Assembly (NCBI RefSeq): GCF_000212375.1
Contig: NC_015501.1
Span: 186,001-250,000 of the forward strand
DNA length: 64,000 bases
Direction: 5' to 3'
DNA from: Porphyromonas asaccharolytica DSM 20707
GTDB lineage: Bacteria; Bacteroidota; Bacteroidia; Bacteroidales; Porphyromonadaceae
The notes under the pieces are model-generated. The model was not told where the DNA came from. It was given only the letters and a program-made list of their open reading frames with translations, and did no database searches. This document shows positions 1-64,000 of the stretch, in pieces (positions within the stretch are counted from its first letter, which is position 1; each line of letters starts with the position of its first letter). The translations under genes were made by a program, and so were the position numbers.

Positions 1-504
1 ATGCTTGACCTCTGCAAAGTTAGTGACAAGCTGACAATGTGGGAGCAATTCCTCACAGTATTGTCGTCCCGTGAGGATCAGTTCGCACGCCTCGGGGCGC
101 CGCTTGATGGCATCTATGAGTTCTTCTACTCTGAGCAATCCCAAGCCGACAGCCATCGAAACCTCGTCCCAAATGACTAGATCATATAGTCCTGAGCACA
201 TCTGCTCGACAGCTCGTGCCAGTCCCTGCTCGGCAGCCTGCACATCTTTAAGACTCGCACTATGGTCTATCAGGCAGCCCGTACCACCATACATCGAGCC
301 ATACAGCTCGATCGTACACTCCTCAGGCTTCGTATGCTGCTCCAGAAAGAGTACATCACCGTAGCGCATCGTCTTGATGAACTGCCCGATATAGATCCGT
401 CCACCATGACCGAGCGTGCGTATTGCCAGCCCCATGGCTGCGGTGCTCTTCCCTTTGCCCGTACCGTAATAGTAGTGAACAAAGCCTCGCTCCCACATAC
501 TCAT
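1..504 (-). CDS. cobO: Cob(I)yrinic acid a,c-diamide adenosyltransferase, 3' end beyond window
   Basis: CobO/BtuR-type enzyme that transfers the 5'-deoxyadenosyl group of ATP to cob(I)alamin-type corrinoids in the cytosol. The open frame runs from an ATG at 504 to the window edge without a stop (168 codons seen), so the C-terminus is missing. The family's N-terminal P-loop GTGKGKSTAA is at about residues 14-23, followed by FIKTMRYGD and a VIWDEV strand; the last residues seen, TGRQ then VTNFAEVKH, match the end of the family, so little is lost. The ATG shares its first base with the TAA of the upstream protease gene (TAATG), suggesting translational coupling. A second ATG two codons on is an alternative start. 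The other cobamide genes of the window lie 47 kb away. Confidence 0.9.
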   Translation of the reverse strand, partial: MSMWERGFVHYYYGTGKGKSTAAMGLAIRTLGHGGRIYIGQFIKTMRYGDVLFLEQHTKPEECTIELYGSMYGGTGCLIDHSASLKDVQAAEQGLARAVEQMCSGLYDLVIWDEVSMAVGLGLLRVEELIDAIKRRPEACELILTGRQYCEELLPHCQLVTNFAEVKH

Positions 505-1466
505 TAGCGACTGACAGGCTCATAGTGAAAGCCCCCTCCGTCTTGCTTCTTAGCTGAAGAGGTGCTTCCATTGTCTCTCAATTGACTAGAAACTTGGCGA
601 CGATCTTGGCGCATACTCTTGTCAAGCGACTTGATCTGGAGCTTGGGACCCTGTGACATAACACCAGGACCACGATAATACTGTCGCGCCTCAGGGAGGA
701 ACTCCTGAATGGCTCGGATACGGTTCTGATCACTCGGGTGGGTACTGAGGAACTCAGGAGACTTCTGTCCCTGCTGTGCCATCTTCTGCCAGAGCGTCAC
801 AGCTGCTGCTGGATCGTAGCCCGCCATAGCCATAAAGACCATGCCAATCTTGTCCGCCTCATACTCCTGCTTGCGACCATAAGGAAGCGAGACCAAGAGC
901 TGCGAGCCAATAGGATAAACCTGCTGCAGGATGCCCCCGAGAGCAGCACTCTGAGAGCCGACCATCCCCGTCAAGACCTGTCCGCCTAGCTGCGTAAGCA
1001 TCTCACGACTGATGCGCTCATTGGCATGCTTAGCTACAGCGTGAGAGACCTCGTGTGCTATGACCGCGGCCAGCTCATCGTCAGTAGGACGTGTTGCCTG
1101 GAGCAAACCACTATAGACGACAATTTTGCCACCAGGCATACAGAAAGCGTTGACCTGACGATCACGGACGAAGTTAAACTCCCAGCGTGTCGCCTGCGCT
1201 ATCTGATCGTAGCCGTTGTTGCGCAGATAGTTATCCGTAGCCTGTGCTATGCGCTGCGCTACACGGAGCGTTTGCTGTCCTTGAGGTGAGCGATTGTCCA
1301 CGTTCGCCCTGCGGATAAACTGATTATACTGCTGTGCGCTGGCCGCCGAGATTTCAGCGTCCGACACCAGATTGAGCTGCTGTCGTCCCGTGATAGGCAC
1401 GACGCCACACCCGGCTAGTAAGAGCGTCAGGGTGAGTGCTGTAAACCATCTTGCTATCTGTGTCAT
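504..1466 (-). CDS. M48 family metalloprotease lipoprotein
   Basis: Zinc-dependent peptidase of family M48, related to the periplasmic BepA/LoiP type that acts in outer-membrane quality control. A lipoprotein signal peptide ends in the lipobox LLAGC (Cys about residue 20), so the mature protein is probably lipid-anchored in the envelope. The catalytic HExxH is HEVSHAVAKH at about residues 138-147, and the third zinc ligand is probably the Glu in YGRKQEYEAD. STHPSDQNRI is the usual M48 downstream signature. The length of 320 aa is at the long end of single-domain members because of a basic, low-complexity C-terminal tail. Its stop overlaps the cobO start. A TATCTTTG box lies 49 bp upstream of the ATG. 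Family assignment is firm; the substrate is unknown. Confidence 0.9.
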   Translation of the reverse strand: MTQIARWFTALTLTLLLAGCGVVPITGRQQLNLVSDAEISAASAQQYNQFIRRANVDNRSPQGQQTLRVAQRIAQATDNYLRNNGYDQIAQATRWEFNFVRDRQVNAFCMPGGKIVVYSGLLQATRPTDDELAAVIAHEVSHAVAKHANERISREMLTQLGGQVLTGMVGSQSAALGGILQQVYPIGSQLLVSLPYGRKQEYEADKIGMVFMAMAGYDPAAAVTLWQKMAQQGQKSPEFLSTHPSDQNRIRAIQEFLPEARQYYRGPGVMSQGPKLQIKSLDKSMRQDRRQVSSQLRDNGSTSSAKKQDGGGFHYEPVSR

Positions 1467-1514
1467 CTTCGTAGTATGTTGATTAAATCTATGAGACCAT
1501 AGTCTCTACTAATG

Positions 1515-1522
1515 CAAAGATA
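1515..1522 (-). promoter_or_regulatory. Bacteroidetes -7 box upstream of the M48 gene
   Basis: On the minus strand this reads TATCTTTG, matching the TAnnTTTG -7 element of Bacteroidetes primary sigma promoters. It lies 49 bp before the ATG at 1466. The rest of the 1467-1732 gap holds only this box and the terminator of the upstream gene. Confidence 0.6.
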
Positions 1523-1642
1523 CTCTTTTCGCATTAGCTGTGCCATACCCCAAGGGATTAAGATTACGCCGTACATTCCACCCTCTAATGCCCTATACGA
1601 GCAAGGAGCCACACTGGATCTCAGGTAGGCTAGAAAAGAAGA

Positions 1643-1681
1643 GCCCCCGTCTAGATGACCGAAGTCGTACTGACGGAGGCG
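1643..1681 (-). terminator. Intrinsic terminator after the DUF3868 gene
   Basis: GCCCCCGTC and GACGGAGGC form a stem with one mismatch. On the minus strand it is followed directly by CTCTTCTTTTCT. It lies about 50 bp past the stop of the 1733-3175 gene and before the promoter of the M48 gene. Confidence 0.65.
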
Positions 1682-1732
1682 CCTTATTTGTGTAATCCTA
1701 TCTGCTCAGTGACTAGTATCGTCTGTCAACTA

Positions 1733-3175
1733 TTACTTCCTGAAGTAGAGCTTCTCAGCCTCAGCCTTGCGGCCCATCATGTCGAGTGCGATAGCTGTGG
1801 GTAGCGTAGCACGACTGTCTGACTGCATGGTAGAGAGGATGCTGTATGCTTCCTTAGCATCTTTGTCATACTCAAGGAGCGCATTAGCGTAGTTGAGCAT
1901 AGCAACAACATCATTAGGATTCTGCTCATAAGCTGTCCGGTAGATAGCAACAGGATTCTCACCTCTTGCTACCTTTTGGTTAGCTAGAGTATAAAGCTCC
2001 TTGAGACTTAGCAACTTAGGATTGGTTGAGTAGATGTGGGCCAATTCAGAGACCTCAAAGGGACGTACCCGGTAGCTCATCGTGAAAGCAGTGCGACGAA
2101 GCTTAGGATAGTAGTTGTCCAAGAGGTTACGATAGACCTTACCACCATCGAGAGCCTTGATATCAGACTCACGCTGGGTGTCTGTGTCGTACTTATCAAT
2201 GATGTCTAGGATCGTCTGACGCTCTGGCATATTGCTGGCATCTACGAGCTTGCGTAGACCATCCCAGTCCTCACCCTTGCCCTCGGCAACTACTTCGACC
2301 TTGTTGAAGAGTGCTGAGTGAGTACTCTTGACGTAGTTATAGAGGGTCTTGGTACGACGATCAGAGAGTGCTAGGTTGTAGTCAAAGGAAGCCTCGGGAG
2401 ATGCGTAACCATAGATATAGACGGTGTGAAGCTCAGCTCCTTCAATCTTAGTTGCTTTCCTTACGAACTCATCAAGACGTGCCAGCTCAGCCGCATTGTT
2501 TTTGAAGTCCTTGCGGAGGTCGTGCTTGGCGACAACGAACTGGACGTTGGCATCAAAGCTTTCTGCATACTCCTTGAAAGCTGTAGCAGCAGGCTCTACA
2601 TAGTCGTACTTATAGTCGCTTGGTCCGAATGCTGTAATAGACTGTGGAGCTCCTAGTGCCAACAAAGAACTCTTAGGACAGTTGCCACAACTGTAAGTCT
2701 CCATCTCTAGCTCCATATGGCCACTAGCCATCCAGCTCTCGAAGGGGCTCTCGTAGACCATGTGTGGTAGATCACTGACCCCACGCGCATAGACAGCTCC
2801 CTCGGGACGGGAATAGACCTCGCGTACTAGAGCATCTTCATTGCGAAGGTCGTGCTGGCGCTTGAGAACCTTGTAGCGAGCATTGCCAGCTACGTAGATG
2901 TCCTTGAAGCGTATCGAGTCTCTTCTGTCTGCGGACATGTATATTGGAGTAATACGAACGAGTTGCTGTGCACGTACAGTAACATAAGGGACTACATCTA
3001 GTTCTATACGAAGCTGGTTACGCTCTATGTCACGTGTTACAACACAGTGCTCTGCTGACAGCGCAATCGTCTGAGTCTCCTCCGCCTGAGAGTCTTGCTG
3101 AGCACATAGCGACCCTCCGACAGCGAATAGTAGCATCGAGAGGAGTATGAGTAAGCGGGATATCTTGATATTCAT
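1733..3175 (-). CDS. DUF3868 / OmpA-like envelope protein
   Basis: Secreted envelope protein of 480 aa with a cleavable signal peptide (hydrophobic residues 8-24, cleavage near SLCAQQ). The N-terminal half resembles the DUF3868 family. The central part has an OmpA-like peptidoglycan-binding segment, seen in IYGYASPEAS followed by NLALSDRRTK (about residues 254-275). The C-terminal 90 residues look helical and TPR-like (PVAIYRTAYEQNPNDVVAMLNYANALLEYD written as short helices with an NPND turn). It is 38 bp downstream of a DUF3575 gene and ends at a terminator, so the two form an operon. In other Bacteroidales such pairs often precede fimbrillin genes, but none follows here. The function is not established; a structural or assembly role at the outer membrane is inferred. 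Confidence 0.75.
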   Translation of the reverse strand: MNIKISRLLILLSMLLFAVGGSLCAQQDSQAEETQTIALSAEHCVVTRDIERNQLRIELDVVPYVTVRAQQLVRITPIYMSADRRDSIRFKDIYVAGNARYKVLKRQHDLRNEDALVREVYSRPEGAVYARGVSDLPHMVYESPFESWMASGHMELEMETYSCGNCPKSSLLALGAPQSITAFGPSDYKYDYVEPAATAFKEYAESFDANVQFVVAKHDLRKDFKNNAAELARLDEFVRKATKIEGAELHTVYIYGYASPEASFDYNLALSDRRTKTLYNYVKSTHSALFNKVEVVAEGKGEDWDGLRKLVDASNMPERQTILDIIDKYDTDTQRESDIKALDGGKVYRNLLDNYYPKLRRTAFTMSYRVRPFEVSELAHIYSTNPKLLSLKELYTLANQKVARGENPVAIYRTAYEQNPNDVVAMLNYANALLEYDKDAKEAYSILSTMQSDSRATLPTAIALDMMGRKAEAEKLYFRK

Positions 3176-3213
3176 AATCTTGGTGTCTGTGTTATTAGAT
3201 GTGCGACTAGTGA

Positions 3214-3819
3214 TTACTTAAGGAAGAGGACGTACGAGATAGTCGCCTTGGTAGGGCCTACGTAATTAGCATTACCCTCTCCAACCTTCGTACCGCAACT
3301 CTGGCAGGGGAACTTATCGTACAGTACACGAGCATAGCCTGCACCTAGAGAGAACTCGAGGGAAGAGCGTGTCGAGAGTACCCATTGGTACCCTACACTG
3401 AGACCACCTCCATAGAACCACCCTTGGTAGCGGTGATCCTTCATTATAGCGTTTTTATTTTCTAGGATGAAGGGGATGTCTACACCTCCCACGTTCATCT
3501 GCCCCACATGTCCATGTAGACCTAGAAACCACCCATTGAAGACATCGCAGAACCAGTAGCGAAGTTCAGGCTGCGCCATCCAGTGTGCCCACTTGGTCTC
3601 ACTGTAGTTAGGCTTACTCACATCAAGGTTGAAGACAAACGCGTTCCACCCGACTTGAGTGTCTAGAGTAACCTTATTGCCCAGCGCAAACTCGAGCGAG
3701 AGGTTGGGCGTAAGGATGGCATCATAAGCGAAGTTGTGCTTGAGTGCAACTCGCTGTGCCGTTGCTGCAAGTCCGATAGTTAGGACGAGAGCGATTGTAA
3801 TCACTATCTTTCGTGTCAT
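3214..3819 (-). CDS. DUF3575 family outer membrane protein
   Basis: A 201-aa protein with a signal peptide (residues 1-21, ending ATAQ) and a body of alternating aromatic and polar strands typical of a small eight-stranded beta-barrel: AYDAILTPNLSLEFALG at the start and TISYVLFLK at the C-terminus. This matches the DUF3575 family found next to DUF3868 proteins in Bacteroidales. It has two cysteines in a CQSC motif about 30 residues from the end. It is the first gene of a two-gene operon with the DUF3868/OmpA gene, and a TAACTTTG promoter box lies 41 bp upstream of the ATG. The role is unknown; outer-membrane location is inferred from the barrel-like pattern. Confidence 0.75.
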   Translation of the reverse strand: MTRKIVITIALVLTIGLAATAQRVALKHNFAYDAILTPNLSLEFALGNKVTLDTQVGWNAFVFNLDVSKPNYSETKWAHWMAQPELRYWFCDVFNGWFLGLHGHVGQMNVGGVDIPFILENKNAIMKDHRYQGWFYGGGLSVGYQWVLSTRSSLEFSLGAGYARVLYDKFPCQSCGTKVGEGNANYVGPTKATISYVLFLK

Positions 3820-3859
3820 AGTAAATGGTTTGGCAACAATTTCAACTGTTTCTGCGGAA

Positions 3860-3867
3860 CAAAGTTA
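3860..3867 (-). promoter_or_regulatory. -7 box for the DUF3575-DUF3868 operon
   Basis: On the minus strand this reads TAACTTTG (TAnnTTTG consensus), 41 bp before the ATG at 3819. The 3868-3992 interval upstream shows no other recognisable signal. Confidence 0.6.
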
Positions 3868-3992
3868 CGAGATCCAGCTCAAACAAGCTACGTTCTTTGG
3901 TAAAAGGACTTAACAAAATCGGTATTTCTTTTGATTCTTTCGATCTCTAACGTTCTCTGCAAGACTTCAGAAGTATAGAAGTCTGCATACGC

Positions 3993-4041
3993 AAGGCGAC
4001 AGCATACTATCCCGATGAACGGGGGTGTACGCTGTCGCCTT
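3993..4041. terminator. Hairpin downstream of the nqr operon
   Basis: AAGGCGACAGC pairs perfectly with GCTGTCGCCTT over 11 bp; the loop holds a second small stem, CCCG/CGGG. It lies 44 bp past the nqrF stop and is the likely 3' end of the operon. The T tract sits on the plus-strand side, so it would also stop transcription entering from the left; on the minus strand it is a stem without a good U tract. Confidence 0.6.
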
Positions 4042-4084
4042 TTTTCTTTCCTCTTATCGATTGACTTATCGACTCAGAGATGTT

Positions 4085-5332
<1,248 letters not shown>

Positions 5333-5344
5333 ATCTGTAGGCGA

Positions 5345-5959
5345 TTAGAGTTTGACACCTGAGAAGCTGAGGAATGCGATACCCATCAGGCCAGTGACGA
5401 TGAGCGTGATGCCAAATCCGCGCAGCGGCTTCGGTATATCACTATAAGCTAGACGCTCACGGATAGCTGCTAGACCGACGATAGCAAGCATCCAACCGAT
5501 GCCAGATCCAAGACCATAGACAGTTGCCATACCCGTATTGATGAAGTCACGCTGCTGCATGAAAAGAGAGCCTCCGAGGATCGCACAGTTCACAGCGATG
5601 AGCGGTAAGAAGATACCGAGCGAGTTGTATAGCGAGGGACTGTACCGCTCGACGATCATCTCTACCAGCTGCGTAAAGGAAGCGATGACGGCGATGAAGA
5701 CGATGAGCGATAGGAAGCTCAGATCGACCGTTGCAAACTCCTCCCCGAGCCAGCTCAGCGCTCCCGCCTTAAAGACATAGGTCTCCAGGAGGTAGTTGAT
5801 CGGTAGTGTACAGGTGAGGATAAAGGTTACTGCCAGCCCCAATCCGAGTGAGGTCTTGACATCTTTGGATACAGCTAGGTAAGAGCACATACCTAGGTAG
5901 TAGGCAAAGATCATATTGTCGACAAAGATCGACTTGAAAAATAGACTTAGATAATCCAT
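5345..5959 (-). CDS. nqrE: Na+-NQR subunit E
   Basis: Integral membrane subunit of Na+-NQR, 204 aa with six hydrophobic helices. NqrE and NqrD are homologous, inverted-topology subunits that together hold an iron centre and line the Na+ path. The conserved cysteine segments are present as [14 protein letters not shown] near the N-terminus and [14 protein letters not shown] in the middle. The first residues [15 protein letters not shown] are the usual family start. It is 51 bp downstream of nqrD and 12 bp upstream of nqrF. Length and motifs are typical, with nothing missing. Confidence 0.97.
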
Positions 5960-6010
5960 TGCTTAGACTTTAATCTGTGTGTGACCAATGTATTATATGG
6001 ATTGGAGAGC

Positions 6011-6634
6011 TTACTGCTCCTGCAGATCCTTGTTTTTACTGCGCTGTATCCATACGATACAAGCGAGGACGATGAGCGCCATCGGGGGCATGATCATCAA
6101 GCCGTGATTGACATAGCCCATATCGTAGAAGGACTGCGGGATGATCTGATACCCGAATAGCGACCCTCTACCGAGTAGCTCACGAACGAAGCCGATGATC
6201 ACCAAGACGAGTCCATAGCCCAGTCCGTTACCGATACCATCGAGGAAGGAAGCCTTGGGACCATTTGCCAAGGCAAAAGCCTCTAGTCGTCCCATCAAGA
6301 TACAGTTTGTGATGATCAGACCAATGTAGACCGACAGCTCCTTAGAGACATCGTAGACATAAGCCTTGAGCACCTCATTGACGATCGTCACAAGCGCAGC
6401 AACCACCACCAGCTGTACGATGATACGGATACGATTAGGTATCGTGTTGCGTAGCAGCGATATGATAACGTTGGCAAAGGCGACGACCACCGTCACCGAC
6501 AGAGCCATCACTAGAGCGGGCTTGAGCTGAGCGGTGACCGCCAGCGCCGAGCATATACCGAGCACCTGGACGGTGACCGGGTTATTCTTATTGAGAGGTC
6601 CTAGGAATACCTCTTTATTACTTATCTTACTCAT
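6011..6634 (-). CDS. nqrD: Na+-NQR subunit D
   Basis: Membrane subunit of Na+-NQR, 207 aa, six predicted helices, paralogous to NqrE. The conserved cysteine-containing helices are seen as VQVLGICSALAVT (about residues 22-34) and GLIITNCILMGRLEAFA (about 104-120), which supply iron-centre ligands in characterised complexes. The C-terminus is a short basic cytosolic tail (QRSKNKDLQEQ). It lies between nqrC (22 bp gap) and nqrE (51 bp gap), on the same transcript by spacing. Confidence 0.97.
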   Translation of the reverse strand: MSKISNKEVFLGPLNKNNPVTVQVLGICSALAVTAQLKPALVMALSVTVVVAFANVIISLLRNTIPNRIRIIVQLVVVAALVTIVNEVLKAYVYDVSKELSVYIGLIITNCILMGRLEAFALANGPKASFLDGIGNGLGYGLVLVIIGFVRELLGRGSLFGYQIIPQSFYDMGYVNHGLMIMPPMALIVLACIVWIQRSKNKDLQEQ

Positions 6635-6656
6635 AGCTTAGATTACTCTCTCTTGA

Positions 6657-7406
6657 TTATTCTACTGCTACTGCTTGACCACTACGTATCTGCTCTATGT
6701 AAGGGAGATACTCGTGTATAGAGCTCCAAAGCATATTGTTGACACCATTGCTCGTGAGTGTACCGCCGGAAATACCGTCCACGTAGTCTTGATCGTCGAG
6801 CGAACGACCGTGCTTGACGACAGCGATAGACTTAAACTGCCCGTCACGATAGAGCTGCTTGCCGACGAACTCCTTTGAGAAGTGCTTCGTAGCGATCTCG
6901 GCACCTAGTCCTGGAGTCTCACCAGCATGTGAGAAGTCAGCACCGTAGACGGCCGATCCGTCTGCCTGCACAGCTAGGAAGCCCCAGATAGCACCCCATA
7001 GACCAGCACCATCCATCGGGAAGATGTAGAGCTGCTGTCCCTCGACCTCTGCCACGTAGACGGGGAGTCCGAGTGTAGGATCTTGCTGACGAAGCTTAAA
7101 CTGATTGGCCGTATTCATCTGGAAAGCCTCATTCTGAGCGATCTGATCACCCTCAAAGGTAGCGATCACCTCGCCCTGGCCATTGACCAGTAGCTCTTGC
7201 TTGATCACCTTCGTATAGGTCGGGATGACTTGATCTTTGGTAGGCTCTAAGTGTACAGCACGTAGTATCTGCTGCATCTTGTCGATGCGCTCATTCTCTA
7301 GCTGTGGCTTGCGTAGAGCCACTGCAGTCAGCGCCAGAGCTATTGCGACTACGACCACCATAATGGCTGCGTAGAGGATCGTGTAAGTATTACTATCTCT
7401 ATTCAT
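6657..7406 (-). CDS. nqrC: Na+-NQR subunit C (covalent FMN)
   Basis: Periplasm-facing subunit of Na+-NQR carrying a covalently bound FMN. One N-terminal helix (about residues 10-30) anchors a globular domain. The flavinylation motif is DGISGGTLTSNGV near residues 211-223, with the Thr as FMN acceptor; the SGGT form replaces the SGAT of Vibrio, as in other Bacteroidetes. I chose the ATG at 7406 (MNRDSNTY); the open frame also extends to a TTG at 7424 that would overlap nqrB, but an ATG 14 bp after the nqrB stop fits the operon better. 249 aa. Confidence 0.95.
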   Translation of the reverse strand: MNRDSNTYTILYAAIMVVVVAIALALTAVALRKPQLENERIDKMQQILRAVHLEPTKDQVIPTYTKVIKQELLVNGQGEVIATFEGDQIAQNEAFQMNTANQFKLRQQDPTLGLPVYVAEVEGQQLYIFPMDGAGLWGAIWGFLAVQADGSAVYGADFSHAGETPGLGAEIATKHFSKEFVGKQLYRDGQFKSIAVVKHGRSLDDQDYVDGISGGTLTSNGVNNMLWSSIHEYLPYIEQIRSGQAVAVE

Positions 7407-7420
7407 AGTCGTAAGAATGA

Positions 7421-8644
7421 TCAATGTTTAGAAGCCATCTCCCAGCGCTTCTTGCGCTTGGCGACATTGTTGTTTACTACCACATAGTCGATGAGCGGTG
7501 CGAAGACGTTCATCAGCAAGATAGCAAGCATCATACCCTCAGGATAACCAGGGTTGAGGACACGTATGAAGACACACATGACACCCACGAGGAGGCCGTA
7601 GATCCACTTGCCTGTCTCGGTACGTGCCGAGGTAACAGGGTCTGTCGCCATGAAGACAAGGCCGAAGGCAAAGCCTCCATAGAGCAGATGATGTGCCACA
7701 TCGAGCTGCATAGCAGCAGTCGTGCCTATAGCATTAAAGAGGAACGTCATCAGAGCTGCGCCCACGACACCACTCAGCATGATCTTGTAGCTTGCTACGC
7801 CTGTCCAGATCAGCAGGATAGCACCCAGTAGGATCGCAAAGGTCGAGACCTCACCGATACTACCTGGGATAAAGCCCCAGAAAGCGTCCCATAGAGAGGA
7901 AGGCTCACCCAAAGTGTTGACAATCGTGGGGAGCGTATCGCCAGCCGTAGCCACCTGACCCAAGGGAGTAGCCCCTGAGAAGCCGTCGACAGCAGCCGTA
8001 GCCATATCGCCACCACCCCCGAAGCCAAAGATAGGCTCCGTGCGGACGAATACCTTATCGCCTGTCATAGCTGCTGGATAGGCAAAGAAGAGGATCGCAC
8101 GGGTGACCAGTGCCACATTAAAGACGTTGTAGCCCGTACCTCCGAAAACCTCCTTGGCGAAGATCACCGACATAGCGACAGCCACAGCGATCATCCAGAG
8201 TGGCGTACCAATAGGCACTATCATCGGGACCAGCATACCTGTCACAAGATAACCCTCTTGGATCTCTTCGTGCTTCCACTGTGCTACGGTAAACTCGATG
8301 CCCAACCCTACCACATAAGCAACTATAATCTTAGGCAGTACTGCTAGGAAACCGAACCAAAACATCGACCAGAAACCTGCCGTCTGACCGATCGCAATGA
8401 AGTGCTGTAGTCCCACATTGTACATACCAAAGAGCAGCGCAGGCACTAGCGCTAGCACCACCGTACTCATGACACGCTTGCTATCTATCGCATCATGTAC
8501 ATGCACGCCTCCTCGTGGAGCCGCTGTCGTATGCGGCACGTAGAGGAAGGTCTCAAACCCGTCAAAAAGCGAGTGAAACGCATGCAACTTACCCCCAGGT
8601 TCAAACTTCGGGCGTTGCTTATTGAATCTATCTTTTAGTGACAT
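7421..8644 (-). CDS. nqrB: Na+-NQR subunit B (covalent FMN, ion channel)
   Basis: Largest membrane subunit of Na+-NQR, 407 aa with about ten hydrophobic helices; it forms the main ion pathway and carries a covalent FMN. The FMN attachment motif is DGFSGATPLGQ at about residues 206-216, where the Thr of SGAT is the acceptor. The N-terminal cytosolic stretch (MSLKDRFNKQRPKFEPGGKL) is typical. It lies 70 bp after nqrA; that spacer contains a small GGAGC/GCTCC hairpin of unknown importance. Confidence 0.97.
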   Translation of the reverse strand: MSLKDRFNKQRPKFEPGGKLHAFHSLFDGFETFLYVPHTTAAPRGGVHVHDAIDSKRVMSTVVLALVPALLFGMYNVGLQHFIAIGQTAGFWSMFWFGFLAVLPKIIVAYVVGLGIEFTVAQWKHEEIQEGYLVTGMLVPMIVPIGTPLWMIAVAVAMSVIFAKEVFGGTGYNVFNVALVTRAILFFAYPAAMTGDKVFVRTEPIFGFGGGGDMATAAVDGFSGATPLGQVATAGDTLPTIVNTLGEPSSLWDAFWGFIPGSIGEVSTFAILLGAILLIWTGVASYKIMLSGVVGAALMTFLFNAIGTTAAMQLDVAHHLLYGGFAFGLVFMATDPVTSARTETGKWIYGLLVGVMCVFIRVLNPGYPEGMMLAILLMNVFAPLIDYVVVNNNVAKRKKRWEMASKH

Positions 8645-8714
8645 ATAATATAGTAGTCATAGTCCATAGCCTTACGATGACGGAGCTTTGCTCCCCACTG
8701 TGAGGCTACTTTTT

Positions 8715-10070
8715 TTAGTTCATCTCCTTATATAGTAGGTCTAGACCTTGGCGCACGATGTGCTGCAGCTCCATCTTGGAGGTGTCGACGAACTCGCACA
8801 GAGCGAAGTCCTCAGGAGCTACCTCGTAGATGCCTAGCTCCTCCATCTTGTCAATGTCAAAAGCTATAATCGCCTTCAGCAGATACTCCGCATGGATATT
8901 CAGCGGGAAGACACTCTGCAACTCATGACTCATGATCATAGCACGCTTGCCCCCCTTGAGACGAGCATCCAGCGTATAGCGCTTGCGAGGCATGAGCCAG
9001 CTCAGATAGGTGCGACTCTGGCTAAACTCCCCAATACGAGGCATAGCCCACCCAAGCAGCTCATCACGATCAGACCCATCAGGGATCACCGTGATCTGGT
9101 CGCAACTCATCGGGAGGAAGGGACGCTCCTCCGTGAGCTGTGTACCTGTCAGCACATCGCCCGCGATGACACGCGTCTTGCATTCCTCCTGAGCCAACTT
9201 ACCCAGGCTCTCTATACGACAGCCAGGCAGTAGATCCATGTAGCCGTGCTCTGTAGCGTGACTACCGGTGATGGCAATGCGACGGCTGTAGTCCACATGC
9301 CCCGTCATCAGGAGACGACCGATGAGTGCCACATCAGTAGCACGAAGGGTCCAAACCGTCTCCCCCTTATTAACTGGAGCCGTATGATTGATCAGCACCC
9401 CTACATTACCAGCAGGATGCGGACCACGTACCTCTACACGCACTACCTCTGCGGGAAGCGTCAGAGGACTGTTCTGTGCGACACCGACAAAAACCTTGCC
9501 CTCAGTCAGACGTGCTAAGGCTCGTAGTCCTATACGCAGTTCCTCCTCACGTCCCTCCAGTAGATAGTCGACCTCAGGAGCTAGCGGAGCGGTCAGATGT
9601 GCTGTGACAAATATATCTCGTGGTGCAATCGTAGGGTTAGCAATACGATCGTAAGGTCTCTGACGTATGAGCGTCCATAGACCTGACTCTAGTAGCAGAG
9701 CTTGTAGCTTGCTCACCTCACCGTCGAGTAGTCCCTCTACGGCAAAGGCACGCTGTGTCTGACACTCGTCCGGGCGTATCTCTACGCTCATAATCTTGCG
9801 CTTAGCGCCTCGATTGATAGCGATCAGCTCACCACTGACGGGTGCTGTGACCCATATCTCTGGGTACTGCTTATCGTAGACAATCGGGTCGCCAGCCTCT
9901 ACGTGATCTCCCACATGCACCTTCATCTTGGGCGTCAGCCCAGGTACATCATCGGGCACCCATGCATAGGTGGACGATGCTCCGCCAGAAGGAGTGGTCA
10001 GGAGGGTACGGGGCGCAGTCCCATGTAGTTTGAGATCCAAGCCCCGCTTGATAGTTATCGTTCTTGCCAT
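8715..10070 (-). CDS. nqrA: Na+-NQR subunit A
   Basis: Cytosolic-face subunit of Na+-NQR, 451 aa, close to the usual family length, without membrane helices. The N-terminal IKRGLDLKLHG is the family start, followed by a biotinyl-lipoyl-like barrel (KVHVGDHVEAGDPIVYDK with GELIAINRGAKR). It is thought to take part in quinone binding and contacts with NqrB. It is the first gene of the operon, with a TACTTTTG promoter box 33 bp upstream of the ATG. Confidence 0.96.
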   Translation of the reverse strand: MARTITIKRGLDLKLHGTAPRTLLTTPSGGASSTYAWVPDDVPGLTPKMKVHVGDHVEAGDPIVYDKQYPEIWVTAPVSGELIAINRGAKRKIMSVEIRPDECQTQRAFAVEGLLDGEVSKLQALLLESGLWTLIRQRPYDRIANPTIAPRDIFVTAHLTAPLAPEVDYLLEGREEELRIGLRALARLTEGKVFVGVAQNSPLTLPAEVVRVEVRGPHPAGNVGVLINHTAPVNKGETVWTLRATDVALIGRLLMTGHVDYSRRIAITGSHATEHGYMDLLPGCRIESLGKLAQEECKTRVIAGDVLTGTQLTEERPFLPMSCDQITVIPDGSDRDELLGWAMPRIGEFSQSRTYLSWLMPRKRYTLDARLKGGKRAMIMSHELQSVFPLNIHAEYLLKAIIAFDIDKMEELGIYEVAPEDFALCEFVDTSKMELQHIVRQGLDLLYKEMN

Positions 10071-10102
10071 GACGATCTCTCTTTAGAATCCAACAATTGG
10101 TG

Positions 10103-10110
10103 CAAAAGTA
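10103..10110 (-). promoter_or_regulatory. -7 box of the nqr operon
   Basis: On the minus strand this reads TACTTTTG (TAnnTTTG), 33 bp before the nqrA ATG. Upstream, 10111-10397 holds no gene, only scattered repeat debris such as CGAGTAACGA and a decayed GGACGCTC stem near 10240-10280, which also occurs near 33.95-34.01 kb. Confidence 0.6.
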
Positions 10111-10397
10111 CTCATTTTATTTGGGACTAGCTCATTTTAGGTAGAACTGGATTTTACAAATCGGGTAATCCGATGAGACGTGTAGTGACATGTAGGGGCA
10201 CACGGCTCGGTTTGATACAACTAGACGAGTAACGATATTGTAAGGACGCTCGGCTAGTATCTAGCGAGAGGGCGTCAATTCCCGTTAAATCCCTGATGCA
10301 GTAACCTTTGACTACAACAGACGCAGAGACCGTGCCTCCCTACAAATACTGGTGTTACAGCGTCTGATAGCTGAGCTTTTCGTTTTGATGTGGTTTG

Positions 10398-10479
10398 TGT
10401 AGGGGCGTACCTGCGTGTCCGCCCATATGGCATACAACGCTCTGACGAGAACGGGCGGACACATAGGTCCGCCCCTACA
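10398..10479. repeat. 82-bp GC-rich palindromic repeat, copy 1
   Basis: An 82-bp imperfect palindrome. The left arm begins TGTAGGGGCG and contains GTGTCCGCCC; the right arm contains GGGCGGACAC and ends GGTCCGCCCCTACA. A second copy of identical length is at 34071-34152, and both are preceded by GATGTNGTTNGTG. It resembles REP-like or MITE-like intergenic hairpins. No coding capacity. Confidence 0.75.
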
Positions 10480-10548
10480 AAGGGCTACTCGTATCGCTGT
10501 GATACAGCGTTACTCAGAAGGCTCTATTTCGTCGCATGAAGCGAATCT

Positions 10549-10688
10549 TCACGTAGCTATTTCCGAATCGCCTACCGAGGAAATGAAAAATCCCTACGTG
10601 GACGAGAAATGAAACTTCGGAGGAATCGTTTCGCCCCCACGTGAAGAATAAAAAATAGCCACGTGTGGATTCTCTATTTCCTCCGTGG
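10549..10688 (-). repeat. Phased CCACGTGG array A (degenerate, 3+1+3)
   Basis: Units start at 10549 (TCACGTAG), about 10571 (CCTACCGAGG, decayed), 10594 (CTACGTGG), one core unit at 10607-10627 (minus orientation), then 10637 (CCACGTGA), 10659 (CCACGTGT) and 10681 (CTCCGTGG). The 22-bp pitch survives although most palindromes are mutated, and one of the usual two core units is absent. It lies between the nqr promoter and the susD terminator. Apparent ORFs across it are by-products of the repeat. Confidence 0.8.
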
Positions 10689-10708
10689 CTGCGACGAAAA
10701 GACAAGAA

Positions 10709-10745
10709 GCCCCCGAGATAATCCACATGGATCTATCTCGAGGGC
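10709..10745 (-). terminator. Terminator of the susC-susD operon
   Basis: GCCCCCGAGATA pairs with TATCTCGAGGGC (one mismatch in 12 bp). On the minus strand it is followed by TTCTTGTCTTTTC. It lies about 95 bp beyond the susD stop. Confidence 0.75.
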
Positions 10746-10840
10746 TCTCTTTATTGTTTAGGATCTCTTGCGACGCTCTGTCCTGTCTGCTAGTTATGAC
10801 TAGCGATGGGCAGCGTGTCTCCGAGTTTTCTTCCTATTGA

Positions 10841-12499
10841 TTACCAGTTAGCGATAAGCTCCTTATTGGCGAAGCGATCCTGGAGTGGGAACTCCCAGAT
10901 AAACATCTTGTCCGTGTGAGACTTGTGCATATCCAGGCTCTTCTCGTGGAGAGCACCAGGCTTACCAGCTAGAGCTGGCTGTGCGGGCTTGCCCTTACGA
11001 TCGAGGTCTACCTGCCAGCGCTTGAGATCGGTCATACGGGTTCCCATACCGACCATCTCACGTGTACGCTCATTCATGACAGCCTGCTTGATTTGATCTG
11101 GTGTCGTAGCCTTGAGCTCATCACCTAGACCACGAGCCATACGGAAGTCCTGTAGGGTAGCCTTAGCACCAGCTACATCACCACTCCAAGCCTCAGCCTC
11201 AGCCTTGATGAGCCAAGCCTCTGCTATATCAAAGAGGTGTGTCGTATGAGCATAGCTAAAGAGCTTCTTCGCACGATCCTGATCCAGGTCTGGATTGCCT
11301 CTGAACTTAGAGACAATTATACCAGCAAGATCTTTGGTATCGTAAACGAACACAGCAACTCCGTTAGGACCTGAATTGCTAGAGCCCTCGAACCAGTTCG
11401 TATAGCGCCAGTCCTTACCTTCCTGAGATACATTTGTATCAATAGGCTTGTTGTATAGATCTAGTAGATACTGAGATGGTAGCCATACAGGTACTGCTAG
11501 CTCTACATCACTACCGTCGCTAAGAGCTCCCTTGAGGAAGCGGATACCATGTAGGGCACCACCGACACGACCTACCTTCTTATTAGCGTAAGTCTTGATC
11601 ATGATCTCCGTAGAGGTCTCGTACTTCCAGAGGTTCTGAAGAGCTGTCTTATCCTTAGGATTGTCCTGAGGAGCGACACCCTGTGTAGAGAGTGGGTAGT
11701 TCTCAATGAACTTCTCAACCTCTGCGATAGCCTCTGCATATTTGTGCATCTCAAGGAATATGCGAGCGCGTATAGCGTAAGCATAGTCATCAACGAGATA
11801 GCAGGGGATGCCATCCATCAGCAGATCGTTGTAGGCAGCCTTGGTAGGAAGCACCTTAGCAGCCTCAGCTAGCTCATTAAGACACCACTCGTAGACCTCC
11901 TTCTGAGTCGAACGCGCCTTAGGCGTATCCTTAAAGAGAGGATCATACTTCTTCATCATGACGATACCTAGATCGCCACCATCGTTGGCGTCATTGTAGC
12001 GCTTAGAGAAGCGGGTCATCAGACGATAGTGAGCCAACGCACGGAAGGTGCGAGCCTCTGCTATATAGATCTCGATGTTTAGCTTATCTTGATCTGATAG
12101 ATTCTTCGTGAGCTCCTCGTTTGCCTTAAACTCTTCAGCACGCATGATGAAGTAGTTGGCATCCTTGATGAGTGAGCAGTAAGAACCGTAGTAAGCAGCG
12201 ACCTCATCAGCATTGCGTAGTAGCTGCTCGTCCCAGTCGTAGAACTTACCATTGGCACCATTGTCACGGAAGTTGACGACATTGTAGAGATCAGCCTGAT
12301 AGTCACCGATGACCAGATTTCCTGGAGCCTCAGATCCTCTGACTGTCTCAAACATGGCCTCACGTGTCCACTTGACATCTTGCATCGTCTTGAACTCGAC
12401 CTGGGCCTTATTGCCCTCGGGGATATACTCTACTTTACAAGCAGCGAGAGCAAGTAGCGATACAAGCAAGAGACCTAGGGTCTTGATATGTTGTTTCAT
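10841..12499 (-). CDS. RagB/SusD-like nutrient-binding lipoprotein
   Basis: Outer-membrane surface lipoprotein of the SusD/RagB family, which captures a nutrient and hands it to its SusC partner. 552 aa. The signal peptide ends in the lipobox LAAC (Cys about residue 21). Family features include the helical TPR-like region with YIAEARTFRALAHYRLMTRF (about residues 146-165) and the C-terminal MNERTREMVGMGTRMTDLKRW region (seen in pieces near residues 475-495). The gene follows susC by 39 bp in one operon and ends at a strong terminator. No glycosidase, sulfatase or peptidase gene is linked, so the ligand cannot be guessed; in Porphyromonas such pairs may import peptides (RagAB) rather than glycans. 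Confidence 0.93.
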   Translation of the reverse strand: MKQHIKTLGLLLVSLLALAACKVEYIPEGNKAQVEFKTMQDVKWTREAMFETVRGSEAPGNLVIGDYQADLYNVVNFRDNGANGKFYDWDEQLLRNADEVAAYYGSYCSLIKDANYFIMRAEEFKANEELTKNLSDQDKLNIEIYIAEARTFRALAHYRLMTRFSKRYNDANDGGDLGIVMMKKYDPLFKDTPKARSTQKEVYEWCLNELAEAAKVLPTKAAYNDLLMDGIPCYLVDDYAYAIRARIFLEMHKYAEAIAEVEKFIENYPLSTQGVAPQDNPKDKTALQNLWKYETSTEIMIKTYANKKVGRVGGALHGIRFLKGALSDGSDVELAVPVWLPSQYLLDLYNKPIDTNVSQEGKDWRYTNWFEGSSNSGPNGVAVFVYDTKDLAGIIVSKFRGNPDLDQDRAKKLFSYAHTTHLFDIAEAWLIKAEAEAWSGDVAGAKATLQDFRMARGLGDELKATTPDQIKQAVMNERTREMVGMGTRMTDLKRWQVDLDRKGKPAQPALAGKPGALHEKSLDMHKSHTDKMFIWEFPLQDRFANKELIANW

Positions 12500-12538
12500 A
12501 CTATATTTTCTATTATAAGGTGATTGAATAGTCCTCGC

Positions 12539-15500
12539 TTAGAATGTGATCTGAAGACCTCCTACATACTGGCGGGTGTTAGGATAGCTATTCATAGCCA
12601 TATTGAGACCAGCCTCTGGGTCAAATCCACTAAACTTAGTAAAGGTGAGTAGGTTACGTCCAGTTACATAGACACGAACACCTGAGATGACACCGATCTT
12701 CTCAAACCATGCGCTAGGCAGTGCGTAAGAGAGACGTACGTTCTTCAAGCGAAGGAATGAAGCATTCTCCAGAAGGCGAGAGTCGAAAGCGATCTGCTCA
12801 CCGAACTTAGGAACGTCTGTATTCGTATTCTCTGGGGTCCAAGCGTCGAGGACCTTGCGGTTCTTGTTATTGTCTAGGAAGTCGCGGCTCACGTTCTCTG
12901 TGAAGTAGCGGTCATTATTCATAATCCACTTACCTACGTTAAATGCCCAGTCGATATCGAGTGCTAGACCCTTCCAGCTGGCGCCCATAGAGAAACCGCC
13001 ATTGAATGGAGCACGGAGCTTCTTGCCAGAAGCACGAAGGAGCTTGTCCTCCTCATAGTTCTCTGTGACACGATCCTCTGAGATGTTACCATTCTCATCG
13101 GGTACATACCAGCGCTGCTTACCAGTCTCGGGGTTGACACCAGCATACTCAGCAACGAGGAACTGCTCAGCCTCACCAGTCTTATAGATCAGTCCATAGC
13201 TCGGCATCTTGTACTCCTTTAGGTCATAGAATAGCTTGGTGATCTTCTCGTGGTTGTAGTTGAGTACGGCAGATGCGTATACGTTCCAATCACGTGTACG
13301 AACGATGTCGTAGCTAACCGTCAGGTCAATACCCGTATTGGTCATCGAGCCTACGTTCTCATAGCGAGAAGCAAAGCCAGAGATGTAAGGTAGAGGTACT
13401 GACATAAGCATGTCGTCCGTGATACGGTGATAAACGTTTGTCACCGTGTGCAGGCGATTATCGAAGGCATCGAAGTCTACACCCACGTTGAGGTTAGACT
13501 GCTTCTCCCAACCGAGGTTAGGATTACCAATCGAAGCTGCATAGAGACCAAAGATACCACTATAGTTCACACGACCGAGGTGTGGGTAGAATGCTAGCGT
13601 AGGGATAGAAGAGTTACCCGTCGTACCCCAGCTGGCACGTAGACGTAGCGTGTTGAGCCACTTGACGTGCTCTAGATGTGCACGATAGATATCATAGGTA
13701 GCACCTACTGAGTAGAAGAGTGCTGTCTGATTCTCAGTACCGAATCGTGAAGAAGCATCACTACGTAGTGATAGATCTAGGTGTAGGTAGTTGTCAAAAG
13801 AGTAGTTGACACGACCGAAGAAAGAGAGGTAGTTGTAACCACCCTTAGCTTGATCAGGTAGCTCCAGATCCTCAGGCTGTGTACTACCAGAACCGAGGAG
13901 CATAAACTCTGGGTGCTCTAGACCGTTAGCGTAAGCAGCGATCATGTCTGAGCGGTTCTGTACCCACTCCTGACCGAGTAGGAAGGTGAGCTTGTGCTTG
14001 TCAGCAAAAGAGGTGCGGTACTCAGCTGTGTTGGTCCAAGTGAAGAGACCTGTGAGACCACGACGCTCGCTTCTCCAACCACGCGGATCGGTTCTCCAAT
14101 AAGCACCTGGCAAGAAATATCTAGAAGAGGTGCTGTGCGTCAGGTCAAGACCAGCTTGCGTCTTGATGATCAGACCCTGGATAGGCGTTAGCTCAGCATA
14201 ACCTGCGATATTTGCCTGATAGCCGTTAGCGAAGCTGTTGAGATACTTATCTCTAACATCCTGGAAGACAGACGCATTTCCAACCTGAGTTAGGTACCAA
14301 TAGCGACGTAGCTCACCGTTTGCATCATAAGGTGTGAAGTAGCGAGGCTGAACGAGAGCTCCAAACGGACCCTCATTGACATAAGACTCGCCCTCGAAGC
14401 TAGAGACATACTGTGTCGTATAAGCACCGAAGAGGTTAGCACCGACCTTGAGCCAGTCCTTGACCTTTGAATCAACACTTACACGACCATTGTAGCGTGT
14501 GAAGCTGTTGCGGCCACGAGTCAGACCCTCCTGTGAGAGTGTACCCATAGAGATGTAGTACTGTGTACGATTGCTACCACCGCTGAAAGAGAGGTCTGCA
14601 TTGTACGTAGGAGCCTTGCGTCCCATGAGGAACTTAAGCCAGTCGAAGTTGTAATCTGCAGGATTATAGTCATCCACATCAAAGAGTGGGTTGAATGGCC
14701 ATGCCTCTTTTTCGTTCTCGGCCTTAGCATTCTCGCTAAGCTTCTTGAGGAGGTCTTTCTTGTCCTTAGCCTTTAGGTATCCATGATCAGCCTGATAGTC
14801 TAGTAGCTCATCACCGGTCATCATGTCTTCGTAAGGCTTTCTATTGATGAACTGAGAGATACCATACTGTGCATTGACAGTGATATGTCCGAAGCCCTCC
14901 TCAGAGCGCTTACCCTTCTTGGTTGTGATGACGATAACACCATTAGCTGCTCGCGCACCGTAGATAGATGTTGACGAAGCGTCCATAAGGGTAGTCAAGC
15001 TCTCGATATCGTTGGAGTTCATAGCCATAACGGTAGCTAGGTCGGTCTGCATACCATCTACGATGTAGAGAGGAGTAGAGCCAGCCGTCAGAGAGCCGCG
15101 ACCGTGGATCTGTACATTAGCCACAGCATTGGGGTCTCCAGAGGTTGTCAAGACGCTCATACCAGCGACCTTACCTTGTAGTGCGTCCATCACGTTAGCT
15201 ACAGGCTTCTCAGCGATCTGCTCACCAGATACACGAGCCATAGAGCCTGAGATCGTGCTGAGCTTCTGTCCTGAACCGTAACCTACTACGACGACCTGGT
15301 CTAGGGTCTGATCGTCGGTCGTCATGACGACGTTCATCACCTTAGTGATGGGTACAGTAATCGTCTTAAGACCTACGTAGGAGAAGGTCAGCTTCTTAGC
15401 AGAGGCAGGTACACTGAGTGTAAACTTACCATCTACGTCTGTCGTGGTACCGATAGAGGTGTTGCCCTCTACAACCACGTTCGCAAACATCACCGGCTCT

Positions 15501-15604
15501 TTACCCTCTCCCGAGGTTACAGTACCTGTGATGGTCCTATTCTGCGCTACAGCCCATCCTATGCTGGCCGTTAGCATCAGAAAGAATAGAGCCAATCTTT
15601 TCAT
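12539..15604 (-). CDS. SusC/RagA-type TonB-dependent outer membrane transporter
   Basis: A 1021-aa TonB-linked importer. In order: signal peptide (residues 1-20), a carboxypeptidase-regulatory-like domain (ITGTVTSGEGKEPVMFANV to about residue 90), a plug with VVVGYGSGQK and the conserved DALQGKVAGM and GRGSL motifs (about 105-225), then a 22-strand-type beta-barrel ending in the terminal aromatic QITF. It works with the SusD-like lipoprotein encoded downstream. The TonB, ExbB and ExbD energy-coupling genes are not in the window. A promoter box about 210 bp upstream implies a long untranslated leader with two small hairpins. Confidence 0.95.
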   Translation of the reverse strand: MKRLALFFLMLTASIGWAVAQNRTITGTVTSGEGKEPVMFANVVVEGNTSIGTTTDVDGKFTLSVPASAKKLTFSYVGLKTITVPITKVMNVVMTTDDQTLDQVVVVGYGSGQKLSTISGSMARVSGEQIAEKPVANVMDALQGKVAGMSVLTTSGDPNAVANVQIHGRGSLTAGSTPLYIVDGMQTDLATVMAMNSNDIESLTTLMDASSTSIYGARAANGVIVITTKKGKRSEEGFGHITVNAQYGISQFINRKPYEDMMTGDELLDYQADHGYLKAKDKKDLLKKLSENAKAENEKEAWPFNPLFDVDDYNPADYNFDWLKFLMGRKAPTYNADLSFSGGSNRTQYYISMGTLSQEGLTRGRNSFTRYNGRVSVDSKVKDWLKVGANLFGAYTTQYVSSFEGESYVNEGPFGALVQPRYFTPYDANGELRRYWYLTQVGNASVFQDVRDKYLNSFANGYQANIAGYAELTPIQGLIIKTQAGLDLTHSTSSRYFLPGAYWRTDPRGWRSERRGLTGLFTWTNTAEYRTSFADKHKLTFLLGQEWVQNRSDMIAAYANGLEHPEFMLLGSGSTQPEDLELPDQAKGGYNYLSFFGRVNYSFDNYLHLDLSLRSDASSRFGTENQTALFYSVGATYDIYRAHLEHVKWLNTLRLRASWGTTGNSSIPTLAFYPHLGRVNYSGIFGLYAASIGNPNLGWEKQSNLNVGVDFDAFDNRLHTVTNVYHRITDDMLMSVPLPYISGFASRYENVGSMTNTGIDLTVSYDIVRTRDWNVYASAVLNYNHEKITKLFYDLKEYKMPSYGLIYKTGEAEQFLVAEYAGVNPETGKQRWYVPDENGNISEDRVTENYEEDKLLRASGKKLRAPFNGGFSMGASWKGLALDIDWAFNVGKWIMNNDRYFTENVSRDFLDNNKNRKVLDAWTPENTNTDVPKFGEQIAFDSRLLENASFLRLKNVRLSYALPSAWFEKIGVISGVRVYVTGRNLLTFTKFSGFDPEAGLNMAMNSYPNTRQYVGGLQITF

Positions 15605-15811
15605 AAAACTCTTCTTTAGCGTTAGTTATACATTGATAGTTTGAATAGTCATATCCACCCGCCACGTCACGCTAGCAACGATGGCGGTGTGTCTCTGACA
15701 TAACCTAATAGCAACTAATAGAAACCCTTCTGAGGCTTTAGTCTATGCAGGCACCACCCTGCACAGAGCCCTAAATATTATCGAAGGGAGTCTACCTTAA
15801 CCTTTCGGAAA

Positions 15812-15819
15812 CAAAGGTA
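15812..15819 (-). promoter_or_regulatory. -7 box and long leader of susC
   Basis: On the minus strand this reads TACCTTTG, a perfect -7 element, placing the start site near 15805 and leaving a leader of about 200 nt before the susC ATG at 15604. The leader can form TGCAGG/CCTGCA and ACCGCCA/TGGCGGGT stems. No peptide or known riboswitch is recognised in it. Confidence 0.6.
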
Positions 15820-15887
15820 GTACAAAAAAGCGTGGAAAGCAAATCTAGAGAGCCCCCTAGAGGCATCAAATCTCACGAGTAACGACG

Positions 15888-16125
15888 AATTCTTATTTTG
15901 AGGTGCTGGGAAAACTTTAGGATGACGTATTCTAATCCTCTGAGACTATAAAACAGAATATCCACGTGGAGATTTTCGATTTTCCACGTGGATATTTTTC
16001 ATTCTCCACGTAGGGACGAAACGATTCCTCCGAAGTTTCATTTGATTCCTCCGAAGTTTCATTTCATATCCACGTGGAGATTTTTTATTCTCCACGTGGA
16101 GATTTGAGAATTTCCACGTGGGGAT
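15888..16125 (+). repeat. Phased CCACGTGG array B with conserved leader (3+2+3)
   Basis: A leader of about 73 bp (AATTCTTATTTTGAGGTGCT onward) nearly identical to the one at 47404 is followed by palindromes starting at 15962, 15984 and 16006, two tandem 21-bp core units (16023-16043, 16044-16064, containing TTCCTCCGAAGTTTC), and palindromes at 16070, 16092 and 16114. Pitch is exactly 22 bp within each group, and 64 bp separates the third and fourth palindromes. The left terminal repeat is eroded and the right one is absent; the right side abuts a heptad tract. Confidence 0.9.
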
Positions 16126-16127
16126 CG

Positions 16128-16155
16128 GATTAGAGGTTAGAGGTTAGAAGTTAGA
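16128..16155 (-). repeat. Heptad tandem repeat, 4 units
   Basis: Plus-strand units GATTAGA, GGTTAGA, GGTTAGA, AGTTAGA, i.e. CTCTAAY-type heptads read on the minus strand, directly after array B. The rest of the gap to 16336 has decayed repeat sequence (GTGTAGGGTCGC) and no gene. Confidence 0.75.
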
Positions 16156-16336
16156 GACGAGTAGTGATGTGTAGGGTCGCACTCGCACTAGACACTCACC
16201 CATACGTCTCTACCGATCGCTACTCGTAGGCATTGCAAGGTCCTTATATAAGCAAGCGGTAGTGCTGAGGAGTCTCGGCACTACCGCTATGCAACTTTTT
16301 TAGCCTAGGTAAAACTAGCGACTAAAGTATAAAACG

Positions 16337-19213
16337 CTACTTGACTAGTCTCTGTGTCTTCACACCGTCAGCTGTACGGATCATAGCGACATACTGACCA
16401 GCTGGCAGAGAGGCTACATCCATCGACATCAGCTGAGCTCCCGCAAAGGCTGCTACCTGGACGCCCTCCATGCTGTATAGCTCGACAGCCTCTACGTCAG
16501 TAGCATCTGTGAGCTGTAGCTGTGTGGTGAAGTGTGCCGGATAGAGGTTCACCTCTGAAGCAGCTACACGGATGGGCTCGTTAGGACGTAGCTCACCTGG
16601 ATAGTCATAGACGACCTCTACGTAGTAGTTATCAGAGGTCTTACCCTCAGCATCATCGTACACGAATGTGTCTGAAGGTAGCTCAGCGACCTTCTGTCCG
16701 TTGCGGTATACGACATAGCTCTTGATCTCGGGGAAAGGTACAGGCAGCTCACCACGTGTGTAGTAGTCGTTGGTTACGCCTGGCTGCTTCTTAGGATTGT
16801 CAGAGATGACCAGCTCTAGGGCTTGGTACGCCATACGATTCTTGCTATAAGGCTCTGGCCAGAGAGTAAACTTGCGAATGTTGTAGTCGTCCTTGAGGTC
16901 TAGAGCTAGCTTGCAGCCGTCATAGTTTACGTTTTCATCTGTAGAGTTGGCATCTATATAGATGTCTCCCGTAATGTTGGATCCATCGAAGGCAAAGCCG
17001 ACATCTAGCAGGTGAGCATCGCTAATCTCGACAGGTCTCGAGAGTTGGTAGGAGATGAACTCCTTCTTATCAGCGGTACCCTGAGGCACGATGAGACCAT
17101 AGTACTGTATAGGACGAGCATCGACTTTCTGTCGGATGAAGAAAGAGATGTTTTTCTCAGTATCGATAGAGCCGTTGGGCTTGTATGGGGTGTCCTGAGA
17201 GGGGATGAAGTTAATCTGGTGTATATAGAGCTTTCGACCGTTGAGTGGAGACTGACCTAGACGATAGCTGTCATACATGTAGATCCTATAGATGTCCTTC
17301 TTAGAGATGTTGTAGTATCTCAGGATATCATTCACGCCATTGGAGGCTTTGAGAGGAGCTATCTTGTCACGGTTCTTGATCTTGGATACGATCTGTGTAT
17401 TGTACGGCATCTGCCACTTTACCTTGGCACCCGTTTTGCCCTCAGAGACAGTCATCGGAGCTCTAGAGGCAAGCTGTCCGGTGTAAAGGGTGTAGTAAGC
17501 AGCAGGAGTCGTCACCTCCTGGCCATCAATCGTGTAGACAGCCTCGACGGAGTAAGAGACACGTCCCTTGCGCTTCATATCACCAGAGATTAGATCCTCA
17601 CGCGTCGTCTCTGCTTGGCTAGCTATGCGACGTCCATTACGATATAGATTATACTTAACCTCGTAGCCCTGTGGGTGCTGCGGTACTGGCTTCCAAGAGA
17701 TCTTGATCTTTGAAGCGTCTGTAGGCTCAACTTTTGCGATGATCGAAGGTACGACGGCTAGGGGCTGATAGTTCTGTTTCCAGGTACCCTTAACCTTTGT
17801 GGTGCCAGTGCTCTTGGGGTCGAGCCACTTAGCCATGTACCACGTCTCACCCTTAGACTTATACTTATCAAAGTGCGAGTTCAGACGTCCATAGACTCCA
17901 TCCATAGCGCAGGGAGTCACAGCTCCACCTGTTAGTGTACCGATCTGATTACCCTCAGCATTGAATAGAGGCGAGCCTGACGATCCGCCCTCGGTATTAC
18001 CCTTGGTGAATCGGAATCCAAAGTGATCATCAGCGCCACCACCGAGAGACCACGTGGTGATAGAGACACCACCGTCGAAGAGGGAGATCTTAGCAGCGTC
18101 ACCTGATGGGTGGTGTATGCTAGCCCCTCTAGGCCAAACCGTAGGAGCAGCATCCCAGCCTGAGTAGTAGACACGATAATCTAGAGGTATCTCTTTTTTG
18201 AGTTCGAGGAGGAGTCCGTCCGAATAGCCCTTCATCGGCAAGAACGACTTCATCTCGGCACCTACCATACTCACCTCTTGCATTGTAGCATAGTCACCAC
18301 TAGAGCAGCGAGGCTTCTCATAGTGGAAGGAGAAGATCCACTGGTTCAATTGTAGTGGTGAGACCTCAAACTTATCGGTTATGCTGGCACAGTGCGCTGC
18401 CGACATGACGTATGGCTTGAAGTCGCCAGCTACATTGTTCACAAGGTTACCTGAGCAAAAGCCGATACCTCTTCCACCGACCATCAGCATAGCCACGGAA
18501 CTGGCCTTCTGATCTTGGTAAGGGTCTCCCTCTGGGCAGTTTGCATTGATCTGACAATATTTAGCAAAGCCAGGGTCTGAAGTATCCTCGCTATTCATAT
18601 GGTGCTTGACACCAGGATCAGCCATCAGCACTGGGCGATAGAAGTATCCTACGCCCTGCACCTTGATCGAAGGCATCTCACCTGTGATGGGAGCCTCATA
18701 GTCGAGGATGAGTGTATTGCCTCTGATAGGCTCTGTAGCGAAGGCTCCATGCTCGGGGTGCGTAGCGTGGGTGTAGGCTCCTAGTACCTGCTTACCCTCA
18801 GGTGAGTAGATATAGAGCTTACCCCCCTCAGGGATGTAGAAGTCTTCGTAGTAGAGGTTAGTCCCTACAGGTGTGCCCTCGAGCTCTATCTCTAGGCGAT
18901 AGATGTTTCGTCCCTCGACGGTGCCTACCAGCTGAGCAGCCTCAGCAAAGTCGGCTTGATGCTCTATGACGCGCCCCACGGAGAGAGGCTTCGTCTGTAC
19001 AGTCTCCGTCCAAGACTCTTGAGATAGGTAGTCCGCTGGATTAAAGTCCAGACTCACGGTGCGAACGGCAGTAAGTGAGCGTAGCGAACCCTCCTGCATC
19101 ATGAGGGGTCTACCTCCGAAAGATTGTTGTCCGAAGGTCACGAGACCACCACACAGCAGGACGAAGGCTGCTGCGAGGAGTCGACTGACTTGGGATAAGC
19201 GTTGAACTGTCAT
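16337..19213 (-). CDS. Secreted trypsin-like (S1) protease with T9SS sorting domain
   Basis: Large exported serine protease, 958 aa, resembling lysyl-endopeptidase-like proteins of Bacteroidetes. Signal peptide in residues 1-29, then a propeptide-like region of about 200 aa. The catalytic domain shows His in MSAAHC (about residue 271), a probable Asp in YSDGLLLELK (about 333) and Ser in GGSSGSPLF (about 410). A fibronectin-like region follows (about 485-590), then a domain with jelly-roll-like strands. The last 75 residues (from about 882, ending LPAGQYVAMIRTADGVKTQRLVK in short strands) form a type A T9SS C-terminal domain, so export to the cell surface or medium is expected. It is monocistronic and divergent from rsmH. 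Specificity is not readable with confidence. Confidence 0.9.
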   Translation of the reverse strand: MTVQRLSQVSRLLAAAFVLLCGGLVTFGQQSFGGRPLMMQEGSLRSLTAVRTVSLDFNPADYLSQESWTETVQTKPLSVGRVIEHQADFAEAAQLVGTVEGRNIYRLEIELEGTPVGTNLYYEDFYIPEGGKLYIYSPEGKQVLGAYTHATHPEHGAFATEPIRGNTLILDYEAPITGEMPSIKVQGVGYFYRPVLMADPGVKHHMNSEDTSDPGFAKYCQINANCPEGDPYQDQKASSVAMLMVGGRGIGFCSGNLVNNVAGDFKPYVMSAAHCASITDKFEVSPLQLNQWIFSFHYEKPRCSSGDYATMQEVSMVGAEMKSFLPMKGYSDGLLLELKKEIPLDYRVYYSGWDAAPTVWPRGASIHHPSGDAAKISLFDGGVSITTWSLGGGADDHFGFRFTKGNTEGGSSGSPLFNAEGNQIGTLTGGAVTPCAMDGVYGRLNSHFDKYKSKGETWYMAKWLDPKSTGTTKVKGTWKQNYQPLAVVPSIIAKVEPTDASKIKISWKPVPQHPQGYEVKYNLYRNGRRIASQAETTREDLISGDMKRKGRVSYSVEAVYTIDGQEVTTPAAYYTLYTGQLASRAPMTVSEGKTGAKVKWQMPYNTQIVSKIKNRDKIAPLKASNGVNDILRYYNISKKDIYRIYMYDSYRLGQSPLNGRKLYIHQINFIPSQDTPYKPNGSIDTEKNISFFIRQKVDARPIQYYGLIVPQGTADKKEFISYQLSRPVEISDAHLLDVGFAFDGSNITGDIYIDANSTDENVNYDGCKLALDLKDDYNIRKFTLWPEPYSKNRMAYQALELVISDNPKKQPGVTNDYYTRGELPVPFPEIKSYVVYRNGQKVAELPSDTFVYDDAEGKTSDNYYVEVVYDYPGELRPNEPIRVAASEVNLYPAHFTTQLQLTDATDVEAVELYSMEGVQVAAFAGAQLMSMDVASLPAGQYVAMIRTADGVKTQRLVK

Positions 19214-19409
19214 ATTTTGGTTTGTATAGTATGGGTTAAAACGATTCGGGTCGCAAGTTACAACAAAAATCTGACTTAGCGAAAGAACCTCTCCTCTATG
19301 GGAGCAAGAGCGTAGTGGCTAACTAACTACTATCAAACATCTTACTACTCCACATCACACATTTAAGCCGAGAGAAGAGCCTAGTGACACGAGTAAATCT
19401 GCTCCTCCC

Positions 19410-19437
19410 CTCTAATCTCTAACCTCTAATCTCTAAT
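19410..19437 (+). repeat. Heptad tandem repeat, 4 units, before the rsmH promoter
   Basis: CTCTAAT, CTCTAAC, CTCTAAT, CTCTAAT in perfect 7-bp register, ending 5 bp before the promoter box TACCTTTG. The remainder of the 19214-19460 divergent gap shows no gene. Confidence 0.85.
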
Positions 19438-19442
19438 TTGAT

Positions 19443-19450
19443 TACCTTTG
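19443..19450 (+). promoter_or_regulatory. -7 box of the division/cell wall operon
   Basis: TACCTTTG followed by GCAG, the common Bacteroidetes form. A weaker second box, CATCTTTG, lies at 19482-19489. Both lie upstream of or at the GTG codon at 19461, which bears on the choice of rsmH start. Confidence 0.6.
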
Positions 19451-19544
19451 CAGTAGCTCTGTGAGTAATGCGATCGAATCATCTTTGCAGAAATCACACA
19501 GAGCTCTCTGTCAGACGTTTATCACACTATCACCTTTTCACTCC

Positions 19545-20477
19545 TTGTCCGCTAAGCTCTATCATACGGCTGTCCTCTGTGAGGACTCTCTCGACTTATT
19601 GGTCACGACACCCACGGGTCTCTATGTAGATGTCACGATGGGTGGCGGGGGACACTCTCGTGCGCTCCTCGAGCGACTCGCTCCTGAGGGGCGCTGCATC
19701 GGTCTCGATCAAGACCCTGATGCGGTCGTCAATGCCCCTACGGATAGTCGCTATCACTTTGTGGCGACAAACTTTCGCTACCTAGGGCAGTGGCTCGACT
19801 ACTGGGGACTCACAGGCCAGGTGGATGGGATCTTGGCAGACCTAGGGGTCTCGTCACATCACTTCGACAGTGAGGAGCGGGGCTTTAGCTTTCGCTATGA
19901 GGAGGCAATGCCCGATATGCGTATGAATAGTCGATCGGGCGTCACGGCTCGTGACATACTGCTGAGCTACAGCGAGGAGCAGCTGGCCGATATACTATAT
20001 TATTATGGTGAGCTACATGATGCTCGTCGCATTGCGGCTCTGCTCGTGTCGCATCGTGCCGTGGGCTACCCGACGATCGCTGCTCTCATGGAGGTGCTGA
20101 CGCCAGTCCTACCTAAGGGAGGCCCTCAGCTACGCAATAAGCTGAGCCGTATCTTCCAGGCACTGCGCATCGAGGTGAATGATGAGCTGGGCGCTCTACG
20201 TCAACTGCTGAGCGACTCGGTGCGTCTCCTCAAGCCTGGAGGGCGCATAGCGATCATCTCTTATCACTCACTGGAGGATCGTATGGTCAAGGAGTTCTTC
20301 CGTCTAGGGTGCTTCGAGCAGCCGAGTGAGGCTCTGGCAGGTATGCCCCTGTCGGCACCGGCACCTCTACGTGTAGTTACAAAAAAAGCTATCACACCCT
20401 CTGCGGATGAGATAGCAGATAATAATCGTGCTCGTAGCGCTAAGCTGCGTGTTGCGGAGCGTCGTGAGAATATTTGA
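19545..20477 (+). CDS. rsmH: 16S rRNA (cytosine-1402-N4)-methyltransferase
   Basis: SAM-dependent methyltransferase (MraW) modifying 16S rRNA C1402; conventionally the first enzyme gene of the division/cell wall cluster. Motifs: YHTAVLCEDSLDLL near the N-terminus, the SAM site YVDVTMGGGGHSRALLE, DGILADLGVSSHHFD, and KPGGRIAIISYHSLEDR. I chose the TTG at 19545, giving 310 aa and placing YHTAVL at residue 6, as usual in the family. The frame is open back to a GTG at 19461 (338 aa), but those 28 residues have no family counterpart and overlap the promoter boxes. No mraZ gene precedes it. ftsL follows after 13 bp. Confidence 0.92.
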   Translation: MSAKLYHTAVLCEDSLDLLVTTPTGLYVDVTMGGGGHSRALLERLAPEGRCIGLDQDPDAVVNAPTDSRYHFVATNFRYLGQWLDYWGLTGQVDGILADLGVSSHHFDSEERGFSFRYEEAMPDMRMNSRSGVTARDILLSYSEEQLADILYYYGELHDARRIAALLVSHRAVGYPTIAALMEVLTPVLPKGGPQLRNKLSRIFQALRIEVNDELGALRQLLSDSVRLLKPGGRIAIISYHSLEDRMVKEFFRLGCFEQPSEALAGMPLSAPAPLRVVTKKAITPSADEIADNNRARSAKLRVAERRENI

Positions 20478-20490
20478 GTGAGAAGAGAAG

Positions 20491-21171
20491 ATGGTTAAGA
20501 TAGACGATACATACTTTGACGATAACCTTGAGGAGCAGCTTCAGGAGCCAGCACCCGTGGCTACTGATGATGAGTCTGTAACTGAGCCTGAGCCGAGACC
20601 TCTGCTAGGAGATCTCCTTGATGAAGATAGTTCTTCTGAAATTGCTGAGACGGACACTCCGAGCGACAGCGCACCCGCTGTAGCTGCACTAGACCAGGCA
20701 GACGATGAGGTAGCAGGCGAAGTGGCAAGCACACCCTCCACGCCAGAGTCTACGCCTCTCGAAGAGCCAAGCGCTCTAGAAGAGCTAGAGGCAGATGATG
20801 CCGATGAAGGGCTCTCTGAGGAGCCTGCCCGGTCTACCCGCAAGCGCTCTTCGTATGGTCTGTGGTATTGGCTAGGCGGTGATATGCTGGAGCAGCCCGC
20901 CTTTAGAAAGTATATACCCGCCTTTATCGCTATCCTCCTGATGGGACTGATCCATGTCACAAGCAACTATCAGATCATCTCCAAGCGTCGCCAGATAGAT
21001 AAGCTGGAGACGCAGGTCAAAGACTTAACCTACAAGCACATGGAGAGCGTCAGCGAGCTAACGCGTCGCAGCATCGGAGGTAACTTCGAGCAGCAGCTCC
21101 AGGCGATGGGGTCGGATCTTGAGGCACCCTCGCAGCAGTCGATCATCCTCTATCGTGATGCTAAGAAATAA
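20491..21171 (+). CDS. ftsL: FtsL-like division protein with acidic N-terminal extension
   Basis: Small bitopic protein in the position of ftsL between rsmH and the ftsI-type gene. 226 aa, about twice the usual length: residues 1-120 are strongly acidic and low complexity (Asp, Glu, Ser, Pro), then RKRSSYGLWYWLGGDML, a single membrane helix (about 149-165, YIPAFIAILLMGLIHV) and a periplasmic coiled coil with heptad pattern (RRQIDKLETQVKDLTY). The C-terminal part matches FtsL-like proteins of Bacteroidetes, which act with FtsQ and FtsB-like proteins to activate septal peptidoglycan synthesis. Function is assigned from position and topology; sequence similarity in this family is weak. Confidence 0.8.
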   Translation: MVKIDDTYFDDNLEEQLQEPAPVATDDESVTEPEPRPLLGDLLDEDSSSEIAETDTPSDSAPAVAALDQADDEVAGEVASTPSTPESTPLEEPSALEELEADDADEGLSEEPARSTRKRSSYGLWYWLGGDMLEQPAFRKYIPAFIAILLMGLIHVTSNYQIISKRRQIDKLETQVKDLTYKHMESVSELTRRSIGGNFEQQLQAMGSDLEAPSQQSIILYRDAKK

Positions 21172-21201
21172 TCACTCTCCTCTCTAACGAACACGCTCTC
21201 T

Positions 21202-23442
21202 ATGTCGAAGCATAGTCCTATCATAGCTCGCTACCGCGCTTTAGGCTTCCTAGCCATCTTGATGACTCTATGGGTCTTTGTCAAGGTGATCGGCATCATC
21301 TTCGTCGAAGGCCCTACGTGGCGTAAGATGGCTCAAAACTTTCATCGCCCTGATACGGTGACGATCTCACCACTACGAGGCAATATTATTTCATCAGACG
21401 GACACATCGTCGCTATTAGCAAGCCTGCATACAAGCTTTATCTAGACTTCGGTGCAGAAGCTATTCAGCAAATGGAGCCTGACTCGCTCTACAAGCAGCT
21501 AGACTCGCTAGCCTACCAGATGAGTCTCTGGGAGAAGGGCGAGCAAGCCACCTATCAGGCACTACGCAAGCGACTTCGTGAGGGCTATCGCAAGGCACAG
21601 CATAAGCAGCCGGGCTATCGCTACGTATCTATATATCCCTACGAAGTGAGCCATGTGGAGTACCAGCGACTCAAGCAGACTTATCCACTGATGATGACGG
21701 TGGAGCGCAAGGGGCGTATGGTGCGTCGCCGTGGCCCGCTCAGAAATGGACTGACGCATGAGGAGCGCGCACTACGTGACAGGCCTTATGGCGAGCTGGC
21801 GAGACGTACGATAGGTAGTGTCTACAAGGAGGTCAAGGGAGATCTCACGCAGGGTGAGTATGGTCTAGAGCAGAGCTTTGACACCTTACTGCGAGGCGAG
21901 CCTGGACTAGCGGTAAGACAGTACTTAGCGGGATCGAACCGACAGAACACGCTACAGCCTCCTCGTGATGGCTACAATGTGTACACCACACTGGATATGA
22001 ATCTGCAGCAGATCGTGCATCGCGCCCTCTATGAGCAGATGACACAGTTTGAGGCGGACTACGGAGGGGCTATCCTGATGGAGGTAGAGACGGGTCGTAT
22101 CCTGGCACTAGCCAACCTCACGAAGGGCTCTCAGTCTTACTACGAGGGGGCTAACTATGCCCTCAGTGCACTCAACGAGCCTGGCTCTACGATGAAGACG
22201 CCCTTTATGATGGCTGCCCTAGATGATGGGGTCTGTACGCCTACCGATACGATCGACACGGGCAATGGAGTCTTTAAGTATGGAGGCTACAACATCCGTG
22301 ATCACAATGCTAATCGCGGTGGTTATGGGCGTATCTCGGTAGCTCAGGGCCTATGGTATTCGAGTAACATCGTCCTAGCTAAGATTGCGATCAAAGGGTA
22401 TGTAGAGCACCCCGATGGGCTTTATCAGCATCTAAGCAACTATGGGATGCTGGAGCGACTGGATGTAGGGCTAGAAGGAGTCGCTACTCCAACGATCATA
22501 CGCCCTGAGGATAAGAGCTACGGCAACTCGACGATCCCGGGCATCAGCCGTGGCTATGGTATCTCGGTGCCAGCGATCAATACACTTAACTTTTACAACG
22601 CTATCGCCACCGGCGGACGTGTCATGCGCCCCTATCTAGTGGATCGCGTAGAGGATGCTGAGGGTAAGGTGATTCAGGAGTATCACCCTCTAGTACTTCA
22701 TGAGAATATCTGCAAGCCGGCTACGCTCGACTCGATACGCTCCATGCTGGACAATGTAGTCATACGAGGCACTGCTAAAGGACCGGTACACTCTGAGCTG
22801 ATCTCTATCAGTGGCAAGACAGGTACGGCTCTGATGAGCAATCATGGTAGCGGAGGTTATCGTGCTGGTGGGGAGGTCTATATGACTTCGTTTTGCGGCT
22901 ACTTCCCCTCAGATCATCCTAAGTATAGTTGCATCATCTTTGTGGTCAATCCGCACGGCGTAGGTCGTGCCTCAGGAGGTATCGTAGCGGGTCGTGGCGT
23001 GAAGCGTATCGCTGAGGAGATCTACACGCTTTCTAATCCTATCCTCCTAGACACGATCACCCCGCACCCTGCCAGTGAGCGGTTGAAGCATTTGGATCTA
23101 GCTGGCGGTGAGAAGAAGCGTGTCGAGAGCTTTGTCAATGCTTACAAGATCCCTGAGATTAAATCCCAAAGTTCTAGCAAGGTGGGCTCTGACCAAATGG
23201 TCGTACCTCAGTATGGACATGAGGGAGTGGAGCTACATCCTCTAGCTCGTTACTCTAAGGGAGTGATGCCAAGGCTTGTAGGCTTAGCACCCAGCGAGGC
23301 GGTCTATCAGATTAGCCTGCTGGGACTGGAGGTGCAGTTGGTCGGCTATGGACGGGTCATAGCGCAGAGCATCCCTATCGGTACACCTATTCATCCAGGA
23401 CAAAAGGTGATCCTCCATCTAGGCAATAATCATAGACAGTAA
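21202..23442 (+). CDS. ftsI: Penicillin-binding protein, septal transpeptidase with PASTA domain
   Basis: Class B PBP (FtsI/PBP3-like), 746 aa, that cross-links septal peptidoglycan. One N-terminal membrane helix (about residues 13-33), a pedestal domain (about 55-260), and a transpeptidase domain with SxxK as STMK (Ser about 329), SxN as SSN (about 387) and KTG as SGKTGTA (about 538). A C-terminal PASTA domain (about 690-746, MPRLVGLAPSEAV) is present, common in Bacteroidetes FtsI. It lies 30 bp after ftsL and 20 bp before murE, in one transcription unit. Confidence 0.95.
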   Translation: MSKHSPIIARYRALGFLAILMTLWVFVKVIGIIFVEGPTWRKMAQNFHRPDTVTISPLRGNIISSDGHIVAISKPAYKLYLDFGAEAIQQMEPDSLYKQLDSLAYQMSLWEKGEQATYQALRKRLREGYRKAQHKQPGYRYVSIYPYEVSHVEYQRLKQTYPLMMTVERKGRMVRRRGPLRNGLTHEERALRDRPYGELARRTIGSVYKEVKGDLTQGEYGLEQSFDTLLRGEPGLAVRQYLAGSNRQNTLQPPRDGYNVYTTLDMNLQQIVHRALYEQMTQFEADYGGAILMEVETGRILALANLTKGSQSYYEGANYALSALNEPGSTMKTPFMMAALDDGVCTPTDTIDTGNGVFKYGGYNIRDHNANRGGYGRISVAQGLWYSSNIVLAKIAIKGYVEHPDGLYQHLSNYGMLERLDVGLEGVATPTIIRPEDKSYGNSTIPGISRGYGISVPAINTLNFYNAIATGGRVMRPYLVDRVEDAEGKVIQEYHPLVLHENICKPATLDSIRSMLDNVVIRGTAKGPVHSELISISGKTGTALMSNHGSGGYRAGGEVYMTSFCGYFPSDHPKYSCIIFVVNPHGVGRASGGIVAGRGVKRIAEEIYTLSNPILLDTITPHPASERLKHLDLAGGEKKRVESFVNAYKIPEIKSQSSSKVGSDQMVVPQYGHEGVELHPLARYSKGVMPRLVGLAPSEAVYQISLLGLEVQLVGYGRVIAQSIPIGTPIHPGQKVILHLGNNHRQ

Positions 23443-23462
23443 AGCGGAATCTTCTTATAGAT

Positions 23463-24962
23463 ATGAATCTCAAACCACTCAATAATTATATAGTAGCACT
23501 CACCGAGGAGCATCTCCTGAGCCAAGCATACACAGGAGATGTCTCTATAGCGCAGTGCCAGGTGACCTCTATCGAGCAGGACTCACGTCGTGTGTCGGAG
23601 GGGTGTATCTTCGTAGCACTACGTGGCGTGCATGTGGATGGTGCCGACTACATCCCGAAAGCGCTTGCAGCGGGCTGTCGTATCATCGTCACAGAGCTCC
23701 CTCGGCCTGAGAGCGCCTCTGACGAGGTGGTGTGGCTCACGGTGACTGACACGGCGAAGGCGATAGCTGTCTTAGCCTCTGTCTACTATGATCGTCCTGA
23801 GCGACAGCTCACGATCGTAGGAGTCACGGGGACCAATGGCAAGACGACCACTGCTACGCTATGCTATCAGCTGTGGAGCTGGCTCGGCATGCGCGCTGCG
23901 CTCTTTAGCACGGTCTGCATACGTATCGGCGACAAAGAGTATCCCGCCACCCACACGACGCCCGATGCTCTCGAACTGCATCGTGTGATGCGCGATATGG
24001 TCGATGCGGGGTGTCGCTATCTCTTTATGGAGGTTTCTTCGCACGCTCTGGTACAGCAACGGGTCTACGGGTTGCCTTTTGCACTCGCTCTCTTTACCAA
24101 TCTGACGCGTGACCACCTGGACTACCACGGCACGATGCAGGCCTACATTGCCGCAAAGAAGCTGCTCTTTGACCATCTCACACCAGATGCCTACGCTCTA
24201 GTCAATGCGGATGACCGCAATGGTAGCGTCATGGTACAAAACTGCGCTGCACACCTACACACCTATGCGATGCGTAGCCATGCGGACTATATGGCTCAAT
24301 TGCTGGGACAGTATGTGGACGGCTCTACCCTACTGCTGGACAACGAAGAGGTGGAAATCAAGCTCGTCGGAAGCTACAACGCTTACAACGTGACGGCCGT
24401 CTACGGTGTGGCTCGTCTTCTCCTACCTGATCTGGACAAGAGCTTGATCCTACGTGGTATCTCTAGTCTGGAGCATGTGAATGGACGCTTTGACCTGCTC
24501 GCCTCCCCAAGAGGTTACCACGTCGTGGTAGACTATGCGCACACGCCTGACGCTCTGGAGAATCTTCTCAAGACGGTCTCCGAGCTGAACGCCTCACAGG
24601 TCTACGTCGTGGTCGGAGCTGGCGGCGATCGGGACATGGGCAAGCGTCCTGAGATGGGGCGTATCGCCTACAATATGTGCGACCATCTATACCTTACGTC
24701 AGACAATCCACGCTCCGAGGATCCGCAGACGATCATTGATCAAATGCTCGAGGGCATTCCTCAGGCGGAGCGTGACGAGGTCTACACCAACGTCTCACGT
24801 CGCCAAGCGATCACTGATGCTTGCGCAGCTGCGCAGCGTGGCGACCTGGTAGTCATCGCAGGCAAGGGACATGAGACCTATCAAGAGATAGAGGGTGTCA
24901 GACACCACTTCGACGACAAAGAGGTGGTGCGAGAGATCTTTGCAGAAGAGGAGCATGCGTAG
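23463..24962 (+). CDS. murE: UDP-MurNAc-tripeptide synthetase
   Basis: Cytosolic ATP-dependent ligase adding the third amino acid to UDP-MurNAc-L-Ala-D-Glu. 499 aa, normal length. Three Mur domains: N-terminal UDP-binding part with the QDSRRVSEGCIFVAL motif, the central ATPase with GVTGTNGKTTTATL (about residues 121-134), and the C-terminal domain with DYAHTPDALE. DNPRSEDP (about residues 417-424) corresponds to the DNPR signature of enzymes that add meso-diaminopimelate, so a DAP-type peptidoglycan is inferred. It sits between ftsI and mraY as in the standard cluster. Confidence 0.96.
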   Translation: MNLKPLNNYIVALTEEHLLSQAYTGDVSIAQCQVTSIEQDSRRVSEGCIFVALRGVHVDGADYIPKALAAGCRIIVTELPRPESASDEVVWLTVTDTAKAIAVLASVYYDRPERQLTIVGVTGTNGKTTTATLCYQLWSWLGMRAALFSTVCIRIGDKEYPATHTTPDALELHRVMRDMVDAGCRYLFMEVSSHALVQQRVYGLPFALALFTNLTRDHLDYHGTMQAYIAAKKLLFDHLTPDAYALVNADDRNGSVMVQNCAAHLHTYAMRSHADYMAQLLGQYVDGSTLLLDNEEVEIKLVGSYNAYNVTAVYGVARLLLPDLDKSLILRGISSLEHVNGRFDLLASPRGYHVVVDYAHTPDALENLLKTVSELNASQVYVVVGAGGDRDMGKRPEMGRIAYNMCDHLYLTSDNPRSEDPQTIIDQMLEGIPQAERDEVYTNVSRRQAITDACAAAQRGDLVVIAGKGHETYQEIEGVRHHFDDKEVVREIFAEEEHA

Positions 24963-25026
24963 ATAACGTACCTTTGTTCTTCACTTAGTCCTTCCCCTAT
25001 AATCTTATCAACTTACTCATCACACT

Positions 25027-26286
25027 ATGCTTTATCACCTCTACGATTGGCTACAAGCAAACGACGTCCCCGGCTGGCGACTAGCTCAGTATGTCACCTT
25101 TCGGGCTGGTGTCAGCTTTATCTTAGCGCTGATCTTCAGCACGATCATCGGTCGGCGCATCATCCACTGGCTACATCGCATGCAGATAGGCGAAGTGGTG
25201 CGTACGCTAGGACTGGAGGGCGAGGCTATGAAGACAGGCACCCCAACGATGGGGGGTATCATCATCATCATAGCGATCATTGTCCCGACGCTCCTCTTCG
25301 CTCGCCTAGACAATGTCTATATACAACTGATGCTCTTCACGACCATTACAATGGGCGCCTTGGGCTTTATTGATGACTATATCAAGGTCTTTAAGAAAAA
25401 CAAGGCGGGGCTCCACGGGCGTTACAAAATCATCGGACAGGTGCTCCTAGGCGTTGTCGTGGCACTCACCTTCTACTTGAGTCCAGACATTATCATTCGA
25501 GAGAATCAAGAGGTGGTCAACAACGGGCGTATCGAGCAGGTGACCTTCGCCAGTCAAGAGTCGAAAAATACGCAGACGACTATTCCCTTTGTCAAGAACA
25601 ATAACTTCGACTACCTATCGCTAGTTCCTGCCTCTACACCAAATCGCGAACTGGTCGGCTGGATCCTCTTCTCGATCATCATCATCCTCATTGTGACCTT
25701 TATCTCTAACTGTGTCAACCTGACGGATGGCCTGGACGGACTAGCGGCGGGGACGGCCGCACCCGCAGGTGTGGCTCTGGCGGTACTCGCCTATGTCTCC
25801 TCACACATAGCACTCGCTAGCTACTTTAGCATCATGTTTATCCCAGGAGCTGAGGAGCTGGTGATCTTTGGGGCGGCTTTCGTGGGAGCTACTTTTGGCT
25901 TCCTTTGGTACAACGCTTATCCTGCACAGGTCTTTATGGGCGATACGGGTAGTCTCGCCATCGGTAGTATCATCGCCGTGATGGCTATTCTCATTCGCAA
26001 GGAGCTACTCCTACCGATCCTCTGCTTCCTCTTTATCATCGAGGGTCTATCCTCACTGATACAGCAAGCATACTTTAAGATTACTAAGCGACGCACGGGG
26101 ACGGGCCGACGGATCTTCAAGATGTCGCCCCTACACCACCACTTTCAGAAAGCGGGCAATAGCGGTATCGACGCCCTGATCCAGAGACCTCTGGCACCCA
26201 TCCGAGAGGCGAAGATCACCGTCCGCTTTTGGCTTATAGCTATCCTACTAGCTGTCCTAACGGTCATCACGCTTAAGATGCGATAA
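25027..26286 (+). CDS. mraY: Phospho-MurNAc-pentapeptide transferase
   Basis: Inner-membrane enzyme forming lipid I from UDP-MurNAc-pentapeptide and undecaprenyl phosphate. 419 aa with about ten helices; longer than the E. coli enzyme (360) because of a periplasmic insertion at about residues 155-205, as is common in Bacteroidetes. Active-site motifs are seen: GTPTMGG near residue 75, FIDDYIKVFKKNKAGLHG (about 115-133), NLTDGLDGLA (about 234-243) and SPLHHHFQKAG near 373. It follows murE after 64 bp and precedes murD after 28 bp. Confidence 0.97.
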   Translation: MLYHLYDWLQANDVPGWRLAQYVTFRAGVSFILALIFSTIIGRRIIHWLHRMQIGEVVRTLGLEGEAMKTGTPTMGGIIIIIAIIVPTLLFARLDNVYIQLMLFTTITMGALGFIDDYIKVFKKNKAGLHGRYKIIGQVLLGVVVALTFYLSPDIIIRENQEVVNNGRIEQVTFASQESKNTQTTIPFVKNNNFDYLSLVPASTPNRELVGWILFSIIIILIVTFISNCVNLTDGLDGLAAGTAAPAGVALAVLAYVSSHIALASYFSIMFIPGAEELVIFGAAFVGATFGFLWYNAYPAQVFMGDTGSLAIGSIIAVMAILIRKELLLPILCFLFIIEGLSSLIQQAYFKITKRRTGTGRRIFKMSPLHHHFQKAGNSGIDALIQRPLAPIREAKITVRFWLIAILLAVLTVITLKMR

Positions 26287-26314
26287 ATAATAGACTTACA
26301 ACGATCTCACAGAT

Positions 26315-27700
26315 ATGCAACGTAACGAATATATCATCCTAGGAGCTGGAGAGAGTGGCGTCGGAGCTGCCATCCTCGCTCAGCAGCAAGGGCTCCCTGT
26401 CTTCGTCTCTGACTCGGGACAGATCAAGCCACAATACAAAGCAGAGCTAGAGCAGTACAGCATCCCCTACGAGGAGGGTGGGCACACCTTCTCACGTATC
26501 TTATCTGCCCAGGAGGTGATCAAGAGCCCTGGTATCCCCGACAGCGCTCCTCTCATACGTCAGCTGGCGGAGCAACAGACACCGATCATCAGTGAGATCG
26601 AGTTCGCCTATCGCTACGCTGGCGATAGCGTGATGATCGCTATCACAGGGAGCAACGGCAAGACCACTACGACCAACTGGCTCTACCACACGCTCCACAA
26701 TGCGGGACTAGACGTCTCTATGGCGGGCAATGTGGGGACGAGCCTAGCTCGTCAGGTAGCGCTTGCTCCGCACGCTTACTATGTGATCGAGTTGAGTAGC
26801 TTTCAGCTGGATCATATGTACCAGTTTAGAGCACACATAGCGATCCTACTCAATATCACGCCCGACCACCTAGATCGCTACGATCACCAGATGGAGCTGT
26901 ATGCACGGGCTAAGATGCGTATCACGCAAAACCAAGAGCCCACCGACTACTTCATCTCTTGGATCGAAGACGACTGGACACAGCGACTACTCAAGGAGCC
27001 TGGCATGGGAGCAGGACGCCGGATCTTCTTCTCTACAAAAGCATCTTCAGACGATGCGGTCGTAGCTTCTAGTCACAACGGACAGCTGCGCTTTGCCCTT
27101 CAAGAGCCCGTCTTTGAATTGCTAGAAACTGACCTAGCCCTTTCGGGGAAGCATAACGTCCAGAACGCCCTAGCCGTCGGTTGCGCTGCGCAAGCCTTAG
27201 GCGTCAAGCCTGAGATCATACAAGCCTCTCTAGAGACCTTTACCAATGTACCCCACCGCTTAGAGTATATCGCGAGCATCGATGGCGTAGACTACATCAA
27301 CGACTCCAAGGCGACCAACATCAACAGCACTTGGTATGCCCTCGAGAGTATGCGCAAGCCGACGATCCTCATACTAGGTGGTACTGACAAAGGCAATGAC
27401 TACAACGATCTGATGGAGCTAGTCAAGGAAAAGGTCGTCGGACTGATCTACCTGACGACCGACTCCGCCAAGCTCCACCGCAGCTTCGACAGTGTCATAC
27501 CACGCCACGAAGAGGTTACCTCCATGCGTGACGCTATCGCTGCTGCACGCCAGATGGCCACGGCGGGAGATACCGTATTGCTGTCGCCAGCCTGTGCCAG
27601 CTTTGATCTCTTCACCTGCTATGAAGATCGTGGCGACCAGTTCAGAGCAGAGGTGCTCGCCATCGCCCAGCAGCAAGGTGATACTGACAGATCTCTCTAG
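26315..27700 (+). CDS. murD: UDP-MurNAc-L-alanine:D-glutamate ligase
   Basis: Cytosolic ligase adding D-Glu to UDP-MurNAc-L-Ala. 461 aa. N-terminal Rossmann domain (ILGAGESGVGAAILA), a KSPGIPDSAP motif, the ATPase P-loop AITGSNGKTTTTNW (about residues 109-122), and the C-terminal domain with the conserved NDSKATNINSTWYALES (about 330-346). It is in the usual place after mraY, with ftsW beginning 15 bp later. All key motifs are intact. Confidence 0.97.
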   Translation: MQRNEYIILGAGESGVGAAILAQQQGLPVFVSDSGQIKPQYKAELEQYSIPYEEGGHTFSRILSAQEVIKSPGIPDSAPLIRQLAEQQTPIISEIEFAYRYAGDSVMIAITGSNGKTTTTNWLYHTLHNAGLDVSMAGNVGTSLARQVALAPHAYYVIELSSFQLDHMYQFRAHIAILLNITPDHLDRYDHQMELYARAKMRITQNQEPTDYFISWIEDDWTQRLLKEPGMGAGRRIFFSTKASSDDAVVASSHNGQLRFALQEPVFELLETDLALSGKHNVQNALAVGCAAQALGVKPEIIQASLETFTNVPHRLEYIASIDGVDYINDSKATNINSTWYALESMRKPTILILGGTDKGNDYNDLMELVKEKVVGLIYLTTDSAKLHRSFDSVIPRHEEVTSMRDAIAAARQMATAGDTVLLSPACASFDLFTCYEDRGDQFRAEVLAIAQQQGDTDRSL

Positions 27701-27715
27701 CCTATCTGACTCTCT

Positions 27716-29128
27716 ATGATACCACAAGACGAACGCTATACAAGCCAAGATACCACCACGCATTCGGACATTTTCGACCTCTCTCCCCGTGAGGAGACAG
27801 AACCTATCGATAACGAGAGCGCAGAGCCATCCGAAGAAAGTGCTCAGCACGCTACCGAGGTCGAGCCGAAACCACGCAAGCCACGCATTACAGGCGACCG
27901 CTCGTTGTGGTTTCTCTACTTTGCCTTCCTGGCCACGTCGCTGCTCTTCATCTATAGTGCTACCAGCACACTGGCTTACCGAGGAGAGAGCTTGTACGCA
28001 CCCTTTACAGGTCATCTCAAGCATATCATCTTGTCGGTGATTGCAGCGTGGGGTTGCTCACGGATGAACCGCTCCTTGACACGTTACGGAGGAATCCTTT
28101 TTTTCATCGGATCTCTCATACTCGTCATCTTAACCCTTTTCGTCGGCACAGAGACCAATGAGGCGAAGCGTACGCTCCTGGGCATACAGCCCTCAGAGTT
28201 CTATAAGGTGGGGGTCATCTTTCTCGCTTCCGCCATCCTCTCTATACGCGAACTGAGTAACAACCAGCGCTTCTATATCTTCTGCGGCATCACCGCTATC
28301 GGACTCATCTTCGTTGCCAAGGAGAGTCTCTCGATGGGTATCATCATCATCACATTTGTCCTCGGCATAGGACTCGTACAGACGGGATTCTCCAAGAGTC
28401 TCCTCCTCATCGGGGGCATAGGAGCTGGTCTCATCGTACTACTCCTAGCGTGCCTCCTCTTACTGCCCGATAGCATCGTGATGAAAAACAGTAGTACAGC
28501 GCGCTGGAAAGGACGTATCGAAGACTTTACCTCTAAGTCTGACTCCAGTAAGTTTGTCATCGATGAGGACAACTTTCAGGAGCAGCACGCACGCATCGCC
28601 ATCGCCCGAAGCAATGGTACGGGCGTATTCCCAGGCAATAGTGTGGAGCGAGACATCCTCCCCGAGGCTTACTCCGACTTTATCTATGCGATCATCATCG
28701 AGGAGACAGGCTTCATCGGTATGATCTGGGTGCCGCTACTCTATATTCTTCTCTTCTTCAAGCTCTCTCGCTGGGCGACACGATCTCAGCGCAACTGGCA
28801 GCGCATCTTCCTCCTCGGTGTAGGCATCATGTACACCACGCAGGCGATCATACACATGTGTGTCGTCACAGGCATATCGCCCAATACTGGTCAGACGCTA
28901 CCGCTCATCAGTCGTGGAGGCTCCTCGCTCCTCGCTACCTCCATAGCCATCGGAGTCTGCATAGCGATCACAAGACAGATCCGCCAGGACGAGTACCGAC
29001 AGCAACTAGAGAGCGAAAGCAAAGCTAAGGAAGAGGTCGTTGCTGCCGAAGCGGTCGTTGCGAACACCACGCCAGTCGAAGGGAGTCCCCTAGCCTCCTC
29101 TTCTGACGAGGTAGATAGTATGGCGTAG
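27716..29128 (+). CDS. ftsW: FtsW/RodA/SpoVE family peptidoglycan polymerase, probably FtsW
   Basis: Multi-pass SEDS glycosyltransferase that polymerises septal glycan with its class B PBP partner. 470 aa. An acidic hydrophilic N-terminal stretch of about 55 residues precedes roughly ten helices; the large periplasmic loop is near residues 250-300. The conserved catalytic-loop segment is recognisable around AIARSNGTGVFPGN, and the late signature LPLISRGGSSLLATSIAIG (about 399-417) is present. A hydrophilic Glu/Ala/Val tail of about 45 residues ends the protein. It is the last gene of the cluster here: murG, murC, ftsQ, ftsA and ftsZ, which usually follow, are replaced by aroE on the other strand. 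Confidence 0.93.
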   Translation: MIPQDERYTSQDTTTHSDIFDLSPREETEPIDNESAEPSEESAQHATEVEPKPRKPRITGDRSLWFLYFAFLATSLLFIYSATSTLAYRGESLYAPFTGHLKHIILSVIAAWGCSRMNRSLTRYGGILFFIGSLILVILTLFVGTETNEAKRTLLGIQPSEFYKVGVIFLASAILSIRELSNNQRFYIFCGITAIGLIFVAKESLSMGIIIITFVLGIGLVQTGFSKSLLLIGGIGAGLIVLLLACLLLLPDSIVMKNSSTARWKGRIEDFTSKSDSSKFVIDEDNFQEQHARIAIARSNGTGVFPGNSVERDILPEAYSDFIYAIIIEETGFIGMIWVPLLYILLFFKLSRWATRSQRNWQRIFLLGVGIMYTTQAIIHMCVVTGISPNTGQTLPLISRGGSSLLATSIAIGVCIAITRQIRQDEYRQQLESESKAKEEVVAAEAVVANTTPVEGSPLASSSDEVDSMA

Positions 29129-29137
29129 TCTCTACGC

Positions 29138-29896
29138 CTACTTGTTCCAGATGTGCCAAGCGTAGCGAGCCTGCACGAGGAGCATCTTCAGCCCATTGAT
29201 CGTCGTCGCGCCTTGCTCACGGCAAGACTTGAGGAAGCGTGTCTCCTCAGGATTGTATATCAGATCCATACAGACATGCTGTGGCGTGATCGCCTCGTAG
29301 GGGATCTGCGGGCGCTCCATAATAAGAGGCTCCATGCCGACGGGGGTAGCGTTGATGATGATCCACTTGTCTGCTATCATCTCAGGAGTCAGCGCATCAT
29401 AAGACAATATATGCGGAGCTTGCGGATCTCTACTGACCAGCGTACAGTCACGACCGAGACGCTTGAGAGCCTGAGCCACCGCATGAGCTGCGCCACCCGT
29501 ACCGAGGACGAGCGCATGCTGTTGTTCGGGCGTGAGTAGCGGTTGCAGACTCTCCACGACGCCCTGCACATCCGTATTGTAGCCCAAGAGACGCATCCGC
29601 CCGCCCGTGCGATCCACGACAATCGTATTGACAGCGCCCACATACTTAGCCTCAGTGTCTATCTCATCAAGATAGTTGCACACCTCCACCTTGTAGGGGC
29701 TCGTCACATTAAGCCCCACGATGGCGGGGGTAGACTCCAGCCAAGGTCTCAGTGCCGAGAGATCATCCAGCTCTTGTAATATGTAGTGCGCATCGATCCC
29801 CTGCGAGACAAAAAGATCGTTGAAGTAGTCTGCCGAGAGCGAATGTCCCAAGGGCTTACCTATCAGTGCGTAAATACGTTGCATACTCTTATTCAT
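29138..29896 (-). CDS. aroE: Shikimate dehydrogenase
   Basis: Catalyses the NADPH-dependent reduction of 3-dehydroshikimate to shikimate in aromatic amino acid and chorismate synthesis. 252 aa. Substrate-binding motifs YALIGKPLGHSLS and NVTSPYKVEV (catalytic Lys in the latter) and the NADP-binding VLGTGGAAHAVAQAL are all present; NATPVGM follows. Start may be 29896 (MNKSMQRIYA) or the ATG at 29884. It converges on ftsW with only 9 bp between stops and follows menG by 8 bp, so it is cotranscribed with menG. Confidence 0.94.
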   Translation of the reverse strand: MNKSMQRIYALIGKPLGHSLSADYFNDLFVSQGIDAHYILQELDDLSALRPWLESTPAIVGLNVTSPYKVEVCNYLDEIDTEAKYVGAVNTIVVDRTGGRMRLLGYNTDVQGVVESLQPLLTPEQQHALVLGTGGAAHAVAQALKRLGRDCTLVSRDPQAPHILSYDALTPEMIADKWIIINATPVGMEPLIMERPQIPYEAITPQHVCMDLIYNPEETRFLKSCREQGATTINGLKMLLVQARYAWHIWNK

Positions 29897-29904
29897 TTAT
29901 GCCT

Positions 29905-30618
29905 CTAGGCTTCTGCGGTATATAAGACGCAGATCCCTAGGGGCATTTCTTTATATTGTACCTCACTAAAGCCTGCTCTACGGATCAGTGCCGTCATCTC
30001 CTCTCTCTGGGGCATGGCTGTAATAGACGCTGGGAGATAGCTGTAAGCAGAGCGATCGTGAGCGCATAGCTGTCCGATCCATGGTATCAAGCGCTTGGCG
30101 TAGATATTATAGCCTTGTCGCAATAGTCCCTCACGAGGTTCGCTCAGCTCCAATATAGCGAGAGCTCCCCCAGGTCTGAGGATACGATGCATCTCTCGCA
30201 AGCCTTGTAGCGGATCCGAAAAGTTTCTAATCCCCAGAGTGCAGGTCACCGCATCGACCGACTGCGAGGCTAGAGAGAGCTCCTGACAATTCTCCGCCGA
30301 GAGCATCACAGGCACTGCATATTTAGCTCGCTTGACACGCTCAGCAGCCACCGCCAGCATACCCTCCGAGAGGTCCACACCGACGATCTCACGCACCGAC
30401 GGCAAGTATCGAGAGAGCATCAGGATCATATCCCCCGTACCGCAGGCCAGGTCAGCCACCTGACGAGGCGCATAGTCCGCCAGATGCTCTATGACCTGCC
30501 AGCGCCAAGCCAGATCCATACCACCCGTCATGAGACGATTCATCGAGTCATAGTGCCCAGCGATGCGGTCAAACATCTGTCGCACGTAGCGAGACTTACC
30601 ATCTAGAGATACAGACAT
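29905..30618 (-). CDS. menG: Demethylmenaquinone methyltransferase
   Basis: SAM-dependent C-methyltransferase of the UbiE/MenG family, 237 aa, performing the last step of menaquinone synthesis. The N-terminal VRQMFDRIAGHYDSMNRLMTGG in pieces, the SAM motif DLACGTGDMILMLSR (about residues 58-72), and TCTLGIRNFSDP (about 125-136) are characteristic. Since this lineage uses menaquinone, menG is preferred over ubiE. The product would be the quinone pool that accepts electrons from the Na+-NQR encoded upstream in the window. Confidence 0.93.
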   Translation of the reverse strand: MSVSLDGKSRYVRQMFDRIAGHYDSMNRLMTGGMDLAWRWQVIEHLADYAPRQVADLACGTGDMILMLSRYLPSVREIVGVDLSEGMLAVAAERVKRAKYAVPVMLSAENCQELSLASQSVDAVTCTLGIRNFSDPLQGLREMHRILRPGGALAILELSEPREGLLRQGYNIYAKRLIPWIGQLCAHDRSAYSYLPASITAMPQREEMTALIRRAGFSEVQYKEMPLGICVLYTAEA

Positions 30619-30635
30619 AGTAATAGAGAGATTAG

Positions 30636-30683
30636 AACCAGCGACTAGGGAGGTTGTACGACAGCCCCTCTCAGTCGCTGGTT
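30636..30683 (-). terminator. Hairpin terminator after purC
   Basis: AACCAGCGACT pairs perfectly with AGTCGCTGGTT (11 bp). On the minus strand it follows the purC stop by 23 bp and is followed by CTAATCTCTC, only moderately U-rich. Confidence 0.6.
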
Positions 30684-30706
30684 CGTTTGTATAGCTATGG
30701 AGTCTT

Positions 30707-31651
30707 TTACTTCTTCAGGAAAGCTAGCAGATTGTCCTCGATACGCTTAGCCAGGTTTTGGGTCTGCTCCTTGACGAAGGTCTTGCCCGTGATATGCTCG
30801 TAGAGCTCTATGTAGCGATCGCTCACAGAGGCTGCATACTCAGGTGTGATGGTCGGCATCTTCTGTCCAGCCTTACCCTGGAAGCCTTGCTCAATGAGCC
30901 ACTGACGGACGAACTCCTTCGAGAGCTGACGCTGGGGCTCACCCTTAGCTTGGCGCTCCTCGTAGCCCTCAAGGTAGAAGTAGCGAGAGGAGTCTGGCGT
31001 GTGGATCTCGTCGATCAAGATCACCTTGCCATCCTTCTTGCCAAACTCATACTTCGTATCCACGAGGATCAGTCCTCTTTCACGAGCGATGCGTGTCCCC
31101 TCCTCAAAGAGAGTCCGCGTGTACTGCTCGATAACCTTGTAGTCCTCCTCTGAGATCAGACCAGAGGCTATGATCTCCTCACGGCTAATGTTTTCGTCGT
31201 GACCCTCATCAGCCTTGGTCGTAGGGGTGATGATCGGGTGTGGGAGACGCTCATTCTCCTTCAGTCCCTCAGGTAGCTCTATACCGCAGATGGTGCGCTC
31301 GCCAGCCTGGTAAGCACGCCATGCGCTACCAGCTATGTAGCCACGTACGATCATCTCTACCTTAAAAGGCTCGCAGCGATGCCCCACCGTAACCATCGGG
31401 TCGGGCGTTGCTATCTTCCAGTTAGGTACGAGGTGTGCCGTAGCGTCAAGCTGCTCAGCAGCTATCTGGTTGAGCACCTGCCCCTTGTAGGGGATACCCT
31501 CAGGGAGTACCACGTCAAAGGCTGAGATCCTATCCGTAGCAACCATCGCTATCAGATCGCCCTCAAGGAAGTATACATCTCTCACCTTGCCATGAAAGAC
31601 AGATTGGATACCTGGGAGAGATAGGTCGGTGTGTGTTAGTGCTTGATTCAT
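30707..31651 (-). CDS. purC: Phosphoribosylaminoimidazole-succinocarboxamide synthase
   Basis: SAICAR synthetase of purine synthesis: joins CAIR and aspartate using ATP. 314 aa, the longer form common in Bacteroidetes. Motifs: [26 protein letters not shown] at the N-terminus (pieces at residues 20-46), [29 protein letters not shown], and the aspartate/ATP region LVDTKYEFG ending in [11 protein letters not shown]. Standing alone between phoH and menG with hairpins on both sides, it appears to be its own unit. Confidence 0.96.
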
Positions 31652-31691
31652 TGTATTATGATCAATAATTGATTTGCTAAAAGGCGATTGC

Positions 31692-31717
31692 CCTCTCCTC
31701 GGCCTAGCCGAGAGAGG
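31692..31717 (-). terminator. Hairpin after phoH
   Basis: CCTCTC-C-TCGGC pairs with GCCGAGAGAGG around a CTA loop, with one bulged C. It starts 10 bp past the phoH stop on the minus strand, and CCTTTTAG follows shortly after. Confidence 0.55.
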
Positions 31718-31726
31718 ACAAAGTTT

Positions 31727-32749
31727 CTATGAGTCTTTACTTTGATCCTTATCTAAGTCTATATCCTGCTGTTGGAGAGTCTCTTGTGTAGGCCGTCCGC
31801 ACTGCAGTGCTTGATGCTCATTGCGGTCATAAGCATCCACAACCAGCTGCACGATCGGGTGACGCACGATATCCTGCGCATCAAAGTAAACAAAAGGTAT
31901 CTGCTCCACATCGCTCAGGATCCGCTCAGCAATGCGCAAACCCGAGGTGACACCCCGAGGCAGGTCTACCTGCGAGAGGTCGCCCGTGATGATCATCTTG
32001 CTATTGCGTCCGAGACGCGTGAGAAACATCTTCATCTGATGATGGGTCGTATTCTGCGCCTCGTCTAGTATGACGACCGCATCATTGAGCGTGCGACCAC
32101 GCATGTAGGCTAGCGGCGCGATCTGTATCACGTCACTCTCCATATAGGTACGCAGGCGCTGTGTCGGGATCATCTCCTCGAGCGCATCGTAGAGAGGCTG
32201 GAGGTAAGGGTCGAGCTTGTCCTTCAGTTCGCCCGGTAAGAATCCCAGCTTCTCACCCGCCTCGACAGCGGGGCGCGAGAGTATGATCCGACGTACCTGC
32301 TTCTCCTTAAGAGCCTTGACCGCTAGTGCTATCGCTATGTAGGTCTTGCCAGTACCCGCAGGCCCGATCGCAAAGAGCATATCGTGATCTGCTATGGCCT
32401 CCACCATCTCACGCTGGTGAGCACCTCGGTAGCCTATACTACGCCCTCTCGCTCCATAGAGCAGATGATTGGGCGCCACCTTAACCTCGGGGAGTTCTTC
32501 ACCCGTAGCCAGCTTGCGTATGGTCTGCTCCGTCAGGAGATTGTAGCGCGTGATGTGCTGTACCAGCTTATCGAGGAGTGCCGTCAAGAGCTGTATATCG
32601 GTCGTGTCACCCAGTATCTTGATGATCCGATCATGAGCCACGATCCGTAGCTTAGGGTAGAGATTGCGCAGCAAGAGCAGGTACTCACGGTTAGGACCAT
32701 AGAGTACTGCAGGATCTATCTCCTCTAGGATATATAGTCTCTCTGTCAC
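31727..32749 (-). CDS. PhoH-like ATPase
   Basis: PhoH/YbeZ family P-loop ATPase, 340 aa, a cytosolic RNA-associated helicase-like protein often linked with ybeY and rRNA maturation. Walker A is AIGPAGTGKTYIA (about residues 130-142) and Walker B is VVILDEAQNTT (about 225-235). An N-terminal KH-like region (residues 1-100) and a hydrophilic, acidic tail (DIDLDKDQSKDS) flank the ATPase. The start codon is GTG at 32749; the first ATG in frame is far inside the conserved part. It lies 16 bp downstream of the HIT gene, and ybeY is not adjacent. Confidence 0.92.
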   Translation of the reverse strand: MTERLYILEEIDPAVLYGPNREYLLLLRNLYPKLRIVAHDRIIKILGDTTDIQLLTALLDKLVQHITRYNLLTEQTIRKLATGEELPEVKVAPNHLLYGARGRSIGYRGAHQREMVEAIADHDMLFAIGPAGTGKTYIAIALAVKALKEKQVRRIILSRPAVEAGEKLGFLPGELKDKLDPYLQPLYDALEEMIPTQRLRTYMESDVIQIAPLAYMRGRTLNDAVVILDEAQNTTHHQMKMFLTRLGRNSKMIITGDLSQVDLPRGVTSGLRIAERILSDVEQIPFVYFDAQDIVRHPIVQLVVDAYDRNEHQALQCGRPTQETLQQQDIDLDKDQSKDS

Positions 32750-32765
32750 TAGGCTTCGATACTCC

Positions 32766-33161
32766 TTATTTAATACAGGATGCTATCTCGGAGGCGATGC
32801 GAGCCATCTCCTCGTCGGTAGGCTTCGTAGCGAGAGGACCGTGCGCCACATCACCCTCACTATTGATCGGGATCAGATGCACGTGTGCATGCGGCACCTC
32901 CAGACCTAGGACTAGCGTAGCTACCTTGCGGCAGTGCGTAGCCTCCTGTATAGCGCGTGCCACCCGCTTAGAGAAAGCCATCAGCCGAGCCAGCTCCTCG
33001 TCCGTCAGATCGTAATAGTAGTCGACCTCACGCTTCGGCACCACCAGTGTATGTCCCAGCTGATAGGGATTGATGTCTAGAAATGCGTAGTGCTCCTCAT
33101 CCTCTGCAATGCGGTAGGAGGGGATCTCACCCGCTATGATGCGACTAAAGATTGTAGCCAT
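32766..33161 (-). CDS. HIT family hydrolase
   Basis: Histidine-triad nucleotide hydrolase of the HinT type, 131 aa, hydrolysing AMP-linked substrates. IFSRIIAGEIPSYRIAEDE is the family N-terminus, GHTLVVPKREVDYYYDL the middle, and the catalytic triad is HAHVHLIP near residue 100. The ATG at 33161 (MATIFSRII) is chosen; the frame extends 12 codons to an ATG at 33197, but that extension (NTFPPKKNECS, including an A8 run) has no family match. It lies 49 bp after greA and 16 bp before phoH. Confidence 0.94.
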   Translation of the reverse strand: MATIFSRIIAGEIPSYRIAEDEEHYAFLDINPYQLGHTLVVPKREVDYYYDLTDEELARLMAFSKRVARAIQEATHCRKVATLVLGLEVPHAHVHLIPINSEGDVAHGPLATKPTDEEMARIASEIASCIK

Positions 33162-33210
33162 AGAGCATTCGTTTTTTTTTGGGGGAAAAGTATTCAAGCA
33201 GCGTAGCCGC

Positions 33211-33681
33211 CTATCGAGTGATCTCTAGGATCTCAAAGACCAGCGTACCCGCAGGCACCTGTATCTCCGCTATATCACCCACCTTCTTGCCGAGGAGACC
33301 CTTAGCGATGGGTGTATTGACCGAGATCTTATTTTCCTTAAAGTTTGCCTCAGCATCAGAAACGATGTAGTAGCTCTTCTCCTCGCCCTTTTTCTTATTG
33401 AGTAGGCGCACATGGTTCAGTATCTGCACCTCATCGGTCTTAATCTGCGAAGGCTCCAGTACACGAGCATTACCCAGCTGCGCCTTGAGCATAGCGATCT
33501 TGTCCTCGAGATGAGCCTGCGCCTCCTTAGCGGCATCGTACTCAGCATTCTCCGATAGATCTCCCTTGTCACGAGCCTCAGCAATCTGCTGTGTGACCTT
33601 AGGACGCTCCTCAGCCTCCAGCTGTTTGATCGTATTGTTGAGGGCATCGTACCCCTCTTGGGTCATATAGTAATATCCCAT
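33211..33681 (-). CDS. greA: Transcription elongation factor GreA
   Basis: Cleavage factor that rescues backtracked RNA polymerase. 156 aa, standard length. The N-terminal coiled coil has the acidic tip pair in DKGDLSENAEYDAAKE (about residues 37-52), followed by the C-terminal FKBP-like domain with NTPIAKGLLGKKVGD. An alternative ATG is five codons in (MTQEGYDAL). It is the first gene of greA-HIT-phoH. The nearest promoter box is 224 bp upstream, leaving a long leader. Confidence 0.95.
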   Translation of the reverse strand: MGYYYMTQEGYDALNNTIKQLEAEERPKVTQQIAEARDKGDLSENAEYDAAKEAQAHLEDKIAMLKAQLGNARVLEPSQIKTDEVQILNHVRLLNKKKGEEKSYYIVSDAEANFKENKISVNTPIAKGLLGKKVGDIAEIQVPAGTLVFEILEITR

Positions 33682-33904
33682 AGATATAGATTAGGTGATA
33701 ATGGTATCTAATTCAGTCTAGTGCATATCCTATGAGTCGCACCACGCGAGCCATCTGTCGGCTAGCGAAGGCACCTCATAGATACAAAACAAATGAGGAC
33801 TTACTCCCACACAGCACCCCCTATCGTCTAGAAGAGCCACATCAGAGAAGCCTCGTCACATATTGAGATGTGCTACGCCGTCTGCACATCTTCCTTACTG
33901 GGTG

Positions 33905-33912
33905 CAAAGGTA
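33905..33912 (-). promoter_or_regulatory. -7 box and long structured leader of greA
   Basis: On the minus strand this reads TACCTTTG, a full -7 match. If used, greA has an untranslated leader of about 215 nt (33682-33898). The leader can form GATGTGC/GCACATC near its 5' end and a longer CTATGAG/CTCATAG stem nearer greA. No known riboswitch fold is recognised. Confidence 0.55.
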
Positions 33913-34070
33913 CTAAAAAAACGTTTCACCCCCCCGCCAATCTCACGAGTAACGACTTTGTAGGGACGCCATAACGTGTAACCCGCTGTAGGGACGCTCG
34001 GTCTGAGCGTCCACACAAACACTTGTGCTACAGCATTTTATTGATGTAGTTATCGTATTGATGTAGTTCG

Positions 34071-34152
34071 TGTAGGGGCGGACCTGCGTGTCCGCCCACA
34101 GGGTATACAGCGCTCCAACGAGGACGGGCGGACACAAAGGTCCGCCCCTACA
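34071..34152. repeat. 82-bp GC-rich palindromic repeat, copy 2
   Basis: Same length and arms as the copy at 10398: starts TGTAGGGGCGGACC, ends GGTCCGCCCCTACA, with internal GTGTCCGCCC/GGGCGGACAC pairing. The interior of about 30 bp diverges. Upstream are further short hairpin modules, e.g. GGACGCTC/GAGCGTCC at 33992-34012 and CTCACGAGTAACGAC at 33942. Array C begins 28 bp downstream. Confidence 0.8.
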
Positions 34153-34179
34153 TATCGCTACACATCTCTAATCCGACAG

Positions 34180-34361
34180 CCACGTGGAAAAGCCCAAATC
34201 TCCACGTGGCTATTTTTCATTTTCCACGTGGAGACGTTTTGATTCCTCCGAAGTTTCATTTGATTCCTCCGAAGTTTTATTTCTCGCCCACGTGGAGAAT
34301 TTTCTTTTTCCACGTGGGGATTTGAGATTTTCCACGTGGGGATTTGAAAATATCCACGTGG
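34180..34361 (+). repeat. Phased CCACGTGG array C (3+2+4)
   Basis: Palindromes start at 34180, 34202 and 34224; core units are at 34241-34261 and 34262-34282; palindromes follow at 34288, 34310, 34332 and 34354. Pitch is 22 bp throughout, with the same 64-bp step across the two cores as in the other arrays. All seven octamers are intact CCACGTGG. It has no leader or terminal repeats. It lies between the divergent greA and ssrA genes, about 70 bp before the ssrA promoter. Confidence 0.93.
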
Positions 34362-34431
34362 CTATTCGACTTCGCCCCCTTTCTGCCACTTCGTTCCTCA
34401 AGCGGCATCGCACCACCTATTCGTTTTTTTG

Positions 34432-34439
34432 TACCTTTG
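34432..34439 (+). promoter_or_regulatory. -7 box upstream of ssrA
   Basis: TTTTTTTGTACCTTTGCA contains TACCTTTG. It lies 120 bp before the tmRNA 5' end, so the precursor would have a 5' leader of about 110 nt unless a closer promoter exists. Confidence 0.55.
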
Positions 34440-34558
34440 CACTAGATGAGTAGGAGGAGTCCTCGCTTGAGGCGACCCTCCGCTAGACTCAGATGCGATC
34501 TCTCCCCAGCTGAGCGGTATAGCGATACGCTAGTCTGGGAGATGCAACATACACTCTT

Positions 34559-34959
34559 GGGGCTGATTGGCTTTGACAGCGTGTTGTAGTGATCCGTAAG
34601 CATGTGGTGCCTGCTGTGACGCACCTTAAAACCTTACTGCGAACCTTTCTAAATGGCGAAAACAACTTTGCTCTCGCTGCGTAGTCGAAGTATAGTACAC
34701 TAACGCTTCATCCCAGGCATAGATGCCGAGACGAGACATCACCCAGGGGGCCGTTGCTCCGAGGCGCTCTGATACGGTGGTGCATGGATATCGGGGATCG
34801 GATGGTGTAGCCTCATACATCGTCTTAAACTTTAGAGGATAAGGCTTTAGCTCGGTCGCTGTGCTCGTGAGTTGAGGCCCGACAATCAAAGTACAGCTAA
34901 ACATGTAGAAAGCGCTTTACCACCATGTTTGGACCGGGGTTCAATTCCCCGCAGCTCCA
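34559..34959 (+). ncRNA. ssrA: Transfer-messenger RNA (tmRNA)
   Basis: Rescues stalled ribosomes by adding a degradation tag. The 5' end GGGGCTGATTGGCTTTGACA and the 3' end with T-arm CGGGGTTCAATTCCCCG plus CAGCTCC form the tRNA-like domain: GGGGCUG pairs with CAGCUCC (one G-U). The tag frame is GGC GAA AAC AAC TTT GCT CTC GCT GCG TAG at 34655-34684, i.e. GENNFALAA followed by a stop. The gene is a one-piece tmRNA of about 401 nt plus CCA; the genome reads A-CAA after the acceptor stem, so CCA must be added enzymatically. smpB is not in the window. Confidence 0.93.
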
Positions 34960-34975
34960 CAACCCCACTGACAGT

Positions 34976-35015
34976 TAAGTCCCTTCGACTGGGTACGCCT
35001 AGTCGGAGGGACTTA
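34976..35015 (+). terminator. Hairpin terminator of ssrA
   Basis: TAAGTCCCTTCGACT pairs with AGTCGGAGGGACTTA (one mismatch in 15 bp) around a 10-nt loop, 16 bp after the tmRNA 3' end. The following sequence is TCTTATATGG, so the U tract is weak. Confidence 0.7.
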
Positions 35016-35106
35016 TCTTATATGGTCACTCACACAAAGAGCAGATCGGGCACCTGCTACCGTACAGTAGGTATCTATCACTAGTACTGCATACTAGATG
35101 AAGCAT

Positions 35107-35114
35107 TATCTTTG
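35107..35114 (+). promoter_or_regulatory. -7 box for the alpha/beta-hydrolase gene
   Basis: TATCTTTG, matching TAnnTTTG, 54 bp before the ATG at 35169. Confidence 0.55.
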
Positions 35115-35168
35115 TCTCCATAGAGCATCTAAGCCCATCCATAGACTCAAACAAAAGACCATACAGCT

Positions 35169-36104
35169 ATGAGTATTACCTACAGAGTGGCAGCCTCGAT
35201 AGTGAGACTCCTAAACATCAAGAAGCTCTTTAGAAAGTCAGAGGCAGAGATCCTCGCCTTTGCGACTAAGCAGTCGAATAAGTTCAGACTTCGGCTAGAT
35301 CAATTCAAGGGCTATCACTGCTCCATAGAGGAGGTCGACGGCTTTAAGTGTGTCAAGCTACAGGCGACTCCTAAGCCCGCTGCAAAAGCTGTCCTGCTAC
35401 TTTATGGCGGAGGATATGTCACACCACCAGATGCGAGAGACTTCAAGATAGCCAAGAGGATTGTCGATCAGACGGGGAGCGATGTGTGGTTTTTCCTTTA
35501 CCCCCTTATTGTGGAGCAAACACTCGAGGTGACCTTTGAGAAGACGCATCAGCTCTATCGGCGCATGCTCGAGCAGTACGCTCCTGAGCAAATATCGATC
35601 TTAGGCTTCTCCTCAGGAGCTTGTCTCGCTATCGGGATAGGACAATATAATAATGAGCAGCGTATGCAGCTACCTAGCCCCAGACAAATCATAGCGGTCT
35701 CTCCTGGAGGTATCCCCCTCTCGCTTTGTGAGGGTCATGAAGACATGGCAGACGAAGATGCAGACTTCATCGCCTCTCTGAAGGCTCTCTCGGAGCAAGA
35801 CATAATCGTCGACTACCATTACTTCGGCACCGTCGCCTCGATAATAAACCGACGCAAGCGACAGCCCGACTATATGATCAACAGCTGCGTGGGCGACTTC
35901 TCACACTTTCCCAAGACCTACCTCTACTATGGGTCTCACGAGTGTCTCTACGCTTGCGCCCCCTACTACAAGCGCGCATTCGTGCAGTATGGGGTCCCCT
36001 ATGAGATACATATCGGTGAGGGACTGTGCCACTGCTATCCGCTCTTTCGCTTCTTTCCAGAGGGGCGTAAGGCTCAGGACGAAATCATCAATCGCCTAAG
36101 ATAA
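35169..36104 (+). CDS. Alpha/beta-hydrolase fold esterase
   Basis: A 311-aa cytosolic hydrolase of the acetyl-esterase/lipase-like (HSL-type) group. The oxyanion motif is LLLYGGGYVTPP (about residues 76-87, a YGGG variant of HGGG). The nucleophile elbow is GFSSG (Ser about residue 150). Late motifs include TYLYYGSHECLYACAPYYK, where the acidic residue is Glu rather than Asp, and a final catalytic His in HIGEGLCHCYP (about 285-295). Similar proteins are found in Bacteroidetes and Firmicutes, but the substrate is unknown. It is monocistronic, between the ssrA terminator and its own terminator. Confidence 0.85.
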   Translation: MSITYRVAASIVRLLNIKKLFRKSEAEILAFATKQSNKFRLRLDQFKGYHCSIEEVDGFKCVKLQATPKPAAKAVLLLYGGGYVTPPDARDFKIAKRIVDQTGSDVWFFLYPLIVEQTLEVTFEKTHQLYRRMLEQYAPEQISILGFSSGACLAIGIGQYNNEQRMQLPSPRQIIAVSPGGIPLSLCEGHEDMADEDADFIASLKALSEQDIIVDYHYFGTVASIINRRKRQPDYMINSCVGDFSHFPKTYLYYGSHECLYACAPYYKRAFVQYGVPYEIHIGEGLCHCYPLFRFFPEGRKAQDEIINRLR

Positions 36105-36222
36105 GCGTAGCACACCTTCCCAAGCGAAAGGGAGTCTTACGTGAGAGCTTTGCAAAATCCTCCTAGTAGGAAAGGGGGTTCTATCCAAAAGCACTTGCGA
36201 TACCTTCCGTAAAGAATTGAAG

Positions 36223-36253
36223 TAGGGCTCTTAGGGACTAACCAAGAGCCCTA
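36223..36253 (+). terminator. Terminator after the hydrolase gene
   Basis: TAGGGCTCTT pairs perfectly with AAGAGCCCTA around an 11-nt loop. It stands 120 bp downstream of the stop; the 36105-36222 interval shows nothing recognisable. Confidence 0.6.
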
Positions 36254-36348
36254 TATGTCGCTATGTGCAATGGTAATCAGCGACAGGCGGAGCCACTCTC
36301 TAATGCAATCGAACGTGAGATGTGGTGCGCCATTGGCGTAAAAATCGT

Positions 36349-36356
36349 TACCTTTG
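36349..36356 (+). promoter_or_regulatory. -7 box of the ftsK operon
   Basis: TACCTTTG followed by CATC. It lies 75 bp before the ATG at 36431 and inside the open extension upstream of ftsK, which argues for the downstream start. Confidence 0.6.
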
Positions 36357-36430
36357 CATCAAGCTTTCTTGTGAGGAGATCACCACGCATGGTACGATGC
36401 TCACGCTACAGACTTCCTGATTACTACCTC

Positions 36431-39025
36431 ATGGCTACATCTAAAGATAAACTAACTAAGAAACGCTCGACAAAGACTCGCAAGCGTACGAACGCTCCTG
36501 GCAGAAAGGACTCAACACCCTCTCGCTCGGTGGGGAGTCGTATGCGCTCGTGGGCGCAGGGGCTACAAAACAATATCGTCAACAAGCGATATGGCGAGCT
36601 GATCTCGTTTATCTTAGGCCTGATCCTCCTAGCCTTCATCATATACATCTTGGTGGCTTGTGGCTCCTACCTTATGGTGGGCTCTCGTGACCAAAGCATC
36701 GTCACGGAGCTAACGCCTTGGGAGGCACTGACACAGACGCTCCCTGAGGGGATCGACAGCTCCGTCGTGGAGATACAGAATATAACTCGTGTGCATGGAG
36801 CCTATCTAGCCCATTGGCTGATGGATGGCTTCCTCGGATTCGGCAGCTGGCTCTTGCTCCTCTTCGGCATCGTCTGTGCGCTGCGTATGATGCGCATCAC
36901 CAAGCGAGGGAGTCTCATCAAGCTATGTGTCTATACTATCCTGCTAAGCCTGTGGACGGCACTAGCGCTCTCAGCACTGCAAAGCATCCTGGGGATGCCC
37001 ACATTCTTCCGCTGGGGAGGTGTCTATGGTGCGCTTTGGCTAGGCAAGATGCTGCCAGCCATCGGGTGGCTAGGCGTCTCGCTGACACTGCTAGTCACAA
37101 TCATTATCCTCATCGTGGTAATACGCTACGAGTACCTCCAGTGGATGCGCCGAGCTATCGGTCTAGGCTGGGTCAAGCGTCCTAATCGTCGTCACACGAC
37201 CGACAGCTCCCTAGAGAGCATCGATGATGAGACGGAGCCCACAGGTGGAGAGCCTACGGATACAAATGAAGAGATCCTCCCAGACGATGAGGATGGCGAC
37301 CTAAACACTACAAAAGATGAAGATGAGGAGGCTCCACTTCCTGCATCAAGCGTCTTGGCAGCACAGTCAGCATCACATACCACATCACAGGCCACTGCAA
37401 ACGCTCCGCAAGCACGTCGCCAGTCCGTCTCTACGCCGGCTGAGGAGAGCTTGGAGGGCAGCGTCACTGTGACCGTAGCCCAGGGAGATGCCGACTCGCA
37501 GGCTGTCTCCGTCATGCCTCAGAGTGACACCCGTCGTGGAGGATATCAGATGCCTTCGCCTGACCTACTGGCCGATGTCGATCAGTCTTCGCAGACGATC
37601 GATCGAACGGAGATCAAGGAGATCGAGCAGCTCATCATCGAGAAGCTGAGCGATCTAGGCATCGGACTAGAACCGGTCGAGGTGACCATCGGACCGACCG
37701 TGACGCTCTATGAGTTTAAGCTAGATCCTAAGGTCAAGGTCAATCGTATACGCAGCCTTGAGGACGACATAGCGATGAAGGTAGAGAGCATCGGCGGCAT
37801 CCGTATCATTGCTCCGATGCCAGGACGTGGCACCATAGGTATCGAGGTTCCCAACCGCAACCCGCGGACCGTCGGTATGAAGGCGCTGATCACTTCGCAG
37901 AAGTTTATCACGACGGACATGAAGCTCCCGATAGCCATCGGGCGTACGATCACGAACGATGTTTACCTCTTTGACCTCTCCAAGATGCCACACCTCCTGA
38001 TCGCAGGTGCTACGGGTCAGGGTAAGAGTGTCGGTCTCAATGCGCTCATCACTTCACTTCTATACAATAAGCGCCCCGAGGAGCTTAAGCTGATCCTCAT
38101 CGACCCGAAGATGCTAGAGTTTAGCATCTACGAGAGCATCGGTCGCCACTTCCTGACGAAGCTGGAGGACGCGGAGAAGTATATCATCACCGACACAACC
38201 AAGGCGCTCCCCGTCCTAGAGTCGCTCTGCGTGGATATGGACGGGCGCTACGAACTGCTCGCACGTGCTAAGGTGCGCAACATCGCCGAGTACAACAAGC
38301 TCTTCCGTCAGGGGCATCTACGTGAGGAGGATGGCTTCGTCTTCCTCCCCTACTTGGTACTCATCGTCGATGAGTTTGCCGACCTCATCATGACCACGGG
38401 ACGAGCCATCGAGAAGCCTATCGCACGCCTCGCACAGAAAGCGCGCGCAGCGGGTATTCACATTGTCCTAGCGACTCAACGTCCTAGTACAGACGTGATC
38501 ACAGGTTTGATCAAGGCAAACTTCCCAGCACGTATCGCCTTCAAGGTCTCCTCGCAAGTGGACTCTCGTACCATCCTCGACACCAAGAGTGCCAAGGATC
38601 TCATCGGACGTGGCGACATGCTTATCAACGACGGCAAGGAGATGCGACGTATCCAGTGTGCCTTCATTGACACGCCCGAGACGGAGCGCATCGTGGATCA
38701 CATCTCTCGTCAGCCCTATCCGACAGAGCCTTATCTGCTGCCTGAGCCGCCCGCCACGGAGGGAGCTGCTGGGGCAGCTGGTGTAGGAGGAGGCGCGACC
38801 GAGCGCGACCCGCTCTTTGAGGAGGTGGCTCGCCATGTCGTGCAGATGCAGCAGGGATCGACCAGCAATATCCAGCGACGCTTTAACATCGGGTACAACC
38901 GCGCTGGACGCATTATGGATCAGCTCTACGAGTGCGGCATCGTGTCGGGACAAGATGGTAGTAAACCTCGTCAAGTGCTGATCGCGGATGAGACAACCCT
39001 CGATCAACTCTTAGATACTTTCTAA
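36431..39025 (+). CDS. ftsK: DNA translocase FtsK/SpoIIIE
   Basis: Septum-anchored hexameric ATPase that pumps chromosome DNA during division and assists dimer resolution. 864 aa from the ATG at 36431 (MATSKDKL); the frame is open 56 codons further, but that part crosses the promoter. In order: basic N-terminus, four membrane helices (about residues 50-235), an acidic/Ser-Thr linker (about 250-375), then the motor with Walker A GATGQGKSVGLN (about 525-536) and Walker B LVLIVDEFADLI (about 642-653), then a Gly/Ala-rich linker and a winged-helix gamma domain (about 795-864, NIGYNRAGRIMDQL) that reads KOPS-type polar sequences. lolA follows after 12 bp. Confidence 0.96.
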   Translation: MATSKDKLTKKRSTKTRKRTNAPGRKDSTPSRSVGSRMRSWAQGLQNNIVNKRYGELISFILGLILLAFIIYILVACGSYLMVGSRDQSIVTELTPWEALTQTLPEGIDSSVVEIQNITRVHGAYLAHWLMDGFLGFGSWLLLLFGIVCALRMMRITKRGSLIKLCVYTILLSLWTALALSALQSILGMPTFFRWGGVYGALWLGKMLPAIGWLGVSLTLLVTIIILIVVIRYEYLQWMRRAIGLGWVKRPNRRHTTDSSLESIDDETEPTGGEPTDTNEEILPDDEDGDLNTTKDEDEEAPLPASSVLAAQSASHTTSQATANAPQARRQSVSTPAEESLEGSVTVTVAQGDADSQAVSVMPQSDTRRGGYQMPSPDLLADVDQSSQTIDRTEIKEIEQLIIEKLSDLGIGLEPVEVTIGPTVTLYEFKLDPKVKVNRIRSLEDDIAMKVESIGGIRIIAPMPGRGTIGIEVPNRNPRTVGMKALITSQKFITTDMKLPIAIGRTITNDVYLFDLSKMPHLLIAGATGQGKSVGLNALITSLLYNKRPEELKLILIDPKMLEFSIYESIGRHFLTKLEDAEKYIITDTTKALPVLESLCVDMDGRYELLARAKVRNIAEYNKLFRQGHLREEDGFVFLPYLVLIVDEFADLIMTTGRAIEKPIARLAQKARAAGIHIVLATQRPSTDVITGLIKANFPARIAFKVSSQVDSRTILDTKSAKDLIGRGDMLINDGKEMRRIQCAFIDTPETERIVDHISRQPYPTEPYLLPEPPATEGAAGAAGVGGGATERDPLFEEVARHVVQMQQGSTSNIQRRFNIGYNRAGRIMDQLYECGIVSGQDGSKPRQVLIADETTLDQLLDTF

Positions 39026-39037
39026 ACGGTAACCATT

Positions 39038-39727
39038 ATGAGACCTAATCACTCCTTACCATACCAGCGATACAGTGTACGCTTTGCTACGCATCTCTTA
39101 GGTTCGCTCCTAGCATTGTTTCTGTGTGGCACCTTTGCCATAGCACCTCTGCATGGACAGCGCAAAGCGGTTTTTGACCTTAACAAAGCGCTCCAACAGT
39201 TCGAGCAGCAGGTCAAAAAGGGGGTCGCTATCACCTTTACACTAACCTCGCAAGGATCAAAGCCTCAAGAGGGCTACACGTGGCTCTACGGACGTCGCTT
39301 TATGCTCAGCATGCCTGGCATGGAGGTGGCCTTCGACGGCTCGACACTGCGTATCATCAACCAGAGCGAGCGCACCTACACCTTGATGACGCCCTCCGAG
39401 CAAGACCTCACGGCGATGAATCCGCTTGCTTATATACAGAAGACCTCGCAGCGCTACCGTATCACCGAGCGCAAGAGTCCTCGCGGCACGGTCATCTACC
39501 GCTTTGTGCCCACACAGGATACCAACGTACTCGCAGGGGTCAAGTACTATGAGGTGACTTTTGACCAGCAGAGTCAGGCTCCTAAGCGGGTCGATCTGTA
39601 CTTTGACCTAGGCGAACAGGTCTCTTACACCATCCACAAGATACAGCCGAAGGAGCATATTACGTCACAATCCTTTACCTTTGCACCGCAAGAATACAAA
39701 TCGCTTGAGGTCGTAGACTTACGCTAG
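39038..39727 (+). CDS. lolA: LolA-like outer-membrane lipoprotein carrier
   Basis: Periplasmic protein of 229 aa with a signal peptide (hydrophobic segment at about residues 17-34, cleavage near LHGQ). The body has the LolA/LolB beta-sheet pattern: FTLTSQGSKPQEGYTWLYGRR, then the hook region with FDGSTLRIINQSERTYTLM, and the strand-rich C-terminus. LolA ferries lipoproteins across the periplasm. Placement directly after ftsK is the classical ftsK-lolA neighbourhood, supporting the call. Sequence identity in this family is low, so assignment is by fold pattern and synteny. Confidence 0.82.
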   Translation: MRPNHSLPYQRYSVRFATHLLGSLLALFLCGTFAIAPLHGQRKAVFDLNKALQQFEQQVKKGVAITFTLTSQGSKPQEGYTWLYGRRFMLSMPGMEVAFDGSTLRIINQSERTYTLMTPSEQDLTAMNPLAYIQKTSQRYRITERKSPRGTVIYRFVPTQDTNVLAGVKYYEVTFDQQSQAPKRVDLYFDLGEQVSYTIHKIQPKEHITSQSFTFAPQEYKSLEVVDLR

Positions 39728-39753
39728 CCCCCTTGCGATCTACACAATAAACT

Positions 39754-40101
39754 ATGTACATACAGGTACTCAAATCTAAGATCCATCGTGTCCGGGTCAC
39801 ACAAGCTAACCTCAACTACGTAGGTAGCATCACCATCGACCGCACCCTCATGGATGCCGTCGGCATACTACCAGGAGAGCGCGTGCAGGTGGTAGACTGC
39901 AACAACGGCAACCGCCTCGACACCTACGTCATCGCTGGCGAGCCCGACAGCGGAGTCATCTGTCTCAATGGTCCCGCAGCCCGTCTCGTACAGCCTGACG
40001 ACATCGTCATCATCATGTCTTATGCGCTTATGGACTACGATGAGGCTCGCACCTTCCAGCCTAAGATCATCTTCCCCGATAGCGACACGAATCGTCTATA
40101 A
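39754..40101 (+). CDS. panD: Aspartate 1-decarboxylase
   Basis: Pyruvoyl enzyme converting aspartate to beta-alanine for pantothenate and CoA. 115 aa. The self-cleavage site is the Gly-Ser in [17 protein letters not shown] (about residues 24-25); the N-terminal [18 protein letters not shown] and the later [11 protein letters not shown] and [20 protein letters not shown] are family hallmarks. It is embedded between lolA (26 bp) and ffh (21 bp), so cotranscribed with unrelated housekeeping genes. Confidence 0.96.
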
Positions 40102-40122
40102 ACCACTCATCATCTCAGCAAC

Positions 40123-41463
40123 ATGTTTGAAAACCTCAGCGAACGCCTAGAGCGTTCATTCAAAATACTCAAAGGACAAGGGAGTATTACCGAAATAAAT
40201 GTCGCCGAAACGCTCAAGGATGTACGCCGCGCCCTACTCGATGCCGACGTTAACTACAACGTAGCTCGAGACTTCACCAACCAAGTCAAGGAGAAGGCTC
40301 TCGGACAGGACGTCCTCACGTCGGTCAATCCAGGGCAGATGATGGTCAAGCTCGTCCATGACGAGCTAGCCACACTGATGGGTAGTGAGGCGGTGGCTAT
40401 CAACCTCAAGGGGAGTCCCGCCATCATCCTTATGTCAGGACTGCAGGGCTCTGGTAAGACCACCTTCTCAGGCAAGCTCGCCAATATGCTCAAGAAGCAG
40501 GAGCAGCGCAAGCCGCTCCTCGTAGCGTGTGACGTATACCGTCCCGCTGCTATCCAGCAGCTACACGTACTGGGCGAGCAGATCGGTGTACCCGTCTACA
40601 GCGAGCCGGATAGCAAAGATCCCGTACAGATCGCTCGCAATGCGATCGCACATGCACAGCAGGAGGGACTAGACACCGTCATCATCGATACCGCAGGTCG
40701 TCTGGCGGTCGATGAGGAGATGATGAATGAGATCAGCAGCATCAAGGATGCGATCCGACCCGATGAGACCCTCTTCGTCGTTGACTCCATGACCGGTCAG
40801 GATGCGGTCAATACGGCAGCCGAGTTTGACAAGCGACTCGACTTCGACGGTGTGATCCTCACCAAGCTCGATGGTGACTCACGTGGTGGTGCGGCACTCT
40901 CTATACGCAGTGTCGTCAATAAGCCGATCAAGTTCGTCGGTACCGGCGAGAAGATGGAGGCGCTGCAGGTCTTCCACCCCTCACGTATGGCCGATCGTAT
41001 CCTCGGCATGGGTGATATCGTCTCACTTGTCGAGCGTGCGCAGCAGCAGTACGACGAGGAGGAGGCAAAGCGTCTGGAGGCAAAAATCGCGAAGAACCAA
41101 TTTGACTTCGACGACTTCCTCGCGCAGATCGCTCAGATCAAGAAGATGGGTAACCTAAAGGACCTCGTCTCCATGATCCCTGGAGTCGGCAAGATGGTCA
41201 AGGATCTAGACATCAGCAACGACGCCTTCAAGGGCATCGAGGCGATCATCTACTCCATGACCCCCGAGGAGCGCGCCAAGCCTAGTCTCCTCGATGGCTC
41301 GCGACGCAAGCGCATCGCCGATGGTAGTGGCACCTCTGTTGCCGAGGTCAATAGGCTCATACAGCAGTTTGACCAGGTCAGCAAGGTCATGCGCAAGATG
41401 CAGAGCGGTGGCCTAGGTCGTGCTCAAGCTAAGAAGCAGAAGAAAAACAAAAAGCGCCGCTAA
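40123..41463 (+). CDS. ffh: Signal recognition particle protein Ffh
   Basis: SRP54 GTPase that binds 4.5S RNA and signal peptides of nascent membrane proteins. 446 aa, normal length. N domain (residues 1-90), G domain with P-loop GLQGSGKTTFSGKLA (about 107-121), DVYRPAA, DTAGRLAVDEEMM and the TKLDGDSRGGAAL closing loop, then the Met-rich M domain (about 300-430) ending in a basic tail KKQKKNKKRR. Final gene of ftsK-lolA-panD-ffh, followed 27 bp later by a strong terminator. Confidence 0.97.
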   Translation: MFENLSERLERSFKILKGQGSITEINVAETLKDVRRALLDADVNYNVARDFTNQVKEKALGQDVLTSVNPGQMMVKLVHDELATLMGSEAVAINLKGSPAIILMSGLQGSGKTTFSGKLANMLKKQEQRKPLLVACDVYRPAAIQQLHVLGEQIGVPVYSEPDSKDPVQIARNAIAHAQQEGLDTVIIDTAGRLAVDEEMMNEISSIKDAIRPDETLFVVDSMTGQDAVNTAAEFDKRLDFDGVILTKLDGDSRGGAALSIRSVVNKPIKFVGTGEKMEALQVFHPSRMADRILGMGDIVSLVERAQQQYDEEEAKRLEAKIAKNQFDFDDFLAQIAQIKKMGNLKDLVSMIPGVGKMVKDLDISNDAFKGIEAIIYSMTPEERAKPSLLDGSRRKRIADGSGTSVAEVNRLIQQFDQVSKVMRKMQSGGLGRAQAKKQKKNKKRR

Positions 41464-41490
41464 ACCTCACATATAGAGGGAGCAGCACAC

Positions 41491-41545
41491 GCAAGAGACG
41501 CATCGTCCCCGTCAGCAGATGATGGGCGGTGCGTCTCTTGCTTTT
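41491..41545 (+). terminator. Terminator of the ftsK-ffh operon
   Basis: GCAAGAGACGCA pairs perfectly with TGCGTCTCTTGC (12 bp) and is followed by TTTTA. Confidence 0.85.
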
Positions 41546-41560
41546 ATCTAATTCGTTTTG

Positions 41561-41568
41561 TACCTTTG
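41561..41568 (+). promoter_or_regulatory. -7 box for the 41603 lipoprotein gene
   Basis: TACCTTTG within CGTTTTGTACCTTTGC, 34 bp before the ATG at 41603. Confidence 0.6.
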
Positions 41569-41602
41569 CTTTACACTTACACGCAAACGTATTTACAATC
41601 CT

Positions 41603-42721
41603 ATGAAACGCATTCTTCCCTTACTCATGTGCATTGCTCTTATGGTCTCTTGCAAATCTTCAGAGCCTAACCCTACGGAGTGTGAGACATACAGAGCCAC
41701 ATTCAGAGCTACCCCAAACTCATTCCCTGGAAAGGGTGGAGCAGGTCATATAGAGGGTATCCTCGAGCAGATCGGCTCCGATGGCGAGGCCATCAATCAG
41801 AGGCAACTCAAGGCAGACGAATTTACCATCAGCCTCAAGGAGGGCGACGCCTCTGAGATTACCATCGACAATGCACAGAAGAGCTTCGTCGTAAAGGAGG
41901 GCAGCGATGAAGTAGATTTCATACTCGAGGCTGTCGTAACAGCGCACCCTAGTTCCACACAGCTGATCACCATACATCGTGAGTCCAATCAGCTACAGCT
42001 CCCGCTAGCCTATGTAACCGAGTACAATGTCAATCCGGCTGGCGATGCCTTTGTGACCACCCATGCCAACAACACCAGTGGTTACTTCACATTCCCTGAG
42101 GCTGTTGAGAAGTTTGCCTCTATTACGATCGCAGGCAAGCAGTATCACCTCCCCACGATAGCTGAGTGGCAGGCCATCGTGCCTCGATACAGAGGTATGC
42201 CGAACTTCGTTGAGTTTGACCACGACTGCGACTTCCGCGATGTCGAGGAGACCGTTATGGTCCATGGCACAGAGATCACCTCTACGAACGATTACTACTC
42301 CGCATCTACCGGCAAGATAAAGGCCACCTACGCCATCCGCTTTAAGGGTACTGACCTACTCTCAGCATGGAGATATGAGTACATCGTCAATCCCGATGAT
42401 GATAGCCCAGCGAGCATGATGATGAAGATAACATGCCGACCCGTATCAAGGACGGCGAGCATCGAGGAGGTCTCTCAGCCAGCATTTTGGGAGCCTACCG
42501 CAGAGGACATCGTACGCATCTTCCCCTCTTGTGGCTGGAAGCGTCACGATGAGCAGAGTGGCAAGGACGCTATCCGTCTCATGAAGACCAGTGGATACTA
42601 CTGGGCCGTCGATCAGGAAAACAATGATCGTGGCTGGCGTATGGGCTACTATAGCCACTGTGCCGACTCTGGAAATAGTAACCCCAAGACCTGTGGCTTC
42701 ACCATCAGACTATTTAAGTAA
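41603..42721 (+). CDS. Predicted lipoprotein of unknown function
   Basis: A 372-aa exported lipoprotein; the lipobox is LMVSC (Cys about residue 17) after a short hydrophobic signal. I start at 41603 because the upstream 15 codons overlap the promoter box. After the signal an Ig- or BACON-like beta-sandwich segment is plausible (EITIDNAQKSFVVKEGSDEVDF), then a region with LPTIAEWQAIVPRYRG (about residues 190-205) and an aromatic-rich C-terminus ending CGFTIRLFK. The LPT.AEW pattern and the final GFTIRLFK resemble FISUMP/FGE-like lipoproteins of Bacteroidetes, but I cannot assign a function. It is monocistronic with its own promoter and hairpin. Confidence 0.8.
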   Translation: MKRILPLLMCIALMVSCKSSEPNPTECETYRATFRATPNSFPGKGGAGHIEGILEQIGSDGEAINQRQLKADEFTISLKEGDASEITIDNAQKSFVVKEGSDEVDFILEAVVTAHPSSTQLITIHRESNQLQLPLAYVTEYNVNPAGDAFVTTHANNTSGYFTFPEAVEKFASITIAGKQYHLPTIAEWQAIVPRYRGMPNFVEFDHDCDFRDVEETVMVHGTEITSTNDYYSASTGKIKATYAIRFKGTDLLSAWRYEYIVNPDDDSPASMMMKITCRPVSRTASIEEVSQPAFWEPTAEDIVRIFPSCGWKRHDEQSGKDAIRLMKTSGYYWAVDQENNDRGWRMGYYSHCADSGNSNPKTCGFTIRLFK

Positions 42722-42733
42722 GCAACCGGCTCA

Positions 42734-42769
42734 CACCTCCTCGGGGATGCACGTCTCTCTGAGGAGGTG
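42734..42769 (+). terminator. Hairpin after the lipoprotein gene
   Basis: CACCTCCTC pairs with GAGGAGGTG, starting 13 bp past the stop; a smaller AGAGATG/CATCTCT stem follows at about 42786. No U tract. Confidence 0.5.
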
Positions 42770-42878
42770 GAGCTCTACAATAATAGAGATGCACATCTCT
42801 CCCTACGATGTTGAGGGCATACCACTTTCATTTCACAATGAAGTGCCAGAGCATCATCAACCATCTATAGAATGATAG

Positions 42879-42959
42879 CCACGTGAGGAAAATCGAAAAC
42901 CTCGGTGGCTATTTTTTTATTTTCCACGTGAGGGGAAAAGAGACTCTTCCTCCACGTAA
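42879..42959 (+). repeat. Decayed phased array D
   Basis: CCACGTGA at 42879, CTCGGTGG at 42901, CCACGTGA at 42924 and CCACGTAA at 42952: steps of 22, 23 and 28 bp, with no core units. AT-rich spacers resemble those of the other arrays. It lies in the 42722-43135 gap, which otherwise contains one hairpin and the promoter of the C1 protease gene. Confidence 0.65.
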
Positions 42960-43065
42960 CATGTAAACTACGGCGAGTCTCACTCACAGACGGACTGCTC
43001 CACCCTAGCCCCTCTGCGATTGAAGCAGCTTGATCCGATGTCGGACGACAATAGTTTTTTATTCG

Positions 43066-43073
43066 TATCTTTG
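43066..43073 (+). promoter_or_regulatory. -7 box of the C1 protease gene
   Basis: TATCTTTG preceded by TTTTTTATTCG, 63 bp before the ATG at 43136. Confidence 0.6.
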
Positions 43074-43135
43074 TGACGGTCTTAACGACCGCTTCACTGA
43101 CAATTCATTTTCTAACTATAAAACAGGAATAAGCT

Positions 43136-44332
43136 ATGAGACAATTCTCTCTACTCCTTATCGCACTCCTCTCAAGCCTCGTCATGGTCGCTCAGGCTCC
43201 CAAGACAGAAGGCGAGAGCAACGAGTTTACTATTATCAAGCAACTACCCATCACCTCTATCAAGGATCAGGCAAACAGTGGTACCTGCTGGTCTTACTCT
43301 ACAATTGGCTTCCTCGAGTCTGAGATCCTTCGTAAGGGAGGTCCCGAGGTCGACCTTTCCGATATGTTTGTCGTCAATCACACTTATCGCGACAAGGCGG
43401 AGAAGTATGTGCGCCTACATGGCAAGGGCAACCTCGCTCAGGGTGGTTCTTTCTACGATGTTCTCTACGTCTTTGATCACTACGGAGCTGTTCCCGAGGA
43501 GTTCATGACTGGTCTCAACTACGGTACAAAAAAGAACGCTCACAGCGAGCTAGAGGCTGTCCTCAAGGGTATGCTCGACGCTGTCGTTGAGAACCACAAC
43601 GGTCGTCTCTCCACTGCATGGAAGAGTGCTTACGACAAGGTCGTAGACACCTATCTAGGCGAGCTGCCTAAGGAGTTTACCTACAATGGTAAGCGCTACA
43701 CGCCCAAGAGCTTTGCAGAGAGCCTCGGCATCAAGGCTTCTGACTATGTCTCACTGACGAGCTACACACACCACCCCTTCTACACCGCCTTCCCCCTCGA
43801 GATCGAGGACAACTGGCGCTGGTCTAGCTCGTGGAATCTACCCATCGATGAGCTCATGCAGGTCATCGACAACGCTATCCTCAATGGCTACCCCATCGCT
43901 TGGGGCGCTGACGTCAGCGAGGTTGGCTTCACACGTGACGGTATCGGCGTACTGGCTGACGTAGATGCTATCGAGACGAAGGGCTCTGACCAGGCACGCT
44001 GGGTCGGTCTTAGCTACAGCGACAAGGCTGCTGAGGTTCGTCGTATGATCAATAGTGCAGACTGCCCCGAGATCGAGCCTACACAGGAGTTTCGTCAGGA
44101 GGGTTTTGACAACTTTACCCTTACCGACGACCACGGTATGGTCATCATCGGTAAGGCTCAGAACCAGAACGGTCGCACCTTCTACATGATCAAGAACTCA
44201 TGGGGTGAGAGCGGTAAGTACAAGGGCATCTGGTACGTATCTAAGAACTACGTAGCAGGCCGTACGATGAATATCGTCGTACACCGTGACGCTATCCCCG
44301 CAGCTATCGCTAAGAAGCTCGGTCTGAAGTAA
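43136..44332 (+). CDS. Secreted C1 family (bleomycin hydrolase-like) cysteine peptidase
   Basis: Papain-fold cysteine peptidase of the PepC/bleomycin hydrolase group, 398 aa, with a signal peptide (residues 1-20, VMVAQ). The active-site Cys is in QANSGTCWSYSTIG (about residue 50), His in DDHGMVIIGKAQ (about 333) and Asn in KNSWGESGKYKG (about 353). The long insertion between Cys and His is characteristic of C1B enzymes. Intracellular PepC lacks a signal peptide, so this is the exported type common in Bacteroidetes and probably trims peptides in the periplasm or at the surface. It is monocistronic with a strong terminator. Confidence 0.93.
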   Translation: MRQFSLLLIALLSSLVMVAQAPKTEGESNEFTIIKQLPITSIKDQANSGTCWSYSTIGFLESEILRKGGPEVDLSDMFVVNHTYRDKAEKYVRLHGKGNLAQGGSFYDVLYVFDHYGAVPEEFMTGLNYGTKKNAHSELEAVLKGMLDAVVENHNGRLSTAWKSAYDKVVDTYLGELPKEFTYNGKRYTPKSFAESLGIKASDYVSLTSYTHHPFYTAFPLEIEDNWRWSSSWNLPIDELMQVIDNAILNGYPIAWGADVSEVGFTRDGIGVLADVDAIETKGSDQARWVGLSYSDKAAEVRRMINSADCPEIEPTQEFRQEGFDNFTLTDDHGMVIIGKAQNQNGRTFYMIKNSWGESGKYKGIWYVSKNYVAGRTMNIVVHRDAIPAAIAKKLGLK

Positions 44333-44353
44333 TCGTCTCCACTAGATAATTAG

Positions 44354-44398
44354 GAGTCCCCACACCAGTCCTAGGTACCGATGTGGGGACTCTTTTTT
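44354..44398 (+). terminator. Terminator of the C1 protease gene
   Basis: GAGTCCCCACA pairs perfectly with TGTGGGGACTC (11 bp), followed by TTTTTT. Between it and the next promoter (44399-44528) I see nothing recognisable. Confidence 0.9.
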
Positions 44399-44528
44399 AG
44401 TATCGACCTGCGCAGTAAGCTCCGACATACGGGTCTGATATGCCCTAGGGCAACAATAAATCTGACTCGAAATCGTTCACTTATTGCCAGCTTGAGGGGT
44501 CAAACGGGTTAAATTCGTCGGGCTAAAA

Positions 44529-44560
44529 TTTGGCTGTTTCGAAATTTATTCCGACCTTTG
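44529..44560 (+). promoter_or_regulatory. Promoter of the M23 peptidase gene
   Basis: TTTG at 44529-44532 and GACCTTTG at 44553-44560 with a 20-bp spacer, fitting the TTTG-N19-21-TAnnTTTG layout except for one -7 base. The leader to the ATG at 44683 is about 115 nt. Confidence 0.55.
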
Positions 44561-44682
44561 GCGAGTATGTAGATGAAGTCTTCTGCTGTAAGTGACAGGT
44601 GCAAGAGGATCTATCTACTGTATATCAGACTTTTAATTCACAAACTATCGACAGAAGCACATTATTTATCAATCTAGACTTT

Positions 44683-45729
44683 ATGACAAGTAAGAGAACG
44701 AGCTTTGTCGCCTTCGTGGGGCTCATCTTTGTAGCCTGTGTCCAACTGGCTGCAGCACCATCACCCCAACAGAAGACCACACGACCTCCACTGAAACTAG
44801 TGTCCCCCACAAGGATTGTGGCGTCACCAGACTCCCTAGTAACTAGGAACTGGCTGGCAGACGGGTACACTATAGTAACGGCAAAAGATGCCGAGACACG
44901 CATATCCAGCGCTGAGATGGAGCGCGCACTCGAGAGAGAGGCTCTCGAATACCCCGCAATAGATCTATATGGCGAAGACTCGTGGACTGACTGGGTAAAC
45001 CCCTTTGCAGGTAAAAGTAGCCCACGTATCCCCGCTACATATAACATCGACTGCTCGGGCTTCGTCATGCCTTTAGCGGGTACGATGCGTGTCACCTCCA
45101 ATTATGGCTACCGTGCTCGCTATCGTCGCGAGCACAAGGGCATTGACCTAGCACTCCGCACAGGCGATGACGTACGAGCTGCTTTCGATGGCAAGGTACG
45201 CATCCGAGGCTATGAGCGTGGTGGCTATGGTAACTACATCGTCATACGACATCCCAACGGCCTCGAGACCGTCTATGGACACATGAGCCGCTGCATCGCC
45301 AAGGAAGGACAGATCGTCAAGGCTGGCGAGGTCATCGGCAAGGGAGGTAGCACAGGGCGTAGCACAGGGCCACACCTGCACTTCGAGACACGCTTCCTAG
45401 GTATCGATATCAATCCCTCCAAGATCATCGACTTTGGAGTAGGAGCACCTCAGAGTGACTACTACACCTTTGTCGCTCCTAGGGGGTATAAGACCTATGC
45501 TTACGAGGAGGGAAATACTCAGAGCAAGGCTGGTGATACTAAGTACAAGGCAAAAGCGAAGAAAAACCGCCCCAGCGTATCGCACACGCCTCGTATATAT
45601 CGTGTCAAGAAGGGAGACACACTCTCAAAAATTGCTAAGAAGACGGGCGTATCCGTACGCCATCTCTGCAAGGCAAACAATATGTCCTCACGGGCTACAC
45701 TACGTCCAGGCCAAGCACTGAAATACTAG
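44683..45729 (+). CDS. M23 family metallopeptidase with LysM domain
   Basis: Exported peptidoglycan endopeptidase, 348 aa from the ATG at 44683 (MTSKRTSFVAF); the frame extends 28 codons upstream without a signal-like sequence, and the chosen start gives a clean signal peptide (residues 6-24). The LytM/M23 domain has HKGIDLAL (about residues 150-157), VYGHMS and GPHLHFE (about 227-233), giving the His, Asp and HxH zinc ligands. A basic linker leads to one C-terminal LysM (about 303-348, YRVKKGDTLSKIAKKTGVSV) that binds glycan. All ligands are present, so it is likely an active hydrolase rather than an EnvC-type activator. Confidence 0.93.
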   Translation: MTSKRTSFVAFVGLIFVACVQLAAAPSPQQKTTRPPLKLVSPTRIVASPDSLVTRNWLADGYTIVTAKDAETRISSAEMERALEREALEYPAIDLYGEDSWTDWVNPFAGKSSPRIPATYNIDCSGFVMPLAGTMRVTSNYGYRARYRREHKGIDLALRTGDDVRAAFDGKVRIRGYERGGYGNYIVIRHPNGLETVYGHMSRCIAKEGQIVKAGEVIGKGGSTGRSTGPHLHFETRFLGIDINPSKIIDFGVGAPQSDYYTFVAPRGYKTYAYEEGNTQSKAGDTKYKAKAKKNRPSVSHTPRIYRVKKGDTLSKIAKKTGVSVRHLCKANNMSSRATLRPGQALKY

Positions 45730-45890
45730 CCACACGCAGTTTGAGATCTCTCCTAGGAGTTTTAATCTAAAAGCGGGTATCCCATCGCTCCTCAAAGAGA
45801 GAGACAAACATAACACATGTAATACATTAAGAGAGCAAGGTGAATCTTCGTGAACACTTTGCTCTCGTCACATTTGATCCGTCCATACTG

Positions 45891-47396
45891 ATGCAACTAC
45901 GATCCACTACGCTTTACCCCTTACTCTTATTGCTGCTCCTACCATTGTCAGGGTGGGCGCAAGAAGATCACATAGACACTACGCAAGCTGTGCAAATACT
46001 GCAGCAAGCCGAGCAGCGTGGAGAGGCTCGCTATGGAGTCTCCGTGTGGCGCATTGATGAGGACAAGCCCCTACTTGACTACCGAAGCAGAGAGCGGTTT
46101 ACACCCGCCTCCGTGACCAAGATCTTCTCCTCTGCCACGGCACTCATAGCACTAGGTGCCGACTATCAGTTCCCTACAGAGATCGGTTATCGTGGAGACA
46201 TCACAAACGATGGCGTACTAAAGGGCGATCTCATCATCGTAGGACATGGAGACCCCTCACTTGAGTCGAAGCATTACCCACGCCGCAAGGGGATCTTCTA
46301 CGAGCAGGTCTACCTAGCACTGCAACAAGCGGGCATTCGCCAGATACGAGGGCGTATCATCGTTGATGCCTCTGCCTACTGCGACGAGGGCTATCTCGAT
46401 GTATGGCCCCGTGAGGACTGGGGCAGGCGCTACGCTCCAGCCGTCTATGGAGTCAACCTCTGCGACAACATCATGCAGGTCGGCATCTCTGCACAGGAAG
46501 TGGCAAAAGGAGCTAAGGCACCCACCTTTCTCCACCCCTCCACGCCAGGGCATGCGTGGCAGATGGACATACAGCTAGTCAAGCGGGGCCGTCTATTAGC
46601 CATATCGGCAGACCGCAACTCCCGCACCACACGTCGGCTATCGGGTCGTCTAGTACGTGGCAGCTCTAAGCGACAGGTCATCGCCTGCGACCTGAGCAAT
46701 CCCGCCATGGCACTGGCTCTGCAGCTAGCAGAGCATCTACAGCAGCGTGGCATAGAGCTCACCGACTGCCAGAGTGTCGCCTACTATGACAAGTCCGCTC
46801 CAGCGCTCACCACCCTACTAGACATCTATCTAAGCCCGCATCTGAGCGAGTTAATACGCACCTGCAACTATCACAGCGTCAACCTCTACGCAGAGGCTCT
46901 CCTCCGTAGCATCGGCAATCGTTTTGGCTCTGTACAGCAGGGCGGATGTATCTCGACAAGCGAAGCGCTACGACAAGAGATGAACTACTGGCGGGAGACC
47001 TGCAGCCTCTCGGCTAATGAGCTAGAGCTCTACGATGGCTCTGGGCTATCACCCCGCAGCAAGCTCTCGCCTTATGCGCTGACCGCTGCTTTGCGACAAG
47101 TTTACCGCCTACCGCTACCGCTCTCAGACCCATTCATCCTATCCTTGCCTCAAGTGGGCCGCGAGGGCACTGTCCGCAAGTTGCTCTCAGCGTCGCAGCT
47201 CACTGCTTACTTCAAGAGCGGCTCCATACGAGGTGTGCAAAACTATGCGGGCTACGTTAGCTACAACGGGCACACCTACTGCGTCTCCCTCCTCGCCAAC
47301 GACATGCGTCATCGGGGCACTACACGACGCACCATGACGCAAGTATTAGAGGCTCTCTTCCCCAATTCACCCACAACAAGAGCCTCTAACCCCTAA
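45891..47396 (+). CDS. dacB: D-alanyl-D-alanine carboxypeptidase/endopeptidase (PBP4 type)
   Basis: Class C penicillin-binding protein, 501 aa, that trims or cuts peptidoglycan cross-links in the periplasm. Start at 45891 (MQLRSTTLYPL) gives a signal peptide cleaved near SGWAQ; the longer frame from 45840 does not begin like one. Motifs: SxxK as ASVTKIFSSA (Ser about 73), SxN as HSVNLYAE (about 328), and KTG as KSG in YFKSGSIRG (about 441). GDPSLES, usual in the family, is present. The last codons (RASNP) lie in a CTCTAAC/CCCTAAT heptad tract, so the C-terminus is partly repeat-encoded. A mobile-looking repeat starts 3 bp after the stop. Confidence 0.94.
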   Translation: MQLRSTTLYPLLLLLLLPLSGWAQEDHIDTTQAVQILQQAEQRGEARYGVSVWRIDEDKPLLDYRSRERFTPASVTKIFSSATALIALGADYQFPTEIGYRGDITNDGVLKGDLIIVGHGDPSLESKHYPRRKGIFYEQVYLALQQAGIRQIRGRIIVDASAYCDEGYLDVWPREDWGRRYAPAVYGVNLCDNIMQVGISAQEVAKGAKAPTFLHPSTPGHAWQMDIQLVKRGRLLAISADRNSRTTRRLSGRLVRGSSKRQVIACDLSNPAMALALQLAEHLQQRGIELTDCQSVAYYDKSAPALTTLLDIYLSPHLSELIRTCNYHSVNLYAEALLRSIGNRFGSVQQGGCISTSEALRQEMNYWRETCSLSANELELYDGSGLSPRSKLSPYALTAALRQVYRLPLPLSDPFILSLPQVGREGTVRKLLSASQLTAYFKSGSIRGVQNYAGYVSYNGHTYCVSLLANDMRHRGTTRRTMTQVLEALFPNSPTTRASNP

Positions 47397-47397
47397 T
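47384..47397 (+). repeat. Left stub of a heptad tract, interrupted by element E
   Basis: CTCTAAC and CCCTAAT at the dacB stop; the tract resumes at 47681 on the far side of the 281-bp element, so the element appears inserted in it. Confidence 0.65.
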
Positions 47398-47399
47398 CT

Positions 47400-47680
47400 C
47401 GGCTAATTCCTATTTTGAGGTGCTGGGAAAACTTTAGGATGACGTATTCTAATCAACTGAGACCATAAAACAGAATATCCACGTGGAGATTTTCGATTTT
47501 CCACGTGGATATTTTTGATTCTCCACGTAGGTACGAAACGATTCCTCCGAAGTTTCATTTGATTCCTCCGAAGTTTCATTTCATATCCACGTGGAGATTT
47601 TTTATTCTTCACGTGGAGATTTGAGAATTCCCACGTGGGGATCCACCTTCTCTCCAGCACCTCAAAATAAAAATTAGCCG
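47400..47680 (+). mobile_element. MITE-like element E carrying a phased CCACGTGG array (3+2+3)
   Basis: Bounded by 27-bp terminal inverted repeats (47400-47426 and 47654-47680; 25 of 27 bases pair; outer end CGGCTAATT, inner end GAGGTGCTGG). Inside are a leader of about 50 bp, palindromes at 47479, 47501, 47523 (CCACGTAG), two core units at 47540-47560 and 47561-47581, and palindromes at 47587, 47609 (TCACGTGG) and 47631. Flanks CCTAATCT and TCTAATCT could be an imperfect 8-bp target duplication, but both lie in heptad repeats. No transposase is encoded, so it would need one in trans. Open frames across it arise from the repeat. Confidence 0.8.
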
Positions 47681-47729
47681 TCTAATCTCTAACTTCTAAC
47701 CTCTAAAGTCTAATCTCTAACCTCTAAAT
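47681..47729 (+). repeat. Heptad tandem repeat, 7 units, before the cob operon promoter
   Basis: TCTAATC, TCTAACT, TCTAACC, TCTAAAG, TCTAATC, TCTAACC, TCTAAAT in unbroken 7-bp register, ending 4 bp before the -7 box. Confidence 0.85.
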
Positions 47730-47733
47730 TCGC

Positions 47734-47741
47734 TATCTTTG
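47734..47741 (+). promoter_or_regulatory. -7 box of the cobamide operon
   Basis: TATCTTTG followed by GCAAG, 44 bp before the ATG at 47786. The short leader has no room for a cobalamin riboswitch. Confidence 0.65.
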
Positions 47742-47785
47742 CAAGAGGGTTCTGTAAGGAGCCTTTTTAATCTAGAGACCGATCT

Positions 47786-48877
47786 ATGCGATTGCTTATA
47801 GCACGTCACGGAGAGACAGAGGAGAACTTGCGCTCTATCTGTCAAGGGCAGACAGCTGGCACGCTAACTCGACGAGGGGTGGCGCAATGTCTACAATTGG
47901 GGGACAAGCTGAAGGGGTGTCCCATCACACATATATATAGTAGTGATCAGCTGCGGGCACGTCGCTCGGCTGAGCTGATGATGTCATCGAGTGGATGCAA
48001 GGCTCCTCTGGTGCTGGACGAACGACTGCGCGAGCGCTCCTTCGGTCGGTGGGAAGGACGTCCCTTTGTCGAGATTCCATCGCTAGACGAGGAGTCGCAC
48101 GAGATCGAGACGGTCGAGGCTATTGCGGAGCGTCTGCAGAGTTTCTTACAGGATTTAAGGCAGAGACATAGTAATGAGGAGGATCTGGTGCTACTCATGG
48201 GGCATGGCTTCACTATGAGGGTGCTAGAGGCCTTGCTACAGGGAGGGCCGCTCGCTAAGGTAGAGGAGATCACCTTCCTACCCAATGGGGACTACCGCCT
48301 ATACGAGGGGGGCAAGCTCTGCAAGCGTCCGAAGGTGGTCTACATATCTGGGGGGCAGCGCAGTGGCAAGAGTGGCTACGCCCAGCGACTGGCGCGCTCG
48401 CTCTCTGATCGACCGATCTACCTCGCCACGGCGCGTCACTGGGACGAGGACTTCGAGCGTCGCATAGCGCGTCACCAAGCGGATCGAGGGCCTGAGTGGA
48501 CTACTATCGAGGAGCCTCGCTACCTGAGCCAGACACAGATAGCTGGGCGTGTCGTACTGATAGACTGTGTGACGCTATGGCTTACGAATATCTACAGCGA
48601 TCTAGAGTTTGACGCTGAGGCTTCGCTCAGCGAGGCGCGTCGTGAGTGGCAGCAGCTACTACATCACTGCGAGGCGGATACGCTGATCGTGGTGAGTAAC
48701 GAGATCGGCATGAGCCTGCACGCTTCCGATGCGAGTTCACGAGCTTTTGTAGATCTACAAGGGTGGGTCAACCAATATATCTCTGCCACAGCCGACGAAG
48801 CCTACTTAATGGTCTCTGGCAGAGCTTTACGGACGGAACTAATTTCAGACTTACATATAGAGAGATATGACTTTTGA
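47786..48877 (+). CDS. cobU: Fusion: histidine phosphatase (CobC-like) + adenosylcobinamide kinase/guanylyltransferase CobU
   Basis: Two-domain cytosolic protein, 363 aa. Residues 1-175 are a phosphoglycerate-mutase-like phosphatase with the catalytic RHGE (7-10) and the second His in MGHGF (139), matching CobC-type alpha-ribazole-5'-phosphate phosphatases. Residues 183-363 are CobU: P-loop GGQRSGKS (189-196), LATARHWDEDFERRIARHQADR in pieces with the probable GMP-carrying His near 230, and LIDCVTLWLTN. CobU phosphorylates adenosylcobinamide and converts it to the GDP form. Both active sites look intact. It overlaps cobT by 11 bp. A separate cobC lies three genes on, so the fused phosphatase may be redundant or act on another intermediate. 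Confidence 0.93.
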   Translation: MRLLIARHGETEENLRSICQGQTAGTLTRRGVAQCLQLGDKLKGCPITHIYSSDQLRARRSAELMMSSSGCKAPLVLDERLRERSFGRWEGRPFVEIPSLDEESHEIETVEAIAERLQSFLQDLRQRHSNEEDLVLLMGHGFTMRVLEALLQGGPLAKVEEITFLPNGDYRLYEGGKLCKRPKVVYISGGQRSGKSGYAQRLARSLSDRPIYLATARHWDEDFERRIARHQADRGPEWTTIEEPRYLSQTQIAGRVVLIDCVTLWLTNIYSDLEFDAEASLSEARREWQQLLHHCEADTLIVVSNEIGMSLHASDASSRAFVDLQGWVNQYISATADEAYLMVSGRALRTELISDLHIERYDF

Positions 48878-49874
48878 GGAGGAACTACAAGAGCGGATCG
48901 ACAGCCGCACGAAGCCAAAGGGTTCGCTGGGGCAGCTGGAGCGCATCGCCTACAAGGTGGGCATGATACAGCATAGCGTGACGCCTCAGTTGATCGACCC
49001 TGTGCTGCTAGTGATGGCTGCAGATCATGGGATCGTCGAGGAGGGTGTGAGTCCATGTCCTAAGGAGATCACCTGGCAGCAATGCATCAACTTCGTTTCG
49101 GGGGGCGGGGCTTGTAGTGTCTTGGCGCGGCAAAATGGCTTTCGTCTGCGTGTCATAGATGTGGGCGTCGACTACGACTTCCCTGAGGCTTGTCGTATTG
49201 AGTCGGCTAAGGTGATGCACGGCACCCGCAATATGCTTCACGAGCCAGCTATGACGACAGAGGAGTGTGCTGAGGCGATGCTGATCGGCGCTCAATGTGT
49301 GGCGCAAGAGGCGGAGCGTGGGTCTAATGTGATCGCCTTTGGTGAGATGGGTATCGGCAATACTTCGCCAGCGACGCTGATCCTACACAAGATCACGGGA
49401 CGCTCTATTGCCTCGATCATTGGTCCAGGCTCGGGACTGCGTGGCTCGGGGCTAGAACATAAGGCCAAGGTGCTCGAAGAGGTGTCTGCACGCTATAATC
49501 CGCAAAGTCCTATGGAGCTACTGTCGCAGATGGGTGGACTAGAGATCGCTGCTATCTGTGGAGGTGTCCTAGAGGCATACAAGAGAGGTATGCTGATCCT
49601 TGCGGATGGTGTGATCGCTACCTCAGCCTTTATGGTGGCACACGAGATGGAGCCACGCATTGTGGACAATGTGCTTTTCGCTCACACCTCCGAAGAGCCA
49701 GGACACCAAGCGATGATCGAATACCTCGGCGGAGAGGCGATCCTGTCGCTGGGGATGCGTCTCGGCGAGGGTACGGGAGCACTCGTTGCCTATCCGATTA
49801 TTCAGTCGGCCGTTGCCTTTATGAGCAATATGCGAGGCTTTGCGGACGCTGCAGTCTATCGTGTAGACAAGTAA
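48867..49874 (+). CDS. cobT: Nicotinate-nucleotide:dimethylbenzimidazole phosphoribosyltransferase
   Basis: Activates the lower-ligand base by making alpha-ribazole 5'-phosphate from nicotinate mononucleotide. 335 aa. Family motifs: RTKPKGSLGQLE (about residues 12-23), ADHGIVEEGVSPCPKEITWQ (about 52-71), FGEMGIGNTSPAT (about 157-169) and the C-terminal LGEGTGAL, whose Glu is the usual catalytic base. It starts inside the 3' end of the CobU fusion and is 15 bp before cobS. The base attached cannot be told from the sequence. Confidence 0.96.
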   Translation: MTFEEELQERIDSRTKPKGSLGQLERIAYKVGMIQHSVTPQLIDPVLLVMAADHGIVEEGVSPCPKEITWQQCINFVSGGGACSVLARQNGFRLRVIDVGVDYDFPEACRIESAKVMHGTRNMLHEPAMTTEECAEAMLIGAQCVAQEAERGSNVIAFGEMGIGNTSPATLILHKITGRSIASIIGPGSGLRGSGLEHKAKVLEEVSARYNPQSPMELLSQMGGLEIAAICGGVLEAYKRGMLILADGVIATSAFMVAHEMEPRIVDNVLFAHTSEEPGHQAMIEYLGGEAILSLGMRLGEGTGALVAYPIIQSAVAFMSNMRGFADAAVYRVDK

Positions 49875-49889
49875 GGAGAGACTTGACCT

Positions 49890-50675
49890 ATGGCTTGGGA
49901 TCTGCGGCGCACGATACGCTCTGAGTGGGACCTGCTTCGTCTCTCGCTGCTCTTCTACACTCGTATACCTGTGGGACATGTAGAGTATCATGAGGAGCGT
50001 ATGGGAGAGTCCTTTCGCTACTTTCCTCTGCTGGGTGCGATCGTAGGAGTTGTGATGGCGGGGATCTATGCGTTGGCTGGCTACTACCTACCAGAGGCTG
50101 TTGCTGCTGTGATGAGCGTGATCGTTGGTTTAGTTGTCACGGGCGGGATGCACGAGGATGGTTTGTCGGACTATTGCGATGCCTTCGGAGGGTATCACGA
50201 TAGAGATACGACGCTACGCATTATGAAGGACAGCTCGACGGGCGTGTACGGTATACTGGGTCTAGTGATGCTCCTCATGAGCCGTGTCGTCCTGCTAAGC
50301 TACATACCTTACGAGACCGCTATCGGGACGATTGTAGCTATGGCGGTGGTGGCACGCTGGATGCCTATCCTCGTGATGCGTCTCTCGGTCTACGCTCGTA
50401 AGAGTGGCGAGGAGAGCAAGGCGACCCATTTGCGACAAGCTGTCACAACGAAGACGCTACTCATTGCGGCTCTTTGGGCAATCCTAGCACTCTTGCTCTT
50501 GCCTTGGCAGGCTGCCATTGTGGCTCCTGTACTTATGATAGGACAGACGCTGCTGATCATGCGCATTAGCAACAAGCGCGTCGGTGGATACACAGGCGAT
50601 GTGCTGGGAGCTATAGTCTGCTTGGGCGAGCTCACGCTACTGCTGGTCACGCTTATGGTAACTATCTACGCCTGA
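49890..50675 (+). CDS. cobS: Adenosylcobinamide-GDP ribazoletransferase
   Basis: Integral membrane cobalamin synthase joining adenosylcobinamide-GDP with alpha-ribazole (phosphate). 261 aa with about six helices. The signature segment is GGMHEDGLSDYCDAFGG (about residues 87-103), with acidic residues for metal binding; FYTRIPVGHVE lies near the N-terminus and KRVGGYTGDVLGA near the C-terminus. cobC starts 5 bp after its stop. Confidence 0.96.
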   Translation: MAWDLRRTIRSEWDLLRLSLLFYTRIPVGHVEYHEERMGESFRYFPLLGAIVGVVMAGIYALAGYYLPEAVAAVMSVIVGLVVTGGMHEDGLSDYCDAFGGYHDRDTTLRIMKDSSTGVYGILGLVMLLMSRVVLLSYIPYETAIGTIVAMAVVARWMPILVMRLSVYARKSGEESKATHLRQAVTTKTLLIAALWAILALLLLPWQAAIVAPVLMIGQTLLIMRISNKRVGGYTGDVLGAIVCLGELTLLLVTLMVTIYA

Positions 50676-50680
50676 CGGGT

Positions 50681-51211
50681 ATGAGCCTCTACCTCGTGCG
50701 TCATACCCCTGTTGCCCTACCGAAAGGCATCTGCTACGGCTGGCTCGAAGTGCCACTCTCGGAGGAGTACCCTCGCTATGCGCAGCAGATTATCGCAGAG
50801 CTGAGGGAAATTCGGCTAGACAAGATCTACAGTAGTCCATCACTCCGCTGTGTTGTCCTCGCTGAGGCGATAGCCCTGACCAAGGGGCTGACCATTCGTC
50901 AGGACGAGCGACTGCGCGAACTGAACTTTGGCGCGTGGGAAGGGCTCACCTGGCAGGAGGTCTACGAGCAAGAGGCGGGACGAGCGTGGTTTGCCGACTA
51001 CTGGCACGCTAAGACAGCGGACGGCGAGAGCCACGACGACCTACTGGCGCGGGTAGCCGACTTTGAGGCGGAGCGGGACTCGAGTGCTCAAACACTCCTT
51101 GTGACGCACGCAGGGGTAATTCGTGCTTATCGTATTTTGCTGGGCAAGCTTTCGCCTAGCGATGCGATGGCGCAAGAGGTTAACTTTGGAGAGATATATC
51201 AATATGAATAA
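50681..51211 (+). CDS. cobC: Alpha-ribazole phosphatase
   Basis: Histidine phosphatase, 176 aa, removing phosphate from alpha-ribazole 5'-phosphate or from adenosylcobalamin 5'-phosphate. The first motif is LVRHTPVALPKGICYG (RHT variant usual in CobC), then SSPSLRCVVLAEAI, ELNFGAWEGLTW and the second His in LLVTHAGVIRAY. It overlaps cobQ by 8 bp. It is the better candidate for the classical CobC role than the phosphatase domain fused to CobU, because the RHTP-GICYG pattern is typical of true CobC. Confidence 0.93.
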   Translation: MSLYLVRHTPVALPKGICYGWLEVPLSEEYPRYAQQIIAELREIRLDKIYSSPSLRCVVLAEAIALTKGLTIRQDERLRELNFGAWEGLTWQEVYEQEAGRAWFADYWHAKTADGESHDDLLARVADFEAERDSSAQTLLVTHAGVIRAYRILLGKLSPSDAMAQEVNFGEIYQYE

Positions 51212-52685
51212 GCTAAAGCCGATTATGCTCGTCGGAACTGGCTCCGACGTAGGGAAGTCCATCGTGGCGACAGGTATCTGTCGTATCTTGCTACAGGAGG
51301 GGTATAAGCCCGCTCCCTTTAAGGCGCAAAACATGTCGCTCAATAGCTACCCCACCCCCGAAGAGGGTGAGATAGGTCGTGCGCAAGCGGTGCAGGCGGA
51401 GGCATGCGGCATACCTTGTCACACCGATATGAACCCGATCCTTCTTAAGCCGACGGCCGATCAGACGACTCAAGTGATCCTCAACGGCAAGGCGGTGGGC
51501 AATCAGTCGGCACGCTCATACTTCAATGCGGAGCAGCGCAAGCCGCTCTTTGTAGAGGCGATGAAAGCGTTCGACAGACTAGCAAGCCAGTACAACCCGA
51601 TCGTGATAGAGGGTGCCGGGAGCATCTCGGAGGTCAACTTATGGCCGATGGACATCGTCAATATGCGGGTGGCACTGCGTACGGGAGCTGACGTTTACCT
51701 CGTGGCAGACATCGAGCGTGGGGGGATCTTCGGCAGTCTCTACGGGACGATCGAGCTATTGCCCCCAGCAGAGCGCGCTGCAATCAAGGGGATCATCATC
51801 AATAAGTTCCGTGGCGACAGCTCGCTCTTTGACTCAGGGCGGGAAATCATTGAGCGGTTGACCAAAGTGCCAGTCGTGGGGCTGCTCCCCTACCTGCCCA
51901 ATATGCAGATAGATGCCGAGGATGGAGTCTCCATCGATAGCTACGCTGCGCAGCCTCGACCCGACACGCTCAATGTGGCCGTGGTGCGACTGCCGCACAT
52001 CTCCAACTTCACCGACTTTGACTCGCTACGCTTCATCTCTGGCGTCACGCTCTACTTCACTTCCGATGCGGAGGCGTTGCGCCAGGCGGACATCATCATG
52101 CTCCCTGGGAGTAAGAACACGATCGATGACCTGCTCTGGCTACAGGCTGAGGGACTTGGTGCGGTCATCCTAGCTCATCACAAGGCGGGTCGACCACTCT
52201 ACGGCATCTGCGGAGGTTATCAGATGATGGGTTTGCGCATCACCGACACCGATGGCGTCGAGGGAGAGCCGCGCACCGTCGATGGTCTGGGACTGCTACC
52301 CACAGAGACCACACTACAGAGCAATAAGGCAGTACGTACCTCCACTTTTACCTACCTCCCTACGGGTACTCCCGATTGTCAAGGCTACGAGATACACTGC
52401 GGGGTGACGCAGCCCGTCGATGCGCCCGAATCGCCTGTAGTCATGAGAGCTGGTGACACGCCCGACGGCTACTGGGTCTCTCCTCGCCTGTGGGGTAGCT
52501 ACATGCACGGCATCTGGGACAATGAGGCGATCCTGCAGCAGATTCTGCACGAGGCAGCTCCGGAGCGAACCTTCCACCTAGAGCGCACCTTTGCTACGCG
52601 CGAAGCGGCTTACGATCGTCTTGCTGAGCATATGCGTCAGCATCTAGACATCGAGTATATGCTACAAAATCTACGTAACGTATGA
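51204..52685 (+). CDS. cobQ: Adenosylcobyric acid synthase
   Basis: Glutamine-dependent amidotransferase adding four amides to the corrin ring. 493 aa from the ATG at 51204 (MNKLKPIMLVGTGSDVGKS); the frame is open a further 27 codons inside cobC, but the chosen start matches the family. The N-terminal ATPase-like domain has GTGSDVGKS (10-18) and APFKAQNMSLNS; the C-terminal class I glutaminase has the nucleophile in YGICGGYQMM (Cys about 336) and the His in YMHGIWDN (about 434). Its presence means the cell finishes corrin amidation itself. cobD follows with an ATGA overlap. Confidence 0.95.
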   Translation: MNKLKPIMLVGTGSDVGKSIVATGICRILLQEGYKPAPFKAQNMSLNSYPTPEEGEIGRAQAVQAEACGIPCHTDMNPILLKPTADQTTQVILNGKAVGNQSARSYFNAEQRKPLFVEAMKAFDRLASQYNPIVIEGAGSISEVNLWPMDIVNMRVALRTGADVYLVADIERGGIFGSLYGTIELLPPAERAAIKGIIINKFRGDSSLFDSGREIIERLTKVPVVGLLPYLPNMQIDAEDGVSIDSYAAQPRPDTLNVAVVRLPHISNFTDFDSLRFISGVTLYFTSDAEALRQADIIMLPGSKNTIDDLLWLQAEGLGAVILAHHKAGRPLYGICGGYQMMGLRITDTDGVEGEPRTVDGLGLLPTETTLQSNKAVRTSTFTYLPTGTPDCQGYEIHCGVTQPVDAPESPVVMRAGDTPDGYWVSPRLWGSYMHGIWDNEAILQQILHEAAPERTFHLERTFATREAAYDRLAEHMRQHLDIEYMLQNLRNV

Positions 52686-53701
52686 TAGTAGGACACGGGG
52701 ACGACCGATACAGCTACGGAGGGCTCGTGCGCTACGACTTCTCTAGCAATGTGCCTTATCGCAACCATGCGGGCGAAATTATAGACTATCTCTCAGGGCG
52801 ACTAGAGAGCTTGACCCACTATCCAGACCCTCAGGCGAAAGAGTTGCGAGAGCTCTTGGCTCAGCACTGGCGCCTTGATCCCGACTGGCTACTGGTGACC
52901 AATGGATCGACAGAGGCTTTCTACCTCTTAGCGCATCTCTTTGCGGGAGGCAAGACGCTCATCACCGTTCCCTCCTTTGCTGAGTATGAAGACGCCTGCC
53001 AGCTCTATCGGCATCACCTTACCTATATCCCGACAAGTGATATAGCCAACCAAAGCGCCCCTGCTGACCTTCTTTGGAGTGCTCTGCCAAACAATCCCGA
53101 TGGTGACATCACTCACCGTACGGGCCTCCTCAATTACTGCTCGGCGCATCCTGATAGTTACGTGATCGTGGACGAAGCCTACGCAGAGCTCTGTGCCGAG
53201 GCGGTGACGCTCCTAGACGAAGTGGCGCATCACCCCAATCTGATCATCGTCCGTTCGCTGACCAAGAGCTTTGCGCTCCCAGGCATACGTCTCGGCTACA
53301 TCATTGCTCACCCCTCGCTGCTGGCACGCCTGGAACCGCTCCGCTCGCCCTGGAGCGTTAATGCTCTTGCCCTAGAGGCGGGCGCTTACATCTGCCAGCA
53401 TTATGACCAGTTACTGCCAGATGCCACAGGCTTAGTGCGGGAGGCGCAGCACCTCGCTCACGAGGTGGCGCAGATCGCCGGCGTCTCGCTGATACCCAGT
53501 TCCACACCTTACTTCCTCGCTTGTCTAGATGAGGGACGAGGCACCGCAGCTCAGCTCAAGGAGTACCTCGTCACGCAGCATGGAGTCTTGATCCGTGATG
53601 CGGCCAACTTCCGCTCCCTCTCGCCTCGTCACTTCCGCCTCTCAGTGCAGTCGCCAGAAGCTGGTCAAGCGTTACTCCGAGGTTTGTCAAGCTACTTGTA
53701 G
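52682..53701 (+). CDS. cobD: PLP-dependent threonine-phosphate decarboxylase
   Basis: Class I aminotransferase-fold enzyme, 339 aa, close to histidinol-phosphate aminotransferase. Context identifies it as CobD, which makes (R)-1-aminopropan-2-ol phosphate from L-threonine phosphate for the nucleotide loop. Features: YGGLVRYDFSSNVPY at the start, VTNGSTEAFYLL, NNPDGDIT, the DEAYAEL strand, and the PLP Lys in VRSLTKSFALPGIRLGY (about residue 199). The start overlaps the cobQ stop (ATGA), and cbiB begins 1 bp after its stop. A HisC role is less likely in this operon. Confidence 0.9.
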   Translation: MIVGHGDDRYSYGGLVRYDFSSNVPYRNHAGEIIDYLSGRLESLTHYPDPQAKELRELLAQHWRLDPDWLLVTNGSTEAFYLLAHLFAGGKTLITVPSFAEYEDACQLYRHHLTYIPTSDIANQSAPADLLWSALPNNPDGDITHRTGLLNYCSAHPDSYVIVDEAYAELCAEAVTLLDEVAHHPNLIIVRSLTKSFALPGIRLGYIIAHPSLLARLEPLRSPWSVNALALEAGAYICQHYDQLLPDATGLVREAQHLAHEVAQIAGVSLIPSSTPYFLACLDEGRGTAAQLKEYLVTQHGVLIRDAANFRSLSPRHFRLSVQSPEAGQALLRGLSSYL

Positions 53702-53702
53702 T

Positions 53703-54617
53703 ATGTATCCGCTACTCTTCGGTCTCCTCCTCGACCTGCTCCTCGGTGATCCCCGCTGGGCGCTCCACCCGATACGACTCTTTGGTCAGCTCATCGCATG
53801 GGGTGAGCGGTGGCTCAACCATCCGCCACACCAGAAGGCAAAAGGCACAATACTCTCCCTCATACTCGTGCTGGGCGTGTGGGGCTTCTTCTATGCTGTC
53901 GAATGGCTCCTAGCGGACTATCGCTATGCCCTACTGGCTTGGCAAACGATCTTTTTCTTCTTTGCGATCTGTCCGCGGAGCTTGATCGGCGAAGCTTTGG
54001 CGGTAGAGCGTTATGTGGCGGCTGACGACCTCGAGGGGGCTCGCAGGCGTCTCTCTTGGATCGTGGGTCGTGACACCTCGCAGCTCTCTTTTGCGCAGAT
54101 CCGCACCGCTGTGCTAGAGACACTTGCGGAGAATCTCTCCGACGGCGTCATCGCTCCGCTCTGCTTCTACGCTCTGGGTGGAGTGCCGCTCATGATGGCT
54201 TATAAAATGATCAACACGCTCGACTCCATGATCGGATACAAAGACCAGCACTACAAAGACTTCGGCTACTTTGCTGCACGTATCCTCGATGACGCTGCGA
54301 ACTATATCCCGTCTCGTCTCACGGCGCTCCTGATGCTCCTCGTGGCTCCGAGTCGGCGAGCCGTACGCACCGTGTGGCGTGATGCACGCAAGCATGCCAG
54401 TCCCAATTCGGGCTATCCCGAGTCGGCTCTGGCGGGTATCCTTGGCGTGCAGTTTGGCGGGCCCAATATCTACCACGGTATGCTCGTCGAGAAACCCTAT
54501 ATCGGCACCCCAATCCACGCCGTCACTGCACAGACACTCCGACGCACCATCCGCATCGTCATCGCCGTCACGCTGCTCGCCAGTCTCCTCGTCTTCCTCA
54601 CCTACCTTTACCGCTAA
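53703..54617 (+). CDS. cbiB: Adenosylcobinamide-phosphate synthase
   Basis: Membrane protein of 304 aa that attaches aminopropanol (phosphate) to adenosylcobyric acid. Start at 53703 (MYPLLFGLLLDLLLGDP) is supported by the family's N-terminal helix and GDPRWALHPIRLFG motif; a longer frame into cobD is open but unrelated. Further motifs: LSWIVGRDTSQLSFAQI, ETLAENLSDGVIAPLCFY and the MINTLDSMIGYKD segment, then PNSGYPESALAGILGV near the end. Last gene of the cob operon. Confidence 0.95.
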   Translation: MYPLLFGLLLDLLLGDPRWALHPIRLFGQLIAWGERWLNHPPHQKAKGTILSLILVLGVWGFFYAVEWLLADYRYALLAWQTIFFFFAICPRSLIGEALAVERYVAADDLEGARRRLSWIVGRDTSQLSFAQIRTAVLETLAENLSDGVIAPLCFYALGGVPLMMAYKMINTLDSMIGYKDQHYKDFGYFAARILDDAANYIPSRLTALLMLLVAPSRRAVRTVWRDARKHASPNSGYPESALAGILGVQFGGPNIYHGMLVEKPYIGTPIHAVTAQTLRRTIRIVIAVTLLASLLVFLTYLYR

Positions 54618-54700
54618 AGATCGGCTAAAGGGTAAAAGCCAAAGGCTAGAGACTCTAGTGCCACTAGGATCACCAGAGCCACGCACGCCTAGAAAAGGTC

Positions 54701-54735
54701 CCTAATCTCTAACTTCTAATCTCTAACCTCTAATT
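54701..54735 (+). repeat. Heptad tandem repeat, 5 units, before the nrnA promoter
   Basis: CCTAATC, TCTAACT, TCTAATC, TCTAACC, TCTAATT, ending 3 bp before the TATCTTTG box. Confidence 0.85.
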
Positions 54736-54738
54736 TCG

Positions 54739-54746
54739 TATCTTTG
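54739..54746 (+). promoter_or_regulatory. -7 box of nrnA
   Basis: TATCTTTG followed by GCGG, 25 bp before the ATG at 54772. Confidence 0.65.
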
Positions 54747-54771
54747 CGGGTGTATACCTTTCCCGATCTCT

Positions 54772-55860
54772 ATGTCGCAGCTTAGCAATAGACCTTTATC
54801 AGACACGCTGGAGCTTACCTCGCTAGGAAGTGAGGGCGAGCGTCGTGTCGTCATCGTAGGACACAAGTCGCCCGACGGGGACTGCATAGGCAGTGCCTTG
54901 GCTCTACGTAGCTACCTGCTGGCACGAGGTGCTGACGAGGTCTCTATCATGGTCGTGGGACGTGTGCCAGACAACCTTCTCTGGCTTCCTGGCGCTGAAA
55001 CGATACATCAGCTCTCACCTCAGAGTGACTTAGAGCCGATACGTCAAATACTGGCTCAGGCTAGGCTACTTCTCTTGGTTGACTTCAACCATCTAGGGCG
55101 TATCGGCAACCCGCTTGAGGGCTTAGTTGCTGAGATCGTGGGTAAGCCTGAGGTGCGCTCCGTGATGATAGACCACCACCCAGAGCCTGAGATGGGACTA
55201 GTCGATGAGATATATAGCGACACCTCGGCGTGTGCTACGGGCTTTCTCATAGCTGAGCTGCTCGGTGGTAGCGAGTCGAGAGAGCTAGAGCTGTATGGCG
55301 GTGCCGACATGGCGACCTGCTTGCTGGCAGCTACCTATACCGACACAGGACTCCTGCGACATGGTGCGATTACCCCGAAGCTCTTTAGGACGATCGCTCA
55401 TCTCCTAGAGGTCGGTGCAAGACATGAGGAGATCGTGCTACGGATCTTCAAGAGCGACAAGCTAAACCGCCAGCGTCTCCTCGGCTATATCATCAATGAG
55501 CGTACGACCTACGACCTCGATCTAGGTGTGGCGGTCTTTACGCTTAGGCAGGAGGACTTCGACCGCTTTGGCATAGAGCCTGGAGATACAGAGGGCTTGG
55601 TAAATGTTCCCCTTGATGTGGCGGGTATACGAGCCGTCGCATTCCTCCGAGAGCAACGTGATCCAGACGAACCAGTCAAGATCTCGTTTCGCTCGCAGGG
55701 CAACTTGCCGGTCAATGAGGTGGCGAGCAAACTCTTTGACGGGGGCGGGCATCTGAATGCTGCGGGTGCTGAGTATCAGGGCACGCTGACGGACGCGCTA
55801 GCACTCGTCTGGCAGGGACTGCGCCAGCTCGTACAGGATTACCCGGGGGGTAGAGATTAG
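54772..55860 (+). CDS. nrnA: DHH/DHHA1 phosphoesterase (oligoribonuclease NrnA-like)
   Basis: Cytosolic Mn-dependent phosphoesterase, 362 aa, of the NrnA group that degrades nano-RNA and 3'-phosphoadenosine 5'-phosphate. DHH domain: VGHKSPDGDCIGSALAL (about residues 25-41), VDFNHLGRIG and the DHH box as MIDHHPEP (about 131-138). DHHA1 domain: KISFRSQGNLPVNEVA and GGGHLNAAGAE (about 324-334). The stop codon lies in the first unit of the following heptad tract, so the last residues (PGGRD) abut the repeat. The symbol is by family; substrate preference is unknown. Confidence 0.88.
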   Translation: MSQLSNRPLSDTLELTSLGSEGERRVVIVGHKSPDGDCIGSALALRSYLLARGADEVSIMVVGRVPDNLLWLPGAETIHQLSPQSDLEPIRQILAQARLLLLVDFNHLGRIGNPLEGLVAEIVGKPEVRSVMIDHHPEPEMGLVDEIYSDTSACATGFLIAELLGGSESRELELYGGADMATCLLAATYTDTGLLRHGAITPKLFRTIAHLLEVGARHEEIVLRIFKSDKLNRQRLLGYIINERTTYDLDLGVAVFTLRQEDFDRFGIEPGDTEGLVNVPLDVAGIRAVAFLREQRDPDEPVKISFRSQGNLPVNEVASKLFDGGGHLNAAGAEYQGTLTDALALVWQGLRQLVQDYPGGRD

Positions 55861-55903
55861 AGGTTAGAAGTTAGAGATTAGACAATAGAGATTAGACAAT
55901 AAA
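55855..55903 (-). repeat. Heptad tandem repeat, 7 units, between nrnA and the DUF4827 gene
   Basis: Plus-strand units GATTAGA, GGTTAGA, AGTTAGA, GATTAGA, CAATAGA, GATTAGA, CAATAAA: the same family in inverse orientation. It fills the whole spacer from the nrnA stop to 4 bp before the next ATG. Confidence 0.85.
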
Positions 55904-55906
55904 AAT

Positions 55907-56536
55907 ATGAAAGCAACGAACCATACCATCACCGCTCTCGTGACACTTGTCATGATGCTCCTACTAGGGCAGGGCGCCTTGACCAGCTGTCGCGACAAGC
56001 AGCATATCAAGTCGCTCTCGGAGATGCTACGTGACGAGAAGAAGATGATAGACAACTTCATTGAGGAGCAAGGGATGAACGTCCAGGAGGGTGTCGAGGA
56101 GCAGCGCGAGTTTGACCCCAACGTGTGGTACAAGTTCCCCAATGGAGTCTACATGCAGGTCATCGACAAAGGCGGCGAGCTGGCCAAGCCTGAGCGTACG
56201 CGTGTCATGCTACGTATGAAGGGTCGCTTCATCGCACCAGACTACAACCACGCCTTTGACAACCTCTCCAAGGGTTATCAGCAGTCCACGGAGTTTATCT
56301 ACATCAACTCACGCGACCGCACCGGTTCTATCCACTACAAGCTGATCCAAGAGCAGTACGGTCACTCCATCGACGCACTGATGTGTGAGGGCATCGCCTA
56401 TCCGCTCACGATGGTAGGCAATGGTGCTAGGATACGGCTCCTCATCCCCTTCCTCTTAGGGCCTAACATGGCATACAATGCGGGCGCACCGATGTATTGC
56501 GAGGAGGTTTGGTATCAGTTTGTCGAGGAGTCCTAA
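55907..56536 (+). CDS. DUF4827-like lipoprotein
   Basis: A 209-aa exported protein with a signal sequence ending ALTSC (lipobox Cys about residue 27), so probably a lipoprotein. The body resembles the Bacteroidetes family DUF4827, which has an FKBP-like layout: a helical segment with LSEMLRDEKKMIDNFIEEQ, then strands including VWYKFPNGVYMQVIDKG, and a late PLTMVGNGARIRLLIPFLLG segment typical of FKBP-type folds. Whether it has peptidyl-prolyl isomerase activity is unknown. It is tandem with nrnA and glmM; the 56537-56630 spacer before glmM shows no clear promoter. Confidence 0.75.
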   Translation: MKATNHTITALVTLVMMLLLGQGALTSCRDKQHIKSLSEMLRDEKKMIDNFIEEQGMNVQEGVEEQREFDPNVWYKFPNGVYMQVIDKGGELAKPERTRVMLRMKGRFIAPDYNHAFDNLSKGYQQSTEFIYINSRDRTGSIHYKLIQEQYGHSIDALMCEGIAYPLTMVGNGARIRLLIPFLLGPNMAYNAGAPMYCEEVWYQFVEES

Positions 56537-56630
56537 CCTTCTACGGGCATCTCTGACGCTGTCCCGTGATGCGGGATACGCCAGCTACGCTTAGCTACTC
56601 ATTTTTGAAACAAGACACTTAATCAATACT

Positions 56631-58028
56631 ATGACGGTCATCAAATCAATCTCTGGAATACGAGGCACGGTCGGAGGCTCTCCGACAGACGGTTTCAACC
56701 CACTGACGATAGCACACTTTGTCGTGGGGTATGCGCAGCACATCAAGCTCTACGAGTCTATCAGCAGACCAACCATCGTGGTGGGACGCGATGCCAGACT
56801 ATCGGGAGAGATGGTGCAGCAAGTGGTCATCGGGACGCTCCTCGGTATGGGCTGCGATGTAATCAACATAGGACTGGCTACGACACCAACCACTGAGATG
56901 GCTGTCCTAGGACATCGTGCCGATGGCGGTATCATCATCACCGCTTCGCACAACCCGATCCAGTGGAACGCACTGAAGTTCCTAGGGAGCGACGGCACCT
57001 TCCTCAATACTGATCGAGGCAACGAAGTACTGCGTCTCTCAGAGGATCACACCGTGCCCTTTGCTTCGGTAGAAGATTTGGGACAAGTCATCTCTACCAG
57101 CTCCTATCTGCAGAAGCATATCGATGCAATCCTCGCACTCCCCGAGGTGGATGTGGAGGCTATCCGCAAGGCTGAGCTGACGGTCGCCTACGATCCGATC
57201 AATTCGGTCGGAGCTATCGCTCTGCCTCCGCTCTTTGAGGCGCTTGGCGTCAAGCAGTGGAGAGGGATCAACGACACCCCCGATGGTAAGTTTGCGCACA
57301 ATCCAGAGCCACTACCTAGCCACCTCGTGGATCTCTGCGAGCTGGTACGCATAGCACGTGCCGATGTGGGCTTTTCGGTAGACCCCGATGTGGATCGCCT
57401 AGCGATCATTGACGAGACGGGGCACCCCTTTGGTGAGGAGTACACACTGGTCTCTGTCGCTGACTACCTCCTCGGCTATCATGAGGGCGGGAACACGGTC
57501 TCCAATATGAGTTCGACACGCGCTCTGCGCGACATCACCGAGCAGCATGGCGGTAGCTACACCCCCGCAGCGGTCGGTGAGGTCAACGTGGTCAAGCGTA
57601 TGCGAGAGACCGACGCACTCATCGGTGGCGAGGGCAATGGCGGTGTCATCTATCCACATCTGCATGCCGGACGCGATGCGCTCGTTGGCATCGCGCTCTT
57701 CCTCACTCACTTGGCAAAGAGCGGCGAGACGGTTAGCCAGCTACGTAAGCGCTACCCCGACTACGCCATGTGCAAGCGCCGTGTGGAGCTACCTGCAGGG
57801 ACAGACGTGAGAGCGCTCTTTGCAAACTTGGAGCGTGAGGTCGTCTCGCTGAAGCCCTTGACAGAAGATGGTCTGAAGATCGACTTCGACGACTCGTGGG
57901 TGCAGATACGTCCCAGCAATACGGAGCCGATAGTCCGTGTCTATACGGAGGCTCCTACCGAGGAGGCCGCATCGGCTCTAGCAGATCAGTACGTCTCTCT
58001 CGTCGAGCTGCAGCTAGCCAGCAAGTAG
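56631..58028 (+). CDS. glmM: Phosphoglucosamine mutase
   Basis: Alpha-D-phosphohexomutase, 465 aa, most like the Bacteroidetes GlmM that makes glucosamine 1-phosphate for UDP-GlcNAc. The N-terminal IKSISGIRGTVGG is typical. The active-site Ser is in TASHNPIQWNALK (about residue 105), the Mg-binding loop is DPDVDRLAI (about 251-259), the sugar loop is GGEGNGGVIYP, and the phosphate loop is RPSNTEPIVRVY (about 427-438). A phosphomannomutase or phosphoglucomutase role cannot be excluded. rlmD begins 3 bp after its stop. Confidence 0.9.
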   Translation: MTVIKSISGIRGTVGGSPTDGFNPLTIAHFVVGYAQHIKLYESISRPTIVVGRDARLSGEMVQQVVIGTLLGMGCDVINIGLATTPTTEMAVLGHRADGGIIITASHNPIQWNALKFLGSDGTFLNTDRGNEVLRLSEDHTVPFASVEDLGQVISTSSYLQKHIDAILALPEVDVEAIRKAELTVAYDPINSVGAIALPPLFEALGVKQWRGINDTPDGKFAHNPEPLPSHLVDLCELVRIARADVGFSVDPDVDRLAIIDETGHPFGEEYTLVSVADYLLGYHEGGNTVSNMSSTRALRDITEQHGGSYTPAAVGEVNVVKRMRETDALIGGEGNGGVIYPHLHAGRDALVGIALFLTHLAKSGETVSQLRKRYPDYAMCKRRVELPAGTDVRALFANLEREVVSLKPLTEDGLKIDFDDSWVQIRPSNTEPIVRVYTEAPTEEAASALADQYVSLVELQLASK

Positions 58029-58031
58029 CCT

Positions 58032-59502
58032 ATGGCAAGAGGTCGCAAAGAGCCTAGATATCTAGACGATGTACTCATCGAGCGGATGGGTGCCGAGGGG
58101 CAGTGTGTAGCACATGTCGAGGACAAGGTGCTCTTCGTCCCTTATGCAGCACCCGGTGACCGCTGTCGCATACGCGTCGGTCGCTCCAAGCGGAGCTATA
58201 TGACAGGCACCATCGAGGAGCTACTAGAGCCTTCGCCACTGCGTGTGGAGCCTCGCTGTGAGGTCTTCGGCGCTTGTGGCGGGTGCAAGTGGCAGCAGCT
58301 ACCCTACGAGGAGCAGCTCCGTGGCAAGGCGCAGCAAGCCGCAGACGCGATGACCCGCATCGGACACATAGAAATCGAAGAGACAGAGCCGATCGTAGGT
58401 TGTGAGGATCCGTGGCACTACCGCAACAAGGTCGAGTTCACCTTTAGCAAGAAGCGCTGGCTCACCGAGGAGGAGCTCAAAAGCTTGCCCGAGGAGGCGA
58501 GCGAACAGGAGCTTTGCGGGGTGGGTTTTCACAAGGCTGGTATGTTTGACAAGGTACTAGACCTGCACGGCGTGACTTGTCAGATAGCCGACCCGATAGC
58601 TTCGGAGATACGAGACTACCTCAACGACTACTGCCTAGCGCGCTGGGAGGAGTACCCTTACTACGACCAAAGAGCGCACGAGGGGGTGATGCGAACGCTG
58701 CTAATCCGCACAACGACCCTGGGCGGGCTGATGGTTTTGATAGCTTTTGCTGAGGGTACGGAGGAGCTGCGCATACAGCTCTTGGAGGCACTGCGTATGC
58801 GCTTTCCCCAGATCACGTCGCTCTACTACATGGTCAATACGAAGTTCAACGACAGCCTAGCCGATCTCCCGGCGCAGCTCTACAGCGGAGCACCATACAT
58901 CGAGGAGGATATGCACGGCTTGCGTTATCGTATCGGACCGAAGTCCTTCTATCAGACGAATAGTCGGCAGGCGGAGCGGCTCTACGAGAAGGTACGTGAA
59001 TATGCTCAGCTCACGGGAGATGAAGTGGTCTACGACCTCTACACAGGTGCTGGGACGATTGCTAACTACTTGGCGCAAAGCTGTCGCTCTGTCATCGGGA
59101 TCGAGTATGTGCCAGAGGCTGTCGAGGATGCTTTTGTCAATAGGGATCAGAATGGGATCACGAACGCTACCTTCTACGCGGGCGATATGAAAGCAATCCT
59201 GACCGATGACTTCGTCGCAGCGCATGGTCGTCCTGATGTTCTGGTGACCGACCCGCCGCGTGCAGGTATGGATACGCCTGTCGTCGATGTGATCCTACGT
59301 GCGGCACCACAGCGCATCGTCTACGTCAGTTGCAACCCAGCGACCCAGGCACGAGACTTAGCACTCCTCATGGCTGAGGGGCAGTACCGGGCGGTGCGAG
59401 CTTGCGCTGTCGATATGTTTCCCCATACGCATCACGTGGAGACGGTAGCTCTGTTGTCCAAACTAAATACAGAACATCATTTAGATATAGAAATAGGGGA
59501 AG

Positions 59503-59513
<11 letters not shown>
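58032..59513 (+). CDS. rlmD: 23S rRNA (uracil-5-)-methyltransferase, RlmD/RumA family, with a replaced 3' tail
   Basis: SAM-dependent m5U methyltransferase, 493 aa. N-terminal TRAM domain (about residues 8-68), a 4Fe-4S cluster with CEVFGACGGCKW (about 75-86) and a fourth Cys in VGCEDPWHYRNKVEF, SAM motif YDLYTGAGTIANYLA (about 334-348) and catalytic Cys in YVSCNPATQARDL (about 436). From VDMFPHTHHVETVALLS the tail changes: the codons turn AT-rich and encode KLNTEHHLDIEIGEDED, which is unlike the usual Bacteroidetes ending (VENVVLLER-type). A fragment encoding VEHVVLLERTE lies at 60073-60105. The tail therefore seems supplied by an inserted segment. The gene stays intact and overlaps the next by 11 bp. 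Confidence 0.93.
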
Positions 59514-59982
<469 letters not shown>

Positions 59983-59988
59983 TTACAG

Positions 59989-60105
59989 TCGATATGTTCC
60001 TACAAACGAGAGCCAATCTTTGATATGTTTCCATCTACGAGCGTGGATATGTTCCCCATAACCATAGGGGTTGAGCATGTCGTGCTGCTGGAGCGTACGG
60101 AGTAG
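59989..60105 (+). pseudogene. Remnant of rlmD 3' end with three att-like repeats
   Basis: Three repeats of GATATGTT(T)CC start at 59991, 60022 and 60046; the same motif is in rlmD at 59412 within the codons for VDMFP. The third copy matches rlmD over GTNGATATGTT(T)CCCCATA (59409-59427 against 60043-60060, one substitution and one 1-bp indel), and its frame continues as DMFPITIG then VEHVVLLERTE and a TAG at 60103-60105, which looks like the native RlmD C-terminus. I read this as the displaced end of the original gene with accreted integration scars. A 78-codon minus-strand frame across this area looks spurious. Confidence 0.6.
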
Positions 60106-60133
60106 CGAGAGACCAAACAGATACAGATAGCAA

Positions 60134-60165
60134 GAGAGGGAGTCCCCGTGGTGGGGCTCCCTCTC
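60134..60165 (+). terminator. Hairpin, probable original terminator of the glmM-rlmD unit
   Basis: GAGAGGGAG pairs with CTCCCTCTC and CCCC with GGGG, with one bulged T. It lies 29 bp after the remnant rlmD stop, where a native terminator would stand. No U tract. The stretch 60166-60368 shows nothing else recognisable. Confidence 0.6.
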
Positions 60166-60368
60166 GTCGCTTCTGTTCAATTTACAACTAAAACTAATCA
60201 CAAAACAGTCTTGCCACACGGTGCCTCACGGGCTCTCCGTGTATGGAGCGCGTACGGTACTCACGTATGGTCACGCTTCACAAGATGCTACAGTAACGTG
60301 TAGCCCGTTTGTAGGTACTTCTTATTGAAAGGTTAAGTAGTGGGTCTAGGGGGGACAAGCGACAAGAG

Positions 60369-60902
60369 TTACTTCTTGCGCTTGCGATTGTCTTGAGTGA
60401 CCGCTTTCTCGAGCTCTCGGCGGGAGAAGCTGCCCGAGAAGTTGATCACCGTGTACTCGTCATCGCCAGAGACGATCATATATAGTTCGGTAGCATTGTC
60501 TCCTTGTAGCTGTCCGATCAAGTTGACGACCCCGTTATCGTCCTTGACATACATCAGCTGCTCAAGGTCTGAGTGACGCAGCTCTATGACTGGAGCGAAG
60601 GTACGACGTAGCTCCTGTATGGCCTTGCGGTCGGAGGAGGTGTAGATATGTATCGATGTGATGCCGTCCATGATACCCGACATAGCGTCAGCCCCGTCTA
60701 TCTTGAGACTCGCTTTGGGGACGCTCTGTAGCATTGCGGGGGAGATATATACGACATCTATATTCTTAGTCTCTAGAAGCTTGGATGTATTGATACGTGT
60801 ACGGGTAGAGCTACGCTGAGCTGATGCTGGGAGTCCCACGAGGAGGATCATCGATAGTGCGATGATGCTCAGGCGTGAGAGATGAGTAGTATATGATTTC
60901 AT
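60369..60902 (-). CDS. DUF4252 domain protein
   Basis: A 177-aa exported protein. Start at 60902 (MKSYTTHLSRLSIIAL) gives a signal peptide ending LPASAQ; the frame is open 32 codons further into the anti-sigma gene but without signal features. The body matches the DUF4252 family of Bacteroidetes: a small alpha-beta domain with SIHIYTSSDRKAIQELRR and a final strand TVINFSGSFSRRELEKA, then a basic tail. It is the third gene after an ECF sigma factor and its putative anti-sigma factor, 74 bp beyond the latter, so it is probably part of the same regulon. Function unknown. Confidence 0.82.
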   Translation of the reverse strand: MKSYTTHLSRLSIIALSMILLVGLPASAQRSSTRTRINTSKLLETKNIDVVYISPAMLQSVPKASLKIDGADAMSGIMDGITSIHIYTSSDRKAIQELRRTFAPVIELRHSDLEQLMYVKDDNGVVNLIGQLQGDNATELYMIVSGDDEYTVINFSGSFSRRELEKAVTQDNRKRKK

Positions 60903-60976
60903 AATCTGTGTGTCTGTATCAGAGGTTCTATATATAAGTCGTTTGAGAGGGGAGATTGTTGCAGTCATAGATGAGA

Positions 60977-61519
60977 TCAATCGCCCGTCAGGGTCCATCC
61001 ACCCTCTGAGACAAAGGGAATCTTCTCCATCGAACTCTGGTAAGAGTCCTGCAGGCGGCCGAAAAGTTGGTCTATCTCCTCATTTTGCTCAGAGCACAGC
61101 TGCACGCAGTCACCTAGCTTGGTCAAAGCGGCAAGCGTATACTCATTGACCTCCTCCTGTGGTATGGGCTGACCATTGCGTAGGGATAGCTCCGCCTGTC
61201 GGCTGTTGCGCCCCCACTGGAAGACGGAGACTCCTACACCGCCCACGATCAGTACAGCGGCGACGGCTGCGTACTTACGCACCCACACCTTCCACCGTGG
61301 AGTGGTCTGATAAGATAGGGATGGCTCTGTCTCTGAGCTCTTCGTCTGTGTGGCAGCACGCTGCAATGTAGCCTCTAGGAGCATGCGGTCGGCATAGTAT
61401 GGAGACCCAGGCTCCTCCTGAAGGAGTGCTAGATAGAGTACAAACTCCTCGTCGGGCGTAGACAAACCGTCGTAGTAACGCTCTAGTAGCTGCTCTATAT
61501 CGTGTGATGAATGTATCAT
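60977..61519 (-). CDS. Putative anti-sigma factor, single-pass membrane protein
   Basis: A 180-aa protein with a cytosolic acidic N-terminal part (IEQLLERYYDGLSTPDEEFVL, like the short zinc-less anti-sigma domains of Bacteroidetes), a single membrane helix at about residues 84-100 (YAAVAAVLIVGGVGVSVF), and a periplasmic C-terminal part with a helical stretch (DQLFGRLQDSYQSSMEKI). Encoded 40 bp downstream of an ECF sigma gene, it is the natural candidate to hold that sigma factor at the membrane. I see no HxxxCxxC zinc motif. The call rests on topology and position. Confidence 0.75.
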   Translation of the reverse strand: MIHSSHDIEQLLERYYDGLSTPDEEFVLYLALLQEEPGSPYYADRMLLEATLQRAATQTKSSETEPSLSYQTTPRWKVWVRKYAAVAAVLIVGGVGVSVFQWGRNSRQAELSLRNGQPIPQEEVNEYTLAALTKLGDCVQLCSEQNEEIDQLFGRLQDSYQSSMEKIPFVSEGGWTLTGD

Positions 61520-61559
61520 AGTGGCTTATGTAGTCTATATAAATGAAGAGGTATGTGGC

Positions 61560-62066
61560 TCACGGCTTCATATCGGCAAAGAGTGCTCTCGCCTCCTTGC
61601 GCAGTCGTGATATCATCGATCGGACGGTCACCTCTTTGAGACCCATGCGCTGGGCAGTCTCATCGTTGGTAAGCATCATCTCCTGTCGTAGTCTCCACAC
61701 CTCTTGCTGCTGCTCGGGGAGGGTCGCGACCCAGTCGTCAATGCGTGCTAGCTGCTCCTTAGCTATGAGCTGCTCTTGGGGTGTTGTAGTGACTAGAGGC
61801 ATCTCCAGCTCTGTGGGCTCTTCTGCATTGCGCAGACGCTGCGCAGGGGCCCGTAGCGTGTCGATGCATTTGTTACGAGCGATGCGGATGGCGTAAGCTT
61901 TCGGTGAGGCGACCTCCTCCAGATGGTCTCGCTGCTCCCAGAGCTTGATGAGCACATCTTGGGTCACATCCTCAGCCTCCATCTCGTTGGATAGAAGAGC
62001 CATACAGACCTGTAGGATCGTCGGCCGTAGGGGGACGTAGGTCTGTATGAAAGTGGCTCCATCCAT
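61560..62066 (-). CDS. ECF-type RNA polymerase sigma factor
   Basis: Sigma-70 family, extracytoplasmic-function type, 168 aa, with only regions 2 and 4. Region 2 shows MALLSNEMEAEDVTQDVLIKLWEQ (in pieces, about residues 22-45) and YAIRIARNKCIDTLR; region 4 shows LPEQQQEVWRLRQEMMLTNDETAQRMG and a final VTVRSMISRLRKEARALF recognition helix. I prefer the ATG at 62066 (MDGATFIQ); the frame extends to a GTG at 62075. Downstream lie an anti-sigma-like gene and a DUF4252 gene. No FecR-type gene or TonB receptor is adjacent, so it is not of the iron-uptake class. Confidence 0.93.
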   Translation of the reverse strand: MDGATFIQTYVPLRPTILQVCMALLSNEMEAEDVTQDVLIKLWEQRDHLEEVASPKAYAIRIARNKCIDTLRAPAQRLRNAEEPTELEMPLVTTTPQEQLIAKEQLARIDDWVATLPEQQQEVWRLRQEMMLTNDETAQRMGLKEVTVRSMISRLRKEARALFADMKP

Positions 62067-62248
62067 TGTAATCACTGTAAACTAAAAACTATTCAATGTA
62101 TAACTAAAACTACGCTCGGATCAACGATCCAAAAGAGCGTCGTACACCATTAAGACGAGTGAGTCGTCGAAATGTTGCAGCGGATAGGACTAAGATCGTA
62201 ACTCTCGCCCAATTTTCACTATGCCCCCGAACGGAAAGCATCAGATCT

Positions 62249-62408
62249 CCACGTGGAAATTCTCAAATCTCCACGTGGAGAAAAAAAATTCTCCACGTGG
62301 GCGACAAATGAAACTTCGGAGGAATCAAATGAAACTTCGGAGGAATCAAAACGTCTCCACGTGGAAAATAAAAAATAGCCACGTGGAGATTTGCAATTTT
62401 CCACGGGG
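62249..62408 (-). repeat. Phased CCACGTGG array F (3+2+3), inverted
   Basis: Palindromes start at 62249, 62271 and 62293, two core units at 62306-62326 and 62327-62347 (plus strand reads GAAACTTCGGAGGAATC), then palindromes at 62357, 62379 and 62401 (CCACGGGG). Pitch is 22 bp and the step across the cores is 64 bp. It has no leader or terminal repeats. The rest of the 62067-62493 gap has no clear gene or promoter box. Confidence 0.92.
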
Positions 62409-62493
62409 CTATCACGCACCGCCCGAAAAAAAAAGCGCTGCAGTCTGACAGAGTAGCGTAAAAAGGTCGTCTCGACAGCTCCTTGCAACTACC

Positions 62494-63810
62494 CTACCTA
62501 CGTATCTCAAAGCGTGTCACCAGGTCGCCAGCCTGTAAGATATAAGCCCCCTCGGGGAGGGTCGATACATCTAGCGTATCACCTGGATCTGAGATCGTAA
62601 AGAGATGCTCTCCAGTGACCGTATAGCAAGTGACACTCGGCACATTTGGATCGGTCAGATGAAGACTCTGAGAGGTGACCGTAGGATAGACGATAGGTTT
62701 CGTCGCCTGCCACGGACGCTCTATGTTTTGGTCGTCTGCTCCGTTATAGGGCGCGTACTTCTTATCTTTCGTGTAGTAGAGTACAGCCCAGTTTTTATCT
62801 CGAGCGATCTGTACCGCCTCCTTGCTGCAGACATTCTCCTCTAGGGGATAGGACTCATCGTATACGGCTATCTGAGCAGGCTTCTCAGCATTGGCACTGG
62901 TGATAGGTAGAGACTTGACTAGAGCCAGCATCTGCTCTCGGGATATTTTATTATTCTCCAAGTAAAGCTGGTGAGCCGATGAGCAAGCGGAGAAGTCTAG
63001 GGTCGTGATCTCATTGAGGTAGCAGTTGAGGCTCTGAAGAGCTGTCAGGGTGGAGAGATCTAGACTCTGGAGCTTATTGCGCTCGCAATAAATAGTATTG
63101 AGCTTGGTGCACCCGGTCGTAATCAACTCCGTGAGCTGGTTGTAGCCACAGGCCACCCCTTGCAGCTGCTTATTGGCCGATAGATCGAGTGAAGTCAGAC
63201 CACAGTGCGTACACTCTAGTGCCTTCAGGGCTGTCGCTCCTGAGGCATTGAACTCAGTGAGAGGATTTTCGGAGCAGACAAACTGACTGAGAGCTGGTTT
63301 ATTAGCTAGATCGATCTGGGAGAGCTTATTCTCTGAGCAATTAACCCAAGTGAGCTTGTCGCACTGTGAGATGTCTAGAGAGGTCAGTTGGTTCTTGTGG
63401 CAGAAGATCATCGTCAGCTGTGGGGCATTGCTAAAGTCCAGATGGGTAAGCTCATTCTCCTCGCAGTCAATACGGTCTAGATAATTGGCGTGGTCAAACG
63501 TAATGTCCGTCACTCCATTCTTAAAGGTAGCTAAGTACTTGACCGGCCCCGTGATAGTTACAGTCTGATCGGTCAGCGCATACTTCCTCCAGGTCTGCTC
63601 GAGGATAGGTGCGGATAGTCCCGTAGCTCGCACCTCTGCGCCATCTTTAGAGACGACCTTCATATAAACAGAGTCGCCGACGTTGAATTTCGTCTGTATT
63701 GTGATAACTTGCTGCTCCTGAGCTCGTAGGCTCATCGTAGCAGCCCCGCATAGCGTGATGACCAGTCCAGCCACAAAACGCCAGATAGTCGTACGGTAAT
63801 ACTGTTTCAT
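62494..63810 (-). CDS. Secreted leucine-rich-repeat protein with T9SS sorting domain
   Basis: A 438-aa exported protein. The signal peptide ends near SLRAQ (about residue 30). Residues 100-290 form about nine leucine-rich repeats of the internalin-like type found in Bacteroidetes surface proteins, e.g. NQLTSLDISQCDKLTWVNC, with a Cys in most repeats. After a linker, the last 70 residues (YPTVTSQSLHLTD to the end, with LPEGAYILQAG) are a type A T9SS C-terminal domain, so it should be exported through the type IX system and attached to the surface. A protein-binding or adhesive role is inferred. A TACCTTAG box about 100 bp upstream (63911-63918) is a weak promoter candidate. Confidence 0.88.
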   Translation of the reverse strand: MKQYYRTTIWRFVAGLVITLCGAATMSLRAQEQQVITIQTKFNVGDSVYMKVVSKDGAEVRATGLSAPILEQTWRKYALTDQTVTITGPVKYLATFKNGVTDITFDHANYLDRIDCEENELTHLDFSNAPQLTMIFCHKNQLTSLDISQCDKLTWVNCSENKLSQIDLANKPALSQFVCSENPLTEFNASGATALKALECTHCGLTSLDLSANKQLQGVACGYNQLTELITTGCTKLNTIYCERNKLQSLDLSTLTALQSLNCYLNEITTLDFSACSSAHQLYLENNKISREQMLALVKSLPITSANAEKPAQIAVYDESYPLEENVCSKEAVQIARDKNWAVLYYTKDKKYAPYNGADDQNIERPWQATKPIVYPTVTSQSLHLTDPNVPSVTCYTVTGEHLFTISDPGDTLDVSTLPEGAYILQAGDLVTRFEIRR

Positions 63811-63988
63811 ACGATTGAAATTGTCTATAGATGAATTGCCGAGTGCCAGAGGGAGGTAGAGGGAGACTCCTAAGTTCGTGAACTGTGCACCCCACCTCTA
63901 CTTCCAGTGGCTAAGGTAGTAAAAAACTCTTTAAATCAAGAAGCCCCCTCAGCTTCCCCTAAATTACTAGCCGAGGCTTGCGAAATTG

Positions 63989-64000
63989 GGCTAATTCCTA
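63989..64000 (+). mobile_element. Possible left terminus of another element E copy, cut by window end
   Basis: GGCTAATTCCTA matches 47401-47412, the outer end of the left terminal inverted repeat of element E, over all 12 bases up to the window edge. The rest of 63811-63988 shows no gene. Confidence 0.5.

Follow-up and report, generated by a model that had tools for sequence, protein, structure and literature searches.

Dimers of Noc, SlmA, MatP or ParB bind many palindromic chromosomal sites and so organise or guard the chromosome, and these sites are single or loosely clustered. In plasmids, iterons such as R6K's 22-bp repeats place tandem sites roughly two helical turns from one another, and the boundaries of bacterial chromosome domains are mostly regarded as stochastic or set by transcription. 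The BIME/REP elements of enterobacteria and pseudomonads are regular palindromic arrays that are intergenic, species-specific and present in more than 100 copies, with a suggested role in chromosome organisation (PMC2817692). BrickBuilt of Porphyromonas gingivalis is an intergenic tandem repeat whose 23-nt unit is part conserved and part variable; it occurs in 19 copies of 1 to 22.8 units, many of them with MITE flanks (PMC4596501). Our literature searches returned no description of the arrays reported here from Porphyromonas asaccharolytica DSM 20707 (genome G000), which may be an undescribed DNA-docking element that helps organise the chromosome.

Arrays in the window and across the genome

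The window, the whole 64-kb stretch that was analysed (G000:C1:186001-250000), contains 22 exact copies of the palindrome CCACGTGG (0.77 expected; maximum of 5 across 100 shuffles), of which 21 belong to four arrays (Table 1) and one, at 18050, stands alone. One-mismatch forms fill four other lattice places (CCACGTAG at 16006 and 47523, TCACGTGG at 47609, CCACGGGG at 62401) and, together with the 21 exact copies, place all 25 units at 22-bp steps. In all four arrays a 64-bp step spans two 21-bp cores, and the cores are lattice units too, with centre-to-centre steps, computed from the coordinates, of about 22, 22, 21.5, 21, 21.5, 22 and 22. The initial annotation, which started from array 3, had described this pitch, the paired cores and the 3+2+3 layout (3+2+4 at 34 kb), all of which were borne out, with 21 of the 25 units exact. 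Absent from it were a fifth, decayed array with one exact core on the minus strand and three one-mismatch palindromes, the MITE around array 3, and the even placement of arrays along the chromosome. A tmRNA gene (Rfam RF00023) lies at 34559-34962, about 200 bp past the 34-kb array, and heptamer repeats of the CTAATCT/CTAACCT kind, with periods of 7, 14 or 21 bp, occur in the window at 19409-19436, 47681-47728, 54702-54743 and 55851-55901 and also adjoin arrays in G000 and G025.

Table 1. Arrays and associated elements, in window coordinates unless stated otherwise
Feature	Position	Strand	Details
Array 3 (starting observation)	47479..47638	+	palindromes 47479, 47501, 47523, 47587, 47609, 47631; cores 47542, 47563
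Array 1, 3+2+3	15962..16121	+	cores 16025, 16046; MITE end found at left only (15896-15909)
Array 2, 3+2+4	34180..34361	+	cores 34243, 34264; without type-1 or type-2 flanks
Array 4, 3+2+3, reversed	62249..62408	-	cores 62310, 62331 (minus strand); without type-1 or type-2 flanks
Fifth array, decayed	about 10594..10666	-	core 10611; palindrome remnants 10594, 10637, 10659
MITE-like element around array 3	47412..47668	.	257 bp; ends ATTTTGAGGTGCTGG, as in the 1,636-bp ISL3-type insertion sequence
IS3-like element at arrays	G000 ~961 kb, 1,677 kb, 1,810 kb (L205-L207); G025 L117, L208, L209; G023 L161		

The lattice was found across the entire 2.19-Mb genome, with at least 104 arrays listed. The genome-wide search for CCACGTGG-N14-CCACGTGG that the annotation had proposed returned 424 pairs with up to two mismatches (0 matches for a control pattern), and core pairs with up to three mismatches numbered 106, 100 of them listed. 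Within 649,187 bases of G000, picked as stretches around arrays, there were 383 exact palindromes; 268 of the 275 distances of up to 130 bp between successive ones equalled 22 (173), 44 (17), 64 (28), 86 (34) or 108 bp (16), a count that presupposes no lattice. Random spacing and confinement to the window, both of which the annotation had named as evidence against itself, were thus replaced by a fixed set of distances and by arrays throughout the chromosome.

Under fixed-lattice scoring, 99 core matches had at least three palindromes (up to two mismatches) and 87 had at least five of six, one of the latter being matched on both strands, which leaves 86 distinct scored arrays. Their palindromes were exact in 326 of 516 cases; changes were most frequent in the third and fourth, in the half that faces the core (36/86 and 35/86), and the array is therefore roughly mirror-symmetric. 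The symmetrised site is A.T.TCCACGTGGA.A.T. Joint changes of palindrome positions 2 and 7 were seen at 20 of 504 sites against 11.0 expected, always to complementary bases, a covariation that would fit a dimer site and a stem alike. By their flanks, 18 scored arrays are of type 1, 15 of type 2 and 53 of neither (unique). Information in these 53 was 1.5-1.9 bits in palindromes and cores, 1.0-1.4 bits per column in spacers and 0.1 bits in outer flanks; the annotation's statement that spacers vary in sequence and not in length thus holds for length, which is constant, and needs qualifying for sequence, which varies though not freely. A long-hairpin model was tried for G000 and rejected: outer spacers are partly inverse copies, but their likeness was 0.620 within and 0.633 between arrays.

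Relatives with other palindromes

We compared G000 with 25 further genomes of its genus (G001-G025) and with one genome of another genus in the same family (G300). The CCACGTGG pair pattern with up to one mismatch occurred in 5 of the 26 genomes of the genus, and the core was present in the same five, G000 and its relatives G021, G023, G024 and G025; in an order-wide sample of 393 genomes the pattern occurred in two, G000 and G023. Though G023 has 100 core pairs, it has only 5 exact CCACGTGG pairs: most of those of its arrays that we read carry CTACCTAGG/CCTAGGTAG on the G000 plan, reversed between halves, with a pitch of mostly 23 bp (39 neighbour distances) and, by eye, 8 to 10 units, and a few retain CCACGTGG. 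There are 11 core pairs in G024, where units are mostly decayed. The relatives' CCACGTGG arrays vary in the balance of palindromes and cores (for example 3+2+3, 3+3+2 or 2+4+2) and mostly total 8 units by eye. Both neighbouring genes matched those of a G000 array at 5 of 33 arrays in G025, 1 of 29 in G023, 0 of 12 in G024 and 0 of 7 in G021, and at one G024 array smaller genes match G000 on both sides. Duplicate loci were removed by hand from these counts, from those of gene context and from those of cross-species sites. Conservation of array sites between distant species gave one P of 0.04 (G010/G000, uncorrected) among nine pairings, the others ranging from 0.24 to 1. A scan of a genome-contig collection, which may omit near relatives, returned a single stretch, which is a GC-rich tandem repeat of a Tabrizicola MAG.

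In stretches of genomes that have no CCACGTGG arrays, we searched every lag from 14 to 40 for places whose self-identity over 44 bp reached 62%. G010 had 25 lag-22 places in the 280 kb scanned, G300 had 13 in 160 kb and G016 had 12 in 100 kb (where 3 further places had lag 21), against means of 0.58, 0.25 and 0.17 at lags 14-40 excluding 21-23. G005 had 7 in 140 kb and a further 5 at lag 23, which were taken as BrickBuilt; G011 had 3 in 80 kb, G017 had 1 in 80 kb and no 22-bp peak, and the 39 kb of G002 plus G003 had 1 (0 in the 19 kb of G003). Lags outside 21-23 averaged 0.0 to 0.6 in the scanned Porphyromonas genomes and G300, and first-order surrogates gave 0 to 0.33 places at lag 22; the counts exclude G141 (552 bp) and two 3.3-kb loci (L211, one lag-22 place; L215, none). 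Thirteen other Bacteroidales had 2 lag-22 places in 279 kb, which is no higher than at their remaining lags (0.83 on average, at most 3), and 50 kb of E. coli had 0. Six-letter words recurred at lag 22 in the intergenic DNA of G000, G016, G011 and G005 and not in that of G017, and for such words lag 22 was not among the top lags of coding DNA.

Of the units found in this way, those of G010 and G300 have a palindromic consensus, matched at 6.6 and 6.8 of 8 pairs respectively against 5.0 in shuffled columns, with a smaller excess in G016, G005 and G011 (5.7-5.9 against 5.0-5.2). All 14 G016 arrays examined for unit number have four units, with steps of 22,22,22 in 13 and 22,22,23 in one; the mean score was 13.8-15.9 of 18 at the four unit places and 7.5 and 8.7 at the adjoining lattice places (random 6.7). 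Five units occur in 10 of the 11 G010 arrays of GACCAGTACTGGTC, with steps of 22,23,22,22 or the mirror. Between these ten arrays palindromes are 80-90% alike and spacers 29-43% (chance 25%), so that in this family, as among the G000 arrays, we did not see the identical spacers by which the annotation would have put the regular pitch down to recent copying. The nearest 13 flanking bases are 42-50% alike and farther flanks 26-29% (chance 25%), and since spacers and nearest flanks are somewhat alike (29-50%), older copying is possible. Unit number is variable in other families, from 4 to 13 in G010 chains and from 4 to 8 in G300 at a loose threshold.

Placement along the chromosome

Arrays are spread more evenly than expected by chance. 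For the at least 104 arrays listed in G000, the CV of gaps was 0.68 against 0.99 expected, and 3 gaps were shorter than 5 kb against 21.8 expected (18-20 under intergenic nulls); the 97 arrays of G025, two pairs less than 1 kb apart having been merged beforehand, gave a CV of 0.61 and 0 gaps below 5 kb against 16.8 expected. Because incomplete lists in both genomes could hide short gaps, we then read three big apparent gaps of G000, which yielded eight additional CCACGTGG-type arrays, seven of them picked up by a lattice scan and the eighth by eye. The gaps also contained five arrays built on a different palindrome, TTCC-N6-GGAA, one of which, at 2.131 Mb, mixes it with CCACGTGG-like units in a single lattice, and a further array of neither type. 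The window, together with these three gaps including their edges, makes four G000 regions (~316 kb) that were read almost completely and in which 22 gaps had a mean of 13.3 kb and a CV of 0.43 (P 0.0004, intergenic null). One gap there was below 5 kb against 6.7 expected, and this one, of 0.6 kb, is probably a single split type-1 element; an array at 2.152 Mb was missed by the region scan, and its inclusion would divide the widest gap of that region. The mean interval between arrays was 6 to 14 kb in regions read throughout.

With families pooled, placement was also even in G010 (28 arrays, one of whose places was classed as coding, excluding three weaker chains at 104, 185 and 281 kb; P 0.0014) and in G016 (16 arrays, P 0.0011). 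Evenness was weaker in G300 (P 0.02 for 7 arrays and 0.03 for 6), along whose contigs C1 and C2 there is partial alternation of two palindrome families, often at intervals of 10 to 12 kb. Taken singly, the main G016 family was weakly even (P 0.048) and one G010 family showed no significant evenness (P 0.27). The evenness of pooled families suggests that arrays of different sequence substitute for each other, and arrays with different palindromes avoid one another along the chromosome in the G000, G010 and G016 samples. Among the flank types of G000, none of the 18 type-1 arrays lies within 5 kb of an array of other flank (5.7 expected), and for type-2 arrays, of which 2 of 15 come that close to others against 4.8 expected (P 0.09), avoidance was not clear. 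Deletion between direct repeats was not supported as the cause of the spacing, close pairs being equally rare in opposite orientation, and the intergenic nulls rejected intergenic location by itself as the cause of the evenness.

Flanks, gene context and candidate proteins

The type-1 flanks belong to nine elements of 257/258 bp, one of which (980.7 kb) lies outside the scored set, and to six copies of 1,636 bp, with the common end ATTTTGAGGTGCTGGG (up to two mismatches); the open frame of the one 1,636-bp copy checked matches DDE_Tnp_ISL3 (E 1.5e-34). By its sequence, type 1 is a MITE whose terminal inverted repeats are common with a full ISL3-type insertion sequence, and these inverted ends imply that some arrays probably spread as MITE passengers. 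Such repeats were found at type-1 copies only, and the 53 unique-flank arrays gave no sign of having travelled in this way; a scan for target-site duplications at these 53 gave no clear signal. A 1,636-bp copy with type-1 MITE ends (G000 250000-251635) begins on the last base of the window, 64000. Most of the G025 arrays read, and some in G021, G023 and G024, have type-2 flanks, which measure ~50-65 bp on the left and 85 bp on the right. In G025 they end in TACATATC.../...GATATGTA with an inner inverted repeat GTCGGCTC...GAGCCGGC, which suggests a second mobile element family. An IS3-like insertion sequence with an rve transposase repeatedly adjoins or splits arrays in G000 and G025, and in G023 just its end sequence was found beside an array.

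Arrays lie outside long open frames in 96 of 98 cases in G000 and overlap one in the other 2. With genes taken as long open frames rather than from a trained annotation, the 96 classed arrays lie between co-directional genes in 52 cases, divergent genes in 31 and convergent genes in 13. As the sole baseline is the 17 window gaps of at least 100 bp (14 co-directional, 2 divergent, 1 convergent), this distribution is no proven preference for a gene orientation.

We looked for candidate proteins by domain. PF02195 (ParB) had one match in 24 of the 26 genomes, four in G025 and none in G019 (85% complete), and no dedicated Noc-like ParB paralogue common to the array genomes was found. PF01797 (Y1; RAYT or IS200-type) scored above cut-off twice in G000 and once each in G023 and G016, and not in G021, G024 and G025, so that a cognate RAYT (REP transposase) is unsupported, three of the five CCACGTGG-array genomes having no Y1 match.

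Possible roles

We suggest that the arrays are docking platforms for dimeric DNA-binding proteins and perhaps organise the chromosome, a reading to which we give a probability of a little under one half (about 0.48). Each array would offer several palindromic sites two helical turns apart, on which putative sequence-specific protein dimers would line up next to each other along the same DNA face. That the 22-bp lag stays constant in genomes whose palindromes are unrelated favours the same-face, multisite part of this proposal, which the initial annotation had already made; the protein is putative. Since arrays with different palindromes avoid one another, they probably do the same job, which may be the anchoring or bounding of chromosome domains, and a palindrome that varies between genomes at constant pitch would be expected if the sites track a protein of drifting specificity. 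Against a platform stand the pitch of mostly 23 bp in G023 and the variable unit number of other families. The strong RNA folds described below, the partial likeness of spacers and nearest flanks in the G010 family, the poor evenness of single families, the unclear avoidance by type-2 arrays, the near-absence of lag-22 places in G017 and G003 and the small number of array positions common to G000 and its relatives also count against it. What the sequences themselves show, in the samples read, is that the lattice is rigid, that palindromes turn over, that the number of units is constant in some families, and that arrays are evenly placed and exclude one another across families.

The rigid geometry would be unnecessary if the arrays were transcribed as a string of hairpins, an alternative that the annotation had also raised and that in REP/BIME-like form, in RNA or single-stranded DNA, would end transcription or protect transcript ends. 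The units are palindromic, the G000 arrays lie almost all outside long open frames, and 12 of 13 array-covering folds (one of them partial) were far better than shuffles, with z from -3.7 to -9.4; the count leaves out a fold at L258:15380-15500 (z -1.7) that was offset from its intended array. However, the G016 array fold barely beat its shuffles (z -1.3), mirrored-spacer complementarity in G010 was not significantly higher within than between arrays (P 0.11; 0.06 with G-U pairs), and Rfam matched no array in 17 sources, finding tRNA and tmRNA only. RNA needs no exact two-turn pitch, and the 31 of 96 arrays between divergent genes argue against a role as terminators only. We consider the hairpin part of the annotation unlikely.

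We think only slightly better of a selfish family of MITEs or minisatellites resembling BrickBuilt, devoid of host function, in which transposition immunity or selection against neighbouring copies would produce the evenness. The family flanks of 33 of the 86 scored arrays speak for it, as do the type-1 ends common with the 1,636-bp copies, the slight similarity of spacers and of adjoining flanks within one G010 family, and BrickBuilt itself, a 23-nt minisatellite within a MITE (PMC4596501). Yet 53 of the 86 keep an intact lattice with neither a common flank nor a clear target-duplication signal in the scan, and the exclusion spans different flanks and palindromes, which is not expected from the immunity of one transposase. 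A role as promoter-proximal operators for an ordinary global regulator agrees with the 83 of 96 found between co-directional or divergent genes, which against the baseline of the 17 window gaps is no proven preference. Evenness and mutual exclusion are unexpected for a regulon, sites between convergent genes occur, and the genes flanking the window arrays are functionally mixed; we regard this role as quite improbable.

Returning to docking platforms, a broader version, which we hold as tentative and somewhat doubtful, is that Porphyromonadaceae chromosomes would be divided about every 10 kb by a new class of element with inherited geometry and free sequence. Such elements would have a few palindromes, often in constant number, at a two-turn pitch; arrays with different palindromes would be interchangeable and mutually exclusive, and each palindrome would track a fast-evolving, dimeric, domain-setting protein. 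Even placement, rigid geometry and free sequence would then let boundary formation be tested directly in a small genome, and the arrays would offer a natural series of co-evolving site/protein pairs.

Comparison with known systems

Like REP/BIME elements, the G000 arrays consist of high-copy intergenic palindromic units in regular, species-specific arrays; unlike them, the arrays keep a two-turn pitch across unrelated sequences, are evenly placed along the chromosome and, in three of five CCACGTGG-array genomes, occur in a genome that gave no Y1/RAYT match. BrickBuilt has in common with the arrays the genus, the intergenic location, tandem units with a conserved and a variable part, and MITE flanks in many copies. 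It differs in its unit, taken as the 23-nt AGACCATAGTATCCTCTCATGTG of G005, in having 19 copies with 1 to 22.8 units, and in its ends, GAGACCTTTGCA (IS5-like), where type-1 ends are ATTTTGAGGTGCTGG and common with an ISL3-type element and the unique-flank G000 arrays have no common ends. R6K-type iterons are direct repeats at one replication-origin locus, whereas here there are more than 100 chromosomal arrays. In contrast to the sites of Noc, SlmA, MatP and ParB, the arrays are multi-unit with a two-turn pitch, and no ParB paralogue is common to the genomes that carry them. The arrays may work somewhat like BIMEs or Noc-type site systems, but the searches supported neither a cognate RAYT nor a ParB paralogue, and some features of the arrays are, to our knowledge, found in neither system.
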